Below are positions 1-28,743 of a DNA stretch of 28,743 nt, one piece after another. The position numbers and the translations under genes were made by a program. The first letter of the stretch is position 1, and every line of letters begins with the position of its first letter. The stretch is from a virus: IMG/VR virus record IMGVR_UViG_3300042430_001698, positions 1 through 28,743 of that record; one strand, 5' to 3'. The notes beneath the pieces are model-generated. The model made no database searches and was not told the DNA's origin. It was given only the letters and a program-made list of their open reading frames with translations.

Positions 1-26
1 TTTATCTAAACCAAACAACAAACAAA

Positions 27-1022
27 ATGGCAATCACACAATCATTCAACTACACATGGGATGGGCAGGTAGCAACCGACGTGCTTATTAAGCCCGTTGT
101 ACAAAGTCCTGACTTCCTTACTTTCTTTAATGTAAAAACTGGCATCAAAAACAAGTGGCAAATCACACTTGGCGCGGCCATGTCAAACATTATTAAGAAA
201 GCAACTGCATGTAACGACCGCACACCTTCAGGCACTGGCGCACTTACTAACCGTACTCTTGAACTTCAGGAAATGGAGTTCTTTGTTTCGGCTTGTAAAT
301 CAGAGTTTGAAAACCAATTCACTGAAGAGTGGCTAAAAACTGGAAACGACATCAACGACCTTTCGGGTACCGATGCCGAGCGTTTAATCCTTAACCTTTT
401 GACTCCTGGTTTCAAATCAGATTTGTCAAGATTGTTTTGGTTCGGTAACGCTGGTTCAGCCAATGCCGACCTTAACGGTATGACTGGTGTATGGACTCGC
501 TTGTTTGCAGGTGTGCAAGATAGCTACTGTGTTAAGCGTGTTGACAACATCGCTACCCTTAACCAAACAGCTGGCTCACGTGCTGTAGATTATTTGGAAA
601 ACGCTTACGTGCAAGCTCCAATAATCCTTAAGCAAATAGAAGCTGGCAGCAAAAGATTCTTGGTAACTGGCAACATCTTTGAAAACTACATGAAGTATCT
701 TGAGTCTACCGATTCAAGTGCTAACGGTGTACGTTTGATAACTGAAGGTCAAGTACGTTTGTTCTATCGTGGTATCGAAGTAGTACCTATGTACAACTGG
801 GACAACGACATTTCAGCTTACTCACTAGGTTCGCCTAGCCGTTTGCTTTACACTACTCCTGACAACCACTGGATTGGTGTAAGTGCTGCTGCTGACATTG
901 ATGGCATAAGCGCATGGTATGAAAAGAAAGACCGTACGTACTACGTAGAAAACCAATTTAAATTGGGTTACCAATACGCACATTGCGACTTGCAAGTAGT
1001 TTCTTACGGTGCTGCATCTTAA
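27..1022 (+). CDS. Probable major capsid protein
   Basis: A 331-residue protein that probably forms the icosahedral shell. I infer this from length, the lack of a signal peptide, overall composition, and its place directly before a tail-tube-like gene. The charged middle stretch around residues 95-145 (EFENQF, then SRLFWFG) resembles the spine-helix region of HK97-fold capsid proteins of Bacteroidota phages, but there is no diagnostic motif. The start is the ATG at 27, preceded by an A/C-rich leader with no Shine-Dalgarno sequence. The 14 bases ending in this ATG (16-29) also occur at the start of the O-like gene at 15489. Codon use is richer in C-ending codons than in most of the window, as expected for a highly expressed gene. 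Another virion protein is possible; structure prediction would settle it. Confidence 0.72.
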   Translation: MAITQSFNYTWDGQVATDVLIKPVVQSPDFLTFFNVKTGIKNKWQITLGAAMSNIIKKATACNDRTPSGTGALTNRTLELQEMEFFVSACKSEFENQFTEEWLKTGNDINDLSGTDAERLILNLLTPGFKSDLSRLFWFGNAGSANADLNGMTGVWTRLFAGVQDSYCVKRVDNIATLNQTAGSRAVDYLENAYVQAPIILKQIEAGSKRFLVTGNIFENYMKYLESTDSSANGVRLITEGQVRLFYRGIEVVPMYNWDNDISAYSLGSPSRLLYTTPDNHWIGVSAAADIDGISAWYEKKDRTYYVENQFKLGYQYAHCDLQVVSYGAAS

Positions 1023-1030
1023 ATAATTAT

Positions 1031-1060
1031 ACCCCCCCTTAATTGGGGGGTTTACCTTTT
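1031..1060 (+). terminator. GC hairpin between capsid and tail tube genes
   Basis: A run of seven C (1032-1038), TTAATT and a run of six G (1045-1050) form a six- to seven-pair stem, followed by TTTACCTTTT. The broken T-run suggests a partial terminator or a hairpin that stabilises the upstream mRNA rather than a full stop. It could set the ratio of capsid to tail tube product. Confidence 0.55.
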
Positions 1061-1073
1061 AAATTAAAGAAAT

Positions 1074-1607
1074 ATGGCAGAGTGTTTATTAACGGGAGGT
1101 ATCTCCATAGATTGCTCAAACCTTAAAAGCGTAGGAGGGGTTTCTAAAACCTTTTATGCTGTTAGTTTGAGTAATATCGCAAGCTATACTGAAGCGAGCG
1201 GTTACATTACAAACATTGTCCTAGATTCTTATACTAAGATGTATAAGTTCGTAGGACAAAAACGTGGTAATAGCAAGTCCATAAACGGTGTTGTACAGGC
1301 TGGTGCTAACAAGTTTTTTGAGCATGTGTTTATCGGTAAGTTGTACGCTTCCACTCCTGACGACGATACCGTGATTGAGGATTTGATGACTAGCGATGTA
1401 GTGATTTTTAACAAAGACAATAACGGCAATTGGTTTGCTTACGGCTTCGAAAACGGCATGGAGGTAACAGCCTATGCGCAAACTTCAGGCACGGAAGCGG
1501 CCACAGATACGAGCGACACGCTTACCTTCACAGGCCAAGAGAAAAAGAAACCTAGAAGGTTGAATTTAACTGGCGGTAACGAAGCTAAGTTGGAATCTTT
1601 ATTGTAA
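1074..1607 (+). CDS. Probable tail tube (major tail) protein
   Basis: A 177-residue protein. The C-terminal half (around residues 125-165: YGFENGMEVTAYAQTSG, then DTLTFTGQE) has the pattern of siphophage tail tube proteins, where a glycine-rich turn precedes a strand ending in LTFTG. This would polymerise into the tail tube and would imply a long tail. It lies 51 bases after the capsid gene, across a GC hairpin, and is followed by a strong intrinsic terminator, so these two highly expressed virion genes form their own transcription unit. The upstream sequence is A-rich (AAATTAAAGAAAT) with no clear Shine-Dalgarno. The assignment comes from pattern and context and is moderate. Confidence 0.52.
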   Translation: MAECLLTGGISIDCSNLKSVGGVSKTFYAVSLSNIASYTEASGYITNIVLDSYTKMYKFVGQKRGNSKSINGVVQAGANKFFEHVFIGKLYASTPDDDTVIEDLMTSDVVIFNKDNNGNWFAYGFENGMEVTAYAQTSGTEAATDTSDTLTFTGQEKKKPRRLNLTGGNEAKLESLL

Positions 1608-1655
1608 ATTTGAGCGAGTAGTTAGGAATTTTCATAGTTTATTAGGATTAAAAAG

Positions 1656-1684
1656 ACAGTGGGTTTTGCTCACTGTTTTTTTTT
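1656..1684 (+). terminator. Rho-independent terminator
   Basis: ACAGTGGG (1656-1663), loop TTTTG, then CTCACTGT (1669-1676) make an eight-pair stem with one G-T pair. It is followed by an uninterrupted T-run to 1684. It ends the capsid/tail tube unit and separates it from the glycosyltransferase cassette. Confidence 0.9.
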
Positions 1685-1698
1685 GTTTAAATAGTGCA

Positions 1699-1706
1699 TA
1701 ACTTTG
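1699..1706 (+). promoter_or_regulatory. Bacteroidota-type promoter, -7 element TAACTTTG
   Basis: TAACTTTG matches TAnnTTTG and lies immediately after the terminator. The last G is five bases before the ATG at 1711, so transcription should start at or within a base or two of that ATG. The message would be leaderless or nearly so. No good TTG is seen at the usual upstream distance, because that region is the terminator T-run. Confidence 0.6.
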
Positions 1707-1710
1707 CACC

Positions 1711-1917
1711 ATGTTAGATGACCTAGTAAACACATTCAACGCTATACCGACTGGCAGTAGCTGCGATTCCGACAAAACAGCACAACAGAATATCATGTAC
1801 GCTTGCCATTTGTATAATAAACTAACTAATCAAAGTATAGGGTGTTCAGTTTGCAAGTGGCAAGGGGCGATTAAACCTGCAATAGTTAAATATCTTAAAG
1901 GTTGTGGCAAACTATAG
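1711..1917 (+). CDS. Small cysteine-containing protein, function unknown
   Basis: A 68-residue protein, the first gene after the terminator and promoter. It has five cysteines, including a CSVC pair around residues 47-50 and a C-terminal GCGKL. There is no signal peptide or membrane segment. The cysteines could bind metal, but I see no complete zinc-ribbon spacing. The next gene starts 14 bases inside its 3' end at a GTG. Function not recognised. Confidence 0.6.
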   Translation: MLDDLVNTFNAIPTGSSCDSDKTAQQNIMYACHLYNKLTNQSIGCSVCKWQGAIKPAIVKYLKGCGKL

Positions 1918-2608
1918 AGCCTATCAAATAGCATTTGATGAAACCAGCAAGGCGAATGTCGATAAAGATTTTGCATGGACTTATTTCCAAAAGGAAGTTA
2001 CACCATTCTTTGAAAACGAAGTAATGCTGAAATTGATAAATGCAGGTGCTAATAAGCAAGCGGATTACTTTGCGGTGCTATCGCATAAGTTTTTTAGCGA
2101 TACTATAAATAAGGAATTGAAACCTATTACAAAGGAAGAGATAGTAAATAGCTTAGGCGATACCGATGTGGTGTCTTTTTTTGGCTACCAAACAAACAGC
2201 CAAATGTTTTTGCATGCCGAAAAAGTACATAAGGGTATAGCAGAATGTTTTTACGAATTGTTTCATCTACTAGGCTTAAAATACAATCCTTTAGAGCCTA
2301 TTCGATTTGTGGTTTATCGTAATTGTTTTTTTGCCCGTAGCGAGGTGTACGAAAGATATGTAAAGGAAATGCTACAGCCGTGCATAGAGTTAATGAGCGA
2401 TAAGAAAAACCATGTTTTATGGCAAGCCATTTGGAAAGATAGTCGCTATCCTTACCAAGATAACCGATTTCAAAAGCATGTAGGGTTAAGAGATAAATTT
2501 GTTCACGATATGGGCGTTCCTTACTACCCATTCCATACCTTTATACTTGAAAGAATGTTTAGCTATTGGCTAAATTTGAATAAAGAAATAACTTGTAAAC
2601 ACATATGA
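1904..2608 (+). CDS. Glycosyltransferase-like protein (DUF4422-like)
   Basis: A 234-residue protein starting at a GTG that overlaps the previous gene by 14 bases. The layout resembles DUF4422-type transferases of polysaccharide clusters: a central FVVYRNCFFARSEVYERYV segment (about residues 134-152), then a stretch ending in YPFHTFILERMFSYWL (about residues 208-223), comparable to the family's closing 'ERL..W' helix. No classical DXD is obvious, so activity is uncertain. Its stop overlaps the next start as ATGA, showing translational coupling in the cassette. The likely role is transfer of a sugar to a surface glycan or virion protein, inferred from its neighbours. The protein could be catalytically inactive. 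Confidence 0.5.
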   Translation: MANYRAYQIAFDETSKANVDKDFAWTYFQKEVTPFFENEVMLKLINAGANKQADYFAVLSHKFFSDTINKELKPITKEEIVNSLGDTDVVSFFGYQTNSQMFLHAEKVHKGIAECFYELFHLLGLKYNPLEPIRFVVYRNCFFARSEVYERYVKEMLQPCIELMSDKKNHVLWQAIWKDSRYPYQDNRFQKHVGLRDKFVHDMGVPYYPFHTFILERMFSYWLNLNKEITCKHI

Positions 2609-3273
2609 GAAATATACACATCATTCACGCTAGCCGTGCAAGGGCAAGCCAAGCGGAGCGCACGTATCGTAACTGGTCAAACTACATGGTATTTGGCGAT
2701 AGCTACACGATAGCAATAGAAGCTGACAACTGGAGCGATTACCGAAATTTGCCGGTATTGATTGTGCCGAGCAAAACAGCTATTTCGGCTTACAATTTAG
2801 CGGCTAAGGAATTGCAAGGTAAGTTCAAAGAGAACGATATTATAATAGCCTTAAGCGACGATTTCCCAATGCCGTGCGATTTAGATTTAATTCGAGATGC
2901 GGTCGATACCGATAAGCTATTAAAGACTTACGATGGTGTGCAAAATTGGATAGTTACACTTCCTATTATGGGTGTCGGTTACTACAAAAGCAAAGGCTAC
3001 ATTTATCCACCACAGTACAGCCACATGTTTGCAGATACGCATATAACACATGAAGCGGAGATTGAAGGCAAGTTGCAATTCCGAAACGATATAGTAATTA
3101 AACATGAGCACTATTCTATTGGTGGTGTCGCAAAGGATTATCTGAATGAGAGAAACGATGGAACTTGGAAACAAGGCATGGACGAATATTTAAAATGGGC
3201 TAAAGCAAAGCCATTACCTACAAGTAAAGAAGCGCAGCCACATGTTAACTGGATGAAACAAAATGGATATTAA
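2605..3273 (+). CDS. Glycosyltransferase-like protein, GT-A type
   Basis: A 222-residue soluble protein. An N-terminal beta strand (IHIIHASRARASQ) resembles the nucleotide-sugar-binding start of GT-A enzymes. IIIALSDDFPMP (around residues 100-111) looks like a strand ending in the metal-binding acidic pair. A later IVIKHEHYS could supply the histidine that often coordinates the metal in GT2-like enzymes. It overlaps the genes on both sides (ATGA at 2605; 11 bases at the 3' end). Substrate unknown. The assignment rests on motif layout only. Confidence 0.5.
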   Translation: MRNIHIIHASRARASQAERTYRNWSNYMVFGDSYTIAIEADNWSDYRNLPVLIVPSKTAISAYNLAAKELQGKFKENDIIIALSDDFPMPCDLDLIRDAVDTDKLLKTYDGVQNWIVTLPIMGVGYYKSKGYIYPPQYSHMFADTHITHEAEIEGKLQFRNDIVIKHEHYSIGGVAKDYLNERNDGTWKQGMDEYLKWAKAKPLPTSKEAQPHVNWMKQNGY

Positions 3274-3838
3274 ACTTAGCATTTTGATTTGTTCAATTCC
3301 TGAAAGAAGCCAGCAACTTGCTGAAGTATTAACTATATTTAAAAATCAAACAGTTGGAAAACCTGTTGAGATTTTATCTGATTGCACGGGCAAAGAACTT
3401 AGCATCGGTAGCAAGCGACAAAAATTACTTGAAAAAGCGCAAGGCAAATGGATTGTTTATTTTGACGATGACGATTTACCATTTAACTACTATGTAAATG
3501 AAATTTTAAAAGGTTGCGATACAGATGCAGACTGCATGGGAATTAATGGTATAATGACTACAAATGGTCAAAACCAACAAACATGGGTGCATAAGTTAGG
3601 TTATCCAATAGCAGAAAATATGTTTGGTTTTAATTACGTTCGTCCGATTATACATTTTAATCCAGTCTTAAAATGGAAAGCAATTTTAGCAGGCTTTAAA
3701 GATATGCGATATGGTGAGGATATGGACTATGCAAAAAGGCTAAACCCATTACTTGAAAAAGAATATTACATAAACAAACCTTTATTTCATTATCGGTATT
3801 CAAATAAAATCCCACATAACCAAAAATATGGAATCTAA
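3263..3838 (+). CDS. Family 2 glycosyltransferase
   Basis: A 191-residue GT-A-fold enzyme. The N-terminal strand LSILICSIPER is typical of GT2. IVYFDDDDLPF (around residues 69-79) is the DXD metal/nucleotide-sugar site. YGEDMDYAKRL (around residues 151-161) fits the ED catalytic-base motif. It is short for a GT2 enzyme, with a compact catalytic core and no membrane segment. It would transfer a sugar from a nucleotide donor; acceptor unknown. Third-position A/T is high here compared with the capsid gene, which may reflect lateral acquisition. It overlaps both neighbours by 11 bases. Confidence 0.78.
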   Translation: MDIKLSILICSIPERSQQLAEVLTIFKNQTVGKPVEILSDCTGKELSIGSKRQKLLEKAQGKWIVYFDDDDLPFNYYVNEILKGCDTDADCMGINGIMTTNGQNQQTWVHKLGYPIAENMFGFNYVRPIIHFNPVLKWKAILAGFKDMRYGEDMDYAKRLNPLLEKEYYINKPLFHYRYSNKIPHNQKYGI

Positions 3839-4493
3839 TATAAAAGCATGTTTTGTAAATGCTGGCTTTGGGAAGTGGTATCCAAAAGGAAGCGAAAGGT
3901 TGGAAAGGTCAATGATATATTTTGGTTGTGCGCATGATATGTTTTTTACACGTGAGCCAATTGAGTATATGGATACTACAAAGCCATATCGTATAAAATA
4001 CCATGCTTTAAAGGATGCTATTGACAAAGGTTATACCCATTTAATTTGGTTAGATTGTTCGCTATGGTTTACCGATTCTCCAAACATTTTAATGGAAAAA
4101 CTAAATCATAACGGCGGTTTCTTTGTTCATTCAGGTTTTAATTTAGCACAAACAAGCGCAGATAGTGATTTGGAATGGGCAAAAAAAACAAGAGATGAAG
4201 CGGAATTATTACCCGAAATATGGTCATGTGTTTTTGGTTTTAACTTAGAAACCGAAGTAGGGAAAAAGTTTTGGCAAATATTTGAAAACGCTTTTGAGAA
4301 TGGTGTATTTGATACTTCACGATTACATGCAAATAACAGTTTAGATGAACGATTTCTTTACGCAAGGCAAGACCAAACAGCGGTAAGCTGGGCATATTAT
4401 ACAAGCGGTTATGATTGCGCTATTGACCCAAATGGAATAGTAACTGATTTCGATAACAATAAACCATCTTTAATTTATAGGCAAGGATTATGA
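3828..4493 (+). CDS. GT-A-like glycosyltransferase
   Basis: A 221-residue soluble protein. A segment near residues 63-83 (KGYTHLIWLDCSLWFTDSP) has the strand plus D-x-S layout of GT-A donor sites. A later DQTAVSWAYY (around residues 184-193) resembles the DQ-containing helix of GT8-like and related nucleotide-diphospho-sugar transferases. The N-terminus FVNAGFGKWYPKGSERL is unlike GT2 and closer to proteins that act on small surface glycans. It is AT-rich, as is the preceding gene. It ends in an ATGA overlap with the methyltransferase. Substrate unknown. Confidence 0.52.
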   Translation: MESNIKACFVNAGFGKWYPKGSERLERSMIYFGCAHDMFFTREPIEYMDTTKPYRIKYHALKDAIDKGYTHLIWLDCSLWFTDSPNILMEKLNHNGGFFVHSGFNLAQTSADSDLEWAKKTRDEAELLPEIWSCVFGFNLETEVGKKFWQIFENAFENGVFDTSRLHANNSLDERFLYARQDQTAVSWAYYTSGYDCAIDPNGIVTDFDNNKPSLIYRQGL

Positions 4494-5065
4494 GAACACA
4501 GGAATACATAGCGAGAAATTTACAAGGATTTGAAGGGGATGAATCTTTGGCAAATGAAATAAAAGAAGCTACACAAGGCATTGATATTTGTGTAGAAACT
4601 GGGACGTATTTGGGAGGTACGACAAAGCGGTTTTCTCAAATGTTTAAAAAAGTGCATACTATCGAGTTTTTGCCCGAAAATTTTGAAAAGGCAAAACAGC
4701 ATTTACAAGGTTGTGAAAATGTTATACAATATTTAGGCGATTCAGCTAAACAATTGCCAACGGTTATCAAGCGTATCCGCTCGGAAAAATGTTTTTTCTT
4801 TTTGGATGCACACTGGCAAAACGATTGCCCTTTGATAGATGAATTAAATGTAATAGCGCAATCAAACAAAAAAGGCATTATTGCAATTCACGATTGGAAA
4901 GTGCCTAATACAGATTTAGGTTATGATAGTTACAATGGCCAAGATTTTACTATAGAATGGATAAAGCCAACATTGGATAAATGCTTTGCAAAATATAGAA
5001 TTTGGTATAATGATGCCAATAAAGCCCAAGGTGCAAGACGTGGAGTTTTATTTATAGAAATATGA
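4490..5065 (+). CDS. SAM-dependent methyltransferase, class I
   Basis: A 191-residue Rossmann-fold enzyme. Motif I is VETGTYLGGTTKRFS (around residues 37-51), followed by VHTIEFLPENFEKAK, where the acidic residue after the second strand would hold the SAM ribose. DSAKQLP and FFFLDAHW (around residues 99-106) match motifs III and IV, and AIHDW follows. The architecture is that of small-molecule or sugar methyltransferases rather than DNA methyltransferases, since there is no [DNS]PP[YF] motif. In this cassette it most likely methylates a sugar or a glycan end. It is coupled by ATGA overlaps on both sides. Confidence 0.75.
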   Translation: MRTQEYIARNLQGFEGDESLANEIKEATQGIDICVETGTYLGGTTKRFSQMFKKVHTIEFLPENFEKAKQHLQGCENVIQYLGDSAKQLPTVIKRIRSEKCFFFLDAHWQNDCPLIDELNVIAQSNKKGIIAIHDWKVPNTDLGYDSYNGQDFTIEWIKPTLDKCFAKYRIWYNDANKAQGARRGVLFIEI

Positions 5066-5247
5066 TAAAGATATTGCAAGGCTGGTTAAGCTATCTATTT
5101 ACAAAGCCAACTGAATTAACTAAGGCAAGGAGAGCAATTTGCGCCAAATGCAAAGAGAATTTAAACGGCATGTGTTTGGCTTGCGGTTGCGTAATTAAAG
5201 CTAAAACAGCGTGTGAAAATTGCAAGTGTATAATTGGTAAATGGTAA
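5062..5247 (+). CDS. Small zinc-ribbon protein
   Basis: A 61-residue protein with four cysteine groups: CAKC, CLAC followed by GC, then CENCKC, ending GKW. Together they would form one or two zinc ribbons. The pattern C-x2-C ... C-x2-CGC ... KTxCxxCxCxxGKW recurs in small phage proteins, often beside glycosyltransferase or structural genes, with no known activity. It starts in an ATGA overlap with the methyltransferase and ends in a TAATG overlap with the next gene. Confidence 0.62.
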   Translation: MIKILQGWLSYLFTKPTELTKARRAICAKCKENLNGMCLACGCVIKAKTACENCKCIIGKW

Positions 5248-6011
5248 TGAAGCTAGCTGCTATTTTTAATGTATACGATGGTGAAGAACTTTTAGAAGGT
5301 TCTATACGTCAGATACTGCCCTATGTTGATGAGGTAATAGCCGTTGTGCAAACAATTAGCAATTGGGGCGAAAGATATTACGGGGGTGCAAATGAAGTAG
5401 ATAGGCTGTTTAATAAAGGTTACATTAATAAAGTAATAGAATTTGAGCCACAAATAACTAACGAGCGTTTAAACGGATGCTATAACGAAACAAAAAAAAG
5501 GTCACTAGGCTTGGATTATGCAAGGCAAAAAGGACACAGCCATTTTCTATTTTTGGATTGTGACGAGTATTACGATAGTGAGCAGTTTGAACAAGCTAAA
5601 AACTTTATAGTTGAAAAGGATTTGCATGCTACTTGCTGTCACATCCAAGCCTACGAGAAATACCCTACACTGGCCAAAATAGAAACCGAAGGGTATTACG
5701 TGCCGTTTATTCACAAAATACAGACTACTAACAAAATAGGTTTTCAAAAATACCCGTACTATTGCGACCCTACTCGCACTACAGACCATAGCTATTCACA
5801 CCTTTTCAAAAAAGAAGAGGTGTTAATGCACCATTTTACAACTATCAGAACCGATATTGAGCGAAAATACAGAAACTCGAGCGCTAAAAATAATTTTCAA
5901 ATAGAGGAAATGTTGCACATTTATGCACAAATACAAGAGAAGGAAAGCAATTCGCTTAATTTAGTGCCAAACAAATTTGGCATCCATGTCGGCAATAGCA
6001 CGATTTTATAA
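5241..6011 (+). CDS. Family 2 glycosyltransferase
   Basis: A 256-residue GT-A protein. LAAIFNVYDGEELLEGSI is the typical GT2 N-terminal strand and helix. SHFLFLDCDEYYD (around residues 99-111) carries the DxDE metal-binding site. The ending SNSLNLVPNKFG is divergent. Two starts are possible: ATG 5241, or ATG 5247, which forms a TAATG overlap with the upstream stop. The second matches the coupling used elsewhere and would shorten the protein by two residues. The gene overlaps the portal gene by up to 35 bases, so the cassette appears to run into the head genes without a break. Confidence 0.75.
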   Translation: MVMKLAAIFNVYDGEELLEGSIRQILPYVDEVIAVVQTISNWGERYYGGANEVDRLFNKGYINKVIEFEPQITNERLNGCYNETKKRSLGLDYARQKGHSHFLFLDCDEYYDSEQFEQAKNFIVEKDLHATCCHIQAYEKYPTLAKIETEGYYVPFIHKIQTTNKIGFQKYPYYCDPTRTTDHSYSHLFKKEEVLMHHFTTIRTDIERKYRNSSAKNNFQIEEMLHIYAQIQEKESNSLNLVPNKFGIHVGNSTIL

Positions 6012-7713
6012 CTTGTTCAGGGGTTTAGCACCAATCGCTAAACAAGACAAGTCAAACGATATACTTCCTTACGGCAAAACAAACGATTTTCCATTACGAT
6101 TAACGGAAGCTGTTTACGATTCACCCGTGGCTACGGCTACACTTGGAAAGCTAAAAAAATACATAGCTGGCGATGGGTTTGCAGTTGATGAAATAGCTAA
6201 CCTTAAAATTAATAGCGAAGGTCAAAGTATGGACACGCTATTAAAGCAAATTGTTGAAGACTATACTTTGCTAAGGGGTTTTGCTTTGCACATTACCTAC
6301 AATCAACTATTTAAAATACTTGAAATAAAGCACGTGCCGTTTGAAACGTGCCGGCTACAAATTCCTGATGATAAAGGCAATGTAGCCAAAATTGGTGTTA
6401 ACCCATTTTACGGACTTCCTGACTTTAAAAAAAATCAAACGAAATTTTATGATGTATTCGACCCTTCCAAAGTAGCTGAACAATACGCAGCAGAAAAGGA
6501 CATGTACAAAGGTCAAATATTTTGGTATGCCGAAACCAAAATAAATAACCGATTTTACCCCGTGCCCGATTACTATTCGGCCATGCAAGATATTGTGGCC
6601 GATGCAAAAACGGGAACGTATCGTGAAAGACTAGTCGATAACAATTTTTACCAATCGGTATTAATCCAAATGATTGGCGACCCTGACGAAAAAATACAAC
6701 TTGACGAAAAGGGCGAAAGGTTTACAACTATTGGCGAGCAGTTCGATGAGGACTTGCGTTCAATGACTGGTGGCGAAGCGGCTGGCAGTGCGTTAGTTAC
6801 TTGGTCACGTGATGCCGACTCAATGCCCAAAGTAGTTCCATTCCCTAACAACTATAACGATAAAATAAGCGAAGCCTTCATTAAGCAAGTACAGCAAAAT
6901 ATTTGCATGGCCGTTGGTGTTCATCCCGTGCTAATAGGTATTGACCAAAGTTCAAGTTTAGGCAATAACAACATTTTGATTAATGCAATTAAGATGTTGC
7001 AACAAAACGTAAACGAACCTCAAAGGGATATAGAAAGAGCCTTGCAATACGTTATGAAATATTGGAATATACCTTTTGACGTTTTGACTATTGTTATTAG
7101 GCCACTTTCATTGGTTGTAGATTTGCCCGATTACGTTCTTAATGCTTTGACAACTGAAGAAAAAAGGTTGTGGATTCAAGAAAATTATGATGTTGAACTT
7201 GTAAATATAACCGATGAATTGAAAGATAGATTAAATGTTATTAACACATTTAGCCCAATTGTAGCAAACAAAGTTCTTACTTCATTAACAAATACTGAAA
7301 TAAGAGGTTTAGTTGGCCTGCCACCAATTGAAGATGTGATTGGCAATCAAATGAATGACCTAACAAATATGTCATTTAATACACCAATGAATGTGTCTAA
7401 ATCCGAAATAGATGCACGCTACAAAAAATATCACAGCCTTGTAAATATGACCTACAAAGAATTACAATTGTGGAGCGAAAGCGAATGCTGTAAAGCACTA
7501 GGATACTCAAAGCAACCTATTCAGCGAAACCTACACTTGCTAAACACAAACAAGGGCGAATGGGGTAGCAAAGAATATAGGATTGCAGGGCAAATAATAT
7601 CGGCCATAAACCGTTTGTTAGAATACGAAACCGACACCGTAATAACTAACGGTGAAACGGAATGTGGCAATAAACGTGATTTAGCACTTAAAAACTTAGG
7701 ATACAGAATATGA
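5977..7713 (+). CDS. Portal protein
   Basis: A 578-residue protein in the portal size range; twelve copies would form the DNA-entry vertex. The segment ICMAVGVHPVLIGIDQSSS, then LGNNNILINAIKM (around residues 310-342), is typical of HK97/SPP1-type portals, where this region is the crown/stem helix reached by the tunnel loop. An alpha/beta wing precedes it. The start may be ATG 5977 or ATG 5986; both lie inside the end of the preceding glycosyltransferase gene. It is coupled to the next gene by ATGA. Its position after the capsid and glycosyltransferase genes, and far from the terminase, is unusual. Confidence 0.8.
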   Translation: MASMSAIARFYNLFRGLAPIAKQDKSNDILPYGKTNDFPLRLTEAVYDSPVATATLGKLKKYIAGDGFAVDEIANLKINSEGQSMDTLLKQIVEDYTLLRGFALHITYNQLFKILEIKHVPFETCRLQIPDDKGNVAKIGVNPFYGLPDFKKNQTKFYDVFDPSKVAEQYAAEKDMYKGQIFWYAETKINNRFYPVPDYYSAMQDIVADAKTGTYRERLVDNNFYQSVLIQMIGDPDEKIQLDEKGERFTTIGEQFDEDLRSMTGGEAAGSALVTWSRDADSMPKVVPFPNNYNDKISEAFIKQVQQNICMAVGVHPVLIGIDQSSSLGNNNILINAIKMLQQNVNEPQRDIERALQYVMKYWNIPFDVLTIVIRPLSLVVDLPDYVLNALTTEEKRLWIQENYDVELVNITDELKDRLNVINTFSPIVANKVLTSLTNTEIRGLVGLPPIEDVIGNQMNDLTNMSFNTPMNVSKSEIDARYKKYHSLVNMTYKELQLWSESECCKALGYSKQPIQRNLHLLNTNKGEWGSKEYRIAGQIISAINRLLEYETDTVITNGETECGNKRDLALKNLGYRI

Positions 7714-8309
7714 GTTGCAGAACGCTGTTAATATCAATAGATACCCTTTACGAGTGGGTTGATATAGCTTTGGATATAGATGCCGAAAAGCTAACAAGAG
7801 CAATTATGGTAGCACAAGATAGGTTTATAAAACCTTTGTTGTGTCAAGATTTGTTTGAGGAATTGCAGGTGCAGATTGATAATGAAACTATCCAAGCCGA
7901 TTACCAAAATTTACTAGATGCTATTTCGCCAACATTGGCTTTTCGTGCCTATGCTAGGTTTCTAAACTCGGCAAATATAGACAGTACCGAAAAAGGGTTG
8001 CGAACTTACCGAGAGGATAACAGCGATGTAATCTCTGACAAACGATTGGGGGAATTGATGAAACAAGCCGACCAGGATGCTTTGTCGTACGAGCAAGATT
8101 TAAAAATATTCCTGCAAAAAAACAAAGAATGTTTTTCACCTTATTACGACAATTGCGGGTGCGACTTACGTACCGATGGGTATGGCTTTAAAATTACTAG
8201 CGTAGGCCATAAAGCTAAAAAACCTAAAAAACAACTTTACGATTTATTAGATTCTGAATATGTTCAGCGTAGTTCAAAACAGTACCCGAAAAGTCAAACT
8301 GACTTATAA
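7710..8309 (+). CDS. Probable head-tail connector protein
   Basis: A 199-residue protein right after the portal, overlapping it by ATGA. The mostly helical N-terminal part, with AIMVAQDRFIKPLLCQDL and a helix of the type NLLDAISPTLAFRAYARFL, fits head completion/adaptor proteins of Bacteroidota phages (DUF6712-like). These sit below the portal and join head to tail. The C-terminus is lysine-rich. The next gene begins 50 bases inside its 3' end. The assignment rests on location and pattern. Confidence 0.5.
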   Translation: MSCRTLLISIDTLYEWVDIALDIDAEKLTRAIMVAQDRFIKPLLCQDLFEELQVQIDNETIQADYQNLLDAISPTLAFRAYARFLNSANIDSTEKGLRTYREDNSDVISDKRLGELMKQADQDALSYEQDLKIFLQKNKECFSPYYDNCGCDLRTDGYGFKITSVGHKAKKPKKQLYDLLDSEYVQRSSKQYPKSQTDL

Positions 8310-10464
8310 TAATAGCTTAGGCTATTTTTTAATAAAGTTTGTCAATCCGTTTAATAACGACATTGTCTTTTCTATTTTTGAAAATAAAGGCAGTGCGTTA
8401 AAACCTATAATAGAGGTCAAGGATACGGGTGATGTTGCACCGAATCCTTTACTAGGTGAAGTGCGTTTGAACGTGCTAGGCAATTGGAATGCGTTCATTT
8501 ATAAGCAATCTAGTAGCTCAAATTTGAATCCTGCCAATGCCACATTTATAACTGAAACCATAGTATTTGTACAAGGCGATGCTAAGTGTGTTATACCTCC
8601 TAGAAATAGCGATGTAATAAAAACATGTGCGGATGTTAAGGAATGTATTGGAATAATTAGCACGGGCAACGCTAGCTATTTTTTAAATGAGCAAGGCGAT
8701 TTTATCGAGGTCGATACAGAAACCGACATTACAGGTTTAATTGAAGATGGTAGCAATATAACGATTTCAGGAAGCGGAACGATTGCCGACCCTTATATCA
8801 TAAGTGCAAGTGATGGTGGTATTTCACATGCTACGGCAAGCGGAACAGATACCTACACGGCCACAATTTCAGGGGTTACGAGTTATTCCGATGGGGATGC
8901 GTATTTGATTCGATTTACGAATGGTAATACAAGTGGTGCTACACTTAACATTAATTCACTAGGCGCTAAATCCTTATTCAGAAATAACGATGGTGCTTTG
9001 ATTGGTGGCGATATTGTGGATGGTGCAGAAATGCTTTGTATTTACAATTCAACTGCCGATAATTTTCAGGTAATTGGAACTGCACCAAATAGCTTAATAG
9101 CGTATGTAACCAATGCCGATAGCGTTAGTCTTACCAAAGGAATGGCGGTTTATGCTTTCGGAGGGCAAGGCGATAGAATGACCGTTAAGAGGGCAAATAA
9201 TGTGGGCGATTCAACTTCAGCACAAACGGTTGGCCTTGTACTTTCGGCTTCTATTTCAGCAGGTCAAAAAGGGTTAATAATGATGCAAGGGTTGTTGGAT
9301 GGTTTAAGCATATTGCCTACTTCAACATTTGCAGATGGAGACCCTATTTACTTAGGTTCAACGGCAGGAAGTATTACAAAAGTAAAACCATACGCTCCAA
9401 ATCATTTAGTGTATTTGGGGGTCGTTACAACGGCAAGTAACGGAAGTGCTGGGCGAATGTATGTTAAGGTTCAGAATGGTTATGAACTAGATGAACTGCA
9501 TAACGTACAAGCACAAAGTCCTACATTAAAAGACACGCTTTGGTACGATAATAGCGTTTCACCAGCACAATGGAAAACGGCAAGCATAGCGACTATTTTA
9601 GGATTTACATCTGAAAACATAGCTAACAAAAGTACAAGCGTAACGACTGACCAAGCTAGCAACACTAAATACCCATCCGTTAAATCTGTTTTTGATTGGG
9701 TAACTGGATTAGGTTATTTACTTGCAAGTACGGCAGCTTCAACTTACCAAACACTTGCCAACCTAGTTACAAGTTTTGGAGTGACACCAAGCGATTCTAA
9801 ATACCCTAGCGAAAAGTTAGTTAAAGATAGTTTAGATGCCAAAGTAACGGCAAATGCTGCAATTACGGGTGCTACAAAGACTAAAATTACTTATGATAGC
9901 AAAGGACTTGTAACAGCAGGTGCGGATATAGCAGCTAGCGATTTGCCAAGTGGTATAGACGCTACTAAAATTGCGGATGGTAGCGTGTCAAATACGGAAT
10001 TTCAGTATCTTGATGGGGTTACAAGTTCGATACAAACTCAGTTAAATAATAAATTAGATTCGTACACATTTTTTATTCAAAATGCACAATTTTCGCCAGC
10101 CGATGGTATAACTTATTATATTAATAGCATAGTAGGCGCACCTTCTCAAACAGCGGCAAACAGAATATTTAAATTTTCAACCGCAGGCACGTTAAACTCT
10201 TTTATATTTTCTTTATTGCAAGGTACTAATGGAAGTAATGAAACGGTAACTGTAAGCATAAGAAATAACACGACTACGGTAGAAACGCAGTTAGGCACTT
10301 TTACAAGTGATTTTGGTGCAAATACGACAGCAGTAATAAGTTTTACTAGTCTTTCAATATCTGTTAATACGACCGATAATTACACAATAAAAATAGCTTG
10401 TCCGACATGGACTACAAATCCTACGAACTGGATAATTGGTGGAAATTTATTAGTTACGATATGA
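8260..10464 (+). CDS. Fibre-like virion protein, probable receptor-binding or tail fibre protein
   Basis: A 734-residue protein rich in Gly, Ser, Thr, Asn and beta-strand patterns. After a compact N-terminal domain (about 1-120), LIEDGSNITISGSGT (around residues 161-175) begins the repetitive part. Two repeat-like stretches contain the sequence KYPS (KYPSVKSV, KYPSEKLV; about residues 470-525). A segment SNTEFQYLDGVTSSIQTQL (around residues 579-597) is typical of phage tail fibre/appendage proteins, which usually trimerise. The C-terminal 120 residues form a separate beta-rich domain that could bind the receptor. The start overlaps the connector gene by 50 bases in another frame. Confidence 0.68.
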   Translation: MFSVVQNSTRKVKLTYNNSLGYFLIKFVNPFNNDIVFSIFENKGSALKPIIEVKDTGDVAPNPLLGEVRLNVLGNWNAFIYKQSSSSNLNPANATFITETIVFVQGDAKCVIPPRNSDVIKTCADVKECIGIISTGNASYFLNEQGDFIEVDTETDITGLIEDGSNITISGSGTIADPYIISASDGGISHATASGTDTYTATISGVTSYSDGDAYLIRFTNGNTSGATLNINSLGAKSLFRNNDGALIGGDIVDGAEMLCIYNSTADNFQVIGTAPNSLIAYVTNADSVSLTKGMAVYAFGGQGDRMTVKRANNVGDSTSAQTVGLVLSASISAGQKGLIMMQGLLDGLSILPTSTFADGDPIYLGSTAGSITKVKPYAPNHLVYLGVVTTASNGSAGRMYVKVQNGYELDELHNVQAQSPTLKDTLWYDNSVSPAQWKTASIATILGFTSENIANKSTSVTTDQASNTKYPSVKSVFDWVTGLGYLLASTAASTYQTLANLVTSFGVTPSDSKYPSEKLVKDSLDAKVTANAAITGATKTKITYDSKGLVTAGADIAASDLPSGIDATKIADGSVSNTEFQYLDGVTSSIQTQLNNKLDSYTFFIQNAQFSPADGITYYINSIVGAPSQTAANRIFKFSTAGTLNSFIFSLLQGTNGSNETVTVSIRNNTTTVETQLGTFTSDFGANTTAVISFTSLSISVNTTDNYTIKIACPTWTTNPTNWIIGGNLLVTI

Positions 10465-10631
10465 TAAAAGAATACGAAATAATTTATGAGCCTGTTGTAG
10501 TAGATGGAGTAGAAATCCCCAAATACAACATTTATTACTACATCAATGATGTTTTAGAATTAATAGAATATCATTCAACCGATGGCATTAACGGAGAAAT
10601 ACGTTATGGCTACAAACCAAAAAATAGTTAG
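10461..10631 (+). CDS. Small acidic protein, function unknown
   Basis: A 56-residue protein beginning MIKEYEIIYEP. I choose ATG 10461 because it overlaps the stop of the fibre gene as ATGA, the coupling used throughout this strand. A longer reading from 10398 would overlap the fibre gene by 67 bases. It is rich in Tyr, Glu and Asp. Its position suggests a fibre accessory or chaperone, but nothing in the sequence proves that. Confidence 0.55.
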   Translation: MIKEYEIIYEPVVVDGVEIPKYNIYYYINDVLELIEYHSTDGINGEIRYGYKPKNS

Positions 10632-10633
10632 CA

Positions 10634-10846
10634 ATGCACCACGATTCACATCAACATACAGCCGATAGTTTTATGCTTTTGATTTTCAATTCAATTGTGT
10701 TTCTCTTTACTTCCGTTCAATGGTCTTTTTTTGAAGAGCAAATGGAAAGCATTTTAAAGCTGATTGTGTTAATTAGTTCAGCTACCTATACCATTTGGCG
10801 ATTTAGGACAGAGTATGTAAAAGAAAAGCGGAATGAAAATAAGTGA
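10634..10846 (+). CDS. Small membrane protein, holin candidate
   Basis: A 70-residue protein with two hydrophobic segments (about residues 14-34 and 40-58), a His-rich N-terminus and a basic tail RFRTEYVKEKRNENK. Size, two-segment topology and a position directly before the cell-wall peptidase fit a small holin that opens the inner membrane for lysis. It starts three bases after the previous stop and overlaps the peptidase gene by 14 bases. The role is inferred from context. Confidence 0.58.
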   Translation: MHHDSHQHTADSFMLLIFNSIVFLFTSVQWSFFEEQMESILKLIVLISSATYTIWRFRTEYVKEKRNENK

Positions 10847-11318
10847 AAACTTTACTTTAGCCGAATTTACAAAGTCCGAAACGGCCATGAAAAAAGGGTA
10901 TAAAGAGCAGTTTGCTCCGAGTGCCGAAATAATCGACAATTTAAAAGCCTTAGCCGTTAATGTAGCAGAACCAATACGAGCCAAATTTGGTAGCTTTTCG
11001 CCTACTGTGGCTTATCGATGCGAGCGCACAAACAAAGCGGTGGGCGGTGCAATAAAGTCAGAACATTTAACTGGCTGTGCTTTTGATGAAACCTTTATAA
11101 GTGGCGATAAAAACATTAGCAAAGAAGTATTTGATTGGATTATTAAAGGTGGTTTATCTAAATGGTCTAAACTTATTTTAGAATATCCCGATAAAAACGG
11201 AATACCTAGATGGCTTCATATAGGGTATGACAGAAAAAACCTTAACAAAAAAGTTTTAGTAATTGACAGAGCAACACCAAACGGAATAGATTATTTTAAA
11301 AGCAAATACTACAAATGA
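10833..11318 (+). CDS. M15-family peptidase, endolysin candidate
   Basis: A 161-residue zinc peptidase. SEHLTGCAFDETF (H78, D85) and RWLHIGYD (H129) match the S-x-H-x(2)-G-x-A-x-D and W-x-H-x signatures that bind zinc in the M15A / D-Ala-D-Ala carboxypeptidase-like group. The N-terminal ENFTLAEFTKSETA is the common lead-in of phage M15 proteins. It would cut peptide crosslinks of peptidoglycan at lysis. There is no signal peptide, so it needs the adjacent membrane protein(s) for release. It ends in an ATGA overlap with the next gene. Confidence 0.88.
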   Translation: MKISENFTLAEFTKSETAMKKGYKEQFAPSAEIIDNLKALAVNVAEPIRAKFGSFSPTVAYRCERTNKAVGGAIKSEHLTGCAFDETFISGDKNISKEVFDWIIKGGLSKWSKLILEYPDKNGIPRWLHIGYDRKNLNKKVLVIDRATPNGIDYFKSKYYK

Positions 11319-11518
11319 AAAAAAGATATACATTCTCATTTTATAACCTACTAGACAGCACTCCAAAGGAAGTAGTCGGGTTGCAAAATAAAGTAAAAAT
11401 GTTTGGTGGAGCGGTTATTTCATCTACTTATATGACTGCCAATGAACATTCAACATTGATTGCCATGTGTGTATTTTTTTTAATTAACGAGTTAATCGGT
11501 TGCATCGGTCATGAATAA
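11315..11518 (+). CDS. Small membrane protein of the lysis region
   Basis: A 67-residue protein with hydrophobic stretches around residues 29-38 and 47-65 (HSTLIAMCVFFLINELIGCIG), likely one or two membrane passes, and a basic N-terminus MKKRYTFSFYN. It lies between the peptidase and the coiled-coil protein. It could be the holin, an antiholin, or a spanin partner. Function not resolved. Confidence 0.5.
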   Translation: MKKRYTFSFYNLLDSTPKEVVGLQNKVKMFGGAVISSTYMTANEHSTLIAMCVFFLINELIGCIGHE

Positions 11519-12077
11519 AAAAATGGTTTGGCTTCCTAGAATGGTGGCGGTGGCTTTTGCCTTGCTGGCCATCTTTACTTATTTTGACCATTGCTCAAGG
11601 TACCAGGATACCAAAGACGAAATGAAAGACTATATTTATCAGATCGATAAATTTGAACAAAAGGAAGCGGAGTTAATAAGCGAAAAGGAATTGTTAGTGC
11701 AGGATTTACAAATAGCTGAAGTAAAAATAAAGACTAAAAAAATGAAGTTTAGCGATAGTACGAAACGGTTAAAAAAGGTTTTAGCAGACACTATTTTAAC
11801 CGATACAGTAAAGAATGCTATTGAGAATGCTATAAGCGATGCGGAGCAGTTAACCGAGATTCAAGACACCACAATTCAACTGCTTAATCAAACTATTGCC
11901 ATTCAGGAAAAACAAATCGAAAATCGAGATACATTAATCCTAGAGCAAAAAAAGGTAATAGAAAAGCAAGAGCAAGACAGCAAAAGGCAAAGTAAAAAAA
12001 GCAAGTTGAGGAAGGTAGGCAATACTGCATTAATTGCTAGTTTAGTTGGATTGGTGCTGTTTTTCGCAGTTAAGTAA
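11511..12077 (+). CDS. Coiled-coil protein with a membrane segment at each end, spanin-like candidate
   Basis: A 188-residue protein. Residues 8-26 (PRMVAVAFALLAIFTYF) form an N-terminal membrane segment. Residues about 35-165 are charged, heptad-like coiled coil (many K, E, Q, I, L), and residues about 168-187 (VGNTALIASLVGLVLFFAV) form a C-terminal membrane segment. Last in the lysis set, it could bridge membranes at the final step of lysis like a spanin. Classical spanins have one transmembrane segment plus an outer-membrane lipoprotein, or are a single unimolecular lipoprotein with a C-terminal segment, so the fit is only partial. Its stop abuts the stop of the convergent minus-strand gene with no gap. 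Confidence 0.5.
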   Translation: MNKKMVWLPRMVAVAFALLAIFTYFDHCSRYQDTKDEMKDYIYQIDKFEQKEAELISEKELLVQDLQIAEVKIKTKKMKFSDSTKRLKKVLADTILTDTVKNAIENAISDAEQLTEIQDTTIQLLNQTIAIQEKQIENRDTLILEQKKVIEKQEQDSKRQSKKSKLRKVGNTALIASLVGLVLFFAVK

Positions 12078-12278
12078 TTAATTTTTTAACTCAAACGACC
12101 CATACCACACCATCAATTCCAAATGCTTTATGGTGGTGGTAATTGGTGGCTTTTTGCGTTCTAGGTAAGTAAACCGGCACGTCTCGGAATCCACTGCATC
12201 TACCTTAATCAGACCATCGTGCTTTGATTCATAAGTTCCAAATTGGACTTTTGGCAATTGCTTTTGTTTAGCTTTCAT
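12078..12278 (-). CDS. Small conserved-type protein, function unknown
   Basis: A 66-residue basic protein beginning MKAKQKQLPKVQF. Beta-rich pattern with no membrane segment. It has its own promoter (12323-12330) preceded by a phased direct repeat. A four-pair hairpin (GCCT, AAAACA, AGGC) lies in its roughly 40-nt leader. It converges end to end with the lysis operon. Not recognised. Confidence 0.6.
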   Translation of the reverse strand: MKAKQKQLPKVQFGTYESKHDGLIKVDAVDSETCRFTYLERKKPPITTTIKHLELMVWYGSFELKN

Positions 12279-12322
12279 AAATACATCTCGTTTTTGCCTT
12301 GTTTTAGGCTTTCTGTTAAACG

Positions 12323-12330
12323 CAAATATA
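12323..12330 (-). promoter_or_regulatory. Bacteroidota-type promoter, -7 element TATATTTG
   Basis: On the minus strand 12330-12323 reads TATATTTG, a match to TAnnTTTG. It would give a leader of about 40 nt for the gene at 12278. No TTG is seen at standard distance. A direct repeat lies just upstream and may replace the -33 contact. Confidence 0.62.
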
Positions 12331-12331
12331 A

Positions 12332-12351
12332 TTGTAAGGTGTTTGTAAGGT
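12332..12351. repeat. Phased 9-bp direct repeat upstream of a promoter
   Basis: TTGTAAGGT occurs at 12332-12340 and again at 12343-12351, an 11-bp period. It begins one base upstream of the minus-strand -7 element. Repeats one helical turn apart are typical of sites for a regulator that binds one face of the DNA. The rest of 12279-12377 is AT-rich and holds no other gene I can support. Confidence 0.5.
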
Positions 12352-12377
12352 AAAAAATTTAAACGTCTTAAATCGCA

Positions 12378-12590
12378 TTATTTTAATAATTCTTTCAGCC
12401 TTTCTATCATTGTCAATTGCACAACATGGTATTTACGCTTTTTAAAACGTACAACTGGCTCGTAAGTCATGTGAAAGGTACACACTCGGCACGTTCTTAA
12501 ATGCCTTTTGTCGTAGCTTAAATTGGCACGTTTGGATTTGCCAAACATAAACAAAGGTAATTTCAAATTGCATCGGTAACATCTTTTCAT
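12378..12590 (-). CDS. Small zinc-finger-like protein
   Basis: A 70-residue basic protein. CYRC (residues 4-7) and CRVC (residues 34-37) form two CxxC knuckles about 27 residues apart, a four-cysteine zinc site. The tail is Lys/Arg-rich, which would suit nucleic-acid binding. It lacks the histidines and asparagine of an HNH nuclease, so I do not call it one. It overlaps the upstream gene by ATGA. Confidence 0.62.
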   Translation of the reverse strand: MKRCYRCNLKLPLFMFGKSKRANLSYDKRHLRTCRVCTFHMTYEPVVRFKKRKYHVVQLTMIERLKELLK

Positions 12591-12751
12591 TCTTCTACTA
12601 TTTCAAATTTTATTTGTACGTTCATTTGACTTGCCAAATTTTGCCAACTTTTATAGTAACTTTTAGCTTGTTCTTTGCTTTCAAACACATGCACTACTGG
12701 ACTTGGATTGTCAGCAAAGTACAGCGAGATTTTGTATAGTAAATTTTTCAT
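12587..12751 (-). CDS. Small protein of the SKxxA-YKxW family
   Basis: 54 residues from ATG 12751, chosen because it lies one base after the stop of the primase-helicase. A longer reading from 12775 would overlap that gene by 23 bases. The pattern is a strand pair, then VFESKEQAKSYYKSWQNLA, then a strand. The same layout is seen in the proteins at 22302-22493 and, more weakly, 22102-22305, so these look like paralogs. Function unknown. Confidence 0.6.
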   Translation of the reverse strand: MKNLLYKISLYFADNPSPVVHVFESKEQAKSYYKSWQNLASQMNVQIKFEIVEE

Positions 12752-12752
12752 C

Positions 12753-14666
12753 TTAAAAAGGGTTTTCTTCATCAATTACTGTATGTATTCTTTTAACGGC
12801 TAAGTCCAGTGGGTTACTGCTAAATTCAGGCATTTCGGCATACTCTTCTACTATCTTTTTGTCGGTTTCTTTGGCTTTCTCTTTAATGTACATTTCGAGG
12901 TGGTCAACACCTTCTACTAAATATCTTTTTGACCTGCCATCCATGTTTATTTCTTTCATCCCTATTTTTCCAACTATCTTTTGCCTACGTATTTTTAGGC
13001 TCTCAATTTGGCAAATAGTGCTTTCGGGGTCGGTTTGGCGATACGGTCTGTGATAAACAAGTATGTTATCCATTTTATTATTCCACATTGCACCACCTGC
13101 AATCATTCCCGTGTTTGGTCGTGGAAAATTCCCATCCGCACCTGCTCGCAATGCTTCTTTTGTCGGGTGCGCTACAATCACAAAGCACTGGTCATTCTCC
13201 CTTGCAAACTGCGTATATTCACTTAAAACCCTGCCTATGTATTGGTCATCTCTTGCTACACCTTGCTCGGCATTTGATAGCTGGTTAAATGGGTCAATTA
13301 CGCAAAAGTCCACCTTCTTTTTGATTATCAATTCCAAAAACCTTGCACGGATATAACTTGGTGTCGGGAAATTATCTTTGGGGTATACAAAGAAAAAATG
13401 GTCTGCAATGAAATCATAAATCGCACTGTATAAATTCTCATCGGGTCGGCTAAGCAAAAAAGGAAGGCAAGGACTTCCCCAATAAATCTCTACAAGTTCA
13501 TGATAAAATTCATGTGCTGGGAAATCTTCAGGTGCGTATAAAGCAAATTTTTTATTCTCACATACTACCTGCAAAAGCATCAAGTATTTTAGAAATGTCG
13601 ATTTGCCATAATTACCTATTCCAGTAAGCAAAGTTATTTCACCTTTTTTCCATTTAAAAAGATTGTCTAGTTCCCCCATGTAAAGAGGACTTGCAGATAC
13701 ATGGCCATAACGCAAAAGATTCAAAGCATCTTCTTTCACATCTTCACCGAAAATAACATCCTTTGCTTTTTCCTCAAGGTCGTAAATCGAATCGTCTATT
13801 TTAACCTCGCAGTTATCTACTCGGTTAACTAGCACATCCTTTGTAAAATGCGCTGAGTTAGCTTGGTTAGAACGATATGCGCTGTTGATAGCTTGCTCTG
13901 CCTCGTGCTGGCTAAACTCCGTGCTTTTGCTTAAAATATCATAATTGATATTGGCTTGGCAATCCGATTTGCTCATTCCAAAGCGACAACATGCCGAGGC
14001 TAACTTGTAAATAAATCGGTTTCTATTACCGTTTATAAAAGCTTCGTTACTATTGGTTAGCCATGTAAGTAGCTTTTGATATACCTCGTTTTGCGGAACC
14101 TCGATATTTTGTTTCTGCTGGTATGTTTGAACTATCTTGTACTTGGTAAAAGGCTCGCACGTTTCTTTGATTAAAATATCGGGGTCGTAGCTTTCAAAAC
14201 ATACCCTAGCTACGTTAATGCCAGTGCGGTCTATTTCGGGCATAATATCGCGCAAGGCTTCAAAATGCTCACGGTGTCTTTTGCCATCTGCTATTCTAAC
14301 AAGTAACTTAACACCAGTCGCTCTTGGACTAAGCCAACTGGCAATTGCATAAGGCAATTCAAACAATTCTTTCTTTTTGGCTTCAGGGTTTTTTTCATCA
14401 TCAAAGTCTAAAATTAAAAACCCCGAATGTTCGACTATCAAATTGTCTTTCCTATTGGCTTCGAATTTGCCACTAAAACAGACACTAGGAAGCGTTTTTT
14501 TTATTTCGTTAGCTTCATCCTTGCTTTTAGCTTTGCGTATCTCCAGCACGCGATTTTTGGCCTTCTTGCCGTTCTTAATTCTTTCTAACGCTTGCGCTAT
14601 TGTAATGTGCGCAAATTCATCGGTCTTGACGATGTTAGGGTATATCGTGCAGATTTTATTTAGCAT
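12753..14666 (-). CDS. Primase-helicase: BT4734-like N-terminal domain plus RecA-like ATPase
   Basis: A 637-residue protein. The N-terminal part (about residues 60-175) has GFLILDFDDEKNPEAKK and a later WLSPRATGVKLLVRI, the layout of the BT4734-like/primase-polymerase-like domain, with acidic residues at 87-90 as likely metal ligands. A middle helical part follows. The C-terminal RecA-like domain has Walker A GIGNYGKST (349-357), Walker B VDFCVIDPF (452-460) and VIVAHP with H500, as in DnaB/Twinkle-type replicative helicases. It would unwind the fork and may prime synthesis. It overlaps the O-like gene by 11 bases, so the two replication proteins are coupled. A replicative role is well supported; primer synthesis is inferred. 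Confidence 0.82.
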   Translation of the reverse strand: MLNKICTIYPNIVKTDEFAHITIAQALERIKNGKKAKNRVLEIRKAKSKDEANEIKKTLPSVCFSGKFEANRKDNLIVEHSGFLILDFDDEKNPEAKKKELFELPYAIASWLSPRATGVKLLVRIADGKRHREHFEALRDIMPEIDRTGINVARVCFESYDPDILIKETCEPFTKYKIVQTYQQKQNIEVPQNEVYQKLLTWLTNSNEAFINGNRNRFIYKLASACCRFGMSKSDCQANINYDILSKSTEFSQHEAEQAINSAYRSNQANSAHFTKDVLVNRVDNCEVKIDDSIYDLEEKAKDVIFGEDVKEDALNLLRYGHVSASPLYMGELDNLFKWKKGEITLLTGIGNYGKSTFLKYLMLLQVVCENKKFALYAPEDFPAHEFYHELVEIYWGSPCLPFLLSRPDENLYSAIYDFIADHFFFVYPKDNFPTPSYIRARFLELIIKKKVDFCVIDPFNQLSNAEQGVARDDQYIGRVLSEYTQFARENDQCFVIVAHPTKEALRAGADGNFPRPNTGMIAGGAMWNNKMDNILVYHRPYRQTDPESTICQIESLKIRRQKIVGKIGMKEINMDGRSKRYLVEGVDHLEMYIKEKAKETDKKIVEEYAEMPEFSSNPLDLAVKRIHTVIDEENPF

Positions 14667-15489
14667 AATTTTGAAGTTTATAAAATTTTAAAATTTCATC
14701 AAGTTCTGTATCGGACAATATTTTGTCATCATCCCATCTCAAAGGGCGCAATCCAAGTTTCAAACAATCGTAGTAATAGATGTACGGCTGTTGGTAGTTG
14801 GAAGGTATTGGTGTTTGTTTCGGATGTAAAGGCAAAGGTAAAGGTGTGCTAACGGCTGGCAAAATTATTTCATCTTCCCATGCACAATTATTTAAGTACG
14901 TGTCGGGGTTTTTTCTGTACTGCGAATCAGGTGTGACCGCTACATATTTAGGTACATGCAAAATTATAGCTTGCTTAGTTTCTTCTTTTAACTTACTCCA
15001 TTTTTTCAGCGTATTTTTCTTATCTACTTTTTTATCGTACAAATTCCAAAAAGTATCAAACAAAGAATCATTAATTGTTTTTGGTTCTATTGTTTTTGGT
15101 TCTATTGTTGTTTGTTCTATTATGGGTACAGTGCTGTCCTTTTGCTGTATAGTCGCTAAATCAAGTGCTGTATAAGTGCTGTCCTTCCGCTGTATCAATT
15201 TTTGATTAAGCGAAATTATTGTACTTGTGTTTTGATTAATTGATTTTTGTACGACTATAATAAAACCCCACTCAACTAAATCATTAAAAACACCATAGTA
15301 AGTGTTCTTTGATTTTATACGAAGTATCTCCATTGAATCTTCTGTTGGCAATCCAAACTTTTCTTTTTGCCCAAGACGATTCCACTTTTCGCATATCCAA
15401 AAAAACATAGCTGTATGGTTGCTATTGTATTTATCAGGATTGTCAAAGCACCAATTATGCCATGTCCGACTTAATTCATATCCGTTCAT
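14656..15489 (-). CDS. O-like replication initiator (winged-helix) protein
   Basis: A 277-residue protein. Residues about 1-95 look like the winged-helix DNA-binding domain of phage O/DnaD-like replication proteins (FFWICEKWNRLGQKEKFGLP, then SKNTYYGVFNDLVEWGFI). A low-complexity linker contains IEPKTIEPKTI. The C-terminal part (DTFWNLYDKKVDKKNTLKKW, then YRKNPDTYLNNCAWEDE) matches the widespread end domain of phage replisome-organiser proteins. It would bind the origin and load the helicase encoded next. The linker-coding DNA is full of short repeats, as in lambda O. It is preceded by the structured leader at 15508-15612. Confidence 0.78.
   Translation of the reverse strand: MNGYELSRTWHNWCFDNPDKYNSNHTAMFFWICEKWNRLGQKEKFGLPTEDSMEILRIKSKNTYYGVFNDLVEWGFIIVVQKSINQNTSTIISLNQKLIQRKDSTYTALDLATIQQKDSTVPIIEQTTIEPKTIEPKTINDSLFDTFWNLYDKKVDKKNTLKKWSKLKEETKQAIILHVPKYVAVTPDSQYRKNPDTYLNNCAWEDEIILPAVSTPLPLPLHPKQTPIPSNYQQPYIYYYDCLKLGLRPLRWDDDKILSDTELDEILKFYKLQNYAK
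15074..15195. repeat. Iteron-like repeats inside the initiator gene, candidate origin
   Basis: Three tandem 15-mers of type ATTGTTTTTGGTTCT lie at 15074-15088, 15089-15103 and 15104-15118; the first two are identical and the third diverges. A 20-mer, GTGCTGTCCTTTTGCTGTAT, lies at 15131-15150 and recurs with two changes at 15176-15195; GTGCTGT also occurs at 15165. Further AT-rich TTTTGATTAA repeats lie at about 15200-15240. Repeats in the middle of an O-type gene are the known layout of the lambda origin. Origin function is inferred. Confidence 0.55.
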
Positions 15490-15507
15490 TTTGTTTGTTG
15501 GTAAAAT

Positions 15508-15612
15508 AAAAAACCCACCAACTTTCGGTAAATGCAGTTACCTACGGTTAATGGGTTTTGGTCTAAGACCAATACTCTACATCGTCTGCATACGAAGGGC
15601 AATCCTTTTGCC
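15508..15612 (-). ncRNA. Structured leader/small RNA with kissing hairpins, copy 1
   Basis: Read on the minus strand from a TATATTTG promoter. Hairpin A pairs 15608-15612 with 15598-15602. Hairpin B pairs 15592-15595 with 15582-15585 around a six-base loop (15586-15591). Hairpin C pairs GGTC with GACC (15560-15570). A closing stem AAAACCCA/TGGGTTTT (15552-15559 with 15510-15517) encloses hairpin D (15538-15542 with 15527-15531). The loop of B is perfectly complementary to the six-base loop of D (15532-15537). The closing stem runs into a U-tract, like a terminator. It ends about 18 bases before the initiator gene start. It may be a cis regulator or a separate small RNA. Confidence 0.72.
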
Positions 15613-15616
15613 AGTA

Positions 15617-15624
15617 CAAATATA
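15617..15624 (-). promoter_or_regulatory. Bacteroidota-type promoter, -7 element TATATTTG
   Basis: 15624-15617 on the minus strand reads TATATTTG. The predicted start at about 15612-15613 coincides with the first G of hairpin A of the structured RNA. No convincing TTG is found 19-22 bases upstream. Confidence 0.68.
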
Positions 15625-15631
15625 CTAAATT

Positions 15632-17794
15632 TTAAAACAACGATGTTTGTTTTTTAACTTCAGTACAATTAATTAGATTCTTTTTAGCTATATCGAAATA
15701 ACTTTCTTTTAACTCAAATCCTATCCCTTTTCTACCCATTTTTACAGCTTGATAAACTTCGCTACCAATACCCATAAATGGTGTTAAAACAATATCACCT
15801 TTATTAGAATATAGATGTATTAGCCTTTCAATTGTATCAAGTTGAAGAGGGCATATATGTTTTTCGTCATTGTCTTCTCTACCATTTCTAAACCCTTGTA
15901 AAGTATTTGAATAGTTTATATCCATCCATACTGGAGATGCATATTTTTGCCATAAATTGACACTTAATTCTGTATTCATTACTGGGTTATTTCTTTCACC
16001 ATCTTTTCTAAATATCATTACATAATCAGGAATACCGACACGGCTCATAGTACTATCCTTTTTCACTTGTTTATGCAGTAATCCAAGTGCTTTTGTTCTT
16101 TGCATTTCAATTACTGGGTCTTTCCAAATAGTAACTCTACTTGCATAAATAAAACCTGCATCTTCAAAAGATTTTAAAATCATTCCACTAAAATCACGAA
16201 GTCCAATAAATCCTTCTTTCCCTTTTTGTATTGGCAAATCCATACAATGAATTGCCACATTTCTGCCTTGCATCATTACTCTATATAACTCTTTAATAAG
16301 AAAACTAAATTGCGTTAAAAATTCATTGTAATCTTTTGAATTACCCATATCTTCTATATGGTTTGAATAAGTATATAATTCGGCAAATGGAGGACTAAAT
16401 ACACTCAATCCAATACTTTCATTTGGTACATTTTTAATTAACTGGATACAATCACCTCTTTGTATTGAGTACCATTCATTTTTTACTTCTTTATTATCAA
16501 ATTCATTTACTTTCATAATTTTACCAGCTAAATTAAGATTAACTGCTTTTGCCATTTCCTCTTGCATAATTTCAAATTGTTTTTGTTTTGCATCTATTGC
16601 ATGTTTTACATTAGCCATTGTATCTGTTGTTATCAAATAAATATTTACTTCGTTTTTTTGACCAAAACGATAACTTCTTCTAATTGCTTGATATAAACCT
16701 TCAAATGAAAAATCTAAACTTGCAAAAATTTGATTTCTACAGTTTTGATAGTTCATTCCAAAACTTGCTATTTTGGTTTTGGTTATCAATATTCTAAATT
16801 CATTATTTGCAAATCCAAGCAGCTTGTCTTTTTTCCATTCGTTACTATCACTACCTTTAACTTCAACCGCATCAGGAATTAGTTTTTTAAGTAGTTCTCC
16901 CTCCTCGTTTTGCTTAATCCAAATGATAAAATTTTCATCAGGCTTTTCATTTATGATTTTCACTACTTCATCAAGTCGATCTACTATGGTTAATCTTAAT
17001 TCTTGATTGAAGTTTGTTGCAGAAATAATTGCATCGTTGAATAAACTGCCGTTATCTCGCTTTAATGTTTTGATTTGATTTTCCAGCAAGTTCAACTTAG
17101 GCAAATCATATCCTATCATTTCAAAACCAATATCGATAGGTTTGTTTAACATTATAGCCCAACTTCCTATAAACTGATAAAACATCTTTACAGCGTGTCC
17201 TTTTAACCTCCATTTAGCCGTTTCCCCTCCATCGTGAACAAAATACATTGCTAACATCTCATTTCTGCTCATAACGTCTAAAAATTCACTATGATTACCT
17301 AACTCCATTGGATCATTTGGGGATGGAGTAGCAGTACAAGCTAATTTATAAGGTGTTTTTATAAAATTATCAATTATTTGTTTTTTGGTAGCACCTTCAA
17401 AATTTTTTAAAATGCTGCTTTCATCAAGTACAATACCACTATAAATTGAAGAATTAATATTATCAATCTGCTCGTAATTTTTAACATGTATATGTGTCAT
17501 GTCAATACCAAATTTTAATCCCTCTTGTATTGTTTGAGAAGTTACTGCTAGAGGTGCCAAAATTAAAACTGGTTTATTAGTAAATTTATATACTTGATTT
17601 GCCCATTCTAATTGCATTAATGTTTTACCCAATCCACAATCGGCAAAAATCGCATACTTACCAGCTTTTAAAGCACGTTTAACAATAAATTTTTGAAAAG
17701 GAAACATAGCCTTATTTAAATTACTATCTTCAATTTCAAATCCTGATAAAACGTGTGTTTTTTGTTTTTTGTTAATAAATTCTAAATACTCCAT
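15632..17794 (-). CDS. SNF2-type helicase fused to a DNA adenine/N4-cytosine methyltransferase
   Basis: A 720-residue, two-domain protein. The N-terminal helicase (about residues 30-430) has Walker A GLGKT (54-58), motif II DESS (124-127), motif III TATPSPND (154-161), and motifs V and VI as KIASFGMNYQ and QAIRRSYRFGQ, the SNF2 signature. The C-terminal methyltransferase (about residues 460-715) has motif IV SPPF in LSVFSPPFAELY and motif I after it in TPFMGIGSEVYQAVKMGRKG, a beta-class order. SPP[YF] fits N6-adenine or N4-cytosine methylation. No nuclease domain is visible, so this is not a complete type I, III or ISP restriction enzyme. A role in protecting phage DNA is inferred. The gene is very AT-rich and has its own promoter and structured leader. 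Confidence 0.85.
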   Translation of the reverse strand: MEYLEFINKKQKTHVLSGFEIEDSNLNKAMFPFQKFIVKRALKAGKYAIFADCGLGKTLMQLEWANQVYKFTNKPVLILAPLAVTSQTIQEGLKFGIDMTHIHVKNYEQIDNINSSIYSGIVLDESSILKNFEGATKKQIIDNFIKTPYKLACTATPSPNDPMELGNHSEFLDVMSRNEMLAMYFVHDGGETAKWRLKGHAVKMFYQFIGSWAIMLNKPIDIGFEMIGYDLPKLNLLENQIKTLKRDNGSLFNDAIISATNFNQELRLTIVDRLDEVVKIINEKPDENFIIWIKQNEEGELLKKLIPDAVEVKGSDSNEWKKDKLLGFANNEFRILITKTKIASFGMNYQNCRNQIFASLDFSFEGLYQAIRRSYRFGQKNEVNIYLITTDTMANVKHAIDAKQKQFEIMQEEMAKAVNLNLAGKIMKVNEFDNKEVKNEWYSIQRGDCIQLIKNVPNESIGLSVFSPPFAELYTYSNHIEDMGNSKDYNEFLTQFSFLIKELYRVMMQGRNVAIHCMDLPIQKGKEGFIGLRDFSGMILKSFEDAGFIYASRVTIWKDPVIEMQRTKALGLLHKQVKKDSTMSRVGIPDYVMIFRKDGERNNPVMNTELSVNLWQKYASPVWMDINYSNTLQGFRNGREDNDEKHICPLQLDTIERLIHLYSNKGDIVLTPFMGIGSEVYQAVKMGRKGIGFELKESYFDIAKKNLINCTEVKKQTSLF

Positions 17795-17810
17795 TTTTTT
17801 AAGTTTAAAT

Positions 17811-17919
17811 AAAAAACCCCAAAATCAGAAGCCTCTACACTTCATCATTCAGGGTTTTAGGTGATAATCACCATAATCTTGCATACAGTAGAGGATGTAT
17901 GGTAAAGCTATTGCTTTAC
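17811..17919 (-). ncRNA. Structured leader/small RNA with kissing hairpins, copy 2
   Basis: Minus strand, same architecture as the element at 15508-15612. Hairpin A: seven pairs (17913-17919 with 17902-17908). Hairpin B: CATAC/GTATG (17897-17901 with 17882-17886). Hairpin C: GGTGA/TCACC (17860-17872). A closing stem AAAACCC/GGGTTTT (17852-17858 with 17813-17819) encloses hairpin D, GAAG/CTTC (17840-17843 with 17828-17831). Seven bases of loop B (17888-17894) are perfectly complementary to seven bases of loop D (17832-17838). The loop sequences differ from copy 1, so the pairing covaries. The final stem runs into a U-tract. The helicase-methyltransferase start lies 17 bases downstream. Confidence 0.72.
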
Positions 17920-17924
17920 AGTTA

Positions 17925-17957
17925 CAAATATAATACTTTAATTATTTTGCGCTTCAA
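17925..17957 (-). promoter_or_regulatory. Bacteroidota-type promoter with repressor half-site
   Basis: 17932-17925 on the minus strand is TATATTTG, with a possible TTG at 17957-17955 (spacer 22). The bases just upstream read AAGTATT, overlapping the -7 element by one base. This is the same geometry as the half-sites of the operator palindrome at 22965-22978. The predicted start is at hairpin A of the structured RNA. The promoter overlaps the stop region of the 118-residue gene upstream. Confidence 0.68.
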
Positions 17958-18294
17958 TGCAAATTGTATTTATTTTTTCGATTAGTTCTCTGCGCTTTTC
18001 CAGTGGCAAAGTAGATAAACCAGCTACCGACCTACCAATGTTCTCGTACATTATGTCAATAGCATCCGCATCATCTCGCAAAAACTTGCTAAAATATTTA
18101 AGCAAAATTCTCATTTCACCATTGGTTTTAATTAGCTGTGGCATTATAGGCTTTTCAGTGTCTAAATGATAAATATATGCTTTATGTGGCATTATGGAAT
18201 CTATCCATCCCTGCGCCATGTGCAAATGACCTGCAATGTTAGAAAATGCCGTGAAAATCTCTTCTGTAATACTGGGTTGTGTTGTCGTTTCCAT
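17938..18294 (-). CDS. Hypothetical helical protein
   Basis: A 118-residue, mostly helical soluble protein. It contains a run of charged helices near the C-terminus (LPLEKRRELIEKINTICIEAQ). There is no membrane segment or catalytic motif that I recognise. It starts one base after the stop of the upstream reading frame (ATG in the context AATAACATGGAAAC, used by several early genes here). It lies in the replication region but its role is unknown. Confidence 0.6.
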   Translation of the reverse strand: METTTQPSITEEIFTAFSNIAGHLHMAQGWIDSIMPHKAYIYHLDTEKPIMPQLIKTNGEMRILLKYFSKFLRDDADAIDIMYENIGRSVAGLSTLPLEKRRELIEKINTICIEAQNN

Positions 18295-18295
18295 G

Positions 18296-18646
18296 TTATT
18301 TAAAGAATATAAATTTTAGGTAGTTAATCAAAGATATAGCCGTTCTTTTCAAAGAAATTGACAAGCCCGAATAGTTTTTGCTCTTTTTTTTTAAAGCTGT
18401 TTCTTTGCGCTTTAACTCGGCTTCAATACGCACTTGTTCAGGTGTTGGTAGCAGTTCCGATTGGATACGGTGAAACATAACGATCGTGGACTTAACTTGT
18501 CCAATTTTGGCTTTCCCGATATTAGGGGAAATGTAATCATCATTAGCGGCCAGCATCATATTGTGCGTTAATTCCATTTGATACTTTAAGCCATCATACA
18601 AATAGGTAGCATTTCGACCTACAATTTTTAGATTTTCGATTTTCAT
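18296..18646 (-). CDS. Hypothetical early protein, with possible -1 frameshift C-terminus
   Basis: 116 residues from MKIENLKIVG. I choose ATG 18646 because a TACCTTTG promoter at 18670-18663 lies downstream of the longer open start at 18781. The protein has a basic, Lys-rich helix (VRIEAELKRKETALKKK) and no known motif. Within that helix the message reads through nine A (minus strand, 18392-18384) as A AAA AAG, a classical -1 slippery heptamer. After a -1 shift the protein would continue EQKLFGLVNFFEKNGYIFD and stop at 18324 (about 107 residues). That ending looks more protein-like than the zero-frame tail. It could be programmed, a mutation, or a homopolymer miscall. Confidence 0.6.
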   Translation of the reverse strand: MKIENLKIVGRNATYLYDGLKYQMELTHNMMLAANDDYISPNIGKAKIGQVKSTIVMFHRIQSELLPTPEQVRIEAELKRKETALKKKSKNYSGLSISLKRTAISLINYLKFIFFK

Positions 18647-18662
18647 AATTTTAAAATTAGTG

Positions 18663-18708
18663 CAAAGGTATAGGGGAGTGGTGGGATGTTTGGTCTTAGT
18701 TCCCCTAT
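18663..18708 (-). promoter_or_regulatory. Promoter TACCTTTG with overlapping 8-bp inverted repeat
   Basis: 18670-18663 on the minus strand reads TACCTTTG. It would start transcription about 13 bases before ATG 18646. Perfect arms ATAGGGGA (18670-18677) and TCCCCTAT (18701-18708), 23 bp apart, overlap the -7 element and span the upstream promoter region. A dimeric regulator could bind here. The arms could also form a hairpin in read-through RNA from the upstream genes. Confidence 0.55.
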
Positions 18709-18717
18709 CCTCTGCGG

Positions 18718-18869
18718 TTTTATCGTTTAAATTTAGGATTTCCAATAATTGATTTCCATTTTTCTTTATAAATAAAATCAACTACTTTTTTTGGTGTTTG
18801 ATATACAAACAATTTTTCTAGTGCTGTTTTTAAATATATACTTGTTTCCATAAATTTTATCGTTTAAAT
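18718..18869. repeat. 15-bp direct repeats bracketing a small gene
   Basis: TTTTATCGTTTAAAT occurs at 18718-18732 and 18855-18869, 137 bp apart. Each copy encodes the last residues and stop (FKR-stop on the minus strand) of a gene: the 43-residue gene and the RuvC-like gene. This is the footprint of a small insertion or a duplication by recombination between short repeats. Confidence 0.7.
18720..18851 (-). CDS. 43-residue protein, function unknown
   Basis: Open frame METSIYLKTALEKLF to KFKR, 43 residues, from ATG 18851. The start context is TTTATGGAAAC, like other early genes here, and it begins five bases after the stop of the RuvC-like gene. A helix followed by basic residues; no membrane segment. 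Both ends lie within a 15-bp direct repeat, so it may have been acquired or duplicated as a unit. Coding status is supported by start context and tight spacing only. Confidence 0.45.
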   Translation of the reverse strand: METSIYLKTALEKLFVYQTPKKVVDFIYKEKWKSIIGNPKFKR

Positions 18870-19276
18870 ACTATCATGGCGGCATCCCTGCCATGCTCAT
18901 TGGTTTTACTATCGTATCCAGTCAACTTGACAAAATAATCGTGGCTAACTTTCTTAAGGTTACCTTGCAATTTTGTAGGCTTGTAAGGTATAGAATAATC
19001 ATCCAAAAACTCGACTATGTGGCGATAGGTTTGCTTTACAGCACCAGCACCTTGCAACCTTGCATCACTTGCTTTTTTTCCACCAAAACTTATCCATGTA
19101 TTTGGGTTTTCAATGTACACCTCTATACTATTTGTTCTCCAAGCTTTTAAGGTATCGAATAACTCATGCAAAGACAAAGAACAACAATGCGTAAGTTCAG
19201 CTAACTGCCTATCGTAAATTGCAAAGCCACAATTAATGCCAGGATCTATACCTACAGCGTACCTATAAGAATGCAT
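18857..19276 (-). CDS. RuvC-like Holliday junction resolvase
   Basis: 139 residues from MHSYRYAVGIDPG; a longer start at 19291 is possible. It is an RNase H-fold nuclease of the RuvC type. GIDPGINCG gives the first catalytic aspartate (D11), YIENP gives E56, and EHGRDAAMI gives H128 and D131, so the three-acid-plus-histidine site is complete. It would resolve branched DNA from recombination or replication before packaging. It overlaps the upstream gene by about 14 bases in a run of tightly packed recombination genes. Confidence 0.82.
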   Translation of the reverse strand: MHSYRYAVGIDPGINCGFAIYDRQLAELTHCCSLSLHELFDTLKAWRTNSIEVYIENPNTWISFGGKKASDARLQGAGAVKQTYRHIVEFLDDYSIPYKPTKLQGNLKKVSHDYFVKLTGYDSKTNEHGRDAAMIVFKR

Positions 19277-19613
19277 ATTGCCCATTTTCATCTATTTGCA
19301 TGTAAGGTCCTTCATCTTCATTCCTTAGCTTCCTCAGCGTAAACTTATCCGAATGTTGAGGATATTGAGATATAAACAATCGAGTAAAATACGGGATAAA
19401 CGAGTTATTTATTTTGAAATTGCTGTCATTTGTTTTAAGGTAGTGCTCCCACCTTATGACCTCGCCTATCAAATAAAATGATAGTTTATCTCGACCCATT
19501 TCAATAGCCTTAAATGCAAACTCTTTAAATCTACTATACACTATCGGATTCTCTCGATTGTATTTCTCGAATGATTCCCGAATGGTTTGACCAGTTAATG
19601 CTTTGTGATTCAT
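19263..19613 (-). CDS. Conserved-type phage protein, function unknown
   Basis: A 116-residue soluble, mostly helical protein. EVIRWEHYLKT and FKINNSFIPYFTRLFISQYP (about residues 50-85) form a recognisable block seen in hypothetical proteins of many phages of diverse bacteria. No catalytic motif is apparent. It lies between the C5 methyltransferase and the RuvC-like gene, three bases from the first and overlapping the second, which suggests a role in early DNA metabolism. Confidence 0.62.
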   Translation of the reverse strand: MNHKALTGQTIRESFEKYNRENPIVYSRFKEFAFKAIEMGRDKLSFYLIGEVIRWEHYLKTNDSNFKINNSFIPYFTRLFISQYPQHSDKFTLRKLRNEDEGPYMQIDENGQYAFL

Positions 19614-19615
19614 AG

Positions 19616-20266
19616 CTAAAATAATAATTGTTGTTTTAAATTTGATTTTCCAATAATTCCTCTTGCTGTGTTAAATATGGTTAGTCCTGCTTCATAATCT
19701 ACCAGGTTACGAGCAATTTTATCAAGTCTTTGACTCCCTTTGTATTTTGTAAAATCATAATCATGGAATTCTGACAATTGTTTTATGTCTCCAACTTCTA
19801 TCATATTTTTGAACATTTTTCTTTGTCCTATATTATTTGGCAAATTAAAGTTGCACCAATACAAATGGCGACCTATCTTTTTTGCTGGTAATAATGGCTC
19901 ATAATAAGGGATAACATTTTCAACTACATATTTGCCATCAAAATAATTTTCCAAAAAAAGTATTTCTTCATATAGTTTTAAATCAGGATATAATGGAATA
20001 AAATTATCTCTGTTTTTTTGACTTATTCTTACTCTGCTATGGCTCGGACAAGGTGGCGAACTCCATATAAAATCAAACTCCTTAAAGTGTTCTAATAAAT
20101 ATTGATGCGCATCGGCAACTATTACCTTATCATTAGGAAAACGCTCTTGGTACATTCTTGCTAATTCAGGGTCAAGTTCAACTGCTGTTACTTCGCAATC
20201 TGTCCATTTGTACCTGTTGCCGCCAAGACACGCATAAAGATTTAAAACTTTAAAAGGCTTTTTCAT
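19616..20266 (-). CDS. DNA cytosine-C5 methyltransferase, short form
   Basis: A 216-residue protein. Motif I is LNLYACLGG (8-16), an acidic motif II residue lies in AVELDPE, motif IV is SPPCPSHSR with catalytic C73, and motif VI is VVENV (114-118). These identify the C5 family, which methylates the cytosine ring carbon. At 216 residues it is far shorter than typical members (over 300), so the target-recognition domain is small or reduced. Whether motifs IX and X are present is not clear. The gene is markedly AT-rich compared with the genes to its right, hinting at separate acquisition. It overlaps the upstream gene as TAATG. Confidence 0.82.
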   Translation of the reverse strand: MKKPFKVLNLYACLGGNRYKWTDCEVTAVELDPELARMYQERFPNDKVIVADAHQYLLEHFKEFDFIWSSPPCPSHSRVRISQKNRDNFIPLYPDLKLYEEILFLENYFDGKYVVENVIPYYEPLLPAKKIGRHLYWCNFNLPNNIGQRKMFKNMIEVGDIKQLSEFHDYDFTKYKGSQRLDKIARNLVDYEAGLTIFNTARGIIGKSNLKQQLLF

Positions 20267-20499
20267 TAGTTTAAATCATTTTCATAGTTTATACATCCGT
20301 TCCAATCAGGATTGCCGTTGCTTTTGCATGGTATTTCCTCAACCAATATTCCATCGACTTTGCAATATCCTAAGCCGTTTTCGTTGCAGTATTGTTGGGC
20401 AGTGGCAAAGGATATGCCAGGCACATTTTGCCCAGCATATCTTTTTAACTCGCCATCTAATGGGCTGATTGCCCAAATACTTGTTGTAAATATTTTCAT
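20266..20499 (-). CDS. Small protein, function unknown
   Basis: A 77-residue protein starting MKIFTTSIWAISPLDGE. The segment GISFATAQQYCNENGLGYCKVDG resembles a short helix-strand unit often found in small phage orphans. It has several cysteines but no complete zinc motif. It starts one base after the OB-like gene upstream and couples by TAATG to the methyltransferase. Confidence 0.6.
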   Translation of the reverse strand: MKIFTTSIWAISPLDGELKRYAGQNVPGISFATAQQYCNENGLGYCKVDGILVEEIPCKSNGNPDWNGCINYENDLN

Positions 20500-20500
20500 G

Positions 20501-20746
20501 TTAGAATGGAAATTTGTCAGTTAATTTTTCTTCAGGCTTCCAAGTATCGACTTCGACAGAATGTGTCTTACCATATTGGTCAGGCTCACGCTTGCCAACT
20601 ACTTTTAGTTTGATGTACTTTTTACCGTTTTTGCCTTCGGTAATAAACTCTTTTGGCAAGTCCGATAAACATACGCTTATGTTTACAATGTCAAATTTGT
20701 CGGCTTTTTTGCCACTACCACAATAGATTCTGTTTTGCTTTTCCAT
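20501..20746 (-). CDS. Small beta-rich protein of the recombination cluster
   Basis: An 81-residue protein. Strand-rich pattern FDIVNISVCLSDLP, then GKKYIKLKVVGKREP, then HSVEVDTW, with many lysines and an acidic, Pro-rich end ending in Phe (KLTDKFPF). An aromatic, acidic C-terminal tip next to an annealing protein and exonuclease is reminiscent of single-strand binding proteins, but at this size the match is only suggestive. Function unproven. Confidence 0.58.
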   Translation of the reverse strand: MEKQNRIYCGSGKKADKFDIVNISVCLSDLPKEFITEGKNGKKYIKLKVVGKREPDQYGKTHSVEVDTWKPEEKLTDKFPF

Positions 20747-20750
20747 TTTA

Positions 20751-21500
20751 TTATTTGTTTAAGGTGTAAAAAAATTCGTTTTCTAATCGATAGATTGATT
20801 TGACATTAAAGATGTTACTAGCATCAGAAAGGTATCTGTATTCAACACCAATTTCTAAATCGAAAAAGAATCTATCATAATCGATAATCTCAGCTGATTT
20901 AAGCATTTCAATCATTTCTATTTTTTTTGAGTGCCAGTTGTCAACAGCCTGCATTATTTCATCTTGTATTAGACTATCTTTAGGTAATTCCAATAGCTTT
21001 ACTCTGCGTTCCAATTTGATTGGAAACTCTTGCCAATCTTCCATACCAAAGGTTTCAGGCTTGGTGCAATAGAATAGCAAGTAGCTTGTATTGGCGCCAG
21101 TAGCAATCATCTGCATTTGAAGTTGGTAAACGTATGCCCTCTTTACCGAACGCACGTTGCAATAGAAATTAAAAGGCGAAGATGGACATTTAACGTCTAA
21201 AGGCACATCACCTATTAAGACATCTGGCGAAGCACCACAACGGTTATCTATGGCAATGTATTGGTCATACCAAATGGAATCGGCAAACAATGGCTTAACT
21301 GCAAACTCAAAAGCGTTATATTGGTTTGTAATGCCGTGTCGCATTTCAGCGGTTTCAATTTTTTTATTGATGCCAATTTCACGCATGGCCAATTCCAATA
21401 CATAGCTTTGGCAAGTTTTGGTTTTGCTCTTATCGGAAGGGCATAGCTTATGCACACTGCTTGCCGAAATTGCACTTTTGGGTTTCTCAATAGTTTCCAT
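20751..21500 (-). CDS. YqaJ/lambda-exonuclease-type recombination nuclease
   Basis: 249 residues from ATG 21500. I prefer this to GTG 21512 because it lies two bases after the ERF stop in the ATTATGGAAAC context. It has a PD-(D/E)xK nuclease core: MRHG near residues 53-56, SPD with D93, VPLDVKCP with D102 and K104, then YVYQLQMQM, the glutamine motif of YqaJ enzymes. It would degrade one strand of double-stranded DNA to expose single strands for the ERF protein encoded just upstream. The pair forms a Red-like recombination module. Confidence 0.84.
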   Translation of the reverse strand: METIEKPKSAISASSVHKLCPSDKSKTKTCQSYVLELAMREIGINKKIETAEMRHGITNQYNAFEFAVKPLFADSIWYDQYIAIDNRCGASPDVLIGDVPLDVKCPSSPFNFYCNVRSVKRAYVYQLQMQMIATGANTSYLLFYCTKPETFGMEDWQEFPIKLERRVKLLELPKDSLIQDEIMQAVDNWHSKKIEMIEMLKSAEIIDYDRFFFDLEIGVEYRYLSDASNIFNVKSIYRLENEFFYTLNK

Positions 21501-21502
21501 AA

Positions 21503-22099
21503 TTATTGACACAAAGATTTAAGTAAAGCAGTCTGCTCATCTGACAATTTGTAAGCTGAAAATGCACGTTCTAATACGGCTTGTTTGCCTTTGGAATCGG
21601 CAGCCATTTTGGCAGCATTGGTCATTTTTTCAAAGGTAGGCATGTCACATTGCTTTTTGGCTTCTGCTTTCGCTTCGGCTGTTATTGTAGGCTTTATATC
21701 CTCTTTGCCATGCGTGTTGGTAGCATCGCTGTCCTTTGCATCATCAAGACTTAAAAGCCCATTAAGTGCAAATTTGCGAGCGTATGAACTGCTGGCACCA
21801 GTCACTTGGCTTCCATCCATACCTTTCTTACTTTCCTCTTCTCTCGCAAATGCTGTATTTGACCAGCTGTCTTTGCCGTTGGTAATTGTGGCCGTAGCTT
21901 TTACATAATACCTATCGCCCACTTGCACAATTTCGTCATTTAGCGTAACCCAAAAACCAAGTGGGTTTATGATTGGTTTTAAGGCTTCCAAGATGTCCTC
22001 GCACGAACGGTACGAGTAATTGCCAAAGTTATTCCGTTGGCCTTTGGGTGCTTTTAATTTAGCCTGAATCTCGGCAAGTGTTGTTGTGTTCTTTTCCAT
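21503..22099 (-). CDS. ERF-family single-strand annealing protein
   Basis: A 198-residue protein. GNYSYRSCEDILEALKPI (about residues 26-43) and GASSSYARKFALNGLLSLDD (about residues 101-120) are the conserved blocks of the ERF family (P22 Erf). A variable C-terminal region rich in Lys and Ala follows. It binds single-stranded DNA and anneals complementary strands during recombination and genome circularisation or concatemer formation. It lies directly before the YqaJ-type nuclease. The start context is ATAACTATGGAAAAG. Confidence 0.86.
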   Translation of the reverse strand: MEKNTTTLAEIQAKLKAPKGQRNNFGNYSYRSCEDILEALKPIINPLGFWVTLNDEIVQVGDRYYVKATATITNGKDSWSNTAFAREEESKKGMDGSQVTGASSSYARKFALNGLLSLDDAKDSDATNTHGKEDIKPTITAEAKAEAKKQCDMPTFEKMTNAAKMAADSKGKQAVLERAFSAYKLSDEQTALLKSLCQ

Positions 22100-22101
22100 A
22101 G

Positions 22102-22305
22102 TTATAAAGATGAGTTTAAAATTGACTTTGTAAATATTACTTTTTGTATCGATTGATGGACACGAGCACCATCACGCAAATTGGCGTATAATTCGTCTAT
22201 TTTGTCTTTCGCATCTTGTTGGTCAACATAAACAAACTGCTCAGGATTCATTCGATTAGAGGGGTGCAATACCTGCACCACCACTACTTCCATTAAATTG
22301 CTCAT
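22102..22305 (-). CDS. Small early protein, possible member of the SKxxA-YKxW family
   Basis: A 67-residue protein (MSNLMEVVVVQVLHPS). A hydrophobic strand is followed by FVYVDQQDAKDKIDELYANL and a second strand. The order strand, helix with an A-K/x pattern, strand resembles the proteins at 22302-22493 and 12587-12751 but is more diverged. It overlaps the upstream gene by ATGA. Function unknown. Confidence 0.55.
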   Translation of the reverse strand: MSNLMEVVVVQVLHPSNRMNPEQFVYVDQQDAKDKIDELYANLRDGARVHQSIQKVIFTKSILNSSL

Positions 22306-22493
22306 AAGGTGAATAGAAAAGATTTTTCAATTGAAACACGGGAAAATTCGCCAGCTTTTTCAAGCCATTCTTTATAGATTTTTTCAGCTTTATCTTTAGA
22401 AAGATATACAGCGTTAATTGGAGTTGAATTATGATAGTTACCGATGAAAGAAACTACCCAAACAAATTCGGGCAATGATTGATTGTTTTCCAT
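22302..22493 (-). CDS. Small early protein of the SKxxA-YKxW family
   Basis: A 63-residue protein. FVWVVSFIGNYHNST is a strand region, then VYLSKDKAEKIYKEWLEKA is a helix, then a strand, closely matching the layout of the gene product at 12587-12751. Start context CAACTATGGAAAAC. Coupled to the next gene by ATGA. These small alpha/beta proteins are common orphans of phage early regions; function unknown. Confidence 0.6.
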   Translation of the reverse strand: MENNQSLPEFVWVVSFIGNYHNSTPINAVYLSKDKAEKIYKEWLEKAGEFSRVSIEKSFLFTL

Positions 22494-22503
22494 AGTTGTA
22501 TTT

Positions 22504-22797
22504 TTAAATTGAAGTAATAGGGTTTTTTTTGCTGTATTCCATCCCGATTGTATTTTTAATCAGGTGTTGGTGCTTATTTATGTAAGCCAAAATTAAGTTT
22601 AAATCCTCAAGATTGTAACTGCTGTCAAGTTCATATTCTATATCCTCAACTTCAACCCCCCAATCCTTTTGCATGGCATTAATATCGCCATAAGAATAGT
22701 AGAATGAACCATCATTCCATTGGCACTCGGCATGGCAAACAAACGAGTACAATCGGTTATCTTGCCAAAATGTGTAATCAATTTTAAAGGTTTCCAT
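22504..22797 (-). CDS. Small early protein, function unknown
   Basis: A 97-residue acidic protein with Tyr/Trp-rich strands (FKIDYTFWQDNRLYSFV) and a helix near the C-terminus (LEDLNLILAYINKHQHLI). No membrane segment or catalytic motif. Start context AATAACTATGGAAAC, the same as several neighbours. It is separated from the next gene by ten bases. Confidence 0.58.
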   Translation of the reverse strand: METFKIDYTFWQDNRLYSFVCHAECQWNDGSFYYSYGDINAMQKDWGVEVEDIEYELDSSYNLEDLNLILAYINKHQHLIKNTIGMEYSKKNPITSI

Positions 22798-22802
22798 AGT
22801 TA

Positions 22803-22934
22803 TTAATTTAAGATGTGAAGTAAAAATCTAGTTAACTGCATAGTTCCAAATACCATTAACAAAATGGATATTGGGAATAGTAACACAATGCTAAGTGCAT
22901 CTAGTGTGTCTTTTTGTTGTGGAGTAAGTTGCAT
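22803..22934 (-). CDS. 43-residue single-pass membrane protein
   Basis: Open frame MQLTPQQKDTLDALSIVLL to FLLHILN, 43 residues. Residues about 14-32 form one hydrophobic segment. It starts at ATG 22934 in the AATAACTATG context shared with neighbours. It is the first gene downstream of the operator-controlled promoter at 22958-22987 and ends five bases before the next start. A small membrane protein expressed first from the main leftward promoter may act on the host, for example in superinfection exclusion, but this is only a suggestion. Confidence 0.6.
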   Translation of the reverse strand: MQLTPQQKDTLDALSIVLLFPISILLMVFGTMQLTRFLLHILN

Positions 22935-22957
22935 AGTTATTGGGGTTAAATGTTATG

Positions 22958-22987
22958 CAAATATAATACTTAAGTATTAGAATGCAA
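22958..22987 (-). promoter_or_regulatory. Main leftward early promoter with palindromic operator
   Basis: On the minus strand: TTG (22987-22985), 19 bases, TATATTTG (22965-22958), an almost ideal Bacteroidota promoter. The spacer contains the perfect 14-bp palindrome AATACTTAAGTATT (22965-22978), which touches the first base of the -7 element and overlaps the stop codon of the repressor-like gene. A dimer bound here would block polymerase. Confidence 0.78.
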
Positions 22988-23213
22988 TACTTTCTTTACT
23001 TTTTTTTAAAAATTTTTTTTGTCGGCTGGCTATGTCTTCCAATGCGGCCAATACTTCCCAATTCTGCAACCCAGCGTTCATGACGTTGTGAAGCCGTTGA
23101 TAGGAAATTTCAGGATAAATAGCACGGACAGCACTACCGTACCTATACGGCAAATGCTTTTTGGCTTCGGCAAGCCTTTTGGTAAATGTTTCTTTGTCTT
23201 TTATCATTGGCAT
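22977..23213 (-). CDS. Cro/XRE-like helix-turn-helix protein, candidate repressor
   Basis: 78 residues from MPMIKDKETF (ATG 23213; 23207 also possible). A longer start at 23240 is excluded if the promoter at 23227-23234 is correct. AVRAIYPEISYQRLHNVMN, then NWEVLAALEDIA (about residues 31-61), fits an XRE-type helix-turn-helix as used by small Bacteroidota phage regulators. The tail is strongly basic. It is the first gene of the leftward region, sits between two promoters that share an operator, and would be autoregulated. Repressor or Cro role is inferred. Confidence 0.62.
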   Translation of the reverse strand: MPMIKDKETFTKRLAEAKKHLPYRYGSAVRAIYPEISYQRLHNVMNAGLQNWEVLAALEDIASRQKKFLKKSKESIAF

Positions 23214-23226
23214 ATCTTTAAGACTG

Positions 23227-23257
23227 CAAAAATAACACATAAGTATTAATTAAGCAA
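23227..23257 (-). promoter_or_regulatory. Promoter of the repressor-like gene, with operator variant
   Basis: On the minus strand: TTG (23257-23255), 20 bases, TATTTTTG (23234-23227). The 14 bases at 23247-23234 read AATACTTATGTGTT, a two-mismatch version of the palindrome at 22965-22978, placed identically with respect to the -7 element. A half-perfect operator would give weaker, self-limiting repression. Confidence 0.7.
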
Positions 23258-23267
23258 AATAAAGCAC

Positions 23268-23300
23268 TTGTTTTTTAGATTGGTTTTCTTTATACCTTTG
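23268..23300 (+). promoter_or_regulatory. Rightward promoter for the terminase genes
   Basis: TTG (23268-23270), 22 bases, TACCTTTG (23293-23300). Transcription would start near 23304, about 20 bases before the small terminase gene. It diverges from the repressor promoter; the region 23214-23324 holds these two promoters and no gene. Confidence 0.65.
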
Positions 23301-23324
23301 TAAAATTATAATAAGAATAGAAAA

Positions 23325-23702
23325 TTGGGCAATAAATCTACAAACCTAGAAGTACAAACACGTGTTAATCAACTCGTTTCGCTTATGGTGCGTGGAATTA
23401 CCAAGCGTTCTGATATTCTTGAATATGTAAATAAATGGAAATGGCCAGTTGAAACTATAACTGTTGATAATGTTTATATAAAACGAGCAAGGGAAGAATT
23501 TGCCGAAATAAGCAAGTATGAAGCTAAGTTTGAACTAGGCTTGTCATTAACAAGGCTTAATGACCTTTATTACCAAGCGTTAGACCAACAAGACTTTAAA
23601 ACGGCACTGGCAGTGCAAAAAGAGATTAACGACCTTGTAGGCATAAAAGCAGCCGCTAAACAAGAGGTAGAAATAAAAGGTAAGCCCGAATGGCTGAAGT
23701 AA
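23325..23702 (+). CDS. Terminase small subunit
   Basis: 125 residues from a TTG start at 23325. There is a stop at 23301 in this frame and no ATG before codon 22, so TTG, or else ATG 23388, must be used. An N-terminal helix-turn-helix-like part (TRVNQLVSLMVRGITKRSDI) would bind the packaging site. The C-terminal helices and the ending EVEIKGKPEWLK fit small terminases. It overlaps the large subunit gene by 13 bases. Small terminases vary widely in sequence, so this call leans on position. Confidence 0.68.
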   Translation: MGNKSTNLEVQTRVNQLVSLMVRGITKRSDILEYVNKWKWPVETITVDNVYIKRAREEFAEISKYEAKFELGLSLTRLNDLYYQALDQQDFKTALAVQKEINDLVGIKAAAKQEVEIKGKPEWLK

Positions 23703-24895
23703 ATAACCCAAATTTCAATTTTCTTATAAACGAACTGCCTAATGTACGCATAGCAGCTTTGCAAGGAAGTACTCGTTCGGGTAAGACTTTTAGCACGCTA
23801 CAATACCTAATAAGGCTAGCTAATCACCATTCAGGCATGCACATAAGTATTTGCCGTGCTACGTTTCCTGCACTTAAACAAACGGTCCTTAAAGACTTTA
23901 TAGAGATACTTGAGGAAATAGGGCAGTACAACGAAAGCAATCACAACAAGACCGACCAGGTTTATAACCTAAACGGCAATACCTTTGATTTTTTTAGCTT
24001 GGATGACCACAAAAAGGTTATGGGTAGGAAGCGTGACATCCTTTACCTAAACGAAGCCTTAGAGTGTGATTATAACGTATTTAGGCAGCTGGCATTGCGT
24101 ACCACAGGAAAGATAATACTAGACTTCAACCCACATGAAGCCGAGCATTGGGTGTATGACCAAGTGCAAACACGTAGCGACTGCAAGACACTAATAAGCA
24201 CTTACAAAGACAATCCGCACCTTTCACAAACGCAAATAGACGAAATCGAATTACTCAAAGATACCGACCCCGACTATTGGAAGGTATTTGGCGAGGGTGT
24301 GCGGTCAAGTGGTGGCCAATCGGTTATTTATAAGAACTGGGAAATAGTCAAAGAATGCCCATTCCAAACCGATAAAGTTTACTACGGCCTAGACTTTGGG
24401 TATGCTGTGAGTAAAACGGCTATGGTGGAAGGTAGGTTTAGTGGCAATAAAGTGTACATCACGGAAAAGTTATACAAAAACAGCTATACAACTGGGGATT
24501 TATTGGTATCCCTTCCCGAAATAGTACAAGATTATAGGCACATCGAAGCGGATTCCGCACGGCCTGAAAGCATAGAAGAGATTAGCAGAGCCAAGTTTAA
24601 CATACATCCTTGTCACAAGTTTGCAGGTTCGGTAGCCGCTGGCATTGACCTAGTTAAAAGATACCAATTATTAATTGACGAAAATTCAATAAATTTGCAA
24701 CGTGAACTACGTTATTACAAATCGGTTGTGGATAAAAACGGTAAGGTGACAGACGAGCCGTTAAAAATAATGGACGACCTTATGGATGCCATGCGTTACA
24801 TGATAGAAGGCTACCACCGATTAAATGTAGTATCGCCCGTGAAAACTTATGCTAAAATGGCGCAAAGAAAACCAGTCTTTAAAGACTTTAAGTAA
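23690..24895 (+). CDS. Terminase large subunit, PBSX/Terminase_3 type
   Basis: A 401-residue packaging motor. The ATPase domain has Walker A GSTRSGKT (26-33) and Walker B DILYLNEA (116-123) with the catalytic Glu; KIILDFNPHE (141-150) fits the coupling motif. The C-terminal RNase H-like nuclease has YYGLDFGYA with D235, EADSARPES with D288 and MDDLMDAMRYM with D362-D366. It pumps DNA into the head through the portal and cuts concatemers. It begins within the small-subunit gene and ends in a one-base TAATG overlap with the next gene. Confidence 0.92.
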   Translation: MAEVNNPNFNFLINELPNVRIAALQGSTRSGKTFSTLQYLIRLANHHSGMHISICRATFPALKQTVLKDFIEILEEIGQYNESNHNKTDQVYNLNGNTFDFFSLDDHKKVMGRKRDILYLNEALECDYNVFRQLALRTTGKIILDFNPHEAEHWVYDQVQTRSDCKTLISTYKDNPHLSQTQIDEIELLKDTDPDYWKVFGEGVRSSGGQSVIYKNWEIVKECPFQTDKVYYGLDFGYAVSKTAMVEGRFSGNKVYITEKLYKNSYTTGDLLVSLPEIVQDYRHIEADSARPESIEEISRAKFNIHPCHKFAGSVAAGIDLVKRYQLLIDENSINLQRELRYYKSVVDKNGKVTDEPLKIMDDLMDAMRYMIEGYHRLNVVSPVKTYAKMAQRKPVFKDFK

Positions 24896-25596
24896 TGGAT
24901 AAAATAAAATTCAAAGACAAACTAATTGAACTACCCGAAAGCTATGAAGAGGTTAGCTTTGAAAAGTTCATGGCCTTAGCCGATTGCGAGGGAGTTAATT
25001 TAAAAGCCGTGTCAATCCTCACAGGAATAAGCGAAGAGGAGTGGTCAAGTAGCAATGACGTGGCGGCCTACTACTATTGCTTTAATAGCCTAAGCACCTG
25101 GATAGGCAAAGGCATATCCGAGATGACAGATAGAGAGGTAAAGAAACTGAAATACCTATCTAAAAATATAGAACTAACCGACATAGGCGAGCAGAGTGTA
25201 GCGCAGTATGAAGACTTAAAAATATTAGCGGCCAAATATCAAACGCATTACGAAAGCGACCCAATAGAAGCGATGAAAGATTATTACCCTTTGTTTGTCG
25301 CGATCTACCTACAGCCAAAAACACAAAATGAGAAATACGATTACAGCAAGGCAAAGGAACTAACCAAGTTTGTAAATGAATTGCCAGCACCAACCGTTAT
25401 CGGAATTACCAATTTTTTTTTCACGAAATTAGTCGCATCGAGCTTTGGCATAAGAACCAGTGTCCCGAGTTCGAGTTCATGGTGGAAGAGTTGGACGCTG
25501 GGATTAAACAACTATACGAAGCGTTTGGCTTTTCAGCGACACTTGACAGCTTGGCAGGTGGCGATTTCGAGAAAGAAGACTATATTAAAGGCTTAA
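24895..25596 (+). CDS. Unknown late protein, zero-frame product upstream of a probable -1 frameshift
   Basis: 233 residues in the zero frame. Up to residue about 176 (ITNFFF) it looks like an ordinary soluble protein, with ELPESYEEVSFEKFMALADC near the N-terminus. After the T-run at 25413-25421 the zero frame becomes Ser/Trp-rich and unusual. In the -1 frame a natural-looking acidic/helical continuation follows. Tail assembly chaperones of long-tailed phages are made as short and frameshifted forms, so a G/GT-like role is attractive, but the position after the terminase is atypical. If the T-run is a miscall the real gene is simply 24895-25685, about 263 residues. Confidence 0.55.
   Translation: MDKIKFKDKLIELPESYEEVSFEKFMALADCEGVNLKAVSILTGISEEEWSSSNDVAAYYYCFNSLSTWIGKGISEMTDREVKKLKYLSKNIELTDIGEQSVAQYEDLKILAAKYQTHYESDPIEAMKDYYPLFVAIYLQPKTQNEKYDYSKAKELTKFVNELPAPTVIGITNFFFTKLVASSFGIRTSVPSSSSWWKSWTLGLNNYTKRLAFQRHLTAWQVAISRKKTILKA
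25416..25422 (+). other. Candidate -1 frameshift site T TTT TTC
   Basis: The heptamer TTTTTTC, in the zero frame as T TTT TTC, sits inside nine T (25413-25421). It matches the X XXY YYZ rule for -1 slippage. A shift gives NFFFHEISRIELWHKN and stays open to 25685. Confidence 0.5.
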
Positions 25597-25685
25597 GTGT
25601 TTATAGGGTTTATGGAAAGATACAATACAACGCACACGTTAATAACTACAAAAAAAGGTTACACGAATTAATGCAAAGCAAATGA
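25422..25685 (+). CDS. -1 frame extension of the 24895 gene
   Basis: Reading from CAC 25422 in the -1 frame gives 87 residues (HEISRIELWHKNQCPEFEF, then a helix FMVEELDAGIKQLYEAFGF, ending LHELMQSK). This is well-formed protein sequence and overlaps the next gene by ATGA at 25682, the normal coupling in this operon, whereas the zero frame ends 85 bases earlier. An independent start at ATG 25479 (68 residues) is possible but would discard the sensible upstream part. Confidence 0.6.
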   Translation, partial: HEISRIELWHKNQCPEFEFMVEELDAGIKQLYEAFGFSATLDSLAGGDFEKEDYIKGLSVYRVYGKIQYNAHVNNYKKRLHELMQSK

Positions 25686-26116
25686 GTTACCTATACGTTA
25701 AAAATATAATCCAACAAACTTTTGAAGGTTTGGAATACGATGTGATGTTTGGTAGTGGCCGTGAAGCCGACTTCAATCAAATGAAAAATCGCAAATATCC
25801 TTTGGCATGGCTCGACCCTATGGTAAGGAATGCGGCCAATCCGAATACATTTGACAATTCCGAAACATGGGAAATATCTATTGTGATTTTAGTCAAAGCG
25901 GATAAAAACGACACAGCAAGCGAGCAGAATGATTTGGTAGATTTCAGCCACCAAATAGCGGACGATTTCAGGGCGGCCTTAGACTTAGTCGAAGGAGTCG
26001 AGTTTGTGAACAAGCCTAAACTAAATCCTTTGCTTAGGCATACCTTTGGAACTGACCATACGAGCGGATGTATTCTTACCTTTACCTTGGCAGCTTACGA
26101 TACCTATACTTGCTAG
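25682..26116 (+). CDS. Probable head-tail or tail completion protein
   Basis: A 144-residue soluble protein with an N-terminal YLYVKNIIQQTFEG helix and alternating strands such as TWEISIVILVKAD, with the ending CILTFTLAAYDTYTC. Size, strand pattern and position before an HK97 gp10-like gene fit tail terminator/completion proteins, which cap the tail tube. No diagnostic motif. It starts by an ATGA overlap and ends by a TAGTG overlap. Confidence 0.45.
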   Translation: MSYLYVKNIIQQTFEGLEYDVMFGSGREADFNQMKNRKYPLAWLDPMVRNAANPNTFDNSETWEISIVILVKADKNDTASEQNDLVDFSHQIADDFRAALDLVEGVEFVNKPKLNPLLRHTFGTDHTSGCILTFTLAAYDTYTC

Positions 26117-26595
26117 TGGCGGGACTTGCTGACATATTGCAGGAGAAGTTAGGCGGTGCTATGGAAGCGATTAAACGCAACATGGATTCGAGTGATTTTA
26201 ATGCTACAAACAAAACAAAAGACAGTTTAGCGTTTGAAGTAACTGAGGATGTTGGAAGCCTTACGGGTATCATCTTTGGCAACGCTTCCTTACAATGGGC
26301 TGAGACTGGAAGGCCACCCCGTACAAGTACAACTGACAGCGGCCTAAGCGATAAGATACTTGTTTGGATGCAGGCTCGCAATGTAGGTTCTAATTTGACA
26401 GAGAAGGGGCAAAAGAACTTAGCTAGGTTTATTACACTAAAAATAAATACGTTAGGCACTAAGCTATTCAGAGAGGGCAAAACAAGGGATGTTTATACAA
26501 GCATACTTGAGCAAACCAAATCCGATCTTGAAAAAGAAATAGCGTTGTTTATGGAACAAAGCATAATTACTACATTTACCAAAACATTTCAATAA
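26116..26595 (+). CDS. HK97 gp10-like head-tail joining or tail protein
   Basis: 160 residues from GTG 26116, chosen because TAGTG joins it to the previous stop. A longer reading from 26068 would overlap 49 bases and begin with an unlikely Tyr/Leu-rich stretch. WAETGRPPRTS (around residues 58-68) resembles the conserved loop of gp10-type completion proteins, which contain a G-R/T-P-P-like turn between strand and helix. Most of the rest is helical. Ends in a TAATG overlap with the next gene. Moderate confidence. Confidence 0.5.
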   Translation: MAGLADILQEKLGGAMEAIKRNMDSSDFNATNKTKDSLAFEVTEDVGSLTGIIFGNASLQWAETGRPPRTSTTDSGLSDKILVWMQARNVGSNLTEKGQKNLARFITLKINTLGTKLFREGKTRDVYTSILEQTKSDLEKEIALFMEQSIITTFTKTFQ

Positions 26596-28743
26596 TGGCA
26601 CTAACAGTTATACAGCGACCCGATGCTAATTTATACGTAAACGACCCACCTGAATACCAAGAGCAACCGTACTATTATTCTAGGTGGTCGGCTGCTTTTT
26701 TGCCGTTGGTGTACAAAATAAGCAATACTAAATTCCCAACAAATGAAGAGGATGGTGTAGACGCATATACTACCGTTACGAATAGGCAAGGCTATGCACG
26801 TTTTAATTTAGTAGTCACTTATGAAACCTATGTAGTTGGGGAAAAACTAACGGTAAGCGGTTCGGTTTATAATGGTGTTTATGAAATTAGAGAGGTAGGT
26901 ACTAACTATGTGACCTTAGATGTAGCATTTACAGTAACCGACACTGGCACGGTAGTAAAGTATTACGAAAACTATTCGACATTAATTAAGCTTTACGCTG
27001 GTGTTCCTGAAGGTCATCCTTTGTATGCTACCGACCCAATGACGTATATCGGTACATACAGCATCGCACCAAACCTGCAAAACGTAGCTATCATTGATAT
27101 TGCGGATTTAGTAAAGCAAAAGATAAGCCAAAATAACGATATAAGCGGAACTGGTAGGCCAAACGATTTAAACGCTTGGACTAGCTTTTATATCGATTTT
27201 GCAGAAACTTATGACGTTTATGAAAATAGGATTCCTAGTACGTTTATATCAAGTTATACGGTAGACAATTTGCAAGGCATTACACCAATTAGCATAACCA
27301 ACCCCGATTTTACTAGCAATCTAAACGGTTGGAGTCAAATAAAAGGCGTTGGAAATAACAACTGGATATGGGATAGCGGTTCGGCTAAATACCCAAGTAC
27401 AGCTGTTGAAAGCTATAGCAAAAATTTATATCAAGAAATTAACCTGAAAAAATCAGTACCTTATAAATTGATATTAAACTACGAAATTGATAATGTACCC
27501 GATGCTGGTGGTGCTATTAATATTTTTGCTTCCAATTCATTAAACCCAAAAAGAGCAGATGCTATTTATTCAAAACAACAAAACGTAACGGATTTATCTG
27601 AAACAAAAACTATTTATTTTACCCTAAGTGCAGATATAAAATACATAATAATACAAGCGTGGACTTCAAATAAAAATGTAGTAGTCAAAGTTCATTCAAT
27701 CGATATTGAAGAGGTAGGTTTAAATTACGATGTAGCCTATATTTTTGCGTCTAACAGCACACGTCAATTCTACGACACTATAACTAAGAAGCGCAGCATT
27801 TACGGTGGTAATATGGCTGAGTACGTGATGAACTACAATGAGCAAGGCATATTAGGTAAGTTTCTTACACGCTTTGAAAAGCCTTTGTTATTCCCTAACA
27901 ACTACTTTGACATTTCGGCTATACTTCCACAATCGACACTAGACATTCCTTTTACTGAAGATGGATTGCTTTATCGTGTACGTACATTGGATACAAATGG
28001 TGAAGAAATAACGGTAACAGATACCCAAATTGTAAATAACGGGGATGGTGTTTATAGGCTGCGATTAGATAACAAGATAGCGTCGGGAGTAAAAGGCGAT
28101 GTACAATTAATTCGCACGACTACAACTCCACAAAAAACAGATATGTACATTAAAAGTACTAACGGTGATGTTTATTGGTCAAATGACAATAATTCATTTG
28201 AAGATGACACGATTGCAGATTATGATATTTATGCCGTAGATGTATATGATTATGGCAAAGCAATAATAAGCGCATGGGATACTATAAGCGGTACATATTA
28301 CAGAGCATTTTATAAAATTGATAATGGTCAATTTACATTGATTGATACCGATACAAATGCTACAAATTACTTTTATAAAACTTTAAAGGCATTTGATGAA
28401 AATAATTTTGTTTCTTTAAGTGTAGGAGTAGGATTGACCCCGACAGAAAATCAATTTCTTGGTTATTATAAAAATGGATTTAGAAGGGTAAGTTTGTCGG
28501 GTTATGAAGTTACTTATATAGATGCTGCAAGCATAACAGAAATTTACATCCAAGGCAGGCCAACAACACAACCAGCCGCAGGCATTTTAAAATATAACGG
28601 TAGCAGTATAGAAAACTGGTATCAATTTCCATTTCAATCTAATGTAAATGGTATAAAAACATTAAAAGTCGCATTTGGATATGTGTTTATGGTATTTGAT
28701 AAATCAGATTCAACTACATGGCTTGCCAAAATAAATACATCAA
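26595..28743 (+). CDS. Large structural protein, 3' end outside the window
   Basis: The open frame starts at ATG 26595 (MALTVIQRPDANLY) and runs to the window end, more than 715 residues with no stop. It is beta-rich with high Asn, Thr, Tyr and Asp; no membrane segment or enzyme motif. TNPDFTSNLNGW, about 235 residues in, resembles the start of carbohydrate-binding-module-like folds, a common pattern in tail tip and receptor-binding proteins. The position after the completion genes supports a virion role, for example a tail tip, distal tail or capsid-decorating protein. The exact function is not resolved. Confidence 0.6.
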   Translation, partial: MALTVIQRPDANLYVNDPPEYQEQPYYYSRWSAAFLPLVYKISNTKFPTNEEDGVDAYTTVTNRQGYARFNLVVTYETYVVGEKLTVSGSVYNGVYEIREVGTNYVTLDVAFTVTDTGTVVKYYENYSTLIKLYAGVPEGHPLYATDPMTYIGTYSIAPNLQNVAIIDIADLVKQKISQNNDISGTGRPNDLNAWTSFYIDFAETYDVYENRIPSTFISSYTVDNLQGITPISITNPDFTSNLNGWSQIKGVGNNNWIWDSGSAKYPSTAVESYSKNLYQEINLKKSVPYKLILNYEIDNVPDAGGAINIFASNSLNPKRADAIYSKQQNVTDLSETKTIYFTLSADIKYIIIQAWTSNKNVVVKVHSIDIEEVGLNYDVAYIFASNSTRQFYDTITKKRSIYGGNMAEYVMNYNEQGILGKFLTRFEKPLLFPNNYFDISAILPQSTLDIPFTEDGLLYRVRTLDTNGEEITVTDTQIVNNGDGVYRLRLDNKIASGVKGDVQLIRTTTTPQKTDMYIKSTNGDVYWSNDNNSFEDDTIADYDIYAVDVYDYGKAIISAWDTISGTYYRAFYKIDNGQFTLIDTDTNATNYFYKTLKAFDENNFVSLSVGVGLTPTENQFLGYYKNGFRRVSLSGYEVTYIDAASITEIYIQGRPTTQPAAGILKYNGSSIENWYQFPFQSNVNGIKTLKVAFGYVFMVFDKSDSTTWLAKINTS

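Follow-up and report, generated by a model that had tools for sequence, protein, structure and literature searches.

What are two similar minus-strand elements (15508-15612 and 17811-17919) in a virus record of 28.7 kb from IMG/VR, and what might they do for the genes behind them? An earlier note on this DNA (the window, that is, the whole stretch of 28,743 nucleotides) had described them as two copies of a promoter-started RNA, perhaps attenuating leaders of an initiator and a helicase-methyltransferase gene or else two small RNAs, with hairpins A, B, C and D in fixed order and a pairing between loops B and D. We found both elements at these coordinates and on this strand, with the parts arranged as hairpin A, B, C, a closing stem that holds D, a U-tract and the start of an open reading frame (Table 1). 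MFE folding returned exactly these hairpins and the D-bearing closing stem for both copies, with fold energies at z = -2.96 and -4.40 relative to dinucleotide shuffles. The exact TATATTTG box ahead of each copy suggests that both are transcribed from a local promoter, and both lie in leader position before the two genes. The loops pair as described, over all six bases of both loops in copy 1 and over 7 bp in copy 2. When the whole window was scanned with the descriptor explained below, the two elements scored 35 and 36 and the next best match 28, so that no others stand out.

Table 1. Parts of the two window elements and the genes downstream of them.
Feature	Position	Strand	Basis
Copy 1, promoter -7 box TATATTTG, Bacteroidota TAnnTTTG type	15617..15624	-	sequence
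Copy 1, hairpin A GGCAA/TTGCC, predicted RNA 5' end; not family-wide	15598..15612	-	fold
Copy 1, hairpin B TCGT-ATGCAG-ACGA, kissing loop ATGCAG	15582..15595	-	fold, descriptor
Copy 1, hairpin C TGGTC-TTA-GACCA; in some relatives only	15559..15571	-	fold
Copy 1, closing stem AAACCC...GGGTTT, internal loop CGTA/GAAA, holds hairpin D	15511..15558	-	fold
Copy 1, hairpin D, loop CTGCAT, complementary to loop B	15527-15542	-	fold
Copy 1, U-tract TTTTTT, closely 5' of initiator ATG at 15489	15508..15513	-	sequence
Copy 1, downstream gene: replication initiation protein, phrog_270	14656..15489	-	E 3.6e-16
Copy 2, promoter -7 box TATATTTG	17925..17932	-	sequence
Copy 2, hairpin A GTAAAGC/GCTTTAC; shared with related element L085:4209	17902..17919	-	fold
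Copy 2, hairpin B CATACA-TCCTCTAC-TGTATG, kissing loop CCTCTAC	17882..17901	-	fold, descriptor
Copy 2, hairpin C GGTGATTATCACC	17860..17872	-	fold
Copy 2, closing stem AAAACCC...GGGGTTT, internal loop TGAT/TGAT, holds hairpin D	17813..17858	-	fold
Copy 2, hairpin D, loop GTAGAGG, complementary to loop B	17828-17843	-	fold
Copy 2, U-tract TTTTTT, closely 5' of helicase-methyltransferase ATG at 17794	17811..17816	-	sequence
Copy 2, downstream gene: SNF2/ResIII helicase + N6/N4 DNA methyltransferase fusion, 720 aa	15632..17794	-	

Both copies are real, but they are not private to this virus: they belong, as far as the sequences tell, to a large and apparently undescribed RNA family in Bacteroidota viruses, the host of metagenomic contigs being assigned from promoter type and named relatives. 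Loci were collected by two protein-led scans (helicase-methyltransferase and initiator) and by one loose DNA pattern scan (TATATTTGT, 60-89 bases, GGGCTTTTTT) that ignored the loops. Member counts rest on a hand-made descriptor that combines the promoter box, hairpin B, the outer stem, a hairpin D complementary to loop B and a T-run. At scores of at least 34, this descriptor found 44 matches in the protein-led loci (1.45 Mb) and 1 in shuffled DNA; for the pattern-led loci the corresponding numbers were 77 and 0. Once the matches had been filtered and made non-redundant, 94 elements remained as the strict set, in which 64 different kissing sequences occur, all of them pairing. The homologs with compensating B/D changes on which the earlier note had made its claim depend thus exist in number, with about 90 relatives that carry other loops. 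The odds of two fully complementary loop pairs are small already, and these further elements leave chance as no tenable explanation; a simple repeat, also considered, was rejected, as the copies share their architecture and not their loop or stem sequences.

Since the strict set was selected on kissing complementarity, its informative part is the spread of pair types: each of the first six kissing positions shows all four Watson-Crick types, as do stems B and D. A non-circular test, in which each pattern match was folded by MFE and the loop of its last hairpin compared with the upstream loops, found the loops complementary over at least 6 bp in 48 of 95 phage matches, against 1.3% with swapped partners. 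None of the 90 matches to this pattern in genomes of bacteria and archaea showed such complementarity, and the contact therefore belongs to the phage elements and not to promoter-then-terminator arrangements in general. We also carried out the covariance modelling and covariation test that the earlier note had proposed. A model built from 11 members of one subfamily, without any kissing information, found 44 members at E < 1, a number that necessarily includes the 11 training sequences. In the alignment of these 44, 96.7% of the cells of the kissing helix are paired and 6 of its 7 positions show double changes; the whole-structure covariation score is 0.658, against 0.191 with shuffled partners and at most 0.106 when slid. 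A subfamily alignment with a covariance model was used here instead of a plain MAFFT alignment of mixed members, which misaligns the loops. Model R2 misses divergent members, for example the window copies and those of phage FCV-3. A covariance-model search of 300 Flavobacterium and 398 order-level genomes, a weak search with 11-14 candidates scored per genome, yielded none under strict filters.

Close relatives illustrate how the loops change together. L227 and L180, with 96% identity outside the loops, differ in two kissing pairs changed on both sides, L271 and L189 (93% identical) have three doubly changed kissing pairs, and window copy 2 and L085:4209 (78% identical) have six. The tertiary contact proposed from two copies is real, and the relatives keep the pairing with different loop sequences; the substitutions show that the predicted RNA has a B-D kissing contact of 6-10 Watson-Crick base pairs, most often 7. 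We regard it as virtually certain that these RNAs, the window elements included, form a genuine family in which the loop-loop contact is conserved.

The stems contain 52 G-U against 11 A-C pairs, and the kiss no G-U at all. The excess of G-U over A-C in the stems fits, as expected, the folding of an RNA from the promoter strand, in an alignment that was fitted to that strand and leans that way. This asymmetry, the constant promoter orientation, the U-tract and the ATG spacing make it highly improbable that the element works as a DNA-level structure, such as an origin or recombination site, in spite of the replication genes nearby and of the STAXI motifs, which lie near DNA-manipulation genes and for which an action as single-stranded DNA has been proposed (PMC2864571). 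The family resembles STAXI in being pseudoknotted and close to genes for DNA-manipulating proteins, but STAXI is a tandem-repeated pseudoknot with UUCG tetraloops (PMC2864571), whereas the family has a single long-range kiss and variable loops.

The predicted RNA is about 85-105 nt long and has a constant order: a TAnnTTTG promoter, hairpin B, an A/T-rich linker, a terminator-like hairpin whose apical loop kisses the loop of hairpin B, a U-tract and an ATG. The order A-B-C-D holds for both window copies but not for the family, in which A and C are not general and most relatives consist of B, the linker and the D terminator. In the strict set (n=94), the promoter box lies 2-30 nt before B, the B stem usually starts 2-12 nt after the -7 box, and loop B tends towards GTNGNAG. 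The linker measures 12-25 nt and the terminator hairpin about 46-50 nt, with a GC-rich stem and a mean of -19.8 kcal/mol. An internal loop between the outer and D stems recurs often and is non-canonical (GAGTA/GAAA or GTA/GAAA, TGAA/GGAT, TGAT/TGAT); such loops may represent bulged-G or tandem G-A motifs. A T-run of 4-9, modally 6-7, is found in 94 of 94 elements of this set, for which TTTT was required; without any T-run requirement, the protein-led loci held 17 elements against 1-2 in shuffled DNA, and most of these still carry 5-8 T. From the stem end to the ATG the median distance is 12 nt (IQR 9-19). The U-tract is interrupted in a few members (L096, L033 and the second L054 element).

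In 15 of the 94 elements the B sequence recurs, over at least 6 nt, between the U-tract and the ATG, against 2.1% with swapped partners. This third copy, B', occurs in three separate lineages, GTTGCAG, TCGCAGC and AGGCAG, and is carried by L163:1150, L179, L210, L264 and L168, by L197, L237, L242 and L265, and by L232 and L190; it is absent from most members, both window copies included. Where B is repeated in this way, loop D has two possible partners. A divergent relative lies 5' of the helicase gene in L071 (about 5880-5990), L075 and L078; here AACCGCCAAG pairs over 10 bases with the terminator-loop sequence CTTGGCGGTT, and a 28-codon open reading frame starts inside the leader. Behind the helicase, L071 and L075 have another element, which differs between the two by a swapped B/D pair.

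The earlier note had recognised no known family in these elements, and a search of Rfam 15 agrees: in the window and 12 further element-bearing loci no family reached the gathering threshold, apart from two tRNAs elsewhere, and the best sub-threshold matches to the two window elements were far below it. The open-access literature, as searched, contained no description of such an RNA family. A metabolite riboswitch was rejected, as no position but the T-tract is invariant in a 39-sequence alignment (poor in the loops) and the loops are highly varied. A peptide-coupled attenuator with a leader peptide was likewise rejected as a general feature, leader ORFs being no commoner (0.49) than in shuffles (0.56).

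Early DNA-metabolism genes lie downstream of the elements, most of them coding for replication initiators, helicase-methyltransferases or endonucleases. Among 83 scanned, 20 encode replication initiators or DnaD-like loaders (phrog_270), 10 DUF6291 proteins, 7 helicase-methyltransferases and about 6 HNH/NUMOD4 endonucleases, besides others. The window helicase-methyltransferase (15632-17794, minus strand) has 578 relatives in viral contigs, the best 80 of the 578 at 79-100% identity over about 720 aa. Isolated Flavobacterium phages with the element are FCV-3 (two), 11b, tooticki6-1 (two) and elemoA_7-9A, and Cellulophaga phage phi19:3 has two; the element also occurs in phages of Flavobacterium columnare that are regarded as lytic. 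In the genomes examined that have two copies the loops differ, with a longest shared run of at most 4. Some element-bearing contigs also contain tRNA genes (L174:7187-7257, L206:4915-5000).

Leader RNAs that control replication or antirepressor operons are known from P4 (CI) and P1/P7 (c4), and their immunity specificity lies in loop sequences. A control of this type, with a processed leader RNA that represses its own operon in trans and loop diversity that reflects immunity groups, seems quite improbable here: it would agree with the position before replication genes, with the fast-diverging, self-matching loops and with the order B-D-B' in three lineages, which resembles P4 seqA-seqB-seqC (PMC4825925), but not with the presence of the element in F. 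columnare phages and before endonuclease genes, with loops that differ within one genome or with the lack of a match to the c4 antisense model in Rfam (RF01695). One segment complementary to two flanking leader sites, as in P4 CI, was found in the three lineages only and in neither window copy. The family shares with the P4 CI RNA (seqA/seqB/seqC; PMC4825925) and c4 that they are small phage RNAs which derive from leaders and contain self-complementary segments; theirs pair in trans after processing, whereas the conserved pairing of the family is intramolecular, with one kissing partner inside the terminator-like hairpin.

Our preferred reading, with a probability of roughly 50%, is that the element is a cis-acting, kissing-locked attenuator leader of a phage gene. 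It is favoured because the order of the parts is constant and the start codon follows so closely; a GC-rich hairpin and a U-tract lie between promoter and start codon in 94 of 94 elements of the strict, TTTT-requiring set. From the local promoter, RNA polymerase would make hairpin B first, and B would capture D as it emerges and thereby stabilise the terminator-like hairpin, which would end most transcripts at the U-tract. In read-through mRNA, the same hairpin could crowd the start codon and hinder ribosomes, so that the downstream early gene would be held low or conditional, and the terminated RNA might be a by-product or a second regulator. A phage antiterminator, the state of the polymerase or an RNA-binding protein are candidates for releasing the lock. 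Loop sequences could drift freely, as we propose, because only self-complementarity matters, and the different loops of two copies in one genome would prevent cross-pairing. No mutually exclusive antiterminator fold was seen by eye, and B and D can pair while the terminator stem is in place. Several points speak against an attenuator: compact phage genomes put many things near start codons, expression of the phage genes has to be possible in some way, and the interrupted U-tracts of a few members imply that not every element need function as a strong intrinsic terminator.

Kissing and attenuation RNAs are known from plasmids, with ColE1 RNA I/RNA II and pT181-type repC attenuation. The phage family is like these in its fully paired kissing loops of 6-7 nt and in an attenuator hairpin directly before a replication-initiator gene, but their kisses form between RNAs of opposite strands, whereas both loops of the family are on one transcript. 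The put antiterminator RNA of HK022, which suppresses termination downstream, is likewise a structured RNA with two hairpins that directly follows early promoters of a phage; the family element differs in that it closes with a terminator-like hairpin of its own, and it is not known to contain a conserved put-like sequence.

The third copy of B in three lineages hints at translational or trans control rather than a cis attenuator, and such a mode is plausible for these lineages, as in IsrK of the Salmonella prophage Gifsy-1, a terminated small RNA that acts on its own read-through mRNA (PMC4825925). Like IsrK (PMC4825925), the family is phage-encoded, with its own promoter, a Rho-independent terminator just before the controlled genes and a long read-through transcript with the same leader, which for the family is predicted from the order of promoter, intrinsic terminator and gene in the 94 elements; it differs in host phylum and sequence, and no kissing-loop covariation family is described for IsrK there. 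That the family as a whole consists of such dual RNAs, in which a stable terminated RNA of about 90 nt would act in trans on the read-through transcript of its own promoter, loop D or B opening or closing the translation start, is rather doubtful. The shared layout (PMC4825925) and the two possible partners of loop D in three lineages argue for it; most members, however, have no third B, a search for trans targets in the same contigs gave no start-codon enrichment beyond the B' immediately downstream, the intramolecular kiss would hide both loops of the small RNA, and trans action on its own mRNA is a feature of IsrK (PMC4825925) that is unproved for the phage family. A leader whose kissing-locked hairpin acts chiefly on ribosome access, with termination as a side effect, is unlikely: the short distance from stem end to ATG, the poor U-tracts of some members and the overlap of B' with the start region in three lineages would suit this, but most members keep at least 5-6 T directly after the GC-rich stem, a feature for which a purely translational element has no use.

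We tentatively suggest that this phage-wide RNA class provides each leader with a private kissing code and each early gene with an orthogonal lock, the loops being selected to diversify fast for self-recognition and against cross-talk, possibly with feedback by the gene's own terminated transcript. Bacteroidota phages are abundant in water and gut, and little is known of their early-gene regulation. A clean covarying tertiary contact with more than 60 natural loop codes offers a regulatory element that can be tested in cultured phages, a natural data set on the energetics and evolution of kissing loops, and a possible source of orthogonal kissing-loop terminators or riboregulators for Bacteroidota.

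Two further genes of the window deserve mention. A 216-aa protein (19616-20266, minus strand) matches the first 86 of the 324 model positions of a C5 cytosine methyltransferase and is possibly degenerate or divergent. A glycosyltransferase-like protein (phrog_14775; 3263-3838, plus strand) is encoded amid structural genes.
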